NCBI RefSeq assembly: GCF_013170825.1
Contig: NZ_CP033365.1
Span: 5,282,001 to 5,346,000, forward strand
Direction of reading: 5' to 3'
Length of the DNA stretch: 64,000 bases
Source: Mesorhizobium sp. NZP2298
GTDB taxonomy: Bacteria > Pseudomonadota > Alphaproteobacteria > Rhizobiales > Rhizobiaceae
The notes below the pieces were generated by a model. It was not told where the DNA came from. It worked only from the letters and a program-made list of their open reading frames with translations, and made no database searches. Both the position numbers and the translations under genes were made by a program. Below, piece after piece: positions 1 to 64,000 of the stretch (positions are counted from its first letter, which is position 1; each line of letters begins with the position of its first letter).

Positions 1-101
1 CGACATGCATTAGCCGAGGTGCAAATCCACCACGCCGGCTTGCCACGAGGCCCCACGCCGCGATATCCCCGAACGGCAATCCTTCGCGCACGCGGCCCTT
101 C

Positions 102-686
102 ATGCTCAAGAATGCCTTCCTGATGCTGCTTTCGCTTGCCATAGCCATTGGCGGCGGCGGCGCCAGTGTCTGGTATGCGCTGAATATCCAGGACGGCGTC
201 GGGGCGATCCGCATCGGCCAATGGACCGCCTTCCCCGATATCGGCACGCCGGCCGCCGACCCCTATTCCAAGGCGCGCGTGGCGCGCGAGGGCGTGCTGG
301 CGCTCGGCCGCGCCGAGGGCCTGTCCTTCGTCGCGGAAAATGATGCTGCCGGCGACCAGCTCAAGCGGGAATGCAGCTACAGAATAGAGGGCGGATTTCC
401 GACAGCCCGCTTCTGGACGCTCTACGCCGCCGATCAATCGCTCGGCGTCGTCGAGACCGGCAAGCCGCGGCTTGCGGCCCTTCAGTCCTACGAGGTGCTG
501 CGCCAGGCCGACAATTCGGTGATCATTTCAGTCGGCCATCACCCGATGCCCGGCAACTGGCTTTTGACCGACGGTTCCGGCCGGATGTATTTCGTCCTGA
601 CCTTCTACGACACGCCCATCGCCAGCAGCACCGGCCTATCGGACGTTTCGCTGCCCAGGATCGTGAAGGCCGGCTGCGATGCGTAA
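102..686 (+). CDS. DUF1214-type membrane-anchored protein
   Basis: Protein of 194 residues of unknown biochemical role. Residues 5-27 form a hydrophobic N-terminal anchor or uncleaved signal, so the rest probably lies in the periplasm. The remainder matches the small rhizobial DUF1214 family as I recall it; the GIGALRIG-like segment appears here as GVGAIRIGQW, and the end is rich in aromatic and glycine residues. The stop overlaps the next gene, a DUF1254 protein, by 8 bp. The two families commonly occur as a pair, so they are probably co-translated. No clear Shine-Dalgarno precedes the ATG and the frame stays open to the left edge of the window, so the start is tentative. Family call is from memory; function unknown. 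Confidence 0.75.
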   Translation: MLKNAFLMLLSLAIAIGGGGASVWYALNIQDGVGAIRIGQWTAFPDIGTPAADPYSKARVAREGVLALGRAEGLSFVAENDAAGDQLKRECSYRIEGGFPTARFWTLYAADQSLGVVETGKPRLAALQSYEVLRQADNSVIISVGHHPMPGNWLLTDGSGRMYFVLTFYDTPIASSTGLSDVSLPRIVKAGCDA

Positions 687-1248
687 TGTCCCAGCCGCGC
701 TGCGCCGTCTTTTCCATGCCGTCCTGCTCGGCGTTGTCGGCGCCGGCATCGTGCACATCGTGGTGCTGCTTCTGGTGCCGGAATTTTCAGAACGCGACGC
801 CTGGTCGCGCCTGTCCATGGCGTCCGATCTCTACAGAATGAACCGGCTCGATGCCGAGGCGGGCGGCGCGCCGGTGGTGAAATCGGTCGACCCGCTATTC
901 TATGCCACGGCCTGCCGGTTCGACCTCGAGGAAGGAATGGTTCGGATCAAGGCGCCGGGGAACGTCCCCTTCTGGTCGGTCTCGGTCTATGACCGCAGTG
1001 GCCACAATGTCTATTCCTTCAACGATCGTACGGCGACCGGCGGTAAGCTCGACGCGGTTGTGCTGACACCTGCCCAGATGATCGATGTGCGCCAGGACTT
1101 GCCCGAGGATTTGCAGGGGGCGATCTTCGTCGAAGCGCCGATCGACGAGGGCATCTTCGTCATCCGCAGCTTCGTGCCGGACGACAGCTGGAAGCCGATC
1201 GTGTCGCGCTTTCTCGATCAGAGTTCCTGCGAGTTGCAGGATTTCTAA
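679..1248 (+). CDS. DUF1254-type membrane protein
   Basis: Protein of 189 residues with one N-terminal membrane segment (about residues 11-32), followed by a soluble, probably periplasmic domain. It contains the family-like stretches PLFYATACRFDL and FWSVSVYDRSG, typical of the short rhizobial DUF1254 proteins. It starts inside the end of the DUF1214 gene (8-bp overlap), so the two are probably translated together and act in the same process. The pairing of DUF1214 and DUF1254 domains is recurrent in bacteria, sometimes within one polypeptide, but no enzymatic function is established. Function unknown; assignment rests on recognised sequence character and neighbourhood. Confidence 0.75.
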   Translation: MRNVPAALRRLFHAVLLGVVGAGIVHIVVLLLVPEFSERDAWSRLSMASDLYRMNRLDAEAGGAPVVKSVDPLFYATACRFDLEEGMVRIKAPGNVPFWSVSVYDRSGHNVYSFNDRTATGGKLDAVVLTPAQMIDVRQDLPEDLQGAIFVEAPIDEGIFVIRSFVPDDSWKPIVSRFLDQSSCELQDF

Positions 1249-1299
1249 GCCGCTAGCCAAAAACCCAGAGCTGACGGCCTGACGGACCAGGCCGCGGCT

Positions 1300-1485
1300 T
1301 CAGTGATGCGGCACCGGTGTCCGCGGCGATCCCGGCTTGTCGGGCCCGGCCGGCCGCGCTTCAGCGGTGCTGGACCGCTCATAGCGGATGCCGGGAAAGA
1401 TGATGACCGCCGCCGGTATTTCGGTGGTTTGCTTGGCTCGATTGGTCGGTGCCGCACGCGGCACGAAAGACAGTACCATGCCCAT
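1300..1485 (-). CDS. Small conserved hypothetical protein
   Basis: A 61-residue protein starting MGMVLSFVPR and containing a central AAVIIFPGIRYER segment. Short proteins of this pattern (an N-terminal LSFVPR and an internal IIFPGIRYE) recur in Rhizobiales as far as I recall; their function is unknown. The ATG at 1485 is preceded by AGGA about a dozen bases upstream. A longer reading from 1542 exists but the added residues look non-coding. The gene converges on the DUF1254 gene and is divergent from the DUF2336 gene. The C-terminal third is proline- and arginine-rich and probably disordered. Confidence 0.55.
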   Translation of the reverse strand: MGMVLSFVPRAAPTNRAKQTTEIPAAVIIFPGIRYERSSTAEARPAGPDKPGSPRTPVPHH

Positions 1486-1558
1486 GATTCGCGCATTCCT
1501 CTCGGTTTCCCCGGAGCACAACGCAACGCCTCCAAATATCATTAAGGCCGGCAGAGGG

Positions 1559-1574
1559 TTAACGGAGCGCTAAC
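1559..1574 (+). promoter_or_regulatory. Candidate CtrA-binding box
   Basis: The sequence TTAA-CGGAGCG-CTAAC fits the CtrA consensus TTAA-N7-TTAAC with one mismatch (C for T). It lies between the divergent small gene (start 1485) and the DUF2336 gene (start 1696), about 120 bp upstream of the latter. A DivJ-like kinase is encoded 2.2 kb away, which makes CtrA-pathway control plausible, but a single degenerate site is weak evidence. Confidence 0.3.
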
Positions 1575-1695
1575 GGATCACCGCTAACTTGATCTTTGTC
1601 TTGAGGTCTGGACGTTCTGACCAAGGCAATCGCGAAACCGACATGGTCCCGGTCGAGCGTGATCAAGGCTTTGTATCGAGTATCGGGTATCCTTC

Positions 1696-2730
1696 GTGTC
1701 ATCTTCGGACTTCAGGCAAATCGCGATACGGACCGAATCAGGCAAGGCCGAAAGGCTGTTCCGTGCCGCAGTGTCGGCGTTCTGCTCGCTGACCCGCCCA
1801 TCGCGCCGCGAGATCGGCCAGCTCGAGGACCTGACGCTGCCGCTGTTCGATGATGTGTCCGTCGAATCGCGGCGCTATGTGGCCGCTGCCCTTTCCGAAT
1901 GTGAATATGCTCCCGCCGCGTTGGTGCGGCGCCTGTGCGAGGAACCGGTCGACATCGCCGCGCCGCTGCTGATCCGTTCGCGCGCCGTCAGCGATATCGA
2001 CCTCATCGCGCTGATCGGCCGGCACGGGCTGCCGCATGCGCGCGCCATCGCACGCCGCAAGGACCTGAACCCGACCATCGCCGATCTGATCAGGGTGCTC
2101 GAAAGACCGACTCTGGTGCGGGTGCGGGATCCGGAGGTGCAAGCCCCCGCGGCACCAGCCGCCGCGCTCGTCAATGCGGAAGCGGCAGAGGACAGCGCGA
2201 CAGCACAACAGGCCCCTGGCATTGCCGCCGAGAATGCACGGCGCAGGCTGCGCTCCATGATGCGCACCGGCGACGAAGCCTTGGCGGCGAGGGTCGATGC
2301 GTTCCCCGGTTCGGATACCTATGTCAAACTGCGCGAGACGGCGCTGACCGGAAACGCCGCGTTCTTCCAGACCGCGCTTGCGGACGCCCTCGACATTGAT
2401 TTCTCGACCGCGCGCTCGCTGACCGCCAACCAGAACTATGCCTCACTGCTCGCGGCGCTGCGTTCGCTCGACCTCAGCGAGGACCGGGCCTTCCTGATCA
2501 CCGTCGCCATATATCCCAGCCTGTTTCCGCATCCGCAGGCCATCCGCACCTATCTCGACCGCTACCGCCTGCTGCATCGCGATGTGGCACTGGACAAGGT
2601 GCGGGGTTGGAAGGCCGAGACGGTGTCCAGGATGGTTCGTGACGCCTCACCGGCGAACAGCGACAGCCGCAAGGCCTCGAACAGCGACGATGTCGCCGCC
2701 CCCGTCCTCAGGGCGTCTTCACGGAAATAA
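1696..2730 (+). CDS. DUF2336 family protein
   Basis: A 344-residue, alpha-helical, HEAT-like protein. Residues about 25-150 carry the DUF2336 pattern (VSVESRRYVAAALSECEYAP, then VDIAAPLLIRSRAVSDIDLIAL), with a second helical block around residues 185-310. No membrane segment or catalytic motif is visible; the C-terminus is low-complexity and charged. DUF2336 proteins are widespread in alphaproteobacteria and lack a defined reaction. The start is a GTG followed by codons for SSSDF. The last 23 bp overlap the 3' end of the convergent DUF1491 gene. A possible CtrA box lies upstream. Confidence 0.8.
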   Translation: MSSSDFRQIAIRTESGKAERLFRAAVSAFCSLTRPSRREIGQLEDLTLPLFDDVSVESRRYVAAALSECEYAPAALVRRLCEEPVDIAAPLLIRSRAVSDIDLIALIGRHGLPHARAIARRKDLNPTIADLIRVLERPTLVRVRDPEVQAPAAPAAALVNAEAAEDSATAQQAPGIAAENARRRLRSMMRTGDEALAARVDAFPGSDTYVKLRETALTGNAAFFQTALADALDIDFSTARSLTANQNYASLLAALRSLDLSEDRAFLITVAIYPSLFPHPQAIRTYLDRYRLLHRDVALDKVRGWKAETVSRMVRDASPANSDSRKASNSDDVAAPVLRASSRK

Positions 2731-3055
2731 GCTCTTCGACCGGAACAGTCCCGGCCTCGATCTCGACCACCCAGATGTCCGGATCGAATTTTTTTTCCCT
2801 CTCAAGACGGGCGTCCAGCACGGCCGGATCGTCGCCGGCGGCGAGAAGGCTGAAGAAACGGTCATCGGGCTTGGCCGAATCATAACTTGTCTGCGGCGCC
2901 GGTCCGTAAAGGGCGATTTCACCCAGCCTGCCCCGCGCCAACACGAAGACAGCGCCGGCCTCGGTCGCGCCACGGTTGACCACGGCGGCAAATCCGCCAG
3001 CGCCGAAAACGCGGCGCACCAAGGCGGAAACCCACAGATCCGATGTGACGCGCAT
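2708..3055 (-). CDS. DUF1491 family protein
   Basis: A 115-residue soluble protein beginning MRVTSDLWVSALVRRVF and containing a Gly-Ala-rich strand (GGFAAVVNRGATEAGAVFV) followed by a GPAPQTSYD segment. This is the pattern of the small DUF1491 family of alphaproteobacteria. The family has no established function. The length is normal for the family. It is convergent with the DUF2336 gene, with a 23-bp overlap of coding ends, and lies 68 bp upstream of the stop of the peptidoglycan-binding protein gene on the same strand. Confidence 0.8.
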   Translation of the reverse strand: MRVTSDLWVSALVRRVFGAGGFAAVVNRGATEAGAVFVLARGRLGEIALYGPAPQTSYDSAKPDDRFFSLLAAGDDPAVLDARLEREKKFDPDIWVVEIEAGTVPVEELISVKTP

Positions 3056-3123
3056 GAAAACTCCGCAAGCCGTGCGGGCTATCTAGCGATAATTCCACCG
3101 CTCGGCGAGCCGTCATTTCCCGA

Positions 3124-3921
3124 TCAGTTGGTCAGGCCGATCTCGCGCATCTTGACGTAGACGATCTCGTCGGGCTCGCCGGTCTGCGGCAGGCCGAACA
3201 GCGACTGGAATTCCTTGATCGCCGCCTTGGTGCGCGCGCCGACGACACCATCCAACCGCATGTCGTCATTGCCGAACGCCTTGAGTCCGGCCTGGATCTT
3301 GACGATGCGGGGGTCGGGTCCCTGGGTCGGGGCGGTATCCGCCTGCCCGGAATTCGCCTGCCCGGAATTTGTCTGCAGGGACACCGGGACGGCGGCCTGC
3401 GTATCCGGGCGAGGTTGCGGTTTGGGCACGGAGGCGGTCTTCGGCGTTGCGCCAAGCTGATCGAGCAACAGGGCATCGATCTCGCCGGAAGCGTTGAGCC
3501 CGACCTTCTGCTGGTAGGCCTGTATGGCCTTGCGCGTGTTGGGCCCGGAAATGCCGTCGACCGTGCCGGAATAGAAGTCGAGATCCTTCAATATGCCTTG
3601 CACCTGCTCGACCACCGGGTCGCCCTTCATCGGGGCGGGCGCCGCATTGGGCCGCACGATGTTGATCGTCGTCTCCGGTTCGTCGGAGGCAGTGTGCGGA
3701 AAACCCTGGAAATTGCGGGTGGCGAAGAACGCCCCGGCATGCGGGAAAGGCTGATACCACAGCGCATTCGCCGAGACATAGAATAGCGTCACCAGGAATG
3801 CCGTCGATCCGCCCACCAGCACGGGATTGCGCGAAATCATGCCGCCGACGGCCATGGCGCCGTCCTGGAAGGCGTTGCTGCGGCGTTTGACCGCCTTAGG
3901 CTGTTTTGCGGAGCGAGCCAT
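3124..3921 (-). CDS. Membrane-anchored peptidoglycan-binding protein
   Basis: A 265-residue protein with a basic cytoplasmic tail (MARSAKQPKAVKRR), one membrane span at about 33-54, and two predicted peptidoglycan-binding (PG_binding_1) repeats in the periplasmic part: about 103-160 (VQGILKDLDFYSGTVDGISG) and about 205-262 (IQAGLKAFGNDDMRLDGVVG). They are joined by a Pro/Gln-rich linker. It probably anchors to the cell wall without enzymatic activity. Its ATG lies 26 bp inside the end of the upstream histidine-kinase gene and has a strong Shine-Dalgarno (AAAGGGGA), which indicates translational coupling and suggests a shared role at the envelope. Confidence 0.85.
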   Translation of the reverse strand: MARSAKQPKAVKRRSNAFQDGAMAVGGMISRNPVLVGGSTAFLVTLFYVSANALWYQPFPHAGAFFATRNFQGFPHTASDEPETTINIVRPNAAPAPMKGDPVVEQVQGILKDLDFYSGTVDGISGPNTRKAIQAYQQKVGLNASGEIDALLLDQLGATPKTASVPKPQPRPDTQAAVPVSLQTNSGQANSGQADTAPTQGPDPRIVKIQAGLKAFGNDDMRLDGVVGARTKAAIKEFQSLFGLPQTGEPDEIVYVKMREIGLTN

Positions 3922-5701
3922 TTCTGTCCCCTTTCGCCCTCGTCACCGGCATCGTCAGCACCCCTGCCTCGTTCGCCGGGCGCCCCTTCGGCCCGTTGAC
4001 CGGCAGGCTGATGGTCACCGTGGTGCCCTCGCCCGGCATGCTTTCGATCGACATGGTGCCTTCGTGAAGCCCCACCAGCCCCTTCACCAGTGAAAGGCCA
4101 AGACCGGTCCCCTCGAAACGGCGCGTATAGTCGTTCTGGATCTGCATGAAGGGCTTGCCGAGGTTGGCGAAGTCCTCCTCGGCGATGCCGATGCCGGTGT
4201 CCCTGACCCAGAAATGCAGGCGCGAGCCGATCCGCTTGGCACCAACGACGACGTCGCCGCCATCGGGCGTGAACTTGATCGCATTGGAGACGAGATTGAT
4301 GAGGATCTGCTGCACCGCGCGGCGATCGGCGTTGATGTCGCCGGCGTCGGGAGCGATCTGCGTCTGCAGGTCGATGTTCTTGGTCTGCGCCTGCAACCGC
4401 ATCATCGACTGGCACATCTCGACGGCTTCCATGAACCGGAACGGCTCCGGTTCCGCCGTGTAGGCGCCCGATTCGATCCTCGACACGTCGAGTATGGATG
4501 TCACCACGGCCAGAAGATGCTGGCCTGAATCCCGCACAAGGCCGACATACTCTTTCTGGCGCGGATCCTTGAAGGCGCCGAACATCTCATGCAGCAGCAT
4601 GTCCGAGAAGCCGATGATGGCGTTCAGCGGCGTGCGCAGTTCATGGCTGACCACCGCCAGGAATCGGCCCTTGGCCACTTCGGCGGCGGCTGCCACCTCA
4701 TTGGCCTGTGCGAGTTCTCCGCGCAGCCGGGCTGTTTCGTCATTTTCGCGCAGGACCAGCGTGAAGACATCGCCCTGCTCACCGCGCACCAGTTCCAGCA
4801 GGAACGGCCGATAATTATCGGCCATCAGGCGATTGTCATTCTGGCCGTTGCCGTTCTGGGGCAGCCTGATGCGCAGTTCGAGGCGGCGCGACAGGGCACC
4901 ATCACGCATGTCGGCAAGGGCGCTGAGATAGGAGACACGGTCCGACAGATGGACGCGGTCGAAGAAGCCCGTTCCGGAAAGCAGTTCAGGAGGCAATTTC
5001 AAAAGCGTGCGCGCCTTGGCGGACGCGTCCAGGACTTCACCGTGTCGGGCGACCCGCATGACCACCGCGTCGATGATGTCTTCCAGCCTGTCGCCCGGAT
5101 CCAGCGTATCAGCCGCACCGGTGGTGTCGCGAAACGCCGATACGCGCGGGATGAGCGTCAGTGCCCAGGCCAACGGCACCAGCCAATGCCAGGCCGCGAT
5201 CTGCGCGCCCGCGAAGGGCAGGAAGGCCGCTGCCAGAGGCTGAAGGGCAATGGCGGCTATGGCCGATACCGCCCCCCACAGGGCCGCGCGGCGCGAAGTG
5301 CCGATCCACCAGGCTTCGAAAGGCAGCGCCAGGGCAAGCACGGCGACGGGAGAACTCAACCCGCCGGCGGCGGTGATGAGGCCGCCAAGGGCAACAGCCG
5401 CCATCGCGAGGGCGACCGGGGCCGCCGCGGCCATCTTGCCGGTCGCCGCCACCAGCAAGGCGACGAACCAGCACAGACCGAAGGCGGCGAAGATGGCGGC
5501 CATTGTCACAGCGGCGCCCATGCCTGATGTGACCAGCGTGACCGCGGCACCGGCGGCAAAGAATGGCGCCGCCAACATGACGCCGATGAAACGGCGCTGG
5601 CGTTCGCGGCCGCTCTGCCCAAGAATGGAGGGATGGACCATACGTTCGCAACCGGCGGCAATCGCGCCTGGCAATTCAGCGTATCTGGCCTTGATCGGCA
5701 T
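3896..5701 (-). CDS. Membrane sensor histidine kinase, DivJ-like
   Basis: Two-component sensor kinase of 601 residues from this start. Several hydrophobic segments (about 35-185) are followed by a PAS-like region (about 200-330, ARHGEVLDASAKARTLLKL). The dimerisation/phosphoacceptor box VVSHELRTPLNAIIGFSDM has its histidine near residue 353. The HATPase domain shows N-box NLVSNAIKFTPDGG, G1 DTGIGI and G2 GTGLGLSLVKGL. The architecture and the N-terminal CERMVHPS segment resemble rhizobial DivJ, which acts in the DivK/CtrA cell-cycle pathway; this is an inference, and PleC/PdhS-type kinases are alternatives. The start is uncertain: in-frame ATGs also exist at 5776 and 5830. Neither 5701 nor 5776 has a strong ribosome-binding site. 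Confidence 0.8.
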   Translation of the reverse strand: MPIKARYAELPGAIAAGCERMVHPSILGQSGRERQRRFIGVMLAAPFFAAGAAVTLVTSGMGAAVTMAAIFAAFGLCWFVALLVAATGKMAAAAPVALAMAAVALGGLITAAGGLSSPVAVLALALPFEAWWIGTSRRAALWGAVSAIAAIALQPLAAAFLPFAGAQIAAWHWLVPLAWALTLIPRVSAFRDTTGAADTLDPGDRLEDIIDAVVMRVARHGEVLDASAKARTLLKLPPELLSGTGFFDRVHLSDRVSYLSALADMRDGALSRRLELRIRLPQNGNGQNDNRLMADNYRPFLLELVRGEQGDVFTLVLRENDETARLRGELAQANEVAAAAEVAKGRFLAVVSHELRTPLNAIIGFSDMLLHEMFGAFKDPRQKEYVGLVRDSGQHLLAVVTSILDVSRIESGAYTAEPEPFRFMEAVEMCQSMMRLQAQTKNIDLQTQIAPDAGDINADRRAVQQILINLVSNAIKFTPDGGDVVVGAKRIGSRLHFWVRDTGIGIAEEDFANLGKPFMQIQNDYTRRFEGTGLGLSLVKGLVGLHEGTMSIESMPGEGTTVTISLPVNGPKGRPANEAGVLTMPVTRAKGDRNGSLRKTA

Positions 5702-6174
5702 CAATTCAACGCACTCGCACTCGTCGTGAACAGCTCTGCTTTTGCAGATTGTTTTGATTGGCTCTGAAACTCTCATCCAGCGTTTAAGGAATGGATAAGG
5801 CAGCGCCGACCAAAGCCCGGCCTGCGGCAAATATCGGGACGGCGACGGCCGAAAACCCGGGCAAATGCCGCCATAGTAAATGGAGGGTTATCTCCGAACG
5901 CCCACCGTCGGCGGACCATGGATGGGAATAGAACCGCCCCAATCCGAGGAAACATCAATGGAAACAAGCAGATCGATGGTTATCAGAAAGTAACGAAAAT
6001 CGTCCCGATATGAAACAAATCCACTGCAAAACGCTTTGTTTCGAATTTGCCTAAAATTTGAGGAAAATTCTCTGCGAACCTGCAAGCCGTCCTTTGTGCC
6101 TGTGTGCCAAGATCCTGCCCATAAAAGAGGTCATGCCATGTGACGCATGATCCGGTCACGACGAGAGGCGAGGC
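5702..6174. other. Intergenic region between divergent genes
   Basis: About 470 bases separating the histidine-kinase gene (minus) from the DUF5330 gene (plus). The left part could encode an N-terminal extension of the kinase. The stretch 5960-6075 is clearly AT-richer than its surroundings and probably holds the divergent promoters. No tRNA, hairpin terminator or convincing small gene was recognised here. Confidence 0.5.
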
Positions 6175-6525
6175 ATGTTCTTTCTGATAAGAATGGCTTT
6201 CTGGTTTTCACTGGTGCTGCTGGCGCTGCCGCTGAGTGTCGGTTCCGAGGAGCCCGGGCAGGAAAGCGTCGGGCCGATCCAGGCCCTGTTCGCGGCACGC
6301 GACGCGGTGGGTGACATTGCCGGCATCTGCGAGCGCAAGCCCGACGTCTGTGAAACCGGCAAGTCGGCGATGCACACCATCACCGCACGCGCCAAGGAGA
6401 CGGCCAAGATCGCGGCCGCCATGCTGGACGACAAGTCCGCCGGCCCCGACACCTCGACAATGACGGGCAGCGTGCCGGAAGAGATCGTCTTGCCCGAGAC
6501 CGTCAACCTGCCGGTAAAGAACTAG
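6175..6525 (+). CDS. DUF5330-type small secreted protein
   Basis: A 116-residue protein with an N-terminal hydrophobic signal or anchor (MFFLIRMAFWFSLVLLALPL) and a short exported domain containing two cysteines (ICERKPDVCETG), possibly a disulfide. The pattern SVGPIQALFAARDAVGDIAGIC is what I recall for the rhizobial DUF5330 family. Function is unknown. The start has a purine-rich GAGGCGAGG just upstream. A strong intrinsic terminator follows at 6559-6608, so the gene is probably monocistronic. Confidence 0.75.
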   Translation: MFFLIRMAFWFSLVLLALPLSVGSEEPGQESVGPIQALFAARDAVGDIAGICERKPDVCETGKSAMHTITARAKETAKIAAAMLDDKSAGPDTSTMTGSVPEEIVLPETVNLPVKN

Positions 6526-6558
6526 ACTGCCGATAAGGAATTAAGCCGTCTCGACGGC

Positions 6559-6608
6559 ACACCGCGGGCCGTCTGCCCTCTCGACGCCCGCGGTGTCCTT
6601 GTTTTTTC
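6559..6608 (+). terminator. Intrinsic terminator after the DUF5330 gene
   Basis: A perfect 11-bp stem (ACACCGCGGGC at 6559-6569, GCCCGCGGTGT at 6586-6596) with a 16-base loop is followed by CCTTGTTTTTT. This is the classical rho-independent layout for the plus strand, 33 bp after the stop codon. Confidence 0.85.
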
Positions 6609-6644
6609 CGTGACGCGGCACTGCTGCGTGATTATATCCGGGTC

Positions 6645-7073
6645 ATGACGACCACGATCCAGACGATCCGCGACGACTTCTCCTTCCTTGATGAGTGGGA
6701 GGATCGCTATCGTTACGTCATCGAGCTCGGCGAAGCGCTGCCTCCCTTCCCCGATGCGGAACGCAACACCGCCAACAAGGTGCCAGGTTGCGTCAGCCAG
6801 GTCTGGCTGACCACCGAACGGGGACCGGGCAGCGATCCGGTCATTACATTCACCGGCGATTCGGACGCCCATATCGTGCGCGGGCTGGTCGCGATCATGC
6901 TGGCGCTGTTTTCCGGAAGGACCGCCAGCGAAATCCAGAAAACCGATGCGGAAGCAACGCTGAAGGCACTCGGCCTGGACGAACACCTGTCGCCCCAGCG
7001 CGCCAATGGTCTCCGCTCGATGGTCAAGCGCATCAAGCGCGATGCCGAGGCGGCACTCAAGCAGACCGCCTGA
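6645..7073 (+). CDS. sufE: SufE-family sulfur acceptor protein
   Basis: A 142-residue SufE protein. SufE accepts persulfide sulfur from the cysteine desulfurase SufS and passes it to the SufBCD scaffold during Fe-S cluster assembly in the cytoplasm. The family signature is visible: DEWEDRYRYVIELGEALPP near the N-terminus and NKVPGCVSQVW, where Cys49 is the persulfide-carrying cysteine, followed by the helical half containing AHIVRGLVAIMLALFSG. The length is typical. It stands alone here, with no suf operon neighbours in the window, which is common in rhizobia. It converges on the mucR gene. Confidence 0.92.
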   Translation: MTTTIQTIRDDFSFLDEWEDRYRYVIELGEALPPFPDAERNTANKVPGCVSQVWLTTERGPGSDPVITFTGDSDAHIVRGLVAIMLALFSGRTASEIQKTDAEATLKALGLDEHLSPQRANGLRSMVKRIKRDAEAALKQTA

Positions 7074-7111
7074 CGCCCCTGTCGGCCAACAATCGTGTCC
7101 CCAAAAGTCAA

Positions 7112-7131
7112 ACGGCGCCCGAAGGCGCCGT
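7112..7131 (-). terminator. Hairpin between sufE and mucR
   Basis: ACGGCGCC and GGCGCCGT form a perfect 8-bp stem around a CGAA loop. In minus-strand orientation it is followed by TTGACTTTTGG, a modest T-rich tail. It lies between the convergent stops of sufE and mucR and probably terminates mucR, possibly both. Confidence 0.6.
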
Positions 7132-7161
7132 CGATGTCGGTTCGACCTGACAGCGCAGCGA

Positions 7162-7587
7162 CTATCGCGCCTTGCGCTTGCGGCCGAGGCCCATCTTCTT
7201 GGCAAGCTGCGAGCGGGCCGCCGCATAGTTCGGGGCAACCATCGGGTAGCTCGGGTCGAGGTTCCACTTTTCGCGATACTGGTCCGGCGTCAGATCATAG
7301 TGGGTCATCAGGTGACGCTTGAGCGACTTGAACTTCTTGCCGTCTTCAAGACAGACAATGTAGTCGTCATGAACCGAGCGCTTCGGATTGACAGCCGGCT
7401 TCTGCTTGTCGGCAGGGGGCTGTTCGGCGGTACCGCCCACGCGCCCGAGAGCGGCATGGACATCGGATATGAGGTTCGGCAGTTCGCCGACCGGGACGGG
7501 ATTGTTGCTGACATAGGCGGCCACCACATCGGCGGTCAGCTCGATCAGCGCATCATTGTTTCTGGAAGGTGTTTCGACAATATCCAC
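7162..7587 (-). CDS. mucR: MucR/Ros-family transcriptional regulator
   Basis: Ros/MucR regulators bind AT-rich promoters and control exopolysaccharide, motility and cell-cycle genes. From the GTG at 7587 the protein has 141 residues, with the family N-terminus [17 protein letters not shown] and C-terminal core [22 protein letters not shown]. The zinc-finger region [18 protein letters not shown] has Cys79, Asp82, His92 and His96: the second metal-ligand cysteine of Ros is Asp here, a variant I recall for other Mesorhizobium homologues. The GTG start matches family length and has GAAG upstream; an ATG at 7650 would add an atypical Cys-rich tail. The AT-rich upstream region could be an autoregulatory target. 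Confidence 0.88.
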
Positions 7588-8035
7588 GATCTTCAGGCCC
7601 CAACAAGAGTTACGTCGGTCTGTGCCCCTTTTACAGGCAGGGCATTGCACGAATTTATGAAGGTAGAATTTCCTCGATTCGTGTCACGGTCGCATCAATG
7701 CGACCATAGCGCAAGTAAGTCAATTCTCTCTTTGCATTATATTTACGAAAGTTGATCAACTATTGGCCAATCAGCTTCAATCTTTCGTGCATTATGTAAT
7801 TTTTCGATATTTCGCGCCCCAAACCGGCAAAGGCTGACGTTACGTCAGATCATCGTTACATTCGCGACAACTCACAAGACAGATTTCAATGCTCCGGTTT
7901 GCTTTGCCATCGGGCGAACAGTCTTGGTTGTCACATCCGCCCGCAAAACCACAGGTTGCCGCCGCATTTTCGGGCAGGCGACCAAGGCGACATGTCCGCC
8001 AGCCGGCCGCCTCGGGGCCAATCGATGCCGCTCGA
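7588..8035. other. AT-rich intergenic region upstream of mucR
   Basis: About 450 bases without a credible gene. Bases 7670-7860 are markedly AT-rich (runs such as TTTGCATTATATTTACGAAAG), the kind of sequence that MucR/Ros proteins bind, and probably contain the mucR promoter. Bases 7880-8035 return to the usual GC content. Reading frames here have no ribosome-binding sites or recognisable domains. Confidence 0.5.
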
Positions 8036-8407
8036 TCAATACGGGGTGATGAACTTGCCATAGGCCCAGCCGGTGACGAAGGTGCCGTTCTTGGCTGGAT
8101 CATGCCAGATCTCACACCAGCGATAGCGAACGGTCCGCCGTTGCTTCCATGCCGGTTGATTGGCGATGTCGAGCAGGTTTATGCCATCGGTGCATCGTCC
8201 GGTCATCTGCAGGACGGTCCCGTTCGGGTATGCGGCCTGCTTCTGGGATGTGGTTGATGGATATTTACGCACGTTGAGCGTGTCGCCGAACGGTAAATTG
8301 GCCACTTGCCAAGCCGCGAATACGGTCGCATGAGACTGGCCGGCAAAGACCAGTGTTAGCGAAGCAACGGCGAAAGTCGCGGCAATCCGAGACCGAATGG
8401 TCATCAT
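8036..8407 (-). CDS. Secreted SH3-like domain protein
   Basis: A 123-residue exported protein. Residues 1-27 are a cleavable signal peptide ending QSHA, so it is periplasmic or extracellular. The mature part shows a bacterial SH3 pattern: LPFGDTLNVRKYPSTTSQ (the usual LNVRxxPS motif) through VTGWAYGKFI at the C-terminus (the GWV.. motif). Two cysteines (GRCTDG, YRWCEIW) may form a disulfide. Such domains bind cell-wall peptides or proteins. GGAGGAAAG directly precedes the ATG, supporting this start. Single gene; the partner is unknown. Confidence 0.85.
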   Translation of the reverse strand: MMTIRSRIAATFAVASLTLVFAGQSHATVFAAWQVANLPFGDTLNVRKYPSTTSQKQAAYPNGTVLQMTGRCTDGINLLDIANQPAWKQRRTVRYRWCEIWHDPAKNGTFVTGWAYGKFITPY

Positions 8408-8519
8408 CTTTCCTCCCGGCCCATCTCAAGGAGCCGACACCACCTCTAGGCTGCAGCCCTTGAACCCACCCTGATCGGCGTGTTCATTCACCATTCAAGA
8501 TATTCCACAGCGAGACGCA

Positions 8520-10643
8520 ATGACCAAGACTCCCCGATTTCCGATCGTCAGCCCGCCAACATCCGAGAAGCGGCCGGTTTCCGATACCCATCACGGCATC
8601 ACGCGAACCGATGAGTACGCGTGGCTGCGAGCCGACAACTGGCAGGAGATGTTCAGGGATTCTTCCCTGCTCGATGCGGGCATCCGCGCCGAACTCGAAG
8701 CCGAAAACACCTATCAGTCGAAGCTGATGGCCGACACGTCGGACCTGCAGAAGCAGCTTTTCAAAGAAATGAAAGGCCGTATCAAGGAAGACGATTCATC
8801 CGTTCCCATGAAGGACGGGCCCTATGCCTATGGTTCTTCCTTCAAGCTCGGCGGCGAGCAGCCGCGCTATTTCCGCATGCCGCGCGACGGCGGGCCTGAG
8901 CAGATCCTGCTCGACGGCGACATGGAGGCGGAAGGCAAAGCCTATTTCCGGCTTGGCGGTGTCGACCATTCGGCCGATCACGGCAAGCTGTTGTGGGCCT
9001 TCGACGACAAGGGTTCCGAGTTCTACACGCTGCGCGTGCGCGACCTTGCCGACGGCAAGGAACTGGCCGACCAGATTCCCGCTACCGGCGGTTCGGGTGT
9101 GTGGAACGCGGGCAATGACGGGTTCTTCTACACGCGCCTCGACCCCAACCACCGGCCGTCAAAGGTGCTGTTCCACGCACTGGGACAAGACCCTGAAAAC
9201 GACCGCCTGATCTATGAGGAAACCGACCCCGGTTTCTTCATGAATGTCGACGGCACCCGCAACAACCAATGGATCATGATCGGCATCAACGATCACGAGA
9301 CCTCGGAATACCGACTGTTGAGCGCCAGCGATTCGTTTGCCGAACCCAGGCTGGTGTCGGCGCGCGAAACCGGGCTTCAGTATGAGTTGGAGGAAGGCGG
9401 CGACGTCTTCTTCATCCTGACCAATGCGGACGGCGCGAAGGACTTCAAGATCATGACGGCGCCGGCAAGCGATCCGGTTCGCGCCAACTGGCGGGAGCTG
9501 GTTCCGCATGAGCCGGGCCGGCTGATTCTGTCGGTGATCGGGTTCAAGGACCATATGGTCCGGCTTGAGCGCAAGGAGGGCCTGCCTCGCATCGTCGTGC
9601 GCGATCGCGCCAGTGGTGAGGAGCACCTGATTTCCTTAGACGAGGAAGCCTTCTCGCTCGGCCTGTCGGGTTCTTATGAATACGACACCGAAATCATGCG
9701 CTTCTCCTACTCGTCGATGACGACGCCGGCGCAAGTGTTCGACTACAATATGCGCACCCGCGAGCGGGTGTTGCTCAAGACCCAGGAAGTGCCGTCCGGC
9801 CATGATGCGGACCATTATGTCACCAGGCGGCTGATGGCGCCCGCCGCCGATGGCGAACTGGTGCCGATCTCGCTTCTGCACCGTCGCGACACGCCGCTGG
9901 ATGGAACCGCACCTTGCCTGCTCTACGGCTACGGCTCCTACGGCATCACCGTGCCGGCCGCCTTCAACACCAACTGCCTGTCGCTGGTCGACCGCGGCTT
10001 CGTCTACGCCATCGCCCATGTCCGCGGCGGCAAGGACAAGGGCTATGGCTGGTACGATGACGGCAAGCGGGCGCACAAGATGAACACCTTCACGGATTTC
10101 ATCGCCTGTGCGCGCCACCTCGTCGCCGAGCGCTATACCGCGCACGACCGCATGGTCGCGCAAGGCGGCTCGGCCGGCGGCATGCTGATGGGCGCCGTCG
10201 CCAACATGGCGCCGGACTGCTTTGGCGGTATCGTCGCCGAGGTTCCCTTCGTCGACGTGCTCACCACCATGCTCGACGCGACCCTGCCGCTGACGCCGCC
10301 GGAATGGCCGGAATGGGGCAATCCGATCGCGTCCGCCGACGACTACCGGACGATCGCCGCCTATTCGCCCTACGACAATGTCGCGGCACTCGACTATCCG
10401 CCGATCCTGGCGCTTGCCGGCCTCACCGATCCGCGCGTCACCTATTGGGAGCCGGCCAAATGGGTGGCGCGGCTGCGCGACCGCAAGAGCGGCGACAATC
10501 CGGTGCTGTTCAAGATCAACATGGATTCCGGCCATGCCGGTGCGTCCGGCCGGTTCTCACGCCTGGAAGAGATCGCCTATACCTATGCCTTCGCGCTTAA
10601 GGTGACGGGCAAGGCGCAGCTTGCCGAGAAGACGCTCAAATGA
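8520..10643 (+). CDS. ptrB: Oligopeptidase B (S9 family serine peptidase)
   Basis: A 707-residue cytosolic serine peptidase that cleaves short peptides after basic residues. The N-terminal beta-propeller (about 75-420) restricts access; the C-terminal alpha/beta-hydrolase domain carries the catalytic triad Ser551 (GGSAGGML), Asp637 (GLTDPRV) and His672 (DSGHAGASGR). The DEYAWLR and GGKDKGYGWYDDGKR segments are typical of oligopeptidase B. The length is normal. The stop overlaps the following LysE-type exporter gene by 4 bp (ATGA), so peptide hydrolysis and amino-acid export may be linked, an inference from position only. Confidence 0.92.
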   Translation: MTKTPRFPIVSPPTSEKRPVSDTHHGITRTDEYAWLRADNWQEMFRDSSLLDAGIRAELEAENTYQSKLMADTSDLQKQLFKEMKGRIKEDDSSVPMKDGPYAYGSSFKLGGEQPRYFRMPRDGGPEQILLDGDMEAEGKAYFRLGGVDHSADHGKLLWAFDDKGSEFYTLRVRDLADGKELADQIPATGGSGVWNAGNDGFFYTRLDPNHRPSKVLFHALGQDPENDRLIYEETDPGFFMNVDGTRNNQWIMIGINDHETSEYRLLSASDSFAEPRLVSARETGLQYELEEGGDVFFILTNADGAKDFKIMTAPASDPVRANWRELVPHEPGRLILSVIGFKDHMVRLERKEGLPRIVVRDRASGEEHLISLDEEAFSLGLSGSYEYDTEIMRFSYSSMTTPAQVFDYNMRTRERVLLKTQEVPSGHDADHYVTRRLMAPAADGELVPISLLHRRDTPLDGTAPCLLYGYGSYGITVPAAFNTNCLSLVDRGFVYAIAHVRGGKDKGYGWYDDGKRAHKMNTFTDFIACARHLVAERYTAHDRMVAQGGSAGGMLMGAVANMAPDCFGGIVAEVPFVDVLTTMLDATLPLTPPEWPEWGNPIASADDYRTIAAYSPYDNVAALDYPPILALAGLTDPRVTYWEPAKWVARLRDRKSGDNPVLFKINMDSGHAGASGRFSRLEEIAYTYAFALKVTGKAQLAEKTLK

Positions 10644-11266
10644 TCGATCTGTCCACGTTGATTGCCTATATCGCCGTCGTGCTCGGCTTTGTCTTTATCC
10701 CGGGCCCGGCCACGCTGTTGACGATCGCCCGGGCAACGAGTTCGGGAACAAAGGTCGGGATCGCGACTGGCGCTGGGATCGCGGCCGGCGACATATTTCA
10801 TACTGTCATGGCGATGGTCGGTATCTCAGCGATCATCGCCACGTCGGCGACGCTGTTCAGCATCGTAAAATATATCGGCGCGGCCTACCTCGTCTACCTT
10901 GGCATTCGCGCCATCATCGAGAAAACGCCGGCCGATCCCTCTGCCGGCGCGCTCGCTATCTCCGCCGGCAAGGCGTTTCGGCAGGCTGTCCTGACCGAAG
11001 TGCTCAACCCCAAGACCGCGCTGTTTTTCCTGGCATTCCTGCCTCAGTTCGTGCGACCCGAAAACGGAACGGTCATGCTTCAATTGGCCGTATTGGGAGT
11101 TGTCTTCGTCGTGCTCGGTCTTTTCAGCACGGTCGTCTTTGCCGTGAGCGCCGGTCGCCTCGGCAGTTTCCTGCGCCGAAATCCGACCGTGCTGAAATGG
11201 CAGGGCAAGATTGTCGGCGGCATCTATTGTGCCTTGGGCGTCCGCCTGGCCTTGCAGCAACGCTGA
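10640..11266 (+). CDS. LysE-family amino-acid exporter
   Basis: A 208-residue inner-membrane protein with about six hydrophobic helices. It has the LysE/RhtB signature FIPGPATLLTIARATSSGTKVG near residues 17-38, and the later FRQAVLTEVLNPKTALFFLAFLPQF segment with the conserved LNPK. Family members export amino acids such as lysine, threonine or homoserine lactones by proton exchange; the substrate cannot be read from sequence. It starts within the last codons of the oligopeptidase gene (4-bp overlap), indicating translational coupling: amino acids released from peptides might be exported by it. Confidence 0.88.
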   Translation: MIDLSTLIAYIAVVLGFVFIPGPATLLTIARATSSGTKVGIATGAGIAAGDIFHTVMAMVGISAIIATSATLFSIVKYIGAAYLVYLGIRAIIEKTPADPSAGALAISAGKAFRQAVLTEVLNPKTALFFLAFLPQFVRPENGTVMLQLAVLGVVFVVLGLFSTVVFAVSAGRLGSFLRRNPTVLKWQGKIVGGIYCALGVRLALQQR

Positions 11267-11421
11267 GGGCTCGGGACAGCACGTTCACTTTTGGGTTCGG
11301 CGATCATGACTTTTTTGAATTCCGCTTTGCTCATTTGCGCTCGCAATTGTACCAGCCCCGCGCTAACCAGTGCGCGGCTTTTCGCAAGCCGCGCTTGCCA
11401 TCTTTGCTACTGGGGTATGCT

Positions 11422-11811
11422 ATGCTGCTCGTCGACGTCTATCTCGACAAATCGCCGATCCAGGGCATCGGCGTCTTTGCCAAGCACCACATCCCCAAGG
11501 GCACGCTGATCTGGAAGCTCGATCCCCGCTTCGACCGGATCATCGACGTCGAGACCTATGAGGGCGAAACCGGGCCGGTGAAGAACTATCTCGACCGCTA
11601 TTCCTACCCGGACCGGCGCGATCCTGCCTATATCGTCTTCGAAGCCGACGACGCCCGCTACATGAACCATGATGACGAGCCGAATTGCGATGTCTCCTCA
11701 CCCGAGGAAACCTTTGCGCTGCGCGACATCGCACCCGGCGAGGAACTGACCTGCAACTACAATCTTTTCTTCGAGGCCGGCTTCGATTTCCTCGGCGATC
11801 GGCACCTCTAG
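11422..11811 (+). CDS. Small SET-domain protein
   Basis: A 129-residue protein that is essentially one SET domain, the fold of protein-lysine methyltransferases that use S-adenosylmethionine. Visible motifs are GIGVFAKHHIPKGTLI at the N-terminus, the core YMNHDDEPNCDV (NHxxxPNC) and GEELTCNYNLFFE (the GEELxxxY motif with the catalytic tyrosine). There is no pre-SET or post-SET cysteine cluster. GGGG lies 6 bases before the ATG; the frame is open far upstream but those codons belong to the LysE gene in another frame. Bacterial SET proteins of this size are poorly characterised, and substrate is unknown. Confidence 0.85.
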   Translation: MLLVDVYLDKSPIQGIGVFAKHHIPKGTLIWKLDPRFDRIIDVETYEGETGPVKNYLDRYSYPDRRDPAYIVFEADDARYMNHDDEPNCDVSSPEETFALRDIAPGEELTCNYNLFFEAGFDFLGDRHL

Positions 11812-11817
11812 TCGATA

Positions 11818-12768
11818 TCAGTTCGCCGGTTTCTTGCGCGCGGGATAACCGTTCGGGTGCGGCGGTACTGCCTTGAGATAGGCGGCGATTGCTGCACGAT
11901 CCCCCGCAGTCAGCTCGGCCATGTTACGCTGCACGTCGACCATGGCGCCGCCGACGGAATCGAAGTCGGGCGTGAAGCCGGTTTCGAGATAGTTGGCTAT
12001 ATCGGCTTCCGACCAGTTGGCGATGCCGCCCTTGCCCGATGTGATGTTCGGTACGACGCCCGAGCCCTCCGCGGCCACGGCACCGGCCAGCCACTCGCTT
12101 TTCTTCGTCCCGCCCGCGAAATCACGCGGCGTGTGGCATTCGCCGCAATGGCCGGGTCCTTCGACCAGATAGCGGCCGGCCATGACCGGATCGGGCGTGC
12201 CATCGTGCAAGGCAATGACAGGCTGATCGCTGAGATAGAGCCGCTTCCACAGGCCGATGCCACGGCGGATGTTGAACGGGAATGCCAGCGTATTGGCCGG
12301 TGCCTTGCCGGCGACCGCGGGCAGCGTCTTCAGGAAGGCATAGAGATCGGCAATGTCAGACGGCTTCATGCGGGCGTAGGACGCGTAGGGAAAGGCCGGA
12401 TAGAAATGCTCGCCAGACGGCGACACGCCCTTGAGCATGGCGTTGGCGAGATCCTCGACCGACCATGCGCCGATGCCGTCCTTGGGATCTTGCGAAATGT
12501 TGGGCGGAACGAAGGTGCCGAACGGCGTTTTGAGTTCGAGGCCGCCCACCAGTTGAAGCCGCGCATCGCCCTGCGAGCCGGGCTTTGCGTGGCAGGATGT
12601 GCAGCCGCCGGCATAGAAAATGCGCTTGCCCCGGCTAGCGTCGCCCGGCCCGAGTTGCGCCAGGGCCGTCGTATCCAGCCTGACCGGCGCCGACAAAAGC
12701 CAACCGCCGGCCGCGCCGACGCCGCCCAGAACGAGGGCCGCGCCGACGAGCTTCTTCAGCCATGCCAT
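11818..12768 (-). CDS. Diheme c-type cytochrome
   Basis: A 316-residue, membrane-anchored diheme cytochrome c. Residues 5-27 form an uncleaved signal anchor, placing the hemes in the periplasm. The two heme-attachment motifs are CTSCH (first domain) and CGECH (second domain), each followed by a distal methionine candidate. It resembles the cytochrome c subunits that pass electrons from periplasmic dehydrogenases to the respiratory chain, but no dehydrogenase gene is adjacent. It lies 7 bp downstream of the cytochrome c556 gene and the two probably form an operon, so they may exchange electrons. Confidence 0.88.
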   Translation of the reverse strand: MAWLKKLVGAALVLGGVGAAGGWLLSAPVRLDTTALAQLGPGDASRGKRIFYAGGCTSCHAKPGSQGDARLQLVGGLELKTPFGTFVPPNISQDPKDGIGAWSVEDLANAMLKGVSPSGEHFYPAFPYASYARMKPSDIADLYAFLKTLPAVAGKAPANTLAFPFNIRRGIGLWKRLYLSDQPVIALHDGTPDPVMAGRYLVEGPGHCGECHTPRDFAGGTKKSEWLAGAVAAEGSGVVPNITSGKGGIANWSEADIANYLETGFTPDFDSVGGAMVDVQRNMAELTAGDRAAIAAYLKAVPPHPNGYPARKKPAN

Positions 12769-12775
12769 CAGGCAA

Positions 12776-13213
12776 TCAGCCCTTCTTGATCCTGTAGCCC
12801 TGATGGCAGGCGCCGCAATCCGAGCCGAGGGTGCCGACTTGCGCCTTCAGCGCGTCGATATCGGCGGGAGCCGCGGCGACCGCGGCCTTGACGTCGGCGA
12901 GATATTTGTCCTCGGCGGCCTTGAAGCCCGCCGTGTCTTCCCAGATCTTCGGCCCGGCCGTGGTGTCGCCGGTATCGCTGCCTTTCGGGAACAAGGCATC
13001 GACGTCGAACTTCTCGGCATTCGCCTGCAGCGCCTGCAACTGCGTCAGCACGGCAGCGGCATCAAAGGGCTCATCGCCCTTGACCACTTTCGACAGGCCG
13101 CCGACGATCTTTCCGCGCTCCTTCATCAGAGCCTGCCGGTCGAGGATCGGATCGGCAAAGGCCGCCGAACCGGCGAAGGCGAGCGTTGAGATGGCGATGA
13201 CAAGCTTTCTCAT
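12776..13213 (-). CDS. Cytochrome c556 / cytochrome c-prime family
   Basis: A 145-residue periplasmic cytochrome. A cleavable signal peptide (about 1-20, ending AAFA) is followed by a four-helix bundle with the single heme motif CGACHQGYR near the C-terminus, the hallmark of the class II cytochrome c / c-prime family. It is the first gene of a two-gene unit with the diheme cytochrome 7 bp downstream. The ATG has GGAG at good spacing. Function is probably periplasmic electron transfer; a gas-binding role, as in cytochrome c-prime, cannot be excluded. Confidence 0.9.
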   Translation of the reverse strand: MRKLVIAISTLAFAGSAAFADPILDRQALMKERGKIVGGLSKVVKGDEPFDAAAVLTQLQALQANAEKFDVDALFPKGSDTGDTTAGPKIWEDTAGFKAAEDKYLADVKAAVAAAPADIDALKAQVGTLGSDCGACHQGYRIKKG

Positions 13214-13341
13214 TCATTTGGCTCCATGATGAAGGCATTTCAGGACAGGTCGTTAACGGATGTCGCGGACGGATTATTCCCTTCCTTCGACCGATTTTGC
13301 CGAACGGTGAGTGACTGGAGACCTCGGCTCCCAAAAAGAAA

Positions 13342-13361
13342 AGCCCCGGAATGCCGGGGCT
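13342..13361 (-). terminator. Intrinsic terminator of sodB
   Basis: An 8-bp GC-rich perfect stem (AGCCCCGG/CCGGGGCT) closes a 4-base loop. In minus-strand orientation it is followed by TTTTCTTTTT. It lies 14 bp after the sodB stop and is a textbook rho-independent terminator. Confidence 0.9.
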
Positions 13362-13375
13362 CTTCTGCGGGTCGA

Positions 13376-13972
13376 TCAAGCTTTTTCGTACAATTCCAGC
13401 ACGTGATCCCAGTTGATCAGGCTGTCGACGAACGCCTCGAGATATTTCGGGCGCGCGTTGCGGTAGTCGATGTAATAGGAATGCTCCCAGACATCGACGC
13501 CGAGGATCGGCGAGGCGCCATGAACGAGCGGGTTCTCGCCGTTCGGCGTCTTCGAGATCGCCAGCTTGCCGTCCTTGACCGAAACCCAGGCCCAGCCCGA
13601 ACCGAACTGTGTCGTGCCGGCCGCGATGAAGTCGGCCTTGAACTTGTCGTAGCCGCCGAGATCGCTGTCGAAAGCCTTCTGCAGCGCGCCAGGCAACTTG
13701 TTGCCGCCGCCGCCCTTCTTCATCCACTTCCAGAAATGGATGTGGTTGTAATGCTGCGCGGCATTGTTGAAGAGGCCGGCATTCTTGCCGAACGACTGCT
13801 TGACCACCTCTTCGACCGACAGATCGCCAAGGCCCGCCTCGGCGGCCAGCTTGTTGCCGTTGTCGACATAGGCCTTGTGGTGCTTGTCGTGGTGATACTC
13901 CAGCGTCTCTTTCGACATGTAAGGCTGCAAGGCCTCGTAGTCATAGGGCAGAGCGGGCAATTCAAAAGCCAT
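13376..13972 (-). CDS. sodB: Superoxide dismutase, Fe-type
   Basis: A 198-residue cytoplasmic superoxide dismutase converting superoxide to hydrogen peroxide and oxygen. Metal ligands are visible in HHDKHHKAYVDN, NNAAQHYNHIHFW and DVWEHSYYIDYRNARPKYLE (Asp and His ligands). The NNAAQ segment carries the glutamine characteristic of Fe-type enzymes, rather than the Gly of Mn types, although cambialistic behaviour is possible. A promoter-like GGAAC-N19-TT sequence for the general stress sigma factor lies 71 bp upstream and a strong terminator follows, so it is probably a single-gene, stress-linked unit. Confidence 0.95.
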   Translation of the reverse strand: MAFELPALPYDYEALQPYMSKETLEYHHDKHHKAYVDNGNKLAAEAGLGDLSVEEVVKQSFGKNAGLFNNAAQHYNHIHFWKWMKKGGGGNKLPGALQKAFDSDLGGYDKFKADFIAAGTTQFGSGWAWVSVKDGKLAISKTPNGENPLVHGASPILGVDVWEHSYYIDYRNARPKYLEAFVDSLINWDHVLELYEKA

Positions 13973-14042
13973 GGGTAGTACTCCCTCGTGGAAAAATCCG
14001 GTGTCGATACCGGATTAAGATAGGTCTGGATTGAGCTGGAAC

Positions 14043-14068
14043 AACTCCGGAAGTGAAGCGCCGGTTCC
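14043..14068 (-). promoter_or_regulatory. Candidate EcfG-type promoter of sodB
   Basis: Reading the minus strand, GGAAC is followed after 19 bases by TT (ending AGTT), matching the general-stress sigma factor consensus GGAAC-N18/19-TT known from rhizobia. It points at sodB, with the -10 about 70 bp upstream of the start codon. Control of an SOD by the general stress response is biologically sensible, but the -10 element is short and chance matches occur. Confidence 0.4.
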
Positions 14069-14085
14069 CTTTCTAAGCGGGTTCC

Positions 14086-14108
14086 GGAAAACTGTCACAC
14101 GGTTTTCC
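14086..14108 (-). repeat. Hairpin repeat after the aminotransferase gene
   Basis: GGAAAACTGT and ACGGTTTTCC pair in a 10-bp stem with one G-T wobble around a CAC loop, 42 bp past the aminotransferase stop. The motif (GTTCCGGAAAAC...GTTTTCC) resembles short palindromic repeats scattered through Mesorhizobium genomes as I recall them; compare the element at 55919-55967. It may act as a weak terminator or mRNA end stabiliser. Confidence 0.5.
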
Positions 14109-14149
14109 TGCGGTGAGAAGTGCAGCGACAAAAAGGCCGGACTGGCGCG

Positions 14150-15028
14150 TCAGCCAGCCGATTTCGAATGCGCCCATTCCCAATAGAGCTCACGCGCCTT
14201 CTTGGCCACCGGTCCGGGTTGCAGGTTGCGATCCTCGATGCGCGTGATCGGCACCACCTTGGAGTGGTTGCCGGTCGAAAAGATCTCGTCCGCTTCGAGG
14301 AAATCGCGTACCGACAAGGTCTTTTCGGTGGCTTTGAAGCCATACTCACCGAGCAGATTTATCGTGCGCGAACGCGTGATTCCGGACAGGAAGGTGCCGT
14401 TCGGCGCCGGCGTAAAGACATGTCCATCCTTGACCAGGAAAATGTTCGAGGTCCCGGTCTCGGCGACGTTGCCAAGCATGTCCAGAACCAGCGCATTGTC
14501 GAAGCCGCGCATCTTGGCTTCGAGGATGGCGCGGCCATTGTTGGGATAAAGGCATCCGGCCTTGGCATTGGTCGGCATGGTTTCGATCGTCGGGCGCCGG
14601 AACGGCGACACCGTCACCGAAAAGCCGGACGGCGAGATCATCGGCGATTCATAAAGGCAGAGGCAGAAACGGGTCGATGCGGGATCGGCCGGCACGCCCA
14701 TGTAGCCGCCATGCTCGGCCCAGTACATCGGCCTGATATAGACCGCCGTCTTGCCGTCGAACTTCTTCAGCCCGTCCCAGGTCAGCCCGATGATCTGTTC
14801 GGGCGTCATGTTCGGCTTGAGGCCAAGCGCGATCGCCGAGGCGTTCACCCGCCTGGCATGGAGGTCGAGGTCGGGCGCTACGCCTTCGAACCAGCGCGCC
14901 CCGTCGAACACGCTGGTGCCGAGCCACATCGCATGGCTGCGCGGCCCCAGTATGGCGACATTGCCCTCGTACCAGTCCCCGTCGACGAAGGTCCATGTCG
15001 CGGATTGCGCCGCTGCCGCCAGTGTCAT
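14150..15028 (-). CDS. Class IV aminotransferase (branched-chain type)
   Basis: A 292-residue pyridoxal-phosphate enzyme of fold type IV, the family of branched-chain amino-acid aminotransferases (IlvE) that interconvert Leu, Ile and Val with their keto acids. Visible signatures: the N-terminal SHAMWLGTSVFDGARWFEG, the presumptive PLP lysine in TNAKAGCLYPNNGRA, and the late signature EADEIFSTGNHSKVVPITRI. The DEIFSTGN region departs from the classical DEVFxTGTA, so a D-amino-acid or beta-amino-acid specificity is possible. The length is normal. GGACAACGC precedes the ATG. It stands alone, divergent from the haloacid dehalogenase gene. Confidence 0.85.
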   Translation of the reverse strand: MTLAAAAQSATWTFVDGDWYEGNVAILGPRSHAMWLGTSVFDGARWFEGVAPDLDLHARRVNASAIALGLKPNMTPEQIIGLTWDGLKKFDGKTAVYIRPMYWAEHGGYMGVPADPASTRFCLCLYESPMISPSGFSVTVSPFRRPTIETMPTNAKAGCLYPNNGRAILEAKMRGFDNALVLDMLGNVAETGTSNIFLVKDGHVFTPAPNGTFLSGITRSRTINLLGEYGFKATEKTLSVRDFLEADEIFSTGNHSKVVPITRIEDRNLQPGPVAKKARELYWEWAHSKSAG

Positions 15029-15183
15029 TGCGTTGTCCCGTTCCAGTCAATGTTGTGTGACAACATTGGATGATGCTTTGGCCACCGCCGTCAACGGGCA
15101 TCGGGGAGTTTTGTTGAGGCCAGCGGCGGGCCCGGTGCAATCAAGGCTTGCACCGCGCCCCGCCTCGCCTCAAAACTGTCGCC

Positions 15184-15843
15184 ATGCAATACGCCGCCTA
15201 TGTTTTCGACGCCTACGGCACACTGTTCGACGTGCATGCCGCCGTGCGCCGCCATGCCGACCGGATCGGGCCGGACGGCCAGTTGCTGTCGGAGATCTGG
15301 CGCGCCAAGCAGCTCGAATATTCCTGGGTGCGTACGCTGATGGGCGCCTATGCTGATTTCTGGCAACTGACCGAGCAGGCGCTCGACTTCGCCTTGCGCA
15401 AGGTCCCGTCGGCCGATTCAAGCCTGAAGGCTAAGCTTCTCGAAGCCTACTGGCGACTGGATTGCTATCCTGAGGTGCCGGCCGTGCTGAAGGCGCTCAA
15501 GGCCTCGGGAGCCAGGCTGGCGATCCTCTCCAACGGCTCGCCCGAAATGCTGGAAGCGGCCGTCAAGTCCGCCGCGCTCGACCAGGTTCTGGACGACATC
15601 TATTCCGTCGACGCGGTGCGCCGCTTCAAGACCGATCCGGCGGTCTACGACATGGTCGCCACCGGCTGGCGCCTCTATCCCGGCGCTGTGTCCTTCCAGT
15701 CCTCCAATCGCTGGGACATTGCGGGTGCCACCAAATTCGGCTTCCGCACGGTGTGGATCAACCGTTCCAACCAGCCCGAGGAATATCGGGACTTCCCGCC
15801 AACCCTGATCCTGCCGACCCTCGAAGCCCTGGTCACCGCCTAA
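15184..15843 (+). CDS. Haloacid dehalogenase, type II
   Basis: A 219-residue HAD-superfamily hydrolase of the L-2-haloacid dehalogenase group, which hydrolyses the carbon-halogen bond of (S)-2-haloacids. Motif I is FDAYGTLFD with nucleophile Asp9; motif II is ILSNGSP; the conserved lysine lies in RRFKTDPAVY; and motif III SSNRWDIAGATKFGF matches the SSNxWDxxGA pattern of true dehalogenases rather than phosphatases. A longer upstream reading exists, but the ATG at 15184 places the nucleophile at the usual position. No transporter or regulator is adjacent, so the physiological substrate is open. Confidence 0.88.
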   Translation: MQYAAYVFDAYGTLFDVHAAVRRHADRIGPDGQLLSEIWRAKQLEYSWVRTLMGAYADFWQLTEQALDFALRKVPSADSSLKAKLLEAYWRLDCYPEVPAVLKALKASGARLAILSNGSPEMLEAAVKSAALDQVLDDIYSVDAVRRFKTDPAVYDMVATGWRLYPGAVSFQSSNRWDIAGATKFGFRTVWINRSNQPEEYRDFPPTLILPTLEALVTA

Positions 15844-16019
15844 GTTGTCCATCTGTTGCCCTGCCGCCACAGTGGCGGCGCGGTCACAGCTTCGCCTTTG
15901 TTTGTCCACGTTCGGGCCAGAATCGGAACCGCCTATCGGGCCAGGTGTTGTCAGGCACCTGCAACGGGTGATCGGCGTATTGACGCTTTGTTGCGATTTG
16001 AGTCTTAAAGAAGGCAGTC

Positions 16020-16850
16020 ATGTCCATAACCGAAATCGAATCCTATCGCCTGAGCCGTCGCGGCTTCCTCAACGCCGCAGCATTGGGCGCCGCATCGATC
16101 GCGGTTTCCGCATGCGCCACCACCGGCCCAGGGCCGGTCGAGCCACCGCCGCCGGCCTATGTCGAGCCGCCGCTTGCCGACTATGCGTCGATGTACGCGG
16201 CCGTCAGCGATGGCGGCTTCGACCTGCCGGCCATCCCCGTCGACAGGATCGATCCACAGTTCCTGCGTCAGATCGTTCCCGACCCGACCGGGCAGAAACC
16301 AGGAACCATCGTCGTCGATACAACAGGCCATTTCCTCTATCTGGTTCGCCCGGGCGGTCAGGCCATCCGCTATGGCGTCGGCCTTGGCCGCGCCGGCTTC
16401 GAATGGGCGGGCGACGCTGTCGTCCAATGGAAGCAGAAATGGCCTAAATGGACGCCGCCGGATGAGATGATCGCCCGGCAGCCGGAACTGAAGCAATACA
16501 GCGCCGACAATGGCGGCATGCCCGGCGGCCTCAAGAACCCGCTAGGTGCCCGTGCGCTCTATCTCTTCCAGGGCAATGTGGACACGCTTTACCGCCTGCA
16601 CGGCTCCCCGGAATGGCGCTCGATCGGCAAATCGGTGTCATCGGGCTGCGTGCGCCTGATGAACCAGGACATCATCGACCTCTACGACCGTGTGCCGTCG
16701 AAAAGCCCGGTCATCGTGACCAGCGATGCCAGCCAGCCGATGGTGGCGGCGGCGACCGCGAACCACAAGGCCATCCCGATCGATGCCGGCGTGCCGGACG
16801 GATCTGTCCTGCTCGGCCCCGTCAAAGCGGTCACGAACGCGATCTTCTGA
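16020..16850 (+). CDS. L,D-transpeptidase (YkuD), Tat-exported lipoprotein
   Basis: A 276-residue cell-wall enzyme forming 3-3 peptidoglycan cross-links or attaching lipoproteins. The N-terminus has a twin-arginine motif (SRRGFL, residues 12-17), then a hydrophobic stretch and a lipobox VSAC with Cys32, so it is probably a Tat-exported lipoprotein facing the periplasm. A Pro-rich linker precedes the YkuD domain, with YRLHGSPEW and the catalytic motif SSGCVRL (Cys210), equivalent to HxxxS...SxGCxR/S. AAGG lies 8 bases before the ATG. It is one of the several YkuD proteins typical of rhizobia. Confidence 0.92.
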   Translation: MSITEIESYRLSRRGFLNAAALGAASIAVSACATTGPGPVEPPPPAYVEPPLADYASMYAAVSDGGFDLPAIPVDRIDPQFLRQIVPDPTGQKPGTIVVDTTGHFLYLVRPGGQAIRYGVGLGRAGFEWAGDAVVQWKQKWPKWTPPDEMIARQPELKQYSADNGGMPGGLKNPLGARALYLFQGNVDTLYRLHGSPEWRSIGKSVSSGCVRLMNQDIIDLYDRVPSKSPVIVTSDASQPMVAAATANHKAIPIDAGVPDGSVLLGPVKAVTNAIF

Positions 16851-16877
16851 TCCAGCTTCGCCCAGCGAATATGCTCG

Positions 16878-16907
16878 GCGCCGCGTGTCCAAGGGGACGC
16901 GCGGCGC
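16878..16907. terminator. Strong hairpin between convergent genes
   Basis: A 13-bp GC-rich stem (16878-16890 with 16895-16907, one G-T wobble) with the loop AAGG lies between the convergent stops of the L,D-transpeptidase gene (16850) and the HerA-like gene (16936). No long T-run follows. It could be a bidirectional terminator or one of the genome's palindromic repeats; its arms (GGACGCGCGGCGC) resemble the element at 25701-25740. Confidence 0.55.
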
Positions 16908-16935
16908 TATAAGCATGGACTTTGCTGCACTGGGC

Positions 16936-18483
16936 TCAGCGCCCCCGCGACAGGCTGCCCAGGATACCACGCACGATCGCACGTCCGACCGACGAGCCGA
17001 CCGAGCGCACCACCGACTTGATCGCCGCCTCGGCGACCGTCTGGCGATTGGAGGGGCGCGGTGCCGGCGCGCGGCGGCCACCCGGCTGCGGTGCGGGATC
17101 GTCATTGCCGAAGCCCGGAATTGTCCAGCGCGAGCCGCCGGTGCCTGCCTGCTGCGCCTGCGCTTCGGCGTCCTGCGCGTCCTTGGTCTTCTTCTGCAGG
17201 ATCTCGAAGGCCGATTCGCGATCAATGACCTGGTCGTACTGGCCGGAGACGGGGCTTTCCGCGACCAACTTTTGCCGCTCGGCGGGGGTTATGGGCCCAA
17301 GCCGCGACGACGGCGGACGGATCAGCGTGCGCTGTACCATGGACGGCACGCCCTTGGCCTCCAGCGTCGAGACCAGCGCCTCGCCGGTGGCGAGCTGGGT
17401 GATGGTGGTGGCGCAGTCGAAGTCGGGATTGGGGCGGAATGTTTCCGCCGCCGTCCGTACCGCCTGCTGCTCGCGTGGCGTATAGGCGCGCAGAGCGTGT
17501 TGAACGCGGTTGCCGAGCTGTGCCAGCACCTTCTCGGGGATATCCAGGGGATTCTGCGTGACGAAATAGACGCCGACGCCTTTCGAGCGGATCAGGCGGA
17601 CCACCTGTTCGACGCGGTCGATCAGCACTTTCGGCGCCTCGTCAAAGAGCAGATGCGCCTCGTCGAAAAAGAACACCAACTTCGGTTTGTCGGGATCTCC
17701 CACCTCGGGCAGTTCCTCGAACAGTTCCGACATCAGCCAGAGCAGGAACGTCGCGTAGAGCCGCGGGTTCATCATCAGCTTGTCGGCTGCGAGCACGCTG
17801 ATGGCGCCCCGACCGTCACGCGTGGTGCGCATGATGTCGGAGATGCGTAGAGCCGGCTCGCCGAAGAAGTTGCCCGCGCCCTGTTGCTCCAGCACCAGCA
17901 GCGTGCGCTGGATGGCACCGACCGATGGCTTGGTGACATTGCCGTAGCGCGCGCTGATCTCTTCGGCGCGCCCGGCGATGTTGGCAAGCAGCGCCTGCAG
18001 GTCCTTGAGGTCGAGGAGCAGCAGGCCCTCTTCATCGGCAATGCGGAAGGCAATGTTCATTATGCCTTCCTGCGCGTCGGTCAGGTTCATCAGCCGCGAC
18101 AGGAGCAGCGGTCCCATTTCCGATATCGTTGCGCGGATTGGGTGGCCTTGCTCACCGAAAAGGTCCCAGAAGATGACGGGGAATTCCTGGAAATCGTAGG
18201 GGTCAAGCTTTACCTGTGCGGCCCGCTTGACCAGAAAATCCTGAGCCGTGCCCATCATGGCGATACCGGACAGGTCGCCCTTGATGTCGGCGCAGAACAC
18301 CGGCACGCCGGCATTCGAAAAGCCCTCGGCCAGAACCTGCAAGGTAACGGTCTTGCCGGTACCGGTGGCGCCGGTCACCAGGCCATGGCGATTCCCGTAC
18401 TGCAGCAGCAATTGTTCGGGACGCTGATAGCTGTCATCGGGCTTGCGGCTGGCGCCGATGAAAATACTGGTGTCGTCAGCCAT
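16936..18483 (-). CDS. HerA-like ATPase (DUF853 family)
   Basis: A 515-residue cytoplasmic P-loop ATPase of the HerA/FtsK superfamily, DUF853 branch. Walker A is GATGTGKT at residues 38-45, Walker B is [15 protein letters not shown] (about 263-277), and the sensor-like [31 protein letters not shown] follows. HerA proteins are hexameric DNA translocases or helicases, usually paired with the nuclease NurA; no nurA or nuclease gene is nearby, so the cellular role of this bacterial branch is unclear. The C-terminus (about 440-515) is Gln/Arg/Gly-rich with a hydrophobic, glycine-rich tail ([20 protein letters not shown]). Single gene. Confidence 0.88.
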
Positions 18484-18782
18484 ATTTCGGGTCTCCGCAA
18501 AGTGATGTGTCTAAAAGCCAGCCTTTGCCCGAAGGTATAGAGAGGCTCTCGCACAGCGACAATGCCAATCGCCCAAATTGCCCCAATCGGACTTATCGCC
18601 GAAATCGGATTTTGGAACTTGCGGATTTTGCTGGTGTTTGGCAATCGTTCATGGTCCGTCCACGTAAGCTGACCTATATCAGATGGATCGAATTCAGACC
18701 CTGGACGCGCATTGCGATAACCGGCCGGGGACCTTAGACTGAGCCGCTCCGGGCTGGTGCGGCGACATAACGAGGAAGATGG

Positions 18783-20225
18783 ATGGGCGCTGGAGCCTTG
18801 ACCAGGGATGTTGAACCGGCGGATGCCGAACGCCAGCGATGGCTGGCCTTGGCGGAAAAAGCGTTGGCCGGCGCATCCTTCGAGGAAAAGCTGGTTTCGC
18901 ACACCGACGACAGCATCCGCATCGAGCCACTCTATGCCCGTGCGGCCGGGGCCGAGCCGATCGTGCGCGCGAATCCTCGATCGCCGTGGATTGTCAGCCA
19001 GCGCGTCGACGATCCCGATGTCGATCGTGCCAAGGCGCAGGTCCTGGATGATATAGCGCAGGGAGCGACAGGATTGTCGCTCGTCTTCGAAGGTGCGCCG
19101 AACGCATTCGGCTACGGCTTGCCGAGAACCGCGCAGGCTCTGGAGACGGTGCTGGAGGGCGTACCGCTCAACCGCGTGCAGATCCGCATCGATACCCACC
19201 CATGGAGCCGGCCGATGGCCGACTGGCTGGTGGCGTTCCTGAGCAAGCGTCGCTCCGATCCAGCAAAGCTAAACCTATCCTTCGGCATCGATCCGGCGGC
19301 GATCCTCGCCGGCACCGGCCGGCTGCGCATGTCGATCGAGGCGCTGCAGGAATCGATGCCGCAATCGCTGGCGCATTTCTTCTCGATGGGCGTGCCGGGC
19401 GTGCTTCTGGAAGCGGACGGCCGCGTCTTTCACAATGCCGGCGCCACGGAGGCGCAGGAACTCGGGATCATGCTGGCTTCCGCGGTTTCGTATCTCAGAA
19501 TGTTCGAGAAGGCGCGGCAGCCGCTCGTCTATGCCGCGCCTCATATCGGCTTCGCACTCAGCGTCGACCAGGATCAGTTCCTCTCCATGGCCAAGGTGCG
19601 GGCCCTGCGCAGGCTTTGGGCACGGGTGCAGGAGGTTTGCTCGATCCCCAATTCCACGGCCAACATCCATGCCGAGACATCATTTCGCATGATGACGGCA
19701 TTGGACCCGGAAACCAACATCCTGCGCACGACGATCGGCTGCTTCGCAGCGGCAGCGGGGGGAGCGGATTCGATCTCCATCCTGCCGCATACGATCGCGC
19801 ACGGCCTGCCAGCTCCCTTTGCCCGCCGCGTCGCACGCAACGCGCAGCTGATCATGGCCAATGAAAGCCATGTCGATCATGTCGCCGATCCCGCGTGTGG
19901 TTCCGGCGCGGTCGAGGCGCTGACATCAGATCTTTGCGAAGCCGCCTGGGCGGAGTTGCAGACGATCGAGGCCGAAGGGGGGATACTGTCCAGCCTTCGT
20001 GACGGGCACATCCAGAAGCGCGTTCGCGCCGCGGCCGCTCGTCGCGACGCCGCCTTCAAGTCCGGCGAGCGAGCCATCATCGGCACCACACTCTATCCAC
20101 AGAAGACCGAGCGCCCGGTCGAGACACTGGACGCGGTGCAGCGGCCGGCTTTCACTGAAGGTGTCGTCCTGTGCGAACCGCTGTTTCCGGCCCGCATCGA
20201 CCAATCCATCGGGGCGCTCTCTTGA
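18783..20225 (+). CDS. mutA: Methylmalonyl-CoA mutase small (beta) subunit
   Basis: A 480-residue subunit of the heterodimeric methylmalonyl-CoA mutase, which isomerises methylmalonyl-CoA to succinyl-CoA in propionate, valine, isoleucine and odd-chain fatty-acid catabolism. The TIM-barrel domain is recognisable ([77 protein letters not shown]). The cobalamin-binding DxHxxG motif is absent, as expected for the structural small subunit. GAGGAAG precedes the ATG. The stop overlaps the TTG start of the large subunit, so the two are coupled. The meaB/argK chaperone gene is not in the window. Confidence 0.92.
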
Positions 20226-22342
20226 TTCCGGATTTCAGCCAGGTTGGCTGGGTGCCGCCGCGCCGCGCACCGGTCGAGGTCAAGGGCCAGCGGGTGACGC
20301 CGGAAGGGCTTGTCGTCAAGCATCTGTACAATCAGGGCGACCTCAAGGGCCTGCCATATCTCGACACCTACCCGGGCTTGCCGCCCTTTGTGCGTGGCCC
20401 CTACCCCACCATGTATGTCCAGCAGCCGTGGACGATCCGGCAATATGCCGGCTTTTCGACGGCCGAAGAGTCCAACGCCTTTTACCGGCGCAATCTTGCC
20501 GCCGGCCAGAAAGGCCTGTCCGTCGCCTTCGATCTCGCCACGCATCGCGGCTATGACAGCGACCATCCACGCGTCGCCGGCGATGTCGGCATGGCTGGCG
20601 TCGCCATTGATTCCATCCTCGACATGCGGCAGCTCTTCGACGGCATTCCGCTCGGCGACATGACCGTGTCGATGACGATGAACGGCGCGGTGTTGCCGAT
20701 CATGGCGCTCTATATCGTCGCGGCGGAAGAACAGGGCGTTGCGCAGAAGGATCTGGCCGGGACCATTCAGAACGACATTCTGAAGGAGTTCATGGTCCGC
20801 AACACCTACATCTATCCGCCAAAGCCCTCGATGCGGATCGTTTCGGACATCTTCTCCTACACGTCGAGGAACATGCCGAAGTTCAATTCGATATCGATCT
20901 CCGGCTACCATATGCAGGAGGCCGGCGCGACGGCCGACCTGGAGCTCGCCTATACGATCGCCGACGGCATCGAATATGCTCGCGCCGGCGTCGCGGCGGG
21001 TCTCGACATCGACCGCTTCGCGCCGCGCCTCTCCTTCTTCTGGGCGATCGGCATGAATTTCTTCATGGAAGTGGCCAAGCTCAGGGCCGCGCGCCTGCTG
21101 TGGGCGACCCTGATGAAGAAGAATTTTGCGCCGAAGGACGAGCGCTCGCTGTCGCTGCGCACCCATTGCCAGACTTCTGGCTGGTCGCTGACGGCGCAGG
21201 ACCCCTACAACAACATCATCCGCACCATGATCGAGGCGATGGCCGCGACTCAAGGGCATACCCAGTCGCTGCACACCAACTCCTTCGACGAGGCGATGGC
21301 GCTGCCGACCGATCATTCGGCGGGTATCGCCCGCAACACGCAGCTCGTCCTGCAGAAGGAATCCGGCACAACGCGCGTCATCGACCCGTGGGGCGGGTCG
21401 ACCTATCTCGAACGGCTGACCCATGATCTGGCGGCGCGCGCATTGATCCATATCGAGGAGGTCGAGGCTCTCGGCGGCATGGCGGCGGCGACGGAACAAG
21501 GTATCCCCAAGCTGCGCATCGAGGAAGCAGCGGCGCGCACACAGGCGCGCATCGACTCCGGCGAGCAGATGCTGGTTGGGGTCAATGCGCATCGTCCCGA
21601 GAACGACATCGAAGTTGACGTGCTGAAGATCGACAATGCCGAGGTCAGGGCGCGGCAATTGTCGAAGCTGCAGAGGCTGAAAGGCACGCGCGAGGTCGCC
21701 GTGGTGGAAAGCGCGCTCGATGCGCTGACCCGCGCCGCGCAGGGCAACGAAAACCTGCTGGAGTTTGCCATCCGCGCCGCGCGCGCCAATGCCACGGTCG
21801 GCGAGATTTCGTTCGCGCTGGAAAGGGCGTTTGGCCGCCACGTCGCGACGGTGCAGACCATTTCCGGCGTCTACCGCAAGGCGCTTGGCGACAATCCCGT
21901 GGTCGACGGGCTGCAGGACAAGATCAGCGCTTTCGAGAAGAAAAACGGCAGCAAGCCGCGCATCCTCGTTGCCAAGATGGGACAGGACGGCCACGACCGA
22001 GGGCAGAAGGTGATCGCCACCGCCTTCGCCGATCTCGGCTTCGACGTCACCGTCGGCGCGATGTTCCAGACACCGGAAGAGATCGCGAAACTGGCGGTCC
22101 AGCATGACGTCCATGTCATCGGTGCCTCATCGCTGGCGGCAGGACACCTGACGCTGATCCCCGAATTGCGCGACGCGCTGAAGAAGCTTGGCCGAGGCGA
22201 CATGCTGATCGTGGCCGGCGGCGTCATCCCGCCGCAGGACTATGACGCCGTGCTGCAAGCCGGCGCGGCGGAAATCTTCCCGCCGGGGACTGTCATCCCG
22301 GAAGCGGCGGACCGGTTGATGGATCGGCTGCTGGCGGGCTGA
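20222..22342 (+). CDS. scpA: Methylmalonyl-CoA mutase large (alpha) subunit
   Basis: A 706-residue catalytic subunit of adenosylcobalamin-dependent methylmalonyl-CoA mutase. The N-terminal substrate barrel (about 1-550) contains the diagnostic [17 protein letters not shown] and [15 protein letters not shown] segments and the FHTxSDEA-type tract [24 protein letters not shown]. The C-terminal B12-binding domain has DGHDRG at residues 589-594 (His591 is the lower cobalt ligand). The start is TTG at 20222, overlapping the small-subunit stop as TTGA and giving the family N-terminus IPDFSQVGW; an ATG at 20171 would lie deep inside mutA. No cobalamin riboswitch was seen upstream of the operon. Confidence 0.95.
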
Positions 22343-22409
22343 GCGAAACCATTCTGTATTGCTGGAAAAGGTTGTGCCACAATGACGGGCGCAACCAAGG
22401 GTAGCGACA

Positions 22410-22637
22410 GTGAAGACTCTCATCCACAAGCTCGACGACGGATCAGGGGCCGTGATCTTGCCACCGGAAATGCTCGACAGCCTGAAGCTGCAAGTGGGCG
22501 ATCAACTCCAGATTATCGAAACCGATGACGGCGTCATTCTAAGACCGGTGGAGAGCAACGACGTCGAACGGCAGATGCGCGCTGCTCGTGATGTCATGGA
22601 CACATATGAGGTCGCGTTGCAAAGGCTGGCCAAGTAG
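22410..22637 (+). CDS. Orphan AbrB/MazE-type antitoxin
   Basis: A 75-residue DNA-binding protein of the AbrB/MazE swapped-hairpin fold: the domain (residues 1-48) reads KLDDGSGAVILPPEMLDSLKLQVGDQLQI followed by DGVILRPV, and the C-terminal helix (50-75) would normally wrap a toxin. It starts at GTG, with AAGG upstream. Such proteins normally autoregulate and neutralise a Doc- or MazF-type toxin encoded directly downstream, but here only 6 bp separate it from the 3' end of the opposite-strand GreA/GreB gene, so no toxin is present. It is either a solitary regulator or the remnant of a module. Confidence 0.82.
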   Translation: MKTLIHKLDDGSGAVILPPEMLDSLKLQVGDQLQIIETDDGVILRPVESNDVERQMRAARDVMDTYEVALQRLAK

Positions 22638-22643
22638 CTGTTG

Positions 22644-23117
22644 TCAGCTATCCGAGAGCTTGACGATTTCCCATTCCTTGCCGTTGACCGCGGCCACGTC
22701 GCCAACCTTCTTGCCGAACAGCGCGACGGCCATCGGCGAAACATGCGAAATGCTTCCCTTGGTGGGATCGGCCTCGTCCTCGCCGACGATCTTCCAATGC
22801 ACTTTCTTGCCGTCATCGCCTTCCAGCGTGACGCCCATGCCGAAGCGGACGACGTCGCTGCCGGGCTCCGGAACGGACAGTTCGGCACTCTCCCGCCGCG
22901 CGGTCCAGTAGCGCAGATCGCGTGACACGACCGCGATGCGCTCGCGATCGGCTTTCCTTTCGGCTTTCGCCAGAACGTCGCGCAGATCGGCCAGATTGTC
23001 CTCGATCTGCGCCAGGCCGCGTTCCGTCACAAGATTGCGGTGCGGGCTGATTGGCCGTTCGCCGACGCCGGCGATGGCGTTTTCGCTGTCTTCTTCGCGG
23101 GTGAAAGCTCTGCTCAT
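22644..23117 (-). CDS. GreA/GreB-family transcription factor
   Basis: A 157-residue Gre-family protein that would act in the secondary channel of RNA polymerase to rescue backtracked complexes. The N-terminal coiled coil (about 30-75: VTERGLAQIEDNLADLRDVLAKAERKADRERIAVVSRDLRYW) and the C-terminal FKBP-like domain (VVRFGMGVTLEGDDGKKVHWKIVGEDEADPTKGSISHVSPMAVALFGKKVGDV) are clear. The coiled-coil tip has ERKADRE rather than the canonical acidic pair of GreA (DLSEN-like), so cleavage-stimulating activity is uncertain and an Rnk or competitive-regulator role is possible. Length fits GreA/GreB. Confidence 0.85.
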   Translation of the reverse strand: MSRAFTREEDSENAIAGVGERPISPHRNLVTERGLAQIEDNLADLRDVLAKAERKADRERIAVVSRDLRYWTARRESAELSVPEPGSDVVRFGMGVTLEGDDGKKVHWKIVGEDEADPTKGSISHVSPMAVALFGKKVGDVAAVNGKEWEIVKLSDS

Positions 23118-23237
23118 TCCCTGAACCTAGGCCTCGAGTGGCAGCTCGACAAGTCATTGTCGATAAGTCGTGAAGCGGAACAGGGCGTCTGGCACGATTC
23201 CTGCGGTGTTATGATCGAACACTGGGATTGTGTGCCG

Positions 23238-24614
23238 ATGTTGAACAGACGGACCCTGCTGACGCAAACCGCCGGCTTTGCCGTGATAGGCCTTGCGCTT
23301 GGCAAGGCGGCGGCCGCCAGCCTGACCGGCATCGAAAAAGCCTCGATGCGCGGCTCGATCAATGCCACCGAACTTGGCGTGCAGCCCGGGACATTCGACG
23401 ACCAGAGCAAGGCCTTTGCCAAGCTGCTGCGCGACGCGAACAGCCGGGACATACCGGTGTTCCTGCCGGCGGGCACCTATGTGGTGTCCAATCTCTCGCT
23501 GCCCAGCCGCGTGCGTCTTTCCGGCGTGCCGGGGGCAACGCGCATCGTCTATGGCGGCGACGGCCATCTCTTCATGACTGAACAGGCCGACCATATCGAG
23601 CTCGCCGGGCTGGTCTTCGACGGTTCGAACCGGTCGATGGGTGACTATGCGCAAGGGCTGCTCGATCTGCGCCGGGTCGGCCATCTCGTCGTCGACAATT
23701 GCCAGATAACCGGAAGCGGCAAGAACGGACTGGCGCTGGAACACGCGACGGGCCGCATCGAACGCTCCGACATATCGGGCTCGGCGGACGCCGGCATCTA
23801 CTCGGTCGAAGCGGGCGGGCTGGCAATCACCGGCAATGCCGTCTCCGACTGCGCCAATGGCGGCATCCTCGTGCATCGCTGGCAGGCGGCCGAAGACGGC
23901 ACGATGGTCACCGGCAACCGCGTCGAACGCATCGGCGCGCGCAGCGGCGGGACCGGCCAGAACGGCAACGGCATCAATGCCTTCCGTGCCGGCAACGTCA
24001 TCATTTCGGGCAACGTCGTCTCGGATTGCGCTTTCTCGGCTATCCGTGCCAACAGTTCCAGCAACCTGCAGATATCTGGCAACACCTGCTCACGCTCGGG
24101 CGAGACCGCGGTCTATTCCGAATTCTCCTTCGAGGGCGCCGTCATCAGCAACAACATCGTCGATGGCGCGGCCAATGGCATATCGATCGTCAACTTCAAC
24201 GAAGGTGGCCGCATGGGTGTCTGCTCCGGCAACATCGTGCGCAATCTGTCGACCAGCGGCCCCTATACCGCCGATCCGCCCGGATTCGGCGTCGGCATCG
24301 GCGTCGAGGCCGACACCACCGTTTCCAACAATGTCATCGAGAACGCGCCGCTCTACGGCATGTCGATCGGCTGGGGCCCGTATCTGCGCAATGTGGTGGC
24401 CACCGGCAACATCATCCGCAAGGCAGGCACAGGCATCGTCGTCAGCGTGGTCGAGGGTGCCGGCACGGCAGTCATCTCGGACAACGTCATCGACGGCGCG
24501 ATGAACGGCGCCGTCGTCGGCCAGCGCTGGGCGGAGCCGGTGACAGCAGACCTGACCCAGTCAAGCAACAGCGGCTTTGCGCATCTGACGGTCGAGCGCA
24601 ACCGCGTCAGTTGA
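23238..24614 (+). CDS. Tat-exported parallel beta-helix repeat protein (TIGR03808 type)
   Basis: A 458-residue exported protein with an N-terminal twin-arginine signal (MLNRRTLLTQTAGFAVIGLA). The mature part begins with a pectate-lyase-like segment (GVQPGTFDDQSKAFAKLLRDA, VFLPAGTYVVSNLSLPSRVRLSG) and continues with many 20-25 residue repeats of the form ISGNxxSDCxxxGI, diagnostic of a right-handed parallel beta-helix. It fits the rhizobial TIGR03808 family (Tat-translocated repeat protein of unknown function). Related folds bind or cut polysaccharides, but no catalytic set is recognisable. An in-frame ATG at 23211 would add nine residues before the signal. Confidence 0.85.
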   Translation: MLNRRTLLTQTAGFAVIGLALGKAAAASLTGIEKASMRGSINATELGVQPGTFDDQSKAFAKLLRDANSRDIPVFLPAGTYVVSNLSLPSRVRLSGVPGATRIVYGGDGHLFMTEQADHIELAGLVFDGSNRSMGDYAQGLLDLRRVGHLVVDNCQITGSGKNGLALEHATGRIERSDISGSADAGIYSVEAGGLAITGNAVSDCANGGILVHRWQAAEDGTMVTGNRVERIGARSGGTGQNGNGINAFRAGNVIISGNVVSDCAFSAIRANSSSNLQISGNTCSRSGETAVYSEFSFEGAVISNNIVDGAANGISIVNFNEGGRMGVCSGNIVRNLSTSGPYTADPPGFGVGIGVEADTTVSNNVIENAPLYGMSIGWGPYLRNVVATGNIIRKAGTGIVVSVVEGAGTAVISDNVIDGAMNGAVVGQRWAEPVTADLTQSSNSGFAHLTVERNRVS

Positions 24615-24623
24615 GAGCAATCT

Positions 24624-25628
24624 TCAATTCAAGGCTAGGGTTGGCCTCAGCGCCCCGACCTTGGCACCGATCCGGCTTTCGATCGGCGCATTGGCCAGTT
24701 CGAGCAGCTTCGCCGACAGGGCCTCGTCCGCACGCAGCAGCCTGGCGAGGACGGCTGCGACCATGGCCTCGCCGGCGCGGCCGGCGCCATCATCGCATTT
24801 GATCGCGATGCCAAGGCCAAGTTCAGGTATCGCGCTGCAGTGGACGCCTTCGGCACCACCCTTCGCAAAGATCCGGCCAGGTGCTGCTTCCATCAGCGCG
24901 ACGTCTTCGCGGCCTGTGCCGGCGACAAAGAAGGGCTCCGCCATGCAGGCGGAAAGCAGGCGCTTCGCCGCCTTGGCTCGCTCGGGACTGAAACCGTGTG
25001 TCGTCGCCATGCGGGCAAAGCCGAGCGCGAAACTCCGGAGCGGTACCGCATAGGTTGGGATCGAGCAGCCGTCGGTCGCCCGCTCATCCGGGCCATGGAC
25101 GGCGCCGGTAACAGCCTGCATGGCGTCGCGCACCATTTCCTGCAGGGTGTGCCCCGCCTTGACATAACCACGGTGCGCAATGCCGGAGTGCACGCAGGTG
25201 CAGAGGAAACCGGAATGCTTGCCCGAGCAGTTGTTGTGCAGCGCGTTGGGCAAATCGCCGGTGCGGGCGAGCGCAATCTCGGCGTCATGGTTCGAGGGCC
25301 AATGCGCGCCGCATTCAAGCGCCGACCCGTCCAGCCCGGCCCTGGCCAACATGGAGCGCGCCAATTCGACATGCGCCGGCTCGCCCGAATGCGAGGCACA
25401 GGCCAGCGCCAGTTCGCGGTTGCCGAAGCCATAGGCATCGGCAGCGCCGCTTTCGACAAGCGGCAGGGCCTGGATCGCCTTGACCGCTGAGCGCGGGAAC
25501 ACCGGCCTCGAGGTGTCGCCGATCTCCAGGACCGCTTTGCCGTCGGCATCGAAGACCGCGACAGCACCGCGATGCGCGCTCTCGACGATCGCGCCGCGCA
25601 AGACTTCGATCAGAACCGGATTTGCCAT
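24624..25628 (-). CDS. ansA: L-asparaginase, class 3 (Rhizobium etli AnsA type)
   Basis: A 334-residue amidohydrolase converting L-asparagine to aspartate and ammonia. It belongs to the PF06089 family, unrelated in fold to E. coli asparaginases. Residues reported for the R. etli enzyme ReAV (Ser48, Lys51, Cys135, Lys138, Cys189) appear here shifted by one: Ser47-x-x-Lys50 in FPRSAVKA, Cys134 and Lys137 in NNCSGKHSG, and Cys188 in DGCSIPTYA. GGGAGGTGGC precedes the ATG at 25628; the frame is open further upstream into a repeat but those codons look non-coding. A palindromic repeat separates it from the thiolase gene. Confidence 0.93.
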   Translation of the reverse strand: MANPVLIEVLRGAIVESAHRGAVAVFDADGKAVLEIGDTSRPVFPRSAVKAIQALPLVESGAADAYGFGNRELALACASHSGEPAHVELARSMLARAGLDGSALECGAHWPSNHDAEIALARTGDLPNALHNNCSGKHSGFLCTCVHSGIAHRGYVKAGHTLQEMVRDAMQAVTGAVHGPDERATDGCSIPTYAVPLRSFALGFARMATTHGFSPERAKAAKRLLSACMAEPFFVAGTGREDVALMEAAPGRIFAKGGAEGVHCSAIPELGLGIAIKCDDGAGRAGEAMVAAVLARLLRADEALSAKLLELANAPIESRIGAKVGALRPTLALN

Positions 25629-25640
25629 GCCACCTCCCGC

Positions 25641-25740
25641 GCATGACCTAGAAAATCGGAACCGATTTTCGAAAAGGATCATGCGCCAAATTAAAGTTCT
25701 ACAGCGTCCTTTGCGCGCCCCAAAAGGCACGCGGCGCTGT
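25641..25740. repeat. Double palindromic intergenic repeat
   Basis: Two adjacent inverted repeats fill the gap between ansA and the thiolase gene. The first is nested: GCATGA (25641) with TCATGC (to 25684), enclosing GAAAATCGG-AA-CCGATTTTC (25651-25670). The second runs from ACAGCG (25701-25706) to CGCTGT (25735-25740) with further partial pairing inside. I recall this arrangement as a frequent Mesorhizobium intergenic repeat. It is likely an RNA-structured or mobile palindromic repeat rather than a gene. Confidence 0.65.
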
Positions 25741-25753
25741 AATGCTGGGCGGT

Positions 25754-26920
25754 TTATCTGATCCGGTCGAGAATGGAAACGTAGTTGGCGACCGCCGCTC
25801 CGCCCATGTTGAAGATACCGCCAAGCTTCGCGCCCGGCACCTGGATGCCGCCGGCTTCACCGACAAGCTGCATGGCGGTCAGCACGTGCATCGAGACACC
25901 AGTTGCACCGATCGGATGGCCCTTGGCCTTCAGCCCACCGGATGGATTGACCGGCAGGCGGCCGTCTTTCGCCGTCGTGCCGTCCAGCGCCAGCCTGGCG
26001 CCCTCGCCCGGCTTGGCCAGGCCCATCGCCTCGTATTCGATCAGTTCGGCGATGGTGAAGCAGTCGTGCGTCTCGACAAAGGACAGGTCGTCCAGCGTCA
26101 CGCCGGCGCTCTTCAGCGCGCGGGTCCAGGCCTGCTCGCAGCCTTCGAAGGACAGGATATCGCGCTTCGACATTGGCAGGAAATCCTGCACATGTTCGTT
26201 GGCGCGGAAGGCGACGGCCCGGCGCATTTTCAGCGCCGTCCCGGTGTCGGCAAGGATAAGGGCGGCGGCACCGTCGGAGACCAGCGAGCAATCGGTGCGC
26301 TTCAGCGGGCCAGCGACGAAGGGGTTCTTCTCGCTCTCCTGACGGCAGAATTCGTAGCCGAAATCCTTGCGCATCTGCGCATAGGGATTGTCGACACCGT
26401 TCTTGTGGTTCTTGGCGGCGATCATGGCGAGCGCGTCAGACTGGTCGCCATAGCGCTGGAAGTAGGCTTGAGCGATCTTGCCGAAGACACCGGCAAAGCC
26501 TGCAGGCGTCTCGCCATCTTCCGGCAGATAGGACGCCTTCAAGAGATTTTTGCCGATTTCCGGTCCAGGCGTCGTCGTCATCTGCTCGGCCCCGACCACC
26601 AGCACGATGCGGGCAGCGTTTGCATCGATGGCACGGATGCCTTGCCGGACCGCCGCCGATCCCGTGGCGCAGGCGTTCTCGACACGCGTTGCCGGCTTGA
26701 AACGCAGCCGGTCGTCCGCCTGAAGCACCAGGCTGGCGGTGAAATCCTGCGCCGAAAAGCCAGCGTTGAAATGGCCGAGCACGATCTCGTCGACCTCGTC
26801 CGGGCCGATGCCGGCATGGTCGAGTGCGTCCGTCGCGACCTTGACGATCAGGTTCTCGAGCGTCTCGCCCTCAAGCTTGCCGAAGCGCGAATGCGCCCAG
26901 CCGACGATGCATGCGGTCAT
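25754..26920 (-). CDS. Acetyl-CoA acetyltransferase-like thiolase
   Basis: A 388-residue thiolase-fold enzyme (SCP-x/acetyl-CoA acetyltransferase-like). The nucleophilic cysteine is Cys84 in RVENACATGSAAV, and the C-terminal signature NPSGGLKAKGHPIGATG supplies the catalytic His. It would cleave 3-ketoacyl-CoA to acetyl-CoA or carry out the reverse condensation; the second C-terminal active-site cysteine of classical thiolases (CxG) is not obvious (GGIFNMGGAA instead), which is typical of the SCP-x/lipid-transfer branch. The ATG at 26920 has GGAG 7 bases upstream and is preferred over the one at 26932. It is divergent from betI but no functional link is evident. Confidence 0.87.
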   Translation of the reverse strand: MTACIVGWAHSRFGKLEGETLENLIVKVATDALDHAGIGPDEVDEIVLGHFNAGFSAQDFTASLVLQADDRLRFKPATRVENACATGSAAVRQGIRAIDANAARIVLVVGAEQMTTTPGPEIGKNLLKASYLPEDGETPAGFAGVFGKIAQAYFQRYGDQSDALAMIAAKNHKNGVDNPYAQMRKDFGYEFCRQESEKNPFVAGPLKRTDCSLVSDGAAALILADTGTALKMRRAVAFRANEHVQDFLPMSKRDILSFEGCEQAWTRALKSAGVTLDDLSFVETHDCFTIAELIEYEAMGLAKPGEGARLALDGTTAKDGRLPVNPSGGLKAKGHPIGATGVSMHVLTAMQLVGEAGGIQVPGAKLGGIFNMGGAAVANYVSILDRIR

Positions 26921-27071
26921 GGCAATCTCCATCCTTGGCGCGAGCCTAGCATACGGGTTAGCGGCACATCTCGCCTTTATTGTTCAAATATAAACATTCT
27001 CGCCGGAGCCGTGAAGGGCCGCAAGCCGACAATCGCTTGGTGCAGGTCACGCCCATGTCGATTTTTTGTTG

Positions 27072-27085
27072 ATTGACCCGTCAAT
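27072..27085 (+). promoter_or_regulatory. betI: Candidate BetI operator
   Basis: ATTGAC-CC-GTCAAT is a perfect 6-bp inverted repeat in an AT-rich stretch 35 bp upstream of the betI start codon. It resembles the ATTGA...TCAAT palindromes recognised by BetI repressors in other proteobacteria as I recall them. Its position over or just after the probable promoter suits choline-relieved autorepression of the whole bet operon. Confidence 0.5.
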
Positions 27086-27119
27086 AAAAAATAACGTCCG
27101 CGCAAAAATCGGGAACAAC

Positions 27120-27710
27120 ATGCCGAAAGTCGGAATGGAGCCACTGCGCCGCAAGGCGCTCATCGACGCGACGATCTCGGCGATTGGCGAGCGCGGGTCG
27201 CTTGACGTGACCATGTCCGAGATCGCCGGGCGTGCCGGCGTGTCGTCCGCGCTTGCTCATCACTATTTCGGCGCCAAGGACGAGCTCTTGTTCGCAACGA
27301 TGCGGCACATATTGGCCGAACTGACCATCGATATGCGCCGTGCCCTGCAATCCACCGCGTCTCCACGAGAACGCGTCTCCGCCGTGGTTGCCGTCAACTT
27401 CTCCGACATCCAGTTCCAGGCCGAAACCATCGCCGCCTGGCTCGCCTTCTATGTCGAGGCGCAGAAATCATCGGCCTTGCGCCGGCTGCTCAGGATCTAT
27501 GCGCGGCGGCTGCATTCGAACCTGATGAGCGGGCTGACCGGCATCCTGCCCCGCGCAGAGGCCGACCGCGCCGCGGAGGCGACAGCGGCGATGATCGACG
27601 GGCTCTACATCAGGCGGGCGTTGAAGGACGGCGTGCCCGACGCCGCGACAGCGATCGCGCTGGTCGAGGACTATCTCGAAACCAAACTCGGCGAGCGGCA
27701 AAAACAGTGA
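27120..27710 (+). CDS. betI: BetI, TetR-family choline-responsive repressor
   Basis: A 196-residue TetR-type regulator that represses betaine-synthesis genes and releases DNA when choline is present. The N-terminal helix-turn-helix (about 10-55) reads [47 protein letters not shown], matching BetI closely; the C-terminal ligand domain has [26 protein letters not shown]. The ATG at 27120 follows GGGAAC and gives the usual [12 protein letters not shown]-terminus. The stop overlaps the GTG of betC, so the repressor is the first gene of the operon it probably controls. A palindrome at 27072-27085 is the likely operator. Confidence 0.95.
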
Positions 27711-29236
27711 CAGCGAAGCGACCCAATTTCCTGATCGTCATGGTCGATCAGCTCAACGGGACCTTTTTCCCCGATGGGCCTGCCGCGTTTCTGCACGCGC
27801 CGCATCTGAAAGCACTGGCAGCACGTTCGGCGCGCTTTGCCAACAACTACACGGCTTCGCCACTCTGTGCGCCGGGCCGCGCCTCGTTCATGAGCGGCCA
27901 ACTGCCGTCGCGCACCGAGGTCTATGACAATGCCGCCGAATTCGCCTCGTCGATCCCGACCTTTGCCCATCACCTGCGCGCCGACGGCTATCACACCGTG
28001 CTGTCGGGCAAGATGCATTTCGTCGGCCCCGACCAGTTGCACGGCTTCGAGGAGCGACTGACGACCGATATCTATCCCGCCGATTTCGGCTGGACGCCGG
28101 ACTACCGCAAGCCCGGCGAGCGGATCGACTGGTGGTATCACAATCTGGGTTCGGTGACCGGCGCCGGCGTCGCCGAGATCTCGAACCAGATGGAATATGA
28201 CGACGAGGTCGCCTTCCACGCGGTGCAGAAGCTCTATGACTTCGCCCGCGTCTCCGACGATGCCGCGCACCGGCCCTGGTGCCTGACCGTTTCCTTCACC
28301 CATCCCCACGATCCCTATGTGGCACGGCGGCAGTACTGGGATCTCTATGAGGATTGCCCGGCGCTCGAACCAGAAGTTGGCTTCATCCCCTACGACCGCC
28401 AAGACCCGCATTCGCAGCGGCTCTACAAGGCTTCCGACTACGACAGTTTCGACATCACGGCAGAGCAGATCCGTCGCTCGCGGCGCGGCTATTTCGCCAA
28501 CATCTCCTATCTCGACGACAAGGTGGGCGAATTGCTGTCGGTGCTCGAGCGCACGCGCATGCTCGACGACACGGTCGTCCTGTTCTGCTCGGACCACGGC
28601 GACATGCTCGGCGAGCGCGGCCTGTGGTTCAAGATGTGCTTTTTCGAGGGCTCGGCGCGGGTGCCGCTGATGATCGCCGGCAAGGGCGTGCCGGCCGGGC
28701 TGATCGAGGCGCCGGTCTCCAATCTCGATGTGACGCCGACATTGTGCGATCTCGCCGGCATAGACATGAGCGCGATCGCGCCATGGACCGACGGCCAGTC
28801 GCTGCTGCCGCTACTTGAAGGCAAGCCGCGTACGGCGCCGGTGCTGATGGAATACGCGGCCGAAGGTTCAAACGCGCCCTTGGTGGCGATCCGTGACGGC
28901 CGCTACAAGTTCGTCCATTGCGAGATCGATCCGCCGCAACTCCATGATATCGAAGCCGACCCGCATGAGTTGAGCAATCTTGCCGCCGATCCGGCGCATG
29001 CGGATCTGGTGGCGGCCTTCATGGAAAAGGTGCGCGCGCGCTGGGACATGGCGGCCTTCGACGCCGCCGTGCGCGCCAGTCAGGCCCGCCGCTGGGTGGT
29101 CTATCCGGCGCTGCGCAACGGCACGCACTATCCCTGGGAGTTCCAGCCGCTGCAGAAAGCCTCGGAACGCTACATGCGCAACCACATGGATCTCAACGTG
29201 CTCGAAGAGCAGAAACGGTTCCCGCGAGGCGAATGA
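27707..29236 (+). CDS. betC: Choline-sulfatase
   Basis: A 509-residue cytoplasmic sulfatase hydrolysing choline-O-sulfate to choline and sulfate, the entry step for this osmolyte in rhizobia. The sulfatase signature [19 protein letters not shown] contains Cys54, the residue converted to formylglycine, at the same position as in the Sinorhizobium enzyme. Metal-binding segments [10 protein letters not shown] and [17 protein letters not shown] are intact, and the C-terminal [16 protein letters not shown] region is typical of choline-sulfatases. The start is GTG, overlapping the betI stop (GTGA). Its own stop overlaps the following dehydratase gene (ATGA). Confidence 0.95.
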
Positions 29237-30237
29237 TGGCAGACCTTCTCGTTCCCTCCCTCGATCATCTCAAACAGGCCTATGCGGTCACCTCCAGGGC
29301 GACGCAGATCACACCATTGCTGGAGTCGACGGCGCTCGCCCGAGAGACAGGTGCGGCCCGCGTCTTTATCAAGCCGGAATCGCTGCAATGGGCCGGATCC
29401 TTCAAGGTGCGCGGTGCCTATTGGCGGCTCAAGCAGCTTTCGCCCGATGAAGCGAAAAAGGGCGTCGTTGCCTATTCCTCCGGCAATTTCGCGCAAGGGC
29501 TGGCCGCCGCCGGCCAGGCGCTCGGCATTCCGGTCACCATCGTCATGCCGATCGACGCGCCGGCCGCCAAGCGCGACGCGACGGCGGGCTATGGCGCACG
29601 CGTCGTGCTGACCGACCATGGCGAACGCGCGCGTGAGGAAGTCGCCGCCGCCAAGGCGCGCGCGATCGCCGAGACGGAAGGGCTGGCACTGCTGCATCCG
29701 TTCGACGATCCCGAGATCATCGCCGGCCAGGCCGGTGCCGGCCTCGAGGCACTCGACCAGCTTGCCGCCAAGGACGCCAGCGCCGACCTGTTGTTCTGCT
29801 CGGTCGGCGGCGGTGGACTGATCGGCGGCGTTTCGCTCGCCTTCCACTACCTGTCGCCCGCAACCGAGATCATCGGCGTCGAGCCGGAAGGTTTCAACGG
29901 CATGGGCTCGTCGCTAGCGCATGGCAGCATCGAGACGATGCCGATCGGCCCGAAGTCGATCTGCGACGGGCTGATGTCGCGACGGCCGGGCGACGCGCCG
30001 TTCGCCGCGGTCAAGACCGCTGGTGTTCGCGGCATCACCGTCGATGATCAATCTGTGCGCCGCGCCATGCGGATCGCTTTCGAGCGCATGAAGCTGGTGC
30101 TCGAACCGTCCGGGGCTGCGTCACTGGCGGCACTGCTCGGCGGCAAGGTGGATGTGAAGGACAAGACCGTCCTTGTTGTGGTTACCGGCGGCAATGTCTC
30201 GCTCGCCGATTTTATGGCGCATATGAACCATGCTTGA
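29233..30237 (+). CDS. Threonine/serine dehydratase-like PLP enzyme in the bet operon
   Basis: A 334-residue fold-type II pyridoxal-phosphate enzyme. The PLP lysine is Lys58 in [12 protein letters not shown], the cofactor-phosphate loop is [13 protein letters not shown], and the substrate loop is [10 protein letters not shown]. It looks like a biodegradative threonine/serine dehydratase without the ACT regulatory domain; EutB-type hydroxyectoine enzymes are similar and cannot be excluded. It overlaps betC (4 bp) and betA (8 bp), so it is a true operon member. A reasonable inference is that it feeds serine, formed from betaine through sarcosine and glycine, into pyruvate. A second in-frame ATG lies 3 bp downstream. 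Confidence 0.87.
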
Positions 30238-31882
30238 AGCGGATTTCGTCATCATCGGCTCAGGCTCGGCCGGTTCGGCCATGGCCTATCGCCTGTCGGA
30301 GGACGGCAAGCATTCGGTCATCGTCATCGAATTCGGCGGCAGCGATATCGGGCCGCTGATCCAGATGCCGTCGGCCTTGTCGATCCCGCTCAACATGAGC
30401 CTCTATGACTGGGGTTTTGCCAGCGAGCCGGAGCCGCATCTCGGCGGCCGCGTGCTGGCGACGCCGCGCGGCAAGGTCATCGGCGGCTCGTCCTCGATCA
30501 ATGGCATGGTCTATGTGCGCGGTCACGCGCGCGATTTCGACCACTGGGCCGAAGAAGGTGCGACGGGTTGGGGCTTTGCCGACGTGCTCCCCTATTTCAA
30601 GCGCATGGAAGACTCCGATGGCGGCGAGGATGGCTGGCGCGGGCATGGCGGCCCTCTGCATGTCCAGCGCGGCTCGCGTAAGAATCCGCTCTATGGCGCC
30701 TTCCTCGAGGCGGGCCGCCAGGCCGGTTTCGAACTGACCGATGACTACAATGGCGCCAAGCAGGAAGGCTTCGGCCCAATGGAGCAGACCATTCGCGGCG
30801 GCCGTCGCTGGTCGGCGGCATCAGCCTATCTGAAGCCGGCGCTCAGGCGGAGAAACGTGAGTCTGGTCAAGGGCTTTGCGCGCCGGGTGATCATCGAGAA
30901 TCAACGTGCCATCGGCGTCGAAATCGAAGCTCACAAACAGATTCAGGTCGTTAAGGCGCGACGCGAAGTGATCGTCGCCGCGTCGTCGATCAACTCGCCA
31001 AAGATCCTGATGCTGTCCGGCATCGGGCCAGCTGAGCATTTGCGCGAAAACGGCATCGCCGTCGTGGCCGACCGGCCCGGCGTCGGCCGCAATCTGCAGG
31101 ATCACCTGGAGCTTTATATCCAGCAGGAATCGACCAAGCCGATCACGCTGAATTCAGTGCTGAACCCGTTCTCCAAGGCGCTCATCGGGGCGCAGTGGCT
31201 GTTCTTCAAGTCAGGCCTCGGCGCCACCAACCATTTCGAGGCCGCCGCCTTCGTGCGCTCCCAGGCCGGTGTCGACTACCCCGACATCCAGTACCACTTC
31301 ATCCCCGCGGCGGTGCGCTATGACGGCAAGGCGGCGGCGAAGTCGCACGGCTTCCAGGCGCATGTCGGACCGATGCGGTCGAAGTCGCGCGGTTCGGTGA
31401 CGCTGCGCTCTCCAGACCCGAAAGCGAATCCGGTGATCCACTTCAACTACATGTCGCATCCGGATGATTGGGCGGAGTTCCGCCACTGTATCCGGCTGAC
31501 CCGCGAAATCTTCGGCCAGAAGGCCTTTGACGCCTATCGCGGCCAGGAGATCTCGCCGGGCAGCCATGTGCAGTCGGATGACGATCTCGATGTCTTCATC
31601 CGCGACCACGCCGAAAGCGCCTACCACCCGTGCGGCACCTGCAAGATGGGCCGCGCCGACGACCTCATGAGCGTCGTCGATGCGGAATGCCGGGTGATCG
31701 GCGTCGAGGGATTGCGGGTCGCGGACTCCTCGATCTTCCCGCGCGTCACCAACGGCAATCTCAATGCACCGTCGATCATGACCGGTGAAAAGGCGTCGGA
31801 CCACATTCTTGGCCGCACGCCGCTGGCGCCGTCCAACCAGGAACCATGGATCAATCCACGCTGGCAGGCGTCGGACAGATAG
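30230..31882 (+). CDS. betA: Choline dehydrogenase
   Basis: A 550-residue flavoprotein of the GMC oxidoreductase family oxidising choline to betaine aldehyde (and partly on to betaine) at the membrane side of the cytoplasm. The FAD-binding motif GSGSAG is at residues 10-15; GMC signatures are [28 protein letters not shown] and the second [20 protein letters not shown]; the catalytic histidine is His466 in [12 protein letters not shown], with the late Asn in [18 protein letters not shown]. The length is that of BetA. It starts 8 bp inside the preceding dehydratase gene; betB follows after a 62-bp gap. Confidence 0.95.
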
Positions 31883-31944
31883 AGCATGATCCACCCATAG
31901 ATTGAGCCGCCCACTTCCGCGGCGCCGGACCATTGGAGACTCCC

Positions 31945-33408
31945 ATGCGCGCCCAGCCCACGGCATCGCACTACGTCAACGGACGCTATATCGACGACGA
32001 GCAAGGCGCGCCGCTGCCCGTCATCTACCCGGCAACCGGCGAGACCATCGCCATGCTGCGCTCGGCGACGCCGAACGTCCTGGAACTCGCCATCGAGGCC
32101 GCGCGGGCCGCGCAGCCGGCCTGGGCGCGGCTGAAGCCGGTCGAGCGCGGCCGCATCCTGCGCCGCGCCGCCGACATTCTGCGTGCCCGCAACGCCGACC
32201 TCGCCCGCATCGAGACGCTCGACACCGGCAAGGCGATCCAGGAGACGCTGGTAGCGGACGCGCCTTCCGCCGCCGACTGCCTTGAATATTTCGGCGGCGC
32301 GGTCGCCGCCTATAATGGCGAGGCCGTCGATCTCGGCGGGCCTTTCGCCTACACGCGGCGCGAGGCGCTCGGCGTCTGCGTCGGCATCGGCGCATGGAAC
32401 TACCCGATCCAGATCGCCGGCTGGAAATCGGCGCCGGCGTTGGCCATGGGCAATGCCATGGTGTTCAAGCCGTCGGAAAACACGCCGCTTTCAGCACTGG
32501 CGCTGGCCGAGATCTACAGCGAGGCCGGCCTGCCCGACGGGCTCTTCAATGTGGTGCAGGGTTATGGCGATGTCGGCGCCGGCTTGGTGGGACACGATGT
32601 CGTCGCCAAGGTCTCGGTGACCGGCTCGGTGCCGACCGGCCGCAAGGTGCTGTCGCTCGCCGGCTCGAAGATGAAGCACGCGACGATGGAGCTCGGCGGC
32701 AAGTCGCCGCTGATCGTCTTCAACGATGCCGACATCGAAAACGCCATCGGCGGCGCCATGCTCGGCAATTTCTACTCGACCGGCCAGATCTGCTCCAACG
32801 GTACGCGGGTCTTCGTGCAGAGCGGCATCCACGACCGCTTCGTCGACCGGTTGATCGAGCGGACGAAAAAGATCCGCATCGGCGACCCGCTCGACCCGGA
32901 GACCCAGATGGGGCCGCTGGTCTCGAAAGCACAGCATGAGAAGGTGGTCGGCTATATCGGGATCGGCAAGCAGGATGGCGCCACACTGGCCTGCGGCGGC
33001 AACGTGCCTTCGCTGCAAGGCTTTGACGGCGGCTTCTTCGTCGAGCCGACGGTGTTCACCGGTGTCACCGACACGATGCGCATCGCCCGCGAGGAGATTT
33101 TCGGGCCTGTCATGAGTGTGCTGAAATTCGACGGCGAGGACGAGGTGATCGACCGCGCCAACGACACCGAGTTCGGCCTCGCCGCCGGCGTCTTCACCCG
33201 TGACCTGTCGCGCGCGCACCGCGTCATCGCCGAGCTGCAGGCCGGTACCTGCTGGATCAATGCCTACAATCTGACGCCGGTGGAAATCCCGTTCGGCGGC
33301 TTCAAGCAGTCCGGCATCGGCCGCGAAAATTCGCTTGCCGCATTGGCGCTCTATTCACAGCTCAAGTCGATCTATGTGGAGACGGGGGACGTGGCGAGCC
33401 CGTATTGA
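31945..33408 (+). CDS. betB: Betaine aldehyde dehydrogenase
   Basis: A 487-residue NAD(P)-dependent aldehyde dehydrogenase producing glycine betaine, the final step from choline. The general base Glu249 lies in [10 protein letters not shown] and the nucleophile Cys283 in [13 protein letters not shown]; the cofactor motif is [21 protein letters not shown], and the end has the BetB-type [29 protein letters not shown] lies 8 bases before the ATG at 31945; an in-frame TTG at 31933 is less likely. It is the last gene of the bet operon and ends 7 bp from the stop of the convergent guanylyltransferase fusion. Confidence 0.96.
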
Positions 33409-33415
33409 GCCCAGC

Positions 33416-35656
33416 CTAAGCCGCCTTCTCCGCCGTTCCATCCAGATACTGCGTCAACGCGCAGACCAGGTGATAGAAGATGCTGGCCGGAACATCCGAT
33501 GCCAGCGAGCGGCCGCGTTCGTCGATACGGTCTATCCATAGGCCGAGCGGCGCCGGGTCGATGTGCCAGCGAAACAGCCGGCCAACCCGTTCCTCGATCT
33601 CCGGCTTGAGATCGGGTCCACCCGAACCGTCCAGCGCAATCGCCGCCTTGACCGCTTCGGCCTGCGGCCAGCTGCGCGAGATCAGGTCCAGCGGCAGGCC
33701 CTGCCGGGAGACGGCGCCATAGGCAAGGCCGGTGGCGCGGTTGAGGCCATTGGCGATGGCCGAGGCGTAGAGCTTTCGGGCGAAGCCGCTCAGTTCGACC
33801 TGGCCGCTGCGTCCGGCGAAATCGACCAGTAGCGAAGCCCATTCGAAGTGATGGCCGGGCTCGGTCCACGCGCCTTTCTCACCGGCTGACGGCTTCCACT
33901 CGTCATCGAAATATTCGCCCAGCGTCCAGCTTTCCCGGTCGAAGAAATGGCTCCGGAAGAGATCGATGATGCGTGCCGCACGGCGCAGATGAGCGCGCTC
34001 GCCGGTGGCCTGGTGCCAGGCCAGGAACGCTTCGAGCAAATGCATGTGCGGGTTGGAGCGCCGTTCGCCCTTCCCGTCCGATGTTTCGAGGAAACCGGTC
34101 ATGCGATGATCCTCGAGATGCGCATCGAGGAACGCGAAGGTTTCCTCGCCGAGCCGCAAGGCATCGGGATTGCCGGACATATGGGCATGGGCGAGCGCCA
34201 GGAGCACGCAGGAATGATCGTATGCATCCTCGGTGGCGTCGGCGACGGAGCCGTCGACATGGAGCGTACGCACCCAGCCGCCTTTGTCGGTGCGGCCATT
34301 CCTGGCCATGAACTCGATACCGTGGCTGATCAGCCTGTCGGCCGGACCATGCCAGCCGCGCGCGCTGGCGACGGCGAAGGCATAGACCTGCCTGGCCTGG
34401 GTCCGCATGCGCTTGGGCTTCATGAGCGGGTTGGTGTCGAAGCCCAGCGCTTCATGGAAACCGCCATGACGCTCGTCGACGCCTGATGTCGACCACAGCG
34501 GCAATGTCTCCTGAAACAGCCAGTGGTGCACACGCCGCCGCCAGGCGCCGCTTTCGATGACGCGGTCATGCGCCGGCGTGAACCTGGTTTCCAGCCGGCC
34601 CGATTTCTCGAGCTGCTCGACGATCTTCTTGACGTGCTGGCTGTGACTGACCGGCGCGACGAAAGTCGCATCGGCGGTCGAAACGATGGCCACATCCTTC
34701 ATGGCGATCGCCGACAACAGGCGGCCGTCGCTGCGGATGTAGGAGTTTTCGCAATCGATGGCGACAACATCGCCGATGACGACATTGCCTTGCTCGTCGG
34801 CCGGACCGACATCGAGCAGCGACTGCCAGGAGCCGAGATCGTTCCAGCGGAAGTCGGCCGGCACCATGGCAATGCCTTGCGCCCGCTCCATGATGGCATA
34901 GTCGATCGAGATCGAGGGTATGGCCTCATAGAGTTCCAATGGCATATAGAGGCCGGACAAATCCGATGTCGCCGCCTTGTAGGCGGCTTCGGTGGTCTGC
35001 CAGATGTCGGGCTCGAAAGCGGCGAAGGCGTCACGCATGGCAGCGGCACGAAACAGGAAGATGCCGGTGTTCCAGTAAAAGCTTCCCGCCTTGAGATAGC
35101 CCTGCGCCGTCGCAAGATCCGGCTTCTCGACGAAACGCGTGACGTCGAAGATGCCACCCAGCGCGCCCGCCACCTCGATATAGCCATAGCCGGTCTCGGG
35201 CTGTGTCGGTTTGATGCCGAACACCACGAGCCGGCCGGCGTGCGCCGCCTCGGCGCCTGCCTCGACACTCTGCCAGAATTGCCCTGCGGTCGATATTTCG
35301 TGGTCCGATGGCACAACCAGGACCAGGCTGTCGCCGAATTCGGACAGGGTGCGCAGCGTTGCCAGTGCGATCGCGGCGGCGGTGTTGCGCCCCGTGGGCT
35401 CGAACAATGGACCGCCGCCGGCGAGATCGAGGCCAGCCAGGTCGGCATGGACACGTTCGGCATGGCGCTCGGAGGCAATCAGGAAGATCGGCGTTTCGCC
35501 GGCCGGCCTTGCCGTCAGCCGGCGCAAGGTCTTGGCCAGCATGGAGCCGTCGCCCGAAAAATCGTGAAACTGCTTGGGATTGTCCTCGCGCGACAATGGC
35601 CAGAGCCGCGAGCCGACGCCGCCGCTCATGACAAAACTGACGATGCGCTGGCTCAT
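33416..35656 (-). CDS. Mannose-1-phosphate guanylyltransferase fused to an AGE-fold isomerase
   Basis: A 746-residue two-domain enzyme. Residues 1 to about 350 are a mannose-1-phosphate guanylyltransferase (GGVGSRLWPLSREDNPKQF, FVEKPDLATAQGYL, SIDYAIMERA, FRWNDLGSWQSL), making GDP-mannose. From about 370 to the end it is an N-acylglucosamine 2-epimerase (AGE)-fold barrel of the mannose isomerase type (RMRTQARQVYAFAVA, NPHMHLLEAFLAW, EPGHHFEWASLL, RSWPQAEAVKAA). Classical bifunctional enzymes carry a cupin phosphomannose isomerase there; its cupin signature is missing. An inferred role is fructose-6-phosphate to mannose-6-phosphate plus GDP-mannose synthesis for exopolysaccharide or LPS. ATG at 35656 preferred; 35695 also possible. 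Confidence 0.87.
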   Translation of the reverse strand: MSQRIVSFVMSGGVGSRLWPLSREDNPKQFHDFSGDGSMLAKTLRRLTARPAGETPIFLIASERHAERVHADLAGLDLAGGGPLFEPTGRNTAAAIALATLRTLSEFGDSLVLVVPSDHEISTAGQFWQSVEAGAEAAHAGRLVVFGIKPTQPETGYGYIEVAGALGGIFDVTRFVEKPDLATAQGYLKAGSFYWNTGIFLFRAAAMRDAFAAFEPDIWQTTEAAYKAATSDLSGLYMPLELYEAIPSISIDYAIMERAQGIAMVPADFRWNDLGSWQSLLDVGPADEQGNVVIGDVVAIDCENSYIRSDGRLLSAIAMKDVAIVSTADATFVAPVSHSQHVKKIVEQLEKSGRLETRFTPAHDRVIESGAWRRRVHHWLFQETLPLWSTSGVDERHGGFHEALGFDTNPLMKPKRMRTQARQVYAFAVASARGWHGPADRLISHGIEFMARNGRTDKGGWVRTLHVDGSVADATEDAYDHSCVLLALAHAHMSGNPDALRLGEETFAFLDAHLEDHRMTGFLETSDGKGERRSNPHMHLLEAFLAWHQATGERAHLRRAARIIDLFRSHFFDRESWTLGEYFDDEWKPSAGEKGAWTEPGHHFEWASLLVDFAGRSGQVELSGFARKLYASAIANGLNRATGLAYGAVSRQGLPLDLISRSWPQAEAVKAAIALDGSGGPDLKPEIEERVGRLFRWHIDPAPLGLWIDRIDERGRSLASDVPASIFYHLVCALTQYLDGTAEKAA

Positions 35657-35699
35657 TGGTGTCTCGCTCGGAAGTTGGTCTAGGGTAGCAGGCATGCCT

Positions 35700-36599
35700 T
35701 TAAGCCGTGTTTACCCGATTGGAAATCCGCTCGACCGCAAGATCGATGAAGGCCTTGACCAGGGGGGAAAGGTGCCGGCTGCTGGGATAGAGAACATATA
35801 GACCGCCCTCGGGCGTCGTGTAGCCGTCGAGAACGCGCCGCAACCGCCCCTCGTTGATCAGCCCCTCGGCCATCAGCTGGGGCAATTGAGCGATGCCGAA
35901 GTCCGCGAGCGCGGCCGCCACCACCGCCTGCATCTCATTGGCGGCGAATCGCCCGGCGACCACGACAGTTTCCTGGCCTTGTGGTCCATCAAGCACCCAA
36001 TGAGCGCCTGAGGCCGACTGGCCCGCGATGACGCATCGATGGCGGGCGAGATCGGCCGGGCTTTCCGGCATACCATATCGCGCGAGATAGGCGGGGCTGG
36101 CGCAGAGCAGCCTGTGCGTGGAACCGATCTTGCGGGCAATCAGCGTCGAATCCTCAAGTCTCCCGGTGCGGAAGGCGAGGTCGATGCCGTCCTCGATCAG
36201 GTTGAGCTTGTCGTCGGTGAGGCGGAGTTCGACATTGGTCTTCGGGTACAGCGCCAGAAACTCGACCACGGCGCGGATGAGGAAGTGACCGCTGAAACCA
36301 ACCGGGGCCGAAATCCGGATCGTACCCGAAGGCTCCGCCCTCGCCTCCGCGAGACGCAGATTCGCCTCCTCGATCGTCCGCAGCCCTTGGCTGCTTTGCT
36401 CATAATAGAGACGTCCGGCGTCCGTCAGGTTGAGGCTGCGTGTGGTGCGTTGCAGCAGCCGCACACCGACCTCGCGTTCGAGCGCGGCGACACGGCGGCT
36501 GACAGTGGTCTTGGGCATGGCGAGCAAGCGTGCGGCCGCGGTGAAGCTGCCGGCTTCGACGACGCGGGCAAAGACGGTGACATCGTTGAGGTCGATCAT
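35700..36599 (-). CDS. LysR-family transcriptional regulator
   Basis: A 299-residue LysR regulator. The N-terminal winged helix-turn-helix (about 1-60) reads MIDLNDVTVFARVVEAGSFTAAARLL and TTVSRRVAALEREVGVRLLQRTTRSLNLTDAG; the effector-binding domain (about 90-295) starts RISAPVGFSGHFLI. The subgroup resembles the many rhizobial LysR proteins that control a divergent oxidoreductase gene. Here the divergent neighbour is an NmrA-type gene 101 bp away, which it probably regulates. Start chosen at 36599 because the family begins within MIDLNDV; an ATG at 36629 is also in frame. Two CAATTAT repeats lie in the shared control region. Confidence 0.92.
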   Translation of the reverse strand: MIDLNDVTVFARVVEAGSFTAAARLLAMPKTTVSRRVAALEREVGVRLLQRTTRSLNLTDAGRLYYEQSSQGLRTIEEANLRLAEARAEPSGTIRISAPVGFSGHFLIRAVVEFLALYPKTNVELRLTDDKLNLIEDGIDLAFRTGRLEDSTLIARKIGSTHRLLCASPAYLARYGMPESPADLARHRCVIAGQSASGAHWVLDGPQGQETVVVAGRFAANEMQAVVAAALADFGIAQLPQLMAEGLINEGRLRRVLDGYTTPEGGLYVLYPSSRHLSPLVKAFIDLAVERISNRVNTA

Positions 36600-36626
36600 T
36601 GCGCTCAATATTGGGACAAAGTTTTC

Positions 36627-36643
36627 CAATTATAGGCAATTAT
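36627..36643. promoter_or_regulatory. Direct repeat in the LysR/NmrA control region
   Basis: CAATTAT occurs at 36627-36633 and again at 36637-36643, exactly one helical turn apart, in the AT-rich gap between the divergent LysR and NmrA genes. Such phased half-sites are candidate binding positions for the LysR protein or part of the overlapping promoters. No other evidence supports this. Confidence 0.35.
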
Positions 36644-36699
36644 GCATCAATGAGACAGAGGCTAATTTGCTCCAGACAAGACAACATGGAGCAAATGAG

Positions 36700-37584
36700 A
36701 TGACCAGCAAACGAAGCATTCTTGTGACGGGAGCCACGGGCCAGCAGGGGGGCGCCGTTGCGCGTGCCCTGTTGTCGAGGGGCCATCGCGTCAAGGCGCT
36801 GACGCGCAAGCCGGACAGCGAAGCCGCTCGGCAACTGGCCGCGGTAGGCGCCGAAATCGTGGCCGGCGATCTCGCCGACACAGCCTCCGTCGTGAAGGCG
36901 GCAAGAGACGTCGACACCATGTTCCTGATGGGCAACAGCTACGAGGCCGGCCTCGAGGAGGAAACCCGCCAGGGGATTCTTGCCGCCGATGCGGCAAAGG
37001 CCGCCGGCATCGGACACCTGATCTATTCATCCGTTGCCGACGCCGACAAGAAGACCGGCATTCCGCATTTCGAAAGCAAATACCTTGTCGAGCAGCATGT
37101 CAGGCAGCTCGGCATTCCCTATACGATCAGCGCGCCGGTCGCCTTCATGGAGAATGCAGTTGCGCCGTGGTCGATCGACGCGCTCCGTCAAGGCATTCAC
37201 GCTTTCGCCTTGCCGCCGAAGCGCGTCGTCCAACTGGTTGCGCTGGCCGATATCGGCGCCTTCGTCGCTGCACTCGCGGAACGGCGGGAACAGGTATTCG
37301 GCAAGCGCTTCGATTTCGCCGGGGACGAACTGTCCGGCGAGGAGCAGGCAAGAATCCTGTCCGAGGCCATCGGTCGCCCGATCCGCTATCAGGAGATCCC
37401 TATCGCGGCTGCCCGCCAGCAGAGCGAGGACGCGGCACTGATGTTCGAATGGTTCGACCGCGTCGGCTACGACGTTGACATCGCCGCCTTGCAAAGGGAG
37501 TTCCCCGAAGTGCGCTGGCACGGTTTTGCCGACTGGGCGCGCGCATTTGACTGGAACACCAGCGGCCTGCGCGGCGAAAGCTGA
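36700..37584 (+). CDS. NmrA-family NAD(P)-binding protein
   Basis: A 294-residue Rossmann-fold protein of the NmrA/atypical short-chain dehydrogenase family. The dinucleotide motif TGATGQQGGAVA (from about residue 10) is intact, followed by ALTRKPDSEAARQLAAVGAEIVAGDLAD. The YxxxK catalytic pair is absent or displaced (YSSVADADKKTGIPHFESKYLVEQ), so it may be a redox sensor or quinone/flavin-type reductase rather than a classical dehydrogenase. GGAG lies 8 bases before the ATG. It is divergent from a LysR gene, a common arrangement for a regulator and its target. Confidence 0.9.
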   Translation: MTSKRSILVTGATGQQGGAVARALLSRGHRVKALTRKPDSEAARQLAAVGAEIVAGDLADTASVVKAARDVDTMFLMGNSYEAGLEEETRQGILAADAAKAAGIGHLIYSSVADADKKTGIPHFESKYLVEQHVRQLGIPYTISAPVAFMENAVAPWSIDALRQGIHAFALPPKRVVQLVALADIGAFVAALAERREQVFGKRFDFAGDELSGEEQARILSEAIGRPIRYQEIPIAAARQQSEDAALMFEWFDRVGYDVDIAALQREFPEVRWHGFADWARAFDWNTSGLRGES

Positions 37585-37659
37585 TGAAATGCGACAGAAG
37601 TGCTGCCATTGCCGCTTGCAGGAATGAAGTGTGGCGGCTATAAGCCCGCCGTCTGGTCA

Positions 37660-37736
37660 CGGAGTGTAGCGCAGCCTGGTAGCGCACCTCGTTCGGGACG
37701 AGGGGGTCGCAGGTTCAAATCCTGCCACTCCGACCA
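37660..37736 (+). tRNA. tRNA-Pro (anticodon CGG)
   Basis: A 77-base cloverleaf. The acceptor stem is CGGAGTG with CACTCCG; the D-arm contains AGCGCAGCCTGGTAGCGC; the anticodon stem CCTCG/CGAGG encloses the loop TTCGGGA with anticodon CGG (proline); the T-arm has GGTTCAAATCC; and the CCA end is genomically encoded after the discriminator A. No duplicate of its 3' end was noticed downstream, so it does not look like an occupied attachment site. Confidence 0.96.
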
Positions 37737-37982
37737 GAAAAACAACGCGTTAGCGCATCCCGACTTGGCGCTTGACTGATATGCCACCTGAAAACCGGGC
37801 GAGATGATACGCCTCCTCAGTTGAGTTGGCTGAGCCATAGCCAATGCGCTTCGCAGCGAAGAGGAGCAGTAAGCTCTGCCGCCATATTGGTTTGCGGCCG
37901 TCCGCCTATGGCGCTTTCCCAGCATCCGCTTCGGCTGATCACGTGCCGAAAAAAGTGTCGACGAACCTCACTCCCGTCACAC

Positions 37983-38057
37983 TTATCGGAGGCCAAAGAA
38001 GCTCAATATCGCCAACACGATGACTATCGCTCCAACGAGCCAGATGATGTTGTTCAT
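37983..38057 (-). CDS. 24-residue single-helix membrane protein
   Basis: A very small gene: Met-Asn-Asn-Ile-Ile-Trp, then a hydrophobic helix (LVGAIVIVLAILSFFGLR), 24 residues in all. The ATG has an excellent ribosome-binding site, AGGAGAGAGATC immediately upstream, which argues strongly that it is translated. Similar tiny proteins of this pattern occur in rhizobia as I recall, annotated only as hypothetical. About 110 bp further upstream is a GGAAC-N18-TT sequence, the EcfG-type stress promoter, and a hairpin sits just upstream of the ribosome-binding site. Probably an inner-membrane stress microprotein; partner unknown. A longer in-frame start at 38204 lacks such support. Confidence 0.72.
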   Translation of the reverse strand: MNNIIWLVGAIVIVLAILSFFGLR

Positions 38058-38080
38058 GATCTCTCTCCTGTCGCCTGGGA

Positions 38081-38110
38081 GGCCCGCGCCTCTGGCGGAG
38101 GACGCGGGCC
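38081..38110 (-). other. Leader hairpin upstream of the 24-residue gene
   Basis: GGCCCGCG (38081-38088) pairs with CGCGGGCC (38103-38110), extended inside by CCTC/GAGG with a one-base bulge. In minus-strand orientation this strong stem ends about 12 bases before the AGGAGAGA ribosome-binding site and lies within the presumed 100-base leader. It could modulate translation or mRNA stability; there is no T-run, so simple termination is unlikely. Confidence 0.5.
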
Positions 38111-38167
38111 GATCAGCCATTGCCGGCCGATCTTCAGCGGACACCAACGCGCTTGCCGCGGGAGTAG

Positions 38168-38192
38168 AACTATTAGATAGACCTAATGTTCC
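38168..38192 (-). promoter_or_regulatory. Candidate EcfG promoter of the 24-residue gene
   Basis: On the minus strand GGAAC is followed by 16 bases and AGTT, that is GGAAC-N18-TT, the consensus for the general stress sigma factor of rhizobia. Transcription would start about 100 bases upstream of the small membrane-protein start codon. The same spacing and AGTT form recur before the His-rich gene at 38366-38390. Confidence 0.5.
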
Positions 38193-38365
38193 ACCGCATG
38201 GCAAGCTGGATGTCGCGAATTTTTGAGCTCAGATCGTCGTGCCGCTTGAATGAGCGCAACCGATGCATCGGGCACTTCGAAAAGCGCCCCTTCTCTGCCC
38301 TGGGCAATGCGATCGCCCGACCTTCGACTTGCCCTTAGGCATCCCTACTGCCTTGGGAAAACCCC

Positions 38366-38390
38366 GGAACCAAAGCGGCCAGCCGCAGTT
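38366..38390 (+). promoter_or_regulatory. Candidate EcfG promoter of the His-rich gene
   Basis: GGAAC at 38366-38370, 16 bases, then AGTT at 38387-38390, fitting GGAAC-N18-TT. It lies 41 bp upstream of the start codon of the His-rich secreted protein, a normal promoter distance, with GGAG just before the ATG. Confidence 0.55.
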
Positions 38391-38431
38391 GTATCCACCG
38401 AAGGGCTATTCAAGTAAGTGGAGAAAATATA

Positions 38432-38719
38432 ATGAAAACAATGATCATGTGCGCGTTGGCGCTTTCCGTGGGATTGCCGGTCGTAGCGTCGGCAGCCGAG
38501 GCCGATGTGGTTATCAGGACCCACCATCGACACCACCACAAGGTCAGGATCATCAACGAGGATGGACAGCGCCTGCATCACCGTCACCACGGCACGGTCG
38601 CGTTCTACGACCATGGCCGCCGGCATCATCACCATCGTCGAGACGCCCTCGTGGTCACGGGTTCCGTCTCCACACACCATCACCGCCATCCCGTGGTGAT
38701 CGAGAACGGCGGCTACTGA
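38432..38719 (+). CDS. Histidine-rich secreted protein
   Basis: A 95-residue protein with a clean signal peptide (MKTMIMCALALSVGLPVVASA, cleavage about residue 21-22). The mature 74 residues contain about 20 histidines, mainly in HH and HxH clusters (THHRHHHKVRI, RLHHRHHGTV, GRRHHHHRRD, STHHHRHP). Such clusters bind Zn, Ni, Cu or Co, suggesting a periplasmic metal buffer or, given the context, a stress-protective protein; this is inference. GGAGAAAATA precedes the ATG and an EcfG-like promoter lies 41 bp upstream. The opposite strand also shows an open frame but without a ribosome-binding site. No homologous family is recognised. Confidence 0.75.
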   Translation: MKTMIMCALALSVGLPVVASAAEADVVIRTHHRHHHKVRIINEDGQRLHHRHHGTVAFYDHGRRHHHHRRDALVVTGSVSTHHHRHPVVIENGGY

Positions 38720-38847
38720 TAACACGGCCGCTGGCCCTGCTTATTACCAGGAGTCGGGCCAATTCGCGCGATGGTGCTGGTCCATACCCCTCGCCCGTTA
38801 GTCACCGCCGAGCTTGACTTACCCATCGACAGGCTGGGCCACCAGCT

Positions 38848-39042
38848 TCAGGGATGTGATCGGCGGCGTCTTTCGAAGATGTCGATCTTGCGGCTGTATG
38901 TCATCCGAATTTGGTTGTCACAACCTTCACAGGTCAGCGACTTGACGCTCTTTATCAGGCGGCCTTTACGGATCATCATTCGGTTGCATCGAGGACATTG
39001 GATCATCATGTCATCATCATACCGGTCCGGTGAAAGTGCCAT
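38848..39042 (-). CDS. Small zinc-ribbon protein
   Basis: A 64-residue protein with two CxxC knuckles, CPRC (residues 16-19) and CEGC (38-41), separated by 18 residues, as in treble-clef or ribbon zinc-binding proteins. It is basic at the C-terminus (ERRRR), suggesting nucleic-acid contact. The ATG at 39042 has GGGAGG seven bases upstream, an excellent Shine-Dalgarno. A much longer in-frame reading (to 39444) exists but its extra residues look random. No stress-type promoter was found. Function unknown; it lies within the cluster of small stress-type genes. Confidence 0.7.
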   Translation of the reverse strand: MALSPDRYDDDMMIQCPRCNRMMIRKGRLIKSVKSLTCEGCDNQIRMTYSRKIDIFERRRRSHP

Positions 39043-39436
39043 ATTCGCCTCCCAATGATGCTGGCAAGCAACGTACGTGCCGCATGGATATCTCGTTGTG
39101 ATGTGTGGAGCGGCCGGCGTTAATCGAGCGTGATTTATTGGCTCACGATCCGCGATTCCCGTCTGGCATCGGAGCCATGTGTTTCTGCGTCTGCGATAGA
39201 AAAAGAGCCTAAGCTGCGAAAGCCGGGAGTATCGCGGAAAAGCTAAGTCCGGCTTTGCCGTGGGGCCGTACGACAGTGGGCTCGAAAATCCGTGGTCGCG
39301 GAAGCCTTCTTCCGCTCCCCGACTTGAGACTGAGGGTTCGCTCGCCGCATGGAAGCGGCGGGCGAACCCTATCGGCGCAGGAAGGGACATAGCTGCGCCA
39401 ATCTGCAGGACACTCGTATTCGATCTTTTCGGATGG
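39043..39436. other. Non-coding stretch with strong RNA-type hairpins
   Basis: No credible protein gene. Bases 39333-39348 and 39355-39370 form a 16-bp stem with one G-T wobble (GGGTTCGCTCGCCGC with GCGGCGGGCGAACCC), loop of six bases. Next to it, 39297-39318 contains a second short hairpin (GCGGAA/TTCCGC). The large stem lies 67 bases past the stop of the 30-residue gene on the minus strand and could terminate it, but no T-run follows. A structured small RNA in 39236-39370 is possible but unproven. The 11-mer TAAGTCCGGCT occurs at 39244 and again at 39625. Confidence 0.35.
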
Positions 39437-39529
39437 TCAGCCAAGAGTTATTCCAATCGCCATGAAGGTGATGGCCACCGCGAAGATCAGCGCGAGCAAC
39501 CAGCGCGCTTGGCCAACACTCTTTTCCAT
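39437..39529 (-). CDS. 30-residue single-helix membrane protein
   Basis: A tiny gene encoding a short charged N-terminus (MEKSVGQARW) followed by one hydrophobic helix (LLALIFAVAITFMAIGITLG), 30 residues in total. Two features argue for a real gene: AGGAG seven bases before the ATG, and an EcfG promoter match (GGAAC-N17-CGTT, both elements perfect) whose -10 is 27 bases upstream, leaving a leader of about 15-20 bases. Too short for ordinary gene finding. Probably an inner-membrane protein made under general stress; function and partner unknown. Confidence 0.68.
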   Translation of the reverse strand: MEKSVGQARWLLALIFAVAITFMAIGITLG

Positions 39530-39555
39530 CAGTTTCTCCTGAACATGCAGCGGAC

Positions 39556-39581
39556 AACGGCTGCGAACGGGGGGCTGTTCC
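39556..39581 (-). promoter_or_regulatory. EcfG-type promoter of the 30-residue gene
   Basis: Reading the minus strand: GGAAC (39581-39577), 17 bases, CGTT (39559-39556). This matches the alphaproteobacterial general stress sigma consensus GGAAC-N16/17-CGTT exactly. It is the best of the five candidates in this window and is correctly placed for the 30-residue membrane protein. Confidence 0.65.
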
Positions 39582-39660
39582 GGGCAGCATCACAGGTAGG
39601 ACCATTGCATTTTACAGCCAGACTTAAGTCCGGCTCCCCACCAGACCGAAGCCCAGCTCG

Positions 39661-39685
39661 GGAACGATTACGCTTCGACTCTGTT
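39661..39685 (+). promoter_or_regulatory. Candidate EcfG promoter of the 39724-40393 gene pair
   Basis: GGAAC at 39661, 16 bases, TGTT ending at 39685, fitting GGAAC-N18-TT. Transcription would begin near 39692, after the first in-frame ATG (39688) of the downstream gene, which supports the later start at 39724 or 39736. The pair of genes downstream is tightly spaced and probably shares this promoter. Confidence 0.5.
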
Positions 39686-39723
39686 CGGTGACTGGGCGCG
39701 CGAGGGCGATCAAGCGAATTTGG

Positions 39724-39951
39724 ATGAAAGTCACCATGTCGAACAGCGAGGCCGCAAGATCCGATGCATTGGGGACGCGCGTAGCCGCCCTCGAGGCCAG
39801 GATGCAGCAAGCCCGGATTACCATGAGCGAAATGAAGACATTCCAAAAGGTTGCTGCCATGATGGAAGACGGGCAGGGCAGCATCGATGGCGACGATTTG
39901 ATCGCCGCGTCCTTCGTGACCGGCACGTTGCTCGACAAGGAAACGCCCTGA
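39724..39951 (+). CDS. Small helical hypothetical protein
   Basis: A 75-residue soluble protein, mostly helical with a probable short coiled coil (DALGTRVAALEARMQQARITMSEMKTFQKVAAMME) and an acidic C-terminus. No family is recognised. The start is uncertain: ATG codons at 39688, 39724 and 39736 are in frame; the upstream promoter candidate ends near 39692, so 39724 or 39736 is likely. It lies 4 bp before the next gene, with which it probably forms a two-gene stress-inducible unit. Confidence 0.55.
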   Translation: MKVTMSNSEAARSDALGTRVAALEARMQQARITMSEMKTFQKVAAMMEDGQGSIDGDDLIAASFVTGTLLDKETP

Positions 39952-39955
39952 GACC

Positions 39956-40393
39956 ATGCGGACCATTAGCAGGCTTTTTGATTCCCATGCCGAAGCGGGC
40001 CGGGTTGCTGGAGAACTGGTGGCGGCTGGTGTTCCTCACATTCAGATTGCCATTATTGGCCCCTACCAGGATGAAGTCGGAGTTCTAAAGTCTCCGGGCG
40101 TCATTCTCGGTCTGGTCGGTGCGGCATTGGCGTGCCTTGGTGCCGTGGCCGTCTACGGTGTCAATTCCCTTCACGCCGGATTACCGGCAACAGCTGTGAT
40201 TTGCGCGGTCTGTGGCGGCGCTTGCGGGTTGCTCGGCTCATTCATCACGACTGCTGCCAAACCCGACGATCTGAGCGTCGCCGAGGGGATCGTCCTGGTG
40301 ACGGCCCATGTCGATGAAAACAAGAGCGACATCGCCCAGACAGTGCTCCGTGGTGAGGCCCCGCTGGCCGGACTTGTCGCCGAAGCAGCATGA
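39956..40393 (+). CDS. Glycine-zipper membrane protein, stress-protein-like
   Basis: A 145-residue protein with an N-terminal alpha/beta domain (MRTISRLFDSHAEAGRVAGELVAAGV, IQIAIIGP), a pair of hydrophobic glycine/alanine-rich helices (about 49-70 and 77-98: VILGLVGAALACLGAVAVYG, ATAVICAVCGGACGLLGSFI), and a C-terminal alpha/beta segment (GIVLVTAHVDENKSDIAQTVL). This layout matches proteins annotated as general-stress 17M-like or low-temperature-induced proteins in rhizobia as I recall. It follows the 39724 gene by 4 bp and probably shares its EcfG-type promoter. Inner-membrane location is inferred; biochemical role unknown. Confidence 0.75.
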   Translation: MRTISRLFDSHAEAGRVAGELVAAGVPHIQIAIIGPYQDEVGVLKSPGVILGLVGAALACLGAVAVYGVNSLHAGLPATAVICAVCGGACGLLGSFITTAAKPDDLSVAEGIVLVTAHVDENKSDIAQTVLRGEAPLAGLVAEAA

Positions 40394-40572
40394 GAATCCC
40401 TGGAGATGACAGGCCGACAAGCCGTGCGAACGAGCGAGCGCCGGCAGACGACATCTCGTCACGACCGGCACGGATTGCGATCGGGCTCGACAGCAGGCGC
40501 AAACTTTGTCGAAATGGGCATCGGCTCTAGGCAATTCGATGAAAGCCGGTAAGCTGGCGACCGGATGCGGAC

Positions 40573-40917
40573 ATGAATTTTATCTCAACGACAGCCTGGA
40601 CACCGGTTCTTGTGATTGCCGTGCTTCTCGTGGCCGGCTGCTCCTCGATCAGCGGAACGGTAGATCCGGCGAAGTACGACAAGATGACCTGTGTCGAGCT
40701 CAACAGCGCGCTGGGCGAAACCGCCAGCGAAATCTCGCAAACCGCGATTACGCGCGGCAAGGTCGCCAACACCAATGTTCCGCGCTGGCTGCTTGGCGGC
40801 TCGCGGGTGAAAACCGCCGTCGCCAATCGGGAAACAGCCAGGATAGACCGGCTGAAACAGCAGCAGGATGCCATTGCCGCTGCGCGCGCACGCAGGTGCC
40901 CGAGGTCTGCGGGCTGA
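40573..40917 (+). CDS. Small lipoprotein
   Basis: A 114-residue lipoprotein: signal peptide with lipobox LLVAGC (acylated Cys23) followed by SSISGTVDPAKYDKMTCVELNSALGE. The rest is helical, with a Lys/Arg/Gln-rich amphipathic C-terminal part (RLKQQQDAIAAARARRC). It is probably anchored to the outer or inner membrane facing the periplasm. No family name is recognised, but the pattern (short lipoprotein with YDxMTCxEL) recurs in rhizobia as I recall. No EcfG-type promoter was found in the 180 bases upstream. Confidence 0.75.
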   Translation: MNFISTTAWTPVLVIAVLLVAGCSSISGTVDPAKYDKMTCVELNSALGETASEISQTAITRGKVANTNVPRWLLGGSRVKTAVANRETARIDRLKQQQDAIAAARARRCPRSAG

Positions 40918-40963
40918 GCGAACGGAGGCCGCCACGATGATTGCCTTCAGTTGAAGCGCCGCC

Positions 40964-42583
<1,620 letters not shown>

Positions 42584-42616
42584 GTCAGCGATCCCCATCT
42601 TTATCGATCCCCCATA

Positions 42617-43738
42617 TCAGCGATCCCTTGGGTCGAGCGCGTCGCGCAGGCCGTCGCCGACGAAATTCAGGGCGAACAGCGTCGAGACGAGGAAGAAGGC
42701 GGGGAACAGGAGCAGCCAGTTTGCGGTGCCGATGTTCTTGGCGCCGACCGAGATCAGCACGCCCCAGCTGGTCATCGGCTCCTGCACGCCGAGGCCGAGG
42801 AACGACAGGAAACTCTCCAGGATGATGACCTGAGGCACCAGCAGCGTCATGTAGATGACGACCGGGCCAAGAAGATTGGGGATGACATGGCGCAGCAGGA
42901 TGCCGCGCTGACCGACGCCCATGGCTTCGGCCGCCTGGACATATTCCTGGCGGCGGATCGACAATGCCTGGCCGCGCACGATCCGCGCCATGTCGAGCCA
43001 CAGCACCGCCCCGACGGCCAGGAACATCAGCACGAAGTTGCGGCCGAAGAACACCACCAGCATGATGACGAAGAAGATGAACGGCAAGGAATAGAGCACA
43101 TCGACGATGCGCATCATCACCTCGTCGATCTTGCCACCGGAAAAGCCGGCGGCGGCGCCATAGATCACACCAATCACCACCGCCACGACGCCGGCGAGCA
43201 GGCCGATGGCCAGCGAGATGCGCCCGGCCATCAGCGTGCGCGACAGCAGATCGCGGCCGGTGTTGTCGGTGCCAAACAGGAAATATTGCTGCTTGACCGA
43301 TGTGCTCATCGTCACCTCGAGCCCGTCGGGCGATTTGTTCTCGATCTTGGTGTCGTCAAAGGCATCGGAGCGGTCGAGGTAGCGGATGTTGCGATCATCG
43401 ATCGGCTTGATGGAGGTGACCGTGACCGTGACGCGGCTGCCTTCCTGATGCCATTCCTTGAGGTCGACACGCATGCGCTTGATGGCGTCCGTGAGTGCGC
43501 CCTGAATCATGTCTGGCTTCGGGTAGGCCGATAGGCTTGGCGGCATGCGCACATAGTCGGCATAGATAGTCGTGTATTGATGCGGCACGAACCAGGGGCC
43601 GAACACGCTGACGATCCCGATCAAAGCGAGATAGTAGAGGCTGAACATAGCGGCGCGGTTGGCCTTGAGGCGCGCCCAGGCATCGCCCCAGAGCGAGCGA
43701 CCAACGATGGTGGGAGCCGTGGCTGCGATGTCAGTCAT
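42617..43738 (-). CDS. Peptide ABC transporter permease (DppC/OppC type)
   Basis: A 373-residue inner-membrane permease. After a first membrane helix (about 33-53) comes a periplasmic insert of about 130 residues, then five further helices. The cytoplasmic coupling motif is EAMGVGQRGILLRHVIPNLLGP (EAA loop, binds the ATPase). OppC/YejE-like proteins have this N-terminal insert. Its start overlaps the DppB-type permease gene by 8 bp, so the two are co-translated, and the ATPase gene follows. The substrate class is peptides; details depend on the binding protein. Confidence 0.92.
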   Translation of the reverse strand: MTDIAATAPTIVGRSLWGDAWARLKANRAAMFSLYYLALIGIVSVFGPWFVPHQYTTIYADYVRMPPSLSAYPKPDMIQGALTDAIKRMRVDLKEWHQEGSRVTVTVTSIKPIDDRNIRYLDRSDAFDDTKIENKSPDGLEVTMSTSVKQQYFLFGTDNTGRDLLSRTLMAGRISLAIGLLAGVVAVVIGVIYGAAAGFSGGKIDEVMMRIVDVLYSLPFIFFVIMLVVFFGRNFVLMFLAVGAVLWLDMARIVRGQALSIRRQEYVQAAEAMGVGQRGILLRHVIPNLLGPVVIYMTLLVPQVIILESFLSFLGLGVQEPMTSWGVLISVGAKNIGTANWLLLFPAFFLVSTLFALNFVGDGLRDALDPRDR

Positions 43739-44654
43739 AGCGCACCCTCGGATCGACGACCGCGTACATGACGTCGACGATCAGGTTGAAGACGATGGTG
43801 AAGATGGCGATCACCACCACCGTCCCCATCACCAGCGTGTAGTCGCGGTTGAGCGCGGCATCGACGAAATAACGGCCGACGCCTGGAATGGAGAAGATCG
43901 TCTCGACGATGACGGAACCGGTCAAAAGGGCGGCCGCCGCGGGGCCGGTAAACGAGACGATCGGCAGGATGGCGCCGCGCAGGGCGTGCTTGACCACCAC
44001 CGACCAGTCGGAAAGGCCCAGCGCGCGCGCCGTGCGGATGTGATGGGAGCGCAGAGATTCGATCATCGAGCCGCGCATCAGGCGGGCAACGATGGCGATC
44101 TGCGGCAAGGCAAGGGTGAGCACCGGGCCGACCTTGTTGATGAAGGCGCCATCGCCCCAGCCGCCGATCGGCAAAAGCTTCCAGGTCAGCCCGAAGAGGA
44201 GCTGGATAACCGGCGCGATGACGAAGGTCGGTATGGTGCTGCCGGCGGTCGCCAGTGCAATCACCGTATAGTCGCCAAGCTTGTTCTGGTTGAGTGCGGC
44301 GATGGTGCCAAGCACGGAACCCAGCAGCAGCGCCAGGATCAGCGCCGAGGCGCCGAGTTGCACCGAAATGGGCAGGCCCTTGGCGAACAGTTCTGTGACG
44401 GTGAAGTCCGGCATGTTGTAACTCGGGCCGAAATTGCCGCGCAGGAGATTGCCGAGATAGTGAACATATTGCAGCCAGAGCGGGTCGTTGAGGCCGAACT
44501 GGGCTTCAAGGTTGGCCTTGATCTCGGGGCTCAGCCCCCGCTCCTGGTTGAATGGGCCGCCTGGCGCGACGCGCATCAGGAAAAACGCCATCGTCACGAT
44601 GACGAACAGCGTCGGTATGGCGGTCAAAAGCCGCCGGAATACGTATCGCAGCAT
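43731..44654 (-). CDS. Peptide ABC transporter permease (DppB/OppB type)
   Basis: A 307-residue inner-membrane permease with six helices, the N-terminal signature MLRYVFRRLLTAIPTLFVI, and the EAA coupling loop (TARALGLSDWSVVVKHALRGAILPIVSF). GDP-type segment APGGPFNQERGLSPE follows helix 1, typical of OppB. The ATG at 44654 has GGGGC upstream; the frame is open to 44780 but those codons are leader sequence. It lies 162 bp downstream of the binding-protein gene, with a strong hairpin in between, and overlaps the next permease gene by 8 bp. Confidence 0.93.
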   Translation of the reverse strand: MLRYVFRRLLTAIPTLFVIVTMAFFLMRVAPGGPFNQERGLSPEIKANLEAQFGLNDPLWLQYVHYLGNLLRGNFGPSYNMPDFTVTELFAKGLPISVQLGASALILALLLGSVLGTIAALNQNKLGDYTVIALATAGSTIPTFVIAPVIQLLFGLTWKLLPIGGWGDGAFINKVGPVLTLALPQIAIVARLMRGSMIESLRSHHIRTARALGLSDWSVVVKHALRGAILPIVSFTGPAAAALLTGSVIVETIFSIPGVGRYFVDAALNRDYTLVMGTVVVIAIFTIVFNLIVDVMYAVVDPRVRYD

Positions 44655-44779
44655 CGGTGCCCCGCTTGATCCGGAACACGCCCATCCTTTGGATGACTGT
44701 GCTCCAGCCTTCAAATCTTCGCACCGGATTTTCCGAAAATCGATTGCGCTTCCCGGGCCGATGCGATGGCAAACCAGCA

Positions 44780-44804
44780 CCGCCGCGCAAGGAGTGCGCG
44801 GCGG
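44780..44804 (-). other. Intra-operon hairpin after the binding-protein gene
   Basis: A perfect 10-bp GC-only-plus-one stem (CCGCCGCGCA/TGCGCGGCGG) with loop AGGAG lies 12 bp after the binding-protein stop on the minus strand, before the permease genes. No T-run follows. Such hairpins commonly protect the upstream mRNA from 3' exonucleases or cause partial termination, which would give more binding protein than permease. Confidence 0.7.
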
Positions 44805-44816
44805 CTTGGCCAGGGA

Positions 44817-46409
44817 TCAGTCCTTGCTGACGAAACGCGACGGATGGATGTCCATCACATTGTCGACGAAGCCATGCAGCTTCGAGGACACGATGTCGTG
44901 GTAGCTGTAGTAGAGAAGCGGAATCTGGCCGACATCGTCGACGAGAATGCGCTCGGCCTCGGAGAGCTCCTTCATGCGCTCCTCGGGCTTGCCGCCGGCG
45001 GCGGCTGCCTTGTCCATGGCCGCCTCATAGGCCGGGCTGTCATAGTTCGAATAGTTGTTGCCGCTCGCCTTGCGCGAGATGCCAAGGAAGGTTTCCGGAT
45101 CCTTGTAATCGGCGATCCAGGCGGCACGCGCCACGTCATAGTCGCCCTTCTGCTCAAGGAAGGAGTAGTGGGTCTTGGTGTCGGTGTTGAGCAGCGTGAC
45201 GTCGACGCCAAGCGGCTTCAACTGCTCCTGGATGGCAACCGCCGTGTTCTTGTGGTTCTCCGAGGTGTTGTAGCGGATTTCCATCTTCAGCGGATGTTCG
45301 GGCGTGTAGCCAAGCTTCTCGAGGATTTTCTTGGCGGCGTCCTCGCGATCGATCTGCGGCATGTCGGCGTATTTGGCCATTGCGGGCGTGTAGCCCTCGA
45401 TGCCGGGAGGCACCATGGAATAGCCGGGCAGCATCGAGTTCTGCCAGACCTTTTCGGCGATGAAGTCGCGGTCGATCGCCATCGAAATGGCGTTGCGCAG
45501 TTCAGGGTTGTTCCACGGCGCCTTGTCGGTCTTGATCGCGTAGTAATAGGTGCCGAGATATGGGCCGACATGGATCTGGTCGCCGAACTTGGTCTTGAGG
45601 TCGGCGAGCTGTTCGGTCGGCAGATCGTCGTAGCTGTCGAGTTCGCCGGCTTCGAAGCGCTTCATGGCCGAGGAGCGATCTTCGGTCGGGATGTAGTTGA
45701 CCACGTCGAACTTGACGGTCGCCGCGTCCCAGAATTTCGGATTCTTGACCAGTTTCATATGGTCGTTGGGGACCCATTCGGCCAGCGTATATGCGCCGTT
45801 CGAAACAAGGTTGCCGGGCTTGATCCAGTCAGCGCCGAGCTTTTCGATCGAGGCCTTGCTGACCGGATAGGTCGCCTGATGGGTCAGCATCTCCAGGAAG
45901 TAAGGCGTCGGCGCCTTCAGCGTCACTTCCAGGGTGTTGGCGTCGATCGCCTTGACGCCCATGTCCTCGGGCTTGCCCTTCTTGGTGTTGACGTCCTCCG
46001 CACCCTTCACCGGATAGAGCATCGAGGCATATTCGGCGCCGGTCGCGGGGTCTTCCAGCCGATGGAAGGCGTAGACGAAGTCGTCGGCCGTCACCGGGCT
46101 GCCGTCCGACCACATGCCGTCCTTGCGCAGCTTGAAGGTGTAGACGGTGCCGTCGTCCGATACCGTCCAGCTTTCGGCCGCGCCCGGAATGAGGTTCGCC
46201 TTCTCGTCCTGCATGACCAGTCCCTGGAACAGGTCGCGCAACACATTGGCTTCATAGACCGTCGAGGTCTTGTGCGGGTCGACCGATTCCGACTCAGCGG
46301 CGGTGCCCCTGTTATAGACGGTCTCCGCGAAAGCCGGCGTGTAGAACGCACCGGCGGCTACGGCCATGGTGGTGGCGAACACCGTCGCCTTCAGCATGTT
46401 TTTCAGCAT
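44817..46409 (-). CDS. Peptide ABC transporter substrate-binding protein
   Basis: A 530-residue periplasmic binding protein of the OppA family (SBP_bac_5). Signal peptide residues 1-28 (ending PAFA). The mature part begins TVYNRGTAAESESVDPHKTSTVYE, the OppA/MppA-like N-terminus, and contains WSDGSPVTADDFVYAFHRLEDPATGAEYA, the family signature, and FLGISRKASGNNYSNYDSPAYEAAMD near the C-terminus. It captures oligopeptides and delivers them to the two permeases encoded downstream. GGAGAACTTC precedes the ATG. An inverted repeat about 150 bp upstream may be a control site. First gene of the four-gene importer. Confidence 0.93.
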   Translation of the reverse strand: MLKNMLKATVFATTMAVAAGAFYTPAFAETVYNRGTAAESESVDPHKTSTVYEANVLRDLFQGLVMQDEKANLIPGAAESWTVSDDGTVYTFKLRKDGMWSDGSPVTADDFVYAFHRLEDPATGAEYASMLYPVKGAEDVNTKKGKPEDMGVKAIDANTLEVTLKAPTPYFLEMLTHQATYPVSKASIEKLGADWIKPGNLVSNGAYTLAEWVPNDHMKLVKNPKFWDAATVKFDVVNYIPTEDRSSAMKRFEAGELDSYDDLPTEQLADLKTKFGDQIHVGPYLGTYYYAIKTDKAPWNNPELRNAISMAIDRDFIAEKVWQNSMLPGYSMVPPGIEGYTPAMAKYADMPQIDREDAAKKILEKLGYTPEHPLKMEIRYNTSENHKNTAVAIQEQLKPLGVDVTLLNTDTKTHYSFLEQKGDYDVARAAWIADYKDPETFLGISRKASGNNYSNYDSPAYEAAMDKAAAAGGKPEERMKELSEAERILVDDVGQIPLLYYSYHDIVSSKLHGFVDNVMDIHPSRFVSKD

Positions 46410-46560
46410 GAAGTTCTCCCTGTCGGCGCTGCCGTCGGCGCGCCTTTTCGTGTTGACGCCCCGGGACCGATATCTGGTTCCTTCAAGCGCGCCGCCGGTT
46501 CCCTCCGGCAGCTGGTGGCAGGAGACTAGACAGGAGGTAAGCTGTTTTCAACCGAGTACT

Positions 46561-46579
46561 GATTGACCCTAAGTCAATC
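46561..46579. promoter_or_regulatory. Inverted repeat upstream of the peptide transporter
   Basis: GATTGAC (46561-46567) and GTCAATC (46573-46579) form a perfect 7-bp inverted repeat with a 5-base spacer in the gap between the divergent peptide transporter and TadE-like genes. It is a candidate operator for the transporter operon (start 46409). The half-site GATTGAC is shared with the bet palindrome at 27072, but the spacing differs. Confidence 0.4.
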
Positions 46580-46692
46580 CTCCCAACCAAAGAAGCAACG
46601 GCTAAATTAGAGCGGCTTTTTCAATTGTACGCATCCCCTGGTTGTACCCAGAGTTTTCGCTTTCTGCATGCGAATTTTGGCATGCTGCTATC

Positions 46693-47139
46693 ATGGTTCA
46701 GAACCTCATTTCCACGGCCCGAAGGCGCGCATTCCGAACAGACGATTCGGGAACTTCAGCGGTCGAATTCGCTTTGCTGTCGCCGCTCTTTATCCTCCTG
46801 CTACTCGGAATGGTTGCGTACGGCATCTATTTTGGCGCCGCCAACTCGATCCAGCAGATCGCGGCCGACGCCGCCAGGACGGCCATTGCCGGATTGAACC
46901 AGACCGAGCGGCAAACGCTGGTGGCCTCCTTCCTCACCAACAATGCCGGCGGCTACCCCTTCGTGGACGCCAGCAAACTGACCTACCAGGCCAATGACAG
47001 CGTGGCCGATGGAAGCCAGTTCGTGGTGTCTATCTCCTACGATGCGCGCAACCTGCCGATCTGGAATCTCTTCCCGGGCATAGCCATGCCGGGGACCACC
47101 ATCAAGCGCCAGTCAACGATCAGGGTCGGGGGAATCTGA
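46693..47139 (+). CDS. TadE-like pseudopilin-type protein
   Basis: A 148-residue membrane protein of the TadE family. After a basic N-terminus comes the TadE signature SGTSAVEFALLSPLFILLLLGMVAYGIYFGAA (about 22-53), a pseudopilin-like segment with the conserved Glu, followed by a periplasmic domain (to 148). TadE-like minor pilins belong to the Flp/Tad tight-adherence system. It abuts the TadG-like gene (next base after the stop), forming a pair; no cpaBCEF, prepilin peptidase or flp gene lies in the window, so it may serve a distant tad locus or another secretion function. Confidence 0.85.
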   Translation: MVQNLISTARRRAFRTDDSGTSAVEFALLSPLFILLLLGMVAYGIYFGAANSIQQIAADAARTAIAGLNQTERQTLVASFLTNNAGGYPFVDASKLTYQANDSVADGSQFVVSISYDARNLPIWNLFPGIAMPGTTIKRQSTIRVGGI

Positions 47140-48909
47140 ATGCCGCAGCGTCGGGGCAAGGGCATCGGCCGGCTTGTACGGTCGATGCTGGGCGACAGGA
47201 ATGCGAACTTTGCCGTCATGACGGCACTGAGCGCGCCGGTCGCGCTGGCGCTGGCCGCGGTGGCTATCGATGAAGCCTCCATCTATACCGAACGCCGCGA
47301 AGCCCAGGCGATGGTCGATCTGGCGGCGATCACCGCCGCATCGAACATCAACAATGTCAACACGGCGGTCGTGACCACGCTCACCGACAACAGTATGCCA
47401 GGTGTCGTCGTTCAAGCCTCGGGCCAGACCATCCCTCCGGCCGTCGGAAAGACGGTGGTGACGGTCACAAAGGGTCGATATGCCTCATCGACCACCAATG
47501 TCACCCAGCGCTTCCAGGCGGGCGTGACACCTTACAATGCAGTGCGTGTCACGCTGGCGAAAATCCCCGCCCGCTATTTCGCGAGCTCGCTCATCCCCAC
47601 TCCGGTCATCGGCACCCAAGCCACGGCCAGCATGACGCCGCAGGCCGCATTCTCGGTCGGATCGAGACTGCTCAGCGTCAACGGCGGCATCCTCAACGCG
47701 CTCCTAAGCGGACTTCTCGGCGGCAACATCTCGCTCAGCGTCATGGACTATAACGGGCTGATCTCGGCCGACGTCAGCGTGCTCTCCTTTGTCAGTGCCT
47801 TGGCCACACAACTGAACATCACCGCCGGCACCTATTCGAACGTGCTGGCCTCGAAGGCGACTGTCGGCCAGATCGCCACCGCCATGGCCAACGTTCCTGG
47901 TCTCGGCAATACGGCCAAGGTCGCCCTGCAGACCATCGCCACCAAGTCGACGAGCACGGTCAAGATCCCGCTCAGCAGTCTTATCGACCTTGGTTCCGTC
48001 GGCAGCCTGGGCCTCGGACAACAGCCGTCCGGCCTTGGGGTCGACGCAAGCGCCATGGGGATGCTGACCGCCGCCGCCGTGCTCGCCAACGGCACCAGCC
48101 AGGCGGCGGTCGATCTCGGCGCCACCATTCCCGGACTGCTCTCCACCAAGCTCAACATCGCCATTGGCGAGCCGGCGCAATCCTCGCCCTGGCTGGCGAT
48201 CGATGGCATCGGCACCACTGTGCGGACGGCCCAGACGCGCATCAAACTGACGGCCTCCGTCGGTGTCGGCACCCCCGGCCTCGGCGGCGGCATCAGCCTC
48301 TTGGCCGTTAATCTGCCGCTTAATGTGGAAGTCGCCTACGCGGAAGCGAAGCTGACCGACATTACCTGTCCGACAGGGCCCTCCAGCATCAGCGTTTCCA
48401 TCGCCGCACACCCCGGCATTGCCCAGCTGAACCTGGCCAACAGCAACAATCCCTCCGGTTTCGCCAATTTCAGCCAGCCGCAGACCTTCACCGACGCCGA
48501 GATCGCGGATGTGAGCCTGAAGCTCCTGCTGATCAATATCCCGCTGATCCAGGTGATGGGTTCGGCCGCGACCGCGATCACCAACAACAGCCCGCAAACA
48601 CTGACCTTCAACGCCACCGATATCGCCAACAAGACGATCAAGACCGTTTCGACGCGCAACATCTCGCAGTCGCTCACCACGTCACTGGTCAACAATTTGT
48701 CGCTTTCGGTCGGTGTGCTTGGTCTCGGCATCGACCTCACCGCCCTGCTCGGAACGGTCAAACCCGCGGTGGTGGCGGTGCTGAACACCGTAACGGCACC
48801 CGTCGACGACTTGCTTTACAACGTGCTTTCGGCCCTGGGTGTCGGGGTCGGCCAGGCAGACGTTCGTGTCACCGGAGCAACCTGCGGACGCGCGGTGCTG
48901 GTTCAGTAG
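47140..48909 (+). CDS. TadG-like protein with large exported domain
   Basis: A 589-residue protein with the TadG/TadE-like N-terminal segment NANFAVMTALSAPVALALAAVAIDEASIYTERREAQAMVDLAAITAA (about 22-70), one membrane helix plus a short amphipathic region, as in rhizobial TadG proteins (Tad_N domain). The remainder is a Ser/Thr/Gly/Leu/Asn-rich extracytoplasmic domain with many short beta-like repeats and few charges; no catalytic motif is visible. It starts directly after the TadE-like gene stop and ends just before a 16-bp perfect hairpin terminator. Probably surface or pilus associated. Confidence 0.82.
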   Translation: MPQRRGKGIGRLVRSMLGDRNANFAVMTALSAPVALALAAVAIDEASIYTERREAQAMVDLAAITAASNINNVNTAVVTTLTDNSMPGVVVQASGQTIPPAVGKTVVTVTKGRYASSTTNVTQRFQAGVTPYNAVRVTLAKIPARYFASSLIPTPVIGTQATASMTPQAAFSVGSRLLSVNGGILNALLSGLLGGNISLSVMDYNGLISADVSVLSFVSALATQLNITAGTYSNVLASKATVGQIATAMANVPGLGNTAKVALQTIATKSTSTVKIPLSSLIDLGSVGSLGLGQQPSGLGVDASAMGMLTAAAVLANGTSQAAVDLGATIPGLLSTKLNIAIGEPAQSSPWLAIDGIGTTVRTAQTRIKLTASVGVGTPGLGGGISLLAVNLPLNVEVAYAEAKLTDITCPTGPSSISVSIAAHPGIAQLNLANSNNPSGFANFSQPQTFTDAEIADVSLKLLLINIPLIQVMGSAATAITNNSPQTLTFNATDIANKTIKTVSTRNISQSLTTSLVNNLSLSVGVLGLGIDLTALLGTVKPAVVAVLNTVTAPVDDLLYNVLSALGVGVGQADVRVTGATCGRAVLVQ

Positions 48910-48911
48910 GG

Positions 48912-48948
48912 CGTCTTTCGGCCAAGCGAATGGCTTGGCCGAAAGACG
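48912..48948. terminator. Long perfect hairpin between convergent genes
   Basis: A perfect 16-bp stem (48912-48927 with 48933-48948, CGTCTTTCGGCCAAGC pairing with its complement) encloses the loop GAATG. It lies 2 bp after the TadG-like stop and 13 bp before the alpha-glucosidase stop. In either orientation the stem ends in AAAGACG/CGTCTTT, so it can act as a bidirectional terminator. Confidence 0.8.
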
Positions 48949-48961
48949 GTTGAACCGCCGC

Positions 48962-50620
48962 TCAATCGAGCCGGCCAAGGAAGCAACCGAGAGCCGGCAG
49001 CGAGATCGTCTCTTCCTCGACAGCCGCGGTGCCACCCAAGACAGCAGCAATTGCTTCGATATCCCCGGGCAACAGCCAATTCGCCGGCTCCCTAGCGAAA
49101 TTGAAGACACAGAGCAGCCTCTCACCGCTGCCTTCGCGGATGAAGGCGAGCACGTCACCCTCGGCGTCGAGAAAGCGGATCGAACCGCTCACCAGCGCTG
49201 GATGGCGCCTGCGCAAGGCAAGCGTCGAACGGTAGGCTGACAGCACAGATTGGTCGTTGCCGTTCTGCACATCGGCGGCACGGGCGCGATGGCTGGCCGG
49301 TACCGGCAGCCAGGGCCTGGCCGTCGAGAAGCCCGCATTGTCGGCGCCGGCCTCCCAGACCATCGGCGTGCGGCAACCATCCCTGCCCTTGACGCCGGGC
49401 CAGAAGCGGATGCCGACGGGATCGCGCAGATCCTCATAGGCTAGCTCCGCCTCTTCCAGGCCAAGCTCTTCGCCCTGATAGAGGCAGATCGAGCCGCGCA
49501 GGCAGGCGAGCAGCATGATCGAGAATCTGGCCACCGTGTTGGGATCGCCATCCAGCCCTGTCCAGCGGCTGACATGGCGCACCACGTCATGGTTGGAGAA
49601 CGCCCAGCAAACCCAGCCGTCGACGACCGCATGTTCGAAAGCCTCGACGCAGCCGCGCACATGTGCCGCCGAAAATTGCGAACCGAGCAGGTCGAAGGTG
49701 TAGCACATCTGCAGCTTGTCGCCACCGGAAGTATAGGCGGCCAGCGTCTGCAGCGAGCGGCCCTCATCGCCGATTTCACCAACCGCGGCACGGCCTTCAT
49801 ACTCGTCCAGCAATGCCCGGAAACGTCCGAGAAAAGCCAGGTTTTCCGGCTGCGTCTTGTCGAACAGATGCTCCTGGTAAAGGTAGGTGTTGGTCTCGCC
49901 ATTGGTGCCGGCGACACTCGACGCCAAGGGCGGATTGCTGCGTAGCCAGCGGTCGTGGACATAGTAGTTGACGGTGTCGAGCCGGAAACCGTCGACGCCA
50001 CGCTCCAGCCAGAACCGAACCGTGTCCAGCAGCGCATCCTGGACCTCCGGATTGTGGAAATTCAGGTCTGGCTGCGAGGCCAGGAAATTGTGCATGTAAT
50101 ATTGCCGGCGGGTCGAATCCCACTCCCAGGCCGGGCCACCGAAGACGGACAGCCAGTTGTTGGGCGCGTTGCCGTCGGGCTTCGCATCGGCCCAGACATA
50201 CCAGTCGGCCTTGGGGTTGTCGCGGCTGGCGCGGCTTTCGATGAACCATTCATGCTTGTCGGATGAGTGCGACAGCACCTGGTCGATGACGACCTTCAGG
50301 CCCAGCCGGTGCGCTTCGGCGACCAGGATGTCGAAATCCTCCAGCGAACCGAACATCGGATCGACGTCGCGATAGTCCGACACGTCGTAGCCCATGTCGG
50401 CCATCGGCGACTTGAAGAAGGGTGATAGCCAGACGGCATCGACGCCAAGCGAGGCAATGTGGGCGAGCCTTGCCGTGATACCCCTGAGATCGCCGCTGCC
50501 ATCGCCGGTCGTGTCCTGGAAGGAACGCGGATAGACCTGGTAGATGACGCAGCCGCGCCACCACTCGGCCCCCTGCCCCGCCCCCGGGTCGGCCCAAGGG
50601 TTGGCATCTTCATCGGCCAT
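48962..50620 (-). CDS. aglA: Alpha-glucosidase (GH13)
   Basis: A 552-residue glycoside hydrolase of family GH13 (alpha-glucosidase/oligo-1,6-glucosidase branch), releasing glucose from alpha-glucosides or short malto-oligosaccharides. GH13 regions are intact: DQVLSHSSDKHEWF, GFRLDTVNYYVHD (nucleophile Asp), VGEIGDEGRSLQ (acid/base Glu) and FSNHDVVRHVSR (third Asp). No signal peptide, so cytosolic, consistent with acting on glycogen-derived sugars. Its ATG overlaps the glgX stop (TGATG), so it is the last gene of the glycogen cluster. A GTG 3 bp upstream is an alternative start. Resembles rhizobial AglA. Confidence 0.9.
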   Translation of the reverse strand: MADEDANPWADPGAGQGAEWWRGCVIYQVYPRSFQDTTGDGSGDLRGITARLAHIASLGVDAVWLSPFFKSPMADMGYDVSDYRDVDPMFGSLEDFDILVAEAHRLGLKVVIDQVLSHSSDKHEWFIESRASRDNPKADWYVWADAKPDGNAPNNWLSVFGGPAWEWDSTRRQYYMHNFLASQPDLNFHNPEVQDALLDTVRFWLERGVDGFRLDTVNYYVHDRWLRSNPPLASSVAGTNGETNTYLYQEHLFDKTQPENLAFLGRFRALLDEYEGRAAVGEIGDEGRSLQTLAAYTSGGDKLQMCYTFDLLGSQFSAAHVRGCVEAFEHAVVDGWVCWAFSNHDVVRHVSRWTGLDGDPNTVARFSIMLLACLRGSICLYQGEELGLEEAELAYEDLRDPVGIRFWPGVKGRDGCRTPMVWEAGADNAGFSTARPWLPVPASHRARAADVQNGNDQSVLSAYRSTLALRRRHPALVSGSIRFLDAEGDVLAFIREGSGERLLCVFNFAREPANWLLPGDIEAIAAVLGGTAAVEEETISLPALGCFLGRLD

Positions 50621-52620
50621 CACGAACCCTTCCCGGCGCCGCCCTTTCCGGTCCGGCGCTCGATCATGAAATTAACGCCGCGGCCCGGCATTGGTCGCGC
50701 AAGGTCGACCGCCTGCGTTTCGATCGCCGGCTGCCATCGGAACCCTTCCCGCTCGGGCAAGGTGAAGACGCATTGGCGGCGACCGCCGTTGATGATGACG
50801 GCAAGGCGGCCGCCGCCTGCATCGCCCAATAGCATGACGAGGCGATGTCGGCCGGGATCGTTCCAGTCCGCCTCGGCCAGCGGCATGCCGGTCTCGCTCA
50901 ACCAGGCGACGTCGGGGATGCCTGGAGCCGCGGCCGATTGTCCCGTCAGGAAATGCGTGTCCGACAATGCCGGGGCGGCACGGCGTAGTGTGGCCAGCGC
51001 CGATACGTAATGCTCCAGCACCTGGTCGCGGCCCGTCCAATCCAGCCAGGTGATGGCGTTGTCTTGCGCGTAGGCGTTGTTGTTGCCGTTCTGGGTACGA
51101 CCAAATTCGTCGCCCGCAGTCAGCATGATGGTGCCCCGCGAGGCAAATAGTGTGGCAAGCAGCGCGCACTGGTCTTCGAAGCGCGCTTTGCCGATCGCCG
51201 CGTTGTCCGTCTCGCCCTCGGCGCCATTGTTCCAGGACAGATTGTCGTTGTGGCCATCACGGTTCTGCTCGCCATTGGCCGCGTTATGCTTACGCTCATA
51301 GGCGACGATATCGGCTAGCGTCATGCCATCATGCGCGGCGATGAAATTGACCGTGCGGCTGGCCGGCTGGCCTGCCTTGCCAAAAACATCTGAGGAGCCG
51401 GCAAGCCGGGTCGCCAACGCTCCAACCGCGCCGACGTCGCCACGCCAGAAGCGTCTGGCATCGTCGCGATAGCGATCGTTCCATTCGAGGAAGCGCGCAG
51501 GGAAATTGCCGAGCTGATAGCCGTCCGGGCCGATATCCCAGGGTTCGGCGACCAGCACGCGATCGGCAAGGACTGGATCGCCAGCGATGGCCTTGAGCAA
51601 GGGCGCGGCGGGATCGAACATGCCGTCCACGCGGCCCAGCACCGGTGCCAGATCGAAGCGAAAGCCGTCGACGCCGGCATGGCGGACAAAATGGCGAAGC
51701 GTGTCGAGCACCATGTCGCGCACCACCGGATGGTCGCACGCGACCGTGTTGCCCGTGCCGGTGTCATTGACCAGCCTGCCATCCGGCTGGTGCCGGTAGT
51801 AGGCTTGATTGTCGAGGCCGCGCAACGACAGCGTCGGCCCAAGCCTGTCGCTTTCGCCTGTGTGGTTGAAGACGAGATCGAGGATGGTGCCGATGCCGGC
51901 CTGGCGCAGCGTCGCGACGGCTTCGCGCAATTCGGCCAGACCGCCGGGCGCCAGCCGTGGATCGAGCGCCATGAAAGTGACGGGGTTATAGCCCCAGGCG
52001 TTGCTCAGGCCCAGCGGTGGCAGATGCCGCTCGTCGATCGACGCCGTCACCGGCATCAGTTCGACGGCGGACACACCGAGGCGCTTCAGATGCGCGATGA
52101 TGGCGGGGTGGGCCAGCGCTGCGAGGGTACCGCGCTGTTCTTCCGGCACATCGGGGTGGAGCTTCGTGAAGGAGCGGACATTCAGTTCGTAGATCAAGCC
52201 GCCCGGACGAAACAGCGGCGGCAGCACAGGCACTGCCTCGGGCAAGGCCCTTGCCACGGTCTTGGGCATCAACGGCGCGGTGTCCACGCCCTCGTTACGC
52301 CGCGCGGCGAGCCGCCAGTGGTAAGCATAAGGCCGGTCGATTTCCGCGGCGTAGGGATCGATCAGCAGCTTGTCGGGATCGAACCACAGCCCAAGCTCGG
52401 GCGCATAGTCGCCATCGGCACGGAAACCATATCGCGTGCCCGCGGCAAGGCCGGAAACGAAGAGCGCATGCACTCCCTCGCCTTCCGGCTGGAGCTCCAG
52501 CCGGTCGATTTCCCGATTGTCTTGCTCGTCGAAGATAGAGACCCAGAGGCGACGGGCCGACGAAGACCAGGCGGCAAAGCGGATGCCTTCGGGGGTGTTT
52601 GTGGCGCCGAGTTGGGTCAT
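50620..52620 (-). CDS. glgX: Glycogen debranching enzyme
   Basis: A 666-residue GH13 isoamylase-type debranching enzyme that hydrolyses alpha-1,6 branches of phosphorylase-limited glycogen. It has an N-terminal carbohydrate-binding-like domain (about 1-120) and a catalytic barrel with DLVFNHTGE, GFRFDLAPVLGR (nucleophile Asp), LVAEPWDIGPDGYQLGNFP (acid/base Glu) and the GlgX-type FIAAHDGMTLADIVAYERKHN and TAGDEFGRTQNGNNNAYAQDN segments. The ATG at 52620 gives the usual MTQLGATNTPEGIRFAAWS N-terminus. It follows pgm across a 169-bp inverted-repeat element and overlaps the alpha-glucosidase gene by one base. Confidence 0.93.
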   Translation of the reverse strand: MTQLGATNTPEGIRFAAWSSSARRLWVSIFDEQDNREIDRLELQPEGEGVHALFVSGLAAGTRYGFRADGDYAPELGLWFDPDKLLIDPYAAEIDRPYAYHWRLAARRNEGVDTAPLMPKTVARALPEAVPVLPPLFRPGGLIYELNVRSFTKLHPDVPEEQRGTLAALAHPAIIAHLKRLGVSAVELMPVTASIDERHLPPLGLSNAWGYNPVTFMALDPRLAPGGLAELREAVATLRQAGIGTILDLVFNHTGESDRLGPTLSLRGLDNQAYYRHQPDGRLVNDTGTGNTVACDHPVVRDMVLDTLRHFVRHAGVDGFRFDLAPVLGRVDGMFDPAAPLLKAIAGDPVLADRVLVAEPWDIGPDGYQLGNFPARFLEWNDRYRDDARRFWRGDVGAVGALATRLAGSSDVFGKAGQPASRTVNFIAAHDGMTLADIVAYERKHNAANGEQNRDGHNDNLSWNNGAEGETDNAAIGKARFEDQCALLATLFASRGTIMLTAGDEFGRTQNGNNNAYAQDNAITWLDWTGRDQVLEHYVSALATLRRAAPALSDTHFLTGQSAAAPGIPDVAWLSETGMPLAEADWNDPGRHRLVMLLGDAGGGRLAVIINGGRRQCVFTLPEREGFRWQPAIETQAVDLARPMPGRGVNFMIERRTGKGGAGKGS

Positions 52621-52631
52621 GCGAGCGCCTC

Positions 52632-52800
52632 CCCTTCTCCCCTTGTGGGAGAAGGTGGATCGGCGCGCAGCGCCGAGACGGATGAGGGGTGTGTGACGGA
52701 ACGAGGCGTTGGCAATCTCGATCGAAGAACGCGCCAAGCTGGAGCACCCCTCATCCGACCTCGCTTCGCGAGGCCACCTTCTCCCGCAAGGGGAGAAGGG
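52632..52800. repeat. 169-bp inverted-repeat intergenic element
   Basis: Two arms in inverted orientation flank a 53-bp centre: left arm 52632-52691 (begins CCCTTCTCCCCTTGTGGGAG, ends GATGAGGGGTG) and right arm 52745-52800 (begins CACCCCTCATCCG, ends GGGGAGAAGGG). Each arm also contains its own small palindromes (CTTCTCCC...GGGAGAAG). The two arms differ in the middle (GATCGGCGCGCAGCGCCGAG versus GACCTCGCTTCGCGAGG). This is the layout of short palindromic or RIME/MITE-like repeats of rhizobia. It separates pgm from glgX. Confidence 0.75.
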
Positions 52801-52819
52801 AAAGCCCTCACCGCCACCC

Positions 52820-54451
<1,632 letters not shown>

Positions 54452-55897
54452 TCAGGCAACCCTTTTCGAAAGCAGCAGGCGATAGAGTTCAACGTATTTT
54501 TCGGCGCTTCGATCCCACGACACGTCGGTCTTCATGCCCTGGCGCTGGATGGTTTCGAAGACCGCGGGGTTGGCGTAGGCTTCGGCCAGGCGGTTTATGG
54601 CGTGCAGCATCGCGCCGCCGTTGTTGGGTGCGAACTGGAACCCTGTCGCCACGCCGGCCGCCATCGCTGCTTCATTGGCGTCGATGATGGTGTCGGCGAG
54701 GCCGCCGGTGCGGGCAACCACCGGTACGCAGCCGTAGCGCAGGCCATAGAGCTGCGTCAGTCCGCAGGGTTCGAAACGTGAGGGGATGACTATGGCGTCG
54801 CAGCCACCCTGCATGGTGTGCGACAGCCCTTCGTCATAGCCGACGACCACGCCGATGCGGCCACGGTGGCGTGCGGCGGCGGCAAGCAATGCGCCTTCCA
54901 GGCCCGCGTCGCCCGAGCCCAGTATGGCCAAGCGTACACCAGTCGCCACGACACCGTCGATCACCGTCGCCAATATGTCCATGCCCTTCTGCCAGGTCAG
55001 CCGGCTGATGACGCAGACGATGGGGCTGTCGTCGCGGTCGAGGCCGAAGCGATCCTCCACGGCGGCCTTGTTCGGTGCCCGCGCCTTGAGCGTGGCGGCC
55101 GTATAGTTCGATACCAGATGCTTGTCTGTCTCCGGATCCCAGATGGCCGTGTCGATGCCATTGACGATGCCGTAGAGATCGCTGGACCGCATGTTGATCA
55201 GGCCGTCGAGACCCATGCCGAACTCCGGCGAGCGGATCTCCTGCGCATAGGTCGGGCTGACGGTGGTGATCGCCCAGGCGGCCTGCAGGCCGGCCTTGAG
55301 GAAGCCGACGCCGCCATAATATTCGACGCCGTCAAGGGCCATCGCCACCGCGGGCAGACCGAGCTCGCCGAAGATGCCGGCGCCGAACTGGCCCTGGAAG
55401 GCGAGATTGTGGACGGTCATCATCGACGGCGTGCCGACCGCCTTGCCGTAGCGCATATAGGCCAGCGTCATCGCCGACTGCCAGTCATGGGCATGGACGA
55501 TGTCTGGCAGGTAGCCCGAGATGGCGCCGCCGGCGATATCGGCGCCGGCCTGGCTCAGCGCCGCGAAGCGCCGCCAATTGTCCGGCCAGTCCGCGCCCGA
55601 AGCATTGCCATAGGGACCACCGGGACGGTCGAACAGATGCGGCGCGTCGAGCACGAAAAGATCGAGCCCGGCAAGCTCGACAGAGTGGATGGAGGCCTTG
55701 CCGCCCTGCAGCAACGGATACTGGTAGACGGCCTTCCTTTTCTTGAAGCCTTCCATCACCACGGGAAAGCCTGGAATGAGCGTGCGCATGGCCACGCCCT
55801 TGGCCGCCAGCGCGACGGGCAGCGCGCCGGTCACATCGGCCAACCCGCCGGTCTTGATCAGCGGAAATATCTCGGGCGTGACAGACAGAACCTGCAT
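54452..55897 (-). CDS. glgA: Glycogen synthase
   Basis: A 481-residue GT5 glycosyltransferase using ADP-glucose to extend alpha-1,4-glucan. The N-terminal KTGGLADV motif (from about residue 15) binds ADP-glucose, [10 protein letters not shown] and [21 protein letters not shown] are the catalytic and donor-binding motifs, and the tail [16 protein letters not shown] is typical. The ATG at 55897 gives the canonical [19 protein letters not shown]-terminus; frame upstream of it is not conserved. It follows glgC across an inverted repeat (55919-55967) and is separated from pgm by 3 bp. Confidence 0.95.
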
Positions 55898-55918
55898 GCG
55901 TCTAACCGATCCTGTTCT

Positions 55919-55967
55919 GAGCAATTCCGGACGGAAACCCGTTCTCACACTTTTCCTGGAATTGCTC
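55919..55967. repeat. GAGCAATTCC inverted repeat between glgC and glgA
   Basis: GAGCAATTCC (55919-55928) and GGAATTGCTC (55958-55967) form a perfect 10-bp inverted repeat with a 29-base spacer containing GGACGGAAACCCGTTCTCACACTTTTCC. I recall GAGCAATTCC-GGAAAA repeats as very common in Mesorhizobium. The element ends in the last base of the glgC stop, so it is transcribed within the glg operon and could affect mRNA processing between glgC and glgA. Confidence 0.65.
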
Positions 55968-57232
55968 TAGAGCCCGAGTTTGTTGATCATGTCCTGTGTG
56001 ACCAGGCAGATGCCTTTTTCCGAAACGCGGAAGCGCTTGGCGTCGAGCACGGGATCCTCGCCGACCACCAGCCCTTCCGGTATCCTTACACCGTGGTCGA
56101 TGACGACGCGTTTCAACTTTGCGTTCCGTCCGACATGAACGTCGGGCAGCATGACGACCTCTTCCAGCGTCGAATAGGAATTGATGCGCGCGCCGGTAAA
56201 GATCAGGCTCTTCTTCAGCGTCGCGCCGGAGACGATGCAATCACCCGAGACCAGGGAGGAAACGGCCGAGCCGCGCCGGCCATCCTCGTCATGGACGAAT
56301 TTTGCCGGCGGCTTCAACTCGGCATAGGTCCAGATCGGCCAGTCGCGGTCGTAGAGGTCGAGCTCCGGCGTCACGTCGGTCAAGTCGATATTGGCTTCCC
56401 AATAGGCGTCGACCGTTCCGACATCGCGCCAGTAGGCTTCGTTCTCAGCGGTCGAGCGCACGCAGGACTTGGTGAAGCGGTGGGCGATCGCCTTACCATG
56501 CTGGACGATATAGGGGATGATGTCCTTGCCGAAATCGCGGCTGGAGCCGGGCTCGGCGGCGTCGCGGCGCAGTTGCTCCATCAGGAACTTGGTCTTGAAG
56601 ACGTAGATGCCCATCGAGGCCAGGGCGAATTCCGGGTTACCCGGAATGCCGGGCGGATCGGCCGGCTTTTCGACGAAGGCGATGATGTTGTCCTTGGCAT
56701 CGACATGCATGACGCCGAAGCCTGTCGCTTCCATGCGCGGCACTTCGAGGCAACCGACGGTCACGTCGGCATTGGCGTCGACATGCTGGCGCAGCATCAT
56801 CTCGTAGTCCATCTTGTAGATGTGGTCGCCGGCGAGGATGACCATGTATTCCGGGCCATAGGCCTCGATGATGTCGATGTTCTGGTAGACGGCGTCCGCC
56901 GTGCCCTCATACCACTGCGTTTCCGACACACGCTGGCTGGCGGGAAGGATGTCGAAGCTTTCGTTTCGTTCGGGCCTCAGGAAGTTCCAGCCGCGTTGCA
57001 GATGGCGGATCAGCGAATGCGCCTTGTACTGGGTGGCGACGCCAAGGCGGCGAATGCCCGAGTTGAGCGCGTTGGAGAGCGCGAAATCGATGATGCGCGT
57101 CTTGCCGCCGAAATAGACCGCCGGCTTGGCGCGACGATCGGTCAGTTCCTTGAGGCGGCTGCCACGGCCGCCGGCCAGTACATAGGCCATGGCATCGCGC
57201 GCCAGCGGCTGGATCCGTTTCAAGTCTGCCAT
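55967..57232 (-). CDS. glgC: Glucose-1-phosphate adenylyltransferase
   Basis: A 421-residue enzyme making ADP-glucose from glucose-1-phosphate and ATP, the committed and allosterically regulated step of glycogen synthesis. The nucleotide-binding loop [29 protein letters not shown], the [22 protein letters not shown] region (here [15 protein letters not shown]) and sugar-phosphate site FVEKPADPP are intact, as are the C-terminal left-handed beta-helix ([20 protein letters not shown]). The ATG at 57232 has AGGGTGG directly upstream, so the GTG two codons earlier is less likely. Third gene of the glg operon; glgB lies 54 bp upstream. Confidence 0.95.
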
Positions 57233-57285
57233 TTCCACCCTCCCAAGTTACTCAGTCTCGCCATGTTGTTCCGGCCTTGACGGGC

Positions 57286-59499
57286 TCAGTCGGCAACGAG
57301 TTCGAGCATGATTGTCGACAGCGGCGGCAAAAGCATCGTTGCCGAAATGCTCTTGCCCTCAAGCCTTGCCTCGACCATGCCGCCATTGCCCATGCCGGAA
57401 CCGCCATATTCGGATGCGTCGGTGTTGATGATCTCGCGCCACTTGCCGGCCTTCGGCAACGGCACGCGATAATTGTCGCGCGGCACCGGCGTGAAATTGG
57501 AGATGACGGCCACCGGACTGCCGCCCGGCGCGTTGCGCAGCCAGGCGAAAACCGAATTCTGGCTGTCGTCGACGATCAGCCAGGAAAACCCTTCCGGCTC
57601 GCAGTCGCGGCCGTGCAGCGCCGGGCGCGACCTGTAGAGATAGTTGAGATCGCGCACCGTCTGCCAGACGCCGCGATGCGGGCGGAAATCGAGAAGGTTC
57701 CAGTCGAGCGCGCGTGCCTCGCTCCATTCGCGGCGCTGCGCGAACTCCTGTCCCATGAACAACAGCTTCTTGCCGGGATAGCCCCACATGAAGCCGTAAT
57801 AGGCGCGCAAGGTCGCGAATTTCTGCCAGTCGTCGCCGGCCATCTTGCCCAGCAGCGTGCCTTTGCCGTGCACGACCTCGTCATGCGAGAGCGGCAGCAC
57901 GAAATTCTCCGAGAAGGCGTAGGTCAGGCCGAAGGTCAGATCGTTATGGTGGTGCTTGCGGAAGATCGGCTCCTTGGAAAAATACTCCAGCGTGTCGTGC
58001 ATGAAGCCCATGTTCCACTTGAAGCCGAAACCCAGCCCGCCCTCATGCACAGGCGCCGAGACCTTCGGCCATGAGGTGGATTCCTCGGCGATGGTCATCA
58101 CGCCCGGATGGTGGCCGTAGACCTCCTTGTTCATCCTCTGCAGGAAGGAGACCGCCTCGAGGTTCTCGCGGCCGCCCTTCTCGTTGGGGATCCATTCGCC
58201 GGCCTTGCGCGAATAGTCGAGGTAGAGCATCGAGGCGACCGCATCGACGCGCAAACCGTCGACATGGTATTTCTCGGCCCAGAACAGCGCGTTGTTGACC
58301 AAGAAAGACACCACCTCCCGGCGACCGAAATTATAGATCGCGGTGTTCCAGTCGGGATGAAAACCCTTGCGCGGGTCGGCATGTTCGTAGAGCGCGGTGC
58401 CGTCGAAATGGGCCAGTCCATGCGCGTCGACCGGAAAATGCGCCGGCACCCAGTCGAGGATGACACCAACGCCGGCGCGGTGCGCCCCATCGACGAAACG
58501 GGCAAAGCCGTCCGGATCGCCGAAGCGGGCCGACGGCGCATAGAGCCCGGTCGTCTGATAGCCCCAGGACGGGTCATAGGGGTGTTCGGAGATCGGCATG
58601 AACTCGATGTGAGTGAAACCGGTCTCGACCACATAGGGGATCAGCCGGTCGGCCAGTTCGTCCCATGACAGGAACGTGCCGTCGTCGCCAAGCTGCCAGG
58701 ACCCGGCGTGGACTTCGTAGATCGAAATGGCTTCGCGCCGGTGATCGGCATTGCGCCAGAAATTACGGTGAGCCTCGTCGCCCCACTCATGCCCCGGCGG
58801 CACGGCAACGACCGAAGCCGTGGCCGGACGCAGTTCGGATTTGAACGCGAACGGGTCGGCCTTCAGCGGCAGTCTGACGCCATCGGGGCCGATGATCTCG
58901 TATTTGTAGGGTCGGCCGGCACCGATGTCGGGCACGAACAATTCCCAGATGCCGGTATCGCGGCGATCGCGCATCGTGTGACGGCGGCCATCCCAGTCGT
59001 TGAAATCGCCGACCACCGAGACGCGCCGCGCATTGGGAGCCCAGACGGCGAAATGCACGCCGGTAGCACCCTCGTGCTCGATGACATGCGCGCCAAGCTT
59101 GTCGAACAGCCTGAGGTGCGAACCCTCGGCGATATAGTAGTCGTCCATCGGCCCGAGCACCGGGCCGAACGAATAGGGATCGGTCAGCCACCAGTCGCCG
59201 CCGGCATTGCGCGCGTGGTAGCGCAGTGGTTGCCGCTTCTTGATCGACAGCTTGCCTTCGAAGAAGCCGGCATCATCCCGCTTGGACAACTCACCGGCCT
59301 CGATGCCCGTCAGCGTATAGGCGGCGACGGTTTCGGCATGCGGAACGAAGCAGCGGGCAAACAGGCTCTTGCCGATCTCGTGGACACCAAGGACTGCAAA
59401 CGGATCCCCGTGCGTACCGGCGACAATCGCAGCAACATCGCTGGCTGGCGCCAGTCCGTCCGGCCCGCTTGTCGCAGCGGTCGCGCGCGGCTTCCTCAT
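57286..59499 (-). CDS. glgB: 1,4-alpha-glucan branching enzyme
   Basis: A 737-residue GH13 enzyme that creates the alpha-1,6 branches of glycogen. After an N-terminal region and a CBM48-type domain ([27 protein letters not shown]) comes the catalytic barrel: [41 protein letters not shown] (nucleophile Asp), [10 protein letters not shown] (acid/base Glu) and [12 protein letters not shown] (third Asp). The length is standard for two-domain-N GlgB. The ATG at 59499 gives [11 protein letters not shown] with GGGAGGG upstream at slightly long spacing; an ATG at 59556 is also open. Second gene of the glg operon. Confidence 0.94.
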
Positions 59500-59605
59500 C
59501 AGGCAGTGTCCCTCCCAGGGCACCAGGTGTTTGTTTCTGGTGATGTGAGTTGACATTCAACCCGCATCACCGGGACCACGTTGTTCGTGGCCTCATGCAA
59601 TCACA

Positions 59606-62074
59606 TCAGACAGGCACGTTCCAGATTTCTTTCGCGTATTGGCGGATCGTGCGATCGGAAGAGAACCAGCCGACGCGCGCGACATTGCGGATCGCCCGGG
59701 CATACCAGTCCGGGCTGTTGCGCCAGACGGCGTCGACCTCGCGCTGGGCAGCGGTGTAGGCATCGAAATCGGCGGCGACCATGAACCAGTCGCTGTCGTA
59801 GAGGCCGTTGATAAGATCGCGGTAGCGGTCCGGGTCGTCCGGCGAGAAGACACCCGAGGATACGGCCGCGACCGCCTGCGCCAGTTCGGGGGAACCCTCG
59901 ATCACGGCGCGCGGGTTGTAGCCATTGTTGCGCCGCTCGGCGACCTCGGCCGTCGTCAGGCCGAAGATGAAGATGTTGTCGTCGCCGACGCATTCCTTGA
60001 TCTCGACATTGGCGCCGTCGAGCGTGCCGATGGTCAACGCGCCGTTGAGCGCGAACTTCATGTTGCCGGTGCCCGACGCCTCCATGCCAGCGGTCGATAT
60101 CTGCTCGGACAGGTCGGCGGCCGGCATCATGATTTCGGCCAGGCTGACATTGTAATTCGGCACGAACACCACTTTCAGCAAACCGCGAACGGCCGGGTCG
60201 CGGTTGATGACCCTAGCGACGTCATTGGCGAGTTTGATGATCAGCTTGGCGTTGTGATAGCTGGGCGCCGCCTTGCCTCCGAAAAACTTCACGCGGGGCA
60301 TCCAGTCACGCTCGGGATGCGAGCGCATCTGGTCGTAAAGCGCAACCGCCTCGAGGATGTTGAGAAGCTGGCGCTTGTATTCGTGGATGCGCTTGACCTG
60401 GATGTCGAACAGCGCTGAGGGATCGACCTTGATGCCGAGCCGGTCGGCGACGAGATTGGCCAGCCGCGCCTTGTTCTGTCGCTTGACACCAGCGAACTTC
60501 TCCCTGAACGCGCTGTCATCGGCAAGGCTGTCGAGCCCTTTGATGGCCTCGATGTCGTCCAGAAACCGGTCGCCGATCGCCTCGCGGGCGAGCGAGGTCA
60601 GTCCGGGGTTGCACTGGATCAGCCAGCGCCGCGGCGTGATGCCGTTGGTCTTGTTGTTGATGCGGTCGGGATAGAGCTTGTGCAGGTCGGCGAACACCGT
60701 TTCCTTCATAAGCTCGGTGTGCAGCGCCGAGACGCCATTGATGGAGTGCGAGCCGACAAAGGCCAGATTGCCCATGCGCACGCGACGGTCGCCGTTTTCC
60801 TGGATCAGCGAGATGCGGCTGATCTGCTCGCCTGAGAACTGGTTGGTGGCGCGGGCCTCCAGAAGTACCTGCGCGTTGATGGCGTAGACGATCTGCATAT
60901 GGCGCGGCAAAAGCCGTTCAAACAGCGGCACCGGCCAGCTTTCCAGCGCCTCGGGAAGGAGCGTGTGGTTGGTGTAGCCGAAGGTGCGCTTGGTGATGTC
61001 CCAGGCGAGGTCGAAGTCCATGCCGTGGACATCCATCAGGAGCCGCATGAGCTCCGGCACCGCGATCGCCGGATGGGTGTCGTTGAGGTGGATCGCGGCC
61101 TTGTCGGGCAGCGACTTCAGGTCGCCATATTGGCTCAGATGCCGCTGCGCGATGTCCTGCAGCGAGGCGGTGGAGAAGAAATATTCCTGCCGCAGCCTGA
61201 GCTCCTGCCCGGCGACATGGGAATCGGCGGGATAGAGCACGCGGGACAACGCGTCGGCCTTGTTGCTTTCGGCCAGCGCGCCGATGTGGTCGCCGGCATT
61301 GAACTTGTCGAGCAGGATCGGATCGACCGGCATGCCCGACCACAGCCGCAGCGTGTTGACGCGGTTTGCCCGCCAGCCGACGACGGGCGTGTCGTAGGCA
61401 ACGGCCAGGACATGCTCGGTCGGCTTCCAGACATGGCGCTCGAGCCGGCCATCCTTTGACGTGATGGACTCCACCGAGCCGCCGAAGCCGACCTCGAAGG
61501 AGCGTTCGCGCCGTTCGAACTCCCAGGGGTTGCCGTGATCGAGCCAGGTCTCGGGCAGTTCGACCTGCCAGCCATCATGGATTTCCTGGCGGAACATGCC
61601 GTTGGCGTAGCGGATGCCGTAGCCATGCGCAGGAATGTCGACGGTCGCCATGCTTTCCATGAAGCAGGCGGCGAGCCGGCCAAGGCCGCCATTGCCGAGC
61701 GCGGCATCGGGCTCGAGCGCCGCGATGATATCGAGGTCGACGCCGAGAGACGACAGCGCCTCGCGCATATTGTCCATCAGGCCGAGATTGGAGAAGGCGT
61801 CGCGCATCAGGCGGCCGATGAGGAATTCCAGCGACAGGTAATAGACGCGCTTTTCCTGCTGGTCATAGGCCTCTTTGGTTGCCTGCATCCAGTGGTCGAC
61901 GATCCGGTCGCGCACGACCTTGATCGAGGCGGTCAGCCAATCATATTGCGTCGCGACGGTGGTGTCCTTGCCAACCCTGTATTTGAGGGCCATCAAGACT
62001 TCCCTTGCGAGCGTCTTCGGATCTGGATTTTCGAGCAGTGGCGGAAGGGTTTCGGATGTCATCGCGCGCGTCAT
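59606..62074 (-). CDS. glgP: Glycogen phosphorylase
   Basis: An 822-residue PLP-dependent phosphorylase (GT35) releasing glucose-1-phosphate from non-reducing ends of glycogen. The N-terminal YYLSLEFLIGRLMRDAFSNLG and central GNGGLGRLAACFMESMAT segments are family hallmarks, and the C-terminal PLP site EASGTGNMKFALNGALTIGT holds the cofactor lysine. The ATG at 62074 has AGAGG eight bases upstream; the frame is open far upstream into the ABC transporter gene but that part is not conserved. It is the first gene of the glg operon, so degradation and synthesis enzymes share one transcript. Confidence 0.95.
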   Translation of the reverse strand: MTRAMTSETLPPLLENPDPKTLAREVLMALKYRVGKDTTVATQYDWLTASIKVVRDRIVDHWMQATKEAYDQQEKRVYYLSLEFLIGRLMRDAFSNLGLMDNMREALSSLGVDLDIIAALEPDAALGNGGLGRLAACFMESMATVDIPAHGYGIRYANGMFRQEIHDGWQVELPETWLDHGNPWEFERRERSFEVGFGGSVESITSKDGRLERHVWKPTEHVLAVAYDTPVVGWRANRVNTLRLWSGMPVDPILLDKFNAGDHIGALAESNKADALSRVLYPADSHVAGQELRLRQEYFFSTASLQDIAQRHLSQYGDLKSLPDKAAIHLNDTHPAIAVPELMRLLMDVHGMDFDLAWDITKRTFGYTNHTLLPEALESWPVPLFERLLPRHMQIVYAINAQVLLEARATNQFSGEQISRISLIQENGDRRVRMGNLAFVGSHSINGVSALHTELMKETVFADLHKLYPDRINNKTNGITPRRWLIQCNPGLTSLAREAIGDRFLDDIEAIKGLDSLADDSAFREKFAGVKRQNKARLANLVADRLGIKVDPSALFDIQVKRIHEYKRQLLNILEAVALYDQMRSHPERDWMPRVKFFGGKAAPSYHNAKLIIKLANDVARVINRDPAVRGLLKVVFVPNYNVSLAEIMMPAADLSEQISTAGMEASGTGNMKFALNGALTIGTLDGANVEIKECVGDDNIFIFGLTTAEVAERRNNGYNPRAVIEGSPELAQAVAAVSSGVFSPDDPDRYRDLINGLYDSDWFMVAADFDAYTAAQREVDAVWRNSPDWYARAIRNVARVGWFSSDRTIRQYAKEIWNVPV

Positions 62075-62205
62075 GCTGCCTCTCGTGCGGTTGCCACGAT
62101 CATACCGGCTTTCACCATTCATCCCAGCCCATGTTACTGCATTGCAGCATATATTCAATCGATTTAGATTAAGGTCCGCAAGCTTACCCTGCGGCAATTT
62201 GGCGG

Positions 62206-62988
62206 TCAGGCGGCCAGCGCGGCCTCCGGAGGCGCCTTCGCGCCGGTCATGAAGGCGACCGCATCGGACATCGTATACTGCTTGGGATCGATGACGGCGA
62301 GACGACGACCGAGGCGGTGGATGTGGACACGGTCGGCCACCTCGAAGACATGCGGCATGTTGTGCGAGATCAGCACGATGGGCAGGCCGCGCTTCTTGAC
62401 GTCGAGGATCAGTTCGAGCACGCGGCGGCTCTCCTTGACGCCAAGGGCGGCCGTCGGTTCGTCCATGATCACAACGCGGCTGCCGAAGGCAGCGGCACGC
62501 GCCACCGCGACACCCTGGCGCTGGCCGCCCGAGAGCGTCTCCACCGCCTGGCCGATGTTCTGGATGGTCATCAAGCCGAGTTCTGTCAGCTTGTCGCGGG
62601 CGCGCTTTTCCATCGCCGGACGGTCGAGCATGCGCAGCCATTGGCCGAGAAAGCCGGGTTTACGTATCTCACGGCCGAGAAACATGTTGTCGGCGATCGA
62701 CAGTGCCGGCGACAGGGCCAGGTTCTGGTAGACGGTTTCGATGCCGGCTTCGCGGGCTTCCATTGGCGACTTGAAGGCAACGGTTTTGCCTTCAAGCCTT
62801 ATTTCGCCTTCGTCAGGCACTACGGCGCCTGAAATCGCCTTGATGAGCGATGACTTGCCGGCACCGTTGTCGCCGATGACGGCGAGAATTTCGCCGGGGT
62901 AGAGGTCGAAGTCGGCATTGTCGAGGGCGGTGACGCGGCCATAGCGCTTGACCAAGCCACGCGCGGTGAGAATGGGCTCCTGGGTCAT
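62206..62988 (-). CDS. frcA: Sugar (fructose-type) ABC transporter ATPase
   Basis: A 260-residue single-domain ABC ATPase. Walker A GDNGAGKSSL, signature TLSGGQRQGVAVARAAAF, Walker B VVIMDEPTAALG and the switch His in LISHNMPHVFEVADR are intact. The single-domain, 260-residue size and sequence match FrcA of the Sinorhizobium fructose (also mannose/ribose) importer FrcBCA, unlike the double-domain ATPases of most sugar importers. It begins 2 bp after the permease gene stops, so the two are one operon; the binding-protein gene should lie beyond the right edge. Ends 131 bp upstream of glgP. Confidence 0.87.
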   Translation of the reverse strand: MTQEPILTARGLVKRYGRVTALDNADFDLYPGEILAVIGDNGAGKSSLIKAISGAVVPDEGEIRLEGKTVAFKSPMEAREAGIETVYQNLALSPALSIADNMFLGREIRKPGFLGQWLRMLDRPAMEKRARDKLTELGLMTIQNIGQAVETLSGGQRQGVAVARAAAFGSRVVIMDEPTAALGVKESRRVLELILDVKKRGLPIVLISHNMPHVFEVADRVHIHRLGRRLAVIDPKQYTMSDAVAFMTGAKAPPEAALAA

Positions 62989-62990
62989 GA

Positions 62991-64000
62991 CTATGCCGAA
63001 ACCTTTCTGATCCATTGGTCGACCGCCACGGCGCCGATGATCAACACACCGGTGAGCAGCACTTTCCATTGCGGATCGGCGCCCAGCATGTTGAGTCCCA
63101 TCGAGACGACGCCGACGATCATGGCGCCGAACAGCGTGCCCAGGATCGAGCCGCGCCCGCCGAAGAGAGAGATACCGCCGATCACCGTGGCGGTGATCGC
63201 CTGCAGATTGTAGTCGGTGACTGCCGCCGACGGCGAGATCGAACCGTTGCGGCCGATGGAGACCCAGGCGGCGAAAGCGGCGATCAGCCCGGCAAGAGTG
63301 TAGACGGTGACCAGCACCTTCTTGGTCTGGATGCCCGACAGCTTGGCCGCCTCTTGGTCGTCGCCGACGGCGTAGACATGGCGGCCCCAAGCGGTGTGGT
63401 TGAGCACGTACCAGAGGAGCAGCACCAGCGCGACCATGGCGATGACGCCTAGCGTCAGCACCGCGGTTCCGACCTTGAAGCTCAGGGCGAACAGATGCAG
63501 CAGCGGCGCCTGGGTGTCGACGTCGGTGTCACGGATCGTCTCGTTGGCCGAATAGATGAAGTTCGTGGCCATGACGATGTTCCAGGTGCCCAGCGTCACG
63601 ATGAAAGGCGGCAGCTTCATGTAGGCGACCAGCAACCCGTTGAGCAGCCCGCAGGCAGCACCGGCGGCAAGCCCAATCGCCACCGCGAGCACGCTCGGCA
63701 GGCCGTAACTGACGGCGCAATTGCCCATGATCACGGCTGAAATCACCATGATGACGCCGATCGACAGGTCGATGCCGGCGGTCAGGATGACCAGCGTCTG
63801 CGCAGCGCCCAGAATACCGACGATGGCAATCTGCTGCAGGATCAGCGTCAACGTGTAGGACGAGAAGAAGCGCCCGCCAATGGTGATGCCGAAGATCATG
63901 ATCGACAGGACCAGCACGATCAGCGGCACCGCCGCCGGTGTCGAATGCAGGAAATGCTGGATGCGCCTGACTGCCGACTTGTGCTCGTCGAACGCAGCAA
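62991..64000 (-). CDS. frcC: Sugar (fructose-type) ABC transporter permease, partial
   Basis: The 3' part of a minus-strand gene whose start lies beyond the right edge (at least 336 codons here). It is an RbsC/FrcC-type permease with eight to ten helices and the coupling loop in YAVGDDQEAAKLSGIQTKKVLVTVYTLAGLIAAFAA (the EAA-like motif). The visible N-terminal part reads EHKSAVRRIQHFLHSTPAAVPLIVLVLS. It is followed 2 bp later by the single-domain ATPase gene, as in frcCA. Uptake of fructose or a related hexose/pentose is inferred from these similarities; the binding protein that sets specificity is not in the window. Confidence 0.88.
   Translation of the reverse strand, partial: AAFDEHKSAVRRIQHFLHSTPAAVPLIVLVLSIMIFGITIGGRFFSSYTLTLILQQIAIVGILGAAQTLVILTAGIDLSIGVIMVISAVIMGNCAVSYGLPSVLAVAIGLAAGAACGLLNGLLVAYMKLPPFIVTLGTWNIVMATNFIYSANETIRDTDVDTQAPLLHLFALSFKVGTAVLTLGVIAMVALVLLLWYVLNHTAWGRHVYAVGDDQEAAKLSGIQTKKVLVTVYTLAGLIAAFAAWVSIGRNGSISPSAAVTDYNLQAITATVIGGISLFGGRGSILGTLFGAMIVGVVSMGLNMLGADPQWKVLLTGVLIIGAVAVDQWIRKVSA

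Follow-up and report, generated by a model that had tools for sequence, protein, structure and literature searches.

A block of small genes in Mesorhizobium sp. NZP2298 is probably an island within the general-stress regulon that EcfG controls in this genus, and one transcript of the block would have two functions: it would encode a 30-aa membrane peptide (orf30) and would carry a trans-acting small RNA with a C-rich loop. From comparison between genomes, we put the probability of this reading at about 0.7. The general stress response of rhizobia is known chiefly through its sigma switch, and it has numerous small output genes with no explanation yet. A transcript under stress control whose micro-peptide and RNA are both selected would bear on these outputs. 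The features are listed below by position in the window, the whole 64,000-nucleotide stretch that was analysed.

37983..38057, minus strand: orf24, 24-aa single-helix membrane protein MNNIIWLVGAIVIVLAILSFFGLR (ORF list, homologues)
38168..38192, minus strand: EcfG-type promoter motif of orf24, GGAACATTAGGTCTATCTAATAGTT (strict motif before orf24 in 21/21 loci)
38366..38390, plus strand: EcfG-type promoter motif of his (strict motif before his in 24/24 loci)
38432..38719, plus strand: his, 95-aa His-rich protein with a signal-peptide-like N-terminus (ORF list, relatives)
39329..39405, minus strand: two-hairpin RNA, 3′ part of the predicted orf30 transcript (covariation, conservation)
about 39402-39371, minus strand: hairpin 1, loop CUAUGUCCCUUC
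about 39370-39333, minus strand: hairpin 2, long GC-rich stem
39437..39529, minus strand: orf30, 30-aa membrane peptide of the M[DE]xSVxQARWLL family (ORF list, dN/dS)
39556..39581, minus strand: EcfG-type promoter motif (GGAAC-N17-CGTT) of orf30 and its RNA (strict motif before orf30 in 23/23 loci)
39661..39685, plus strand: EcfG-type promoter motif of p75-gz (strict motif before p75 in 22/29 loci)
39724..39951, plus strand: p75, 75-aa protein of unassigned function, first gene of p75-gz (ORF list, relatives)
39956..40393, plus strand: gz, 145-aa glycine-rich membrane protein of the mll7603 family, second gene after p75

The sequence-only reading had described a tRNA-Pro, small ORFs and four EcfG-type motifs in this region, and all of them are present in the window. 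The tRNA-Pro is located at 37660-37736, and the motifs at minus 38192-38168, plus 38366-38390, minus 39581-39556 and plus 39661-39685. One of them had been described as a perfect GGAAC-N17-CGTT; the third has this form and is the sole GGAAC-N16/17-CGTT within the 64 kb. The motifs are also dense locally: interval 37983-40917 contains four GGAAC-N17/18-GTT sequences against a dinucleotide-shuffle mean of 0.13, and four were reached in 0 of 2000 shuffles. The proposed scan of the whole genome gave no excess, with 136 GGAAC-N16/17-CGTT matches compared with 220 for the reversed-pattern control. The motif by itself therefore carries little information genome-wide, and we rejected motif density as proof of regulation.

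The motif evidence is convincing because it is kept between genomes. We scored the strict motif GGAAC-N17/18-GTT upstream of each gene in 33 related loci and found it kept, with constant spacing, at four transcription units. Copies at second sites retain it as well (orf30 8/8 and his 6/6 of the copies fetched), and gz had no motif to itself in 28 loci. The zinc-ribbon gene was found in one of the 33 loci, where it had no motif, and the lipoprotein gene had a strict motif upstream in 0 of 32. The counts per gene therefore define the co-controlled unit as orf24, his, orf30 and p75-gz; by this comparison the zinc-ribbon and lipoprotein genes are outside the set. Joint EcfG-type control, proposed for the block as a whole, thus stands for the four units and falls away for these two genes.

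PhyR and an ECF sigma factor are encoded side by side at one locus of the same genome (L049), together with HWE kinases; from the PhyR neighbourhood, we take this sigma factor to be EcfG. The M. loti gene msl7604, which is probably the ortholog of p75, is reported to be strongly heat-induced. These regulators, the heat induction and the motifs kept at the four units give strong support to joint EcfG-type control, and the cluster is very probably under the general stress regulator. A shared role of the products in protecting the membrane, as suggested by the sequence-only reading, would be conjecture. We infer dependence on the sigma factor: stress, acting through the PhyR-NepR-EcfG switch, would activate the four promoters and so orf24, his, orf30 and p75-gz.

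The small proteins of the block showed no family match at the curated cut-off. Relatives of his (47), p75 (129) and gz (76) were found; the named ones are Mesorhizobium hypothetical proteins for his, almost all Mesorhizobium for p75 and Mesorhizobium for gz. Relatives of orf24 were present in 35 of 297 genomes of the order, belonging to 18 genera, and in many of the order's genera orf24 seems to be one of the genes that the EcfG switch turns on. Its ATG lies 135 nt from the promoter, which makes the leader about 100 nt long. The leader sequence is conserved, with both-side changes in 4 of 25 predicted pairs and a fold z of -1.29, which is not unusual; on these values we do not count the leader as another regulatory RNA.

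Directly 3′ of the 30-aa ORF we found a two-hairpin RNA with the loop GUCCCUUC, a feature absent from the sequence-only reading. It was detected in 49 of 99 sampled genomes of the genus, in one to five copies each; the remaining 50 gave no match to the model. Outside the genus it is sparse and occurs in eight other genera. Of the 92 genus copies examined, 85 have the exact loop, as do 12 of the 13 outside the genus; 88 of the 92 are preceded on their own strand, at no more than 200 nt, by the strict motif. For the copies outside the genus, a strict upstream motif was seen in 5/13 and a loose one in 8/13, and 5/13 had neither. In Rfam 15 at curated score, the tRNA was the only match in the window, and ten RNA-bearing loci gave none; the best match within the block was a weak one to Atu_L6, on the opposite strand (E 0.36). 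Novel sRNA candidates were reported in M. huakuii (PMC5596092), without sequences in the part of that report available, and the two-hairpin RNA may or may not be one of them. With no Rfam match, it seems to be a previously unnamed RNA with a regulatory role.

A dual-function transcript should have both a selected ORF and a selected RNA, and comparison between genomes indicates both. The median pairwise dN/dS of orf30 is 0.23 over 65 ORFs, so the peptide, judged by its codons, evolves under purifying selection. In the RNA, 21 of 26 pairs have changes on both sides, compared with 11.1 in shuffles and with 0 of 500 shuffles as high, a count taken on an alignment that had been fitted to the model. 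Because there is a single promoter, orf30 and the RNA would share one transcript. Translation of its 5′ half would yield the 30-aa membrane peptide; the 3′ half would fold into the C-rich-loop hairpin followed by the second strong hairpin. We infer that the RNA is expressed and has targets in trans; it is probably a trans-acting sRNA, whose GUCCCUUC loop would pair with G-rich stretches in target mRNAs.

The two halves are separated in some copies. The 30-codon ORF is intact in 62 of the 92 genus copies of the RNA; RNA-only copies without orf30 also exist, and orf30 stands without the RNA at loci L012, L013 and L016. In genomes G038 and G022, the peptide half and the RNA half sit at different loci. 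We lean towards a family of dual-function general-stress RNAs that is new: on one transcript driven by EcfG, each would combine a 30-aa QARWLL membrane peptide with a GUCCCUUC-loop sRNA. The pair may have been split in these two genomes by duplication and complementary loss, leaving the peptide alone at the old locus and the RNA alone elsewhere. If so, nature has separated the peptide and RNA functions in G038 and G022, and the natural peptide-only and RNA-only versions offer a direct route to ask the role of each half.

The 3′ structure might instead just end or stabilise the orf30 mRNA, with the peptide as sole product and no action in trans. The RNA does usually stand behind the ORF, and outside the genus 6 of the 13 copies have a TTTT run behind hairpin 2, as an intrinsic terminator would. 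Within the genus the run is present in 8 of 92 copies, so hairpin 2 in the majority of copies does not qualify as a canonical terminator. The most conserved part of the RNA is the unpaired loop, which a terminator does not need; the loop is kept on an unrelated stem at three loci outside the genus, and RNA-only copies still have promoter, loop and structure. We consider this explanation unlikely. It is more doubtful still that the orf30 product acts as a small hydrophobic toxin in a pair resembling type I toxin-antitoxin systems, with the structure controlling translation of orf30: the peptide is short and hydrophobic, several paralogues occur per genome and the transcript is structured, but RNA and ORF share one strand, and both ORF-without-RNA and RNA-without-ORF states persist. 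A dispersed palindromic repeat, lying beside stress promoters by chance, is highly improbable, although the structure is palindromic, reaches five copies in a genome and has a model that matches itself antisense. The same-strand motif of the 88 copies compares with 8 for the reverse strand and a shuffle value of 0.6, the palindromy does not extend to hairpin 1 and its loop, and the main copy is syntenic. A scan of 99 whole genomes found no genome with more than five copies, where a repeat element would be expected to have many more without a promoter.

Candidate targets of the proposed sRNA were searched by the loop complement GAAGGGAC within 14 nt before an ATG, which gave 29 matches in the own genome. 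By names read from translations, these presumably include pckA, chvI, a hutU-like gene and transporter genes. The number of seed matches before ATG did not depend on whether a genome has the RNA (30.0 per genome with it, 30.6 without, p 0.76). Among the 14 readable of 31 chvI loci, the site was exact in 7/7 genomes with the RNA and 6/7 without. With equal counts in both groups, we do not claim pckA, chvI or the other genes as targets.

Several known systems resemble this one, as far as the available parts of their reports describe them. In Sinorhizobium meliloti, 23 sRNAs such as SmelB126 were predicted with general-stress (RpoE2) promoter motifs (PMC3616915, PMC7143759), as in the two-hairpin RNA. 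Of the two compared, SmelA018 (L269) gave no match to model R2, and the SmelB126 region (L268) gave neither a match nor the loop sequence on the sRNA's strand; one GTCCCTTC lies on the opposite strand, outside the sRNA. The CcaF1-CcsR1-4 (CIN1) locus of Rhodobacter sphaeroides likewise joins a small protein gene and stress sRNAs in one transcript from an alternative-sigma promoter (PMC10253847). There, CcaF1 is a 71-aa DUF1127 RNA-binding protein and the promoter is of RpoHI/RpoHII type, whereas the orf30 locus has a hydrophobic peptide of 30 aa with no DUF1127 match in the domain search, an EcfG-type motif and a single RNA.

GsrN of Caulobacter is a sigma-T (EcfG)-dependent sRNA whose loop pairs with a G-tract in the katG leader (PMC5869019). 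Like GsrN, the two-hairpin RNA has a promoter motif of the general-stress sigma type and a C-rich loop that is conserved and, here, unpaired (strict motif 88/92, exact loop 85/92). GsrN matches are described as confined to Caulobacteraceae, with predicted homologues elsewhere adjoining the ecfG locus (PMC5869019). Model R2 had no match at the ecfG locus of the own genome (L049). Compared with GsrN by description (PMC5869019), the two-hairpin RNA differs in lying away from the ecfG locus and usually after a conserved peptide ORF.

The window belongs to a 7.34 Mb single-contig genome (G000:C1:5282001-5346000), and the small-gene block and its borders were arranged as follows.

37660-37736, tRNA-Pro, one border of the block
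37983-38057, minus strand, orf24
38432-38719, plus strand, his
38848-39042, minus strand, zinc-ribbon gene
39437-39529, minus strand, orf30 (30-aa QARWLL-family membrane peptide)
39724-39951, plus strand, p75
39956-40393, plus strand, gz (glycine-rich membrane protein)
40573-40917, plus strand, lipoprotein gene
40964-42598, transporter ATPase gene, the other border

The named close protein relatives were from Mesorhizobium, such as mll7603 of M. japonicum for gz.

The four GGAAC-type motifs that the sequence-only reading had claimed in this block were present as stated, and their density was above chance (shuffled interval mean 0.13; four reached in 0 of 2,000). The genome-wide scan showed no enrichment, with 136 matches vs 220 for the reversed pattern; therefore, conservation between genomes was tested. 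Through DNA search, 88 of the 99 genus genomes gave some match to the block. The strict EcfG-type motif (GGAAC-N17/18-GTT, at most 160 nt from the start codon) was scored in 33 loci that have the block in full or in part (L001-L030 and L039-L041, L001 being our own), and was found upstream of orf24 in 21/21, his in 24/24, orf30 in 23/23 and p75 in 22/29 loci, with at most 0.27 per gene in the shuffle control. gz had no strict motif in 28 loci, as expected for a gene that comes second after p75. The lipoprotein gene had none in 32 loci, nor did the zinc-ribbon gene in its one locus, our own being the sole carrier among the 33. Joint EcfG-type control, as proposed earlier, is strongly supported by this conservation for orf24, his, orf30 and p75, and does not extend to the lipoprotein and zinc-ribbon genes. 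Between loci, spacer identity was 62-75%; in the rows that carry the motif, GGAAC and GTT cannot vary, since the motif is defined by them. The second-site copies fetched also carried the strict motif, in 8/8 for orf30 (L031-L038) and 6/6 for his (L043-L048).

Relatives of the 24-aa orf24 protein occurred in 35 of the 297 genomes sampled from the order, covering 18 genera. Of 41 further copies, 19 had the strict motif and 28 a looser one within 200 nt, compared with 0.3 and 1.0 after shuffling and with 2 and 5 on the reverse strand; even the loose motif was absent in 13. orf24 has probably long been an output of the general-stress switch proposed for the block. The orf24 promoter spacer (38168-38192) contains an inverted repeat, ATTAG-N6-CTAAT, largely kept in 21 loci; a similar repeat precedes the own-genome orf24 paralogue (L228), and the repeat could be an operator within the promoter. 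The leader of about 105 nt (38058-38163) is conserved, with three predicted hairpins and weak covariation.

PhyR, an ECF sigma factor and HWE kinases were clustered at about G000:C1:1.527-1.534 Mb, and within the 18 kb of this general-stress locus (L049, G000:C1:1522500-1540500) GGAAC-N17/18-GTT occurs ten times, once before a small membrane protein whose translation reads as DUF1328-like. Elsewhere (L050 8682-11528, minus strand; G000:C1 about 3.019-3.022 Mb), a large frame read as a KatE-type catalase has three EcfG-type motifs upstream on the same strand. According to PMC3989490, msl7604 is among the 50 most heat-shock-induced genes of M. loti MAFF303099 (M-value 4.31). The RpoE2-like sigma factor mll3697 is induced as well. 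We infer that msl7604 is the p75 ortholog, since mll7603, the tag that follows, marks the ortholog of gz; a 74-aa ortholog of p75, P0098, agrees with this.

Past the orf30 stop codon, DNA conservation continues. The region 39329-39405 (minus strand) folds into hairpin 1, a 10-bp stem with the loop CUA(C/U)GUCCCUUC, followed by a long GC-rich stem, and the run GTCCCTTCCTGCG was invariant in 24 aligned copies. Covariance model R1 recovered the RNA from 49 of the 99 genus genomes, at 1-5 copies per genome, and from 3 of 199 genomes of an order-wide sample, all three of the genus. A model search of 90 sources yielded 115 matches; 92 sense copies were kept and 23 antisense ones, arising because of the palindrome, were dropped; this set excludes about 15 weaker matches from the 99-genome R1 search. 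In 88 copies, whose alignment was fitted to the model and is thereby biased towards the structure, standard pairs occupied 93.7% of cells and changes on both sides occurred in 21 of 26 pairs, vs 11.1 in shuffles (0/500 as high) and 6-9 in slid structures. The loop core GTCCCTTC was exact in 85/92 copies, and the strict motif was located within 200 nt upstream in 88/92 (reverse strand 8, shuffles 0.6). A TTTT run followed hairpin 2 in just 8/92, and therefore hairpin 2 in the genus is mostly no canonical intrinsic terminator. At the G010 main locus (L025 1261-1285), hairpin 1 and its loop remain (22.4 bits, model positions 7-32) and hairpin 2 is lost. Near the second-site orf30-RNA copies of G012 and G021 (L033, L034) lies a distant relative (34-35%) of the window zinc-ribbon protein.

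Peptide and RNA are separated in some copies. An intact 30-codon ORF stood upstream in 62/92 RNA copies and one of similar length in 1 more; 29 had no ORF of 22-33 codons, some of these being remnants or longer forms (35 codons in L127). The motif lay about 47 nt upstream in six copies and 83-88 nt in four, with no ORF between; in five it lay at 106-111 nt with the ORF shortened or broken, and in three at just 30-39 nt, which may be chance. Conversely, the main loci of G075, G038 and G022 (L012, L013, L016) kept the ORF intact with the RNA decayed, and the best hit of the unfiltered broad model at these loci was unconvincing (12.4 bits, E 0.24). G038 and G022 each had exactly one RNA match, an RNA-only copy (L065, L091), and G075 carried an RNA-only copy and a complete one (L084, L085). 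These separated copies would have arisen by duplication and then complementary loss. The median pairwise dN/dS of the orf30 family was 0.23 (65 ORFs, 1,664 non-independent pairs); therefore, the 30-aa peptide is selected as a protein.

The broader model R2 detected the RNA in 17 of 297 family genomes (9/109 genera), 13 of the 17 outside the genus, and 13 non-genus loci were read, one per genome. GTCCCTTC was exact in 12 (exception L267), and in L262, L265 and L266 the loop sits on an unrelated stem. A QARWLL-like ORF was kept in 5/13; upstream, the strict motif was found in 5/13, the loose motif in 8/13 and neither in 5. In six loci (L145, L146, L261, L262, L265, L266), hairpin 2 is followed by a T-run, resembling an intrinsic terminator. 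Nitratireductor thuwali plasmid p1536_1 (L271) carries motif, ORF and RNA (43.2 bits), and an M. huakuii plasmid copy (L270) carries motif and ORF with a decayed RNA without the loop; in both records, whose gene table is incomplete, no listed gene covers the ORF.

Under stress, released EcfG would transcribe the orf30-RNA unit, and the ribosome would translate the membrane peptide from its orf30 part. The 3' part, whole or processed, would present an unpaired C-rich loop, which could pair with G-rich leader segments, so that the RNA would act in trans. The single target test for the loop was negative. GAAGGGAC, the exact complement of the loop, lies before both starts of the divergent genes read as pckA and chvI (L149/L150, near G000:C1 439575-439905), and the chvI site is also retained in genomes without the RNA.

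No Rfam family matched the two-hairpin RNA. In the open-licence literature we found no paper on the peptide motif, the loop sequence or mll7603, and wider searches brought up none that describes this RNA in its title or the opening of its abstract. EcfG-controlled sRNAs and protein-sRNA transcripts are kinds already known. GsrN, the sigma-T (EcfG)-dependent sRNA of Caulobacter, is an example of a C-rich loop acting on a G-rich leader: according to PMC5869019, its loop pairs with the G-tract of the katG leader.
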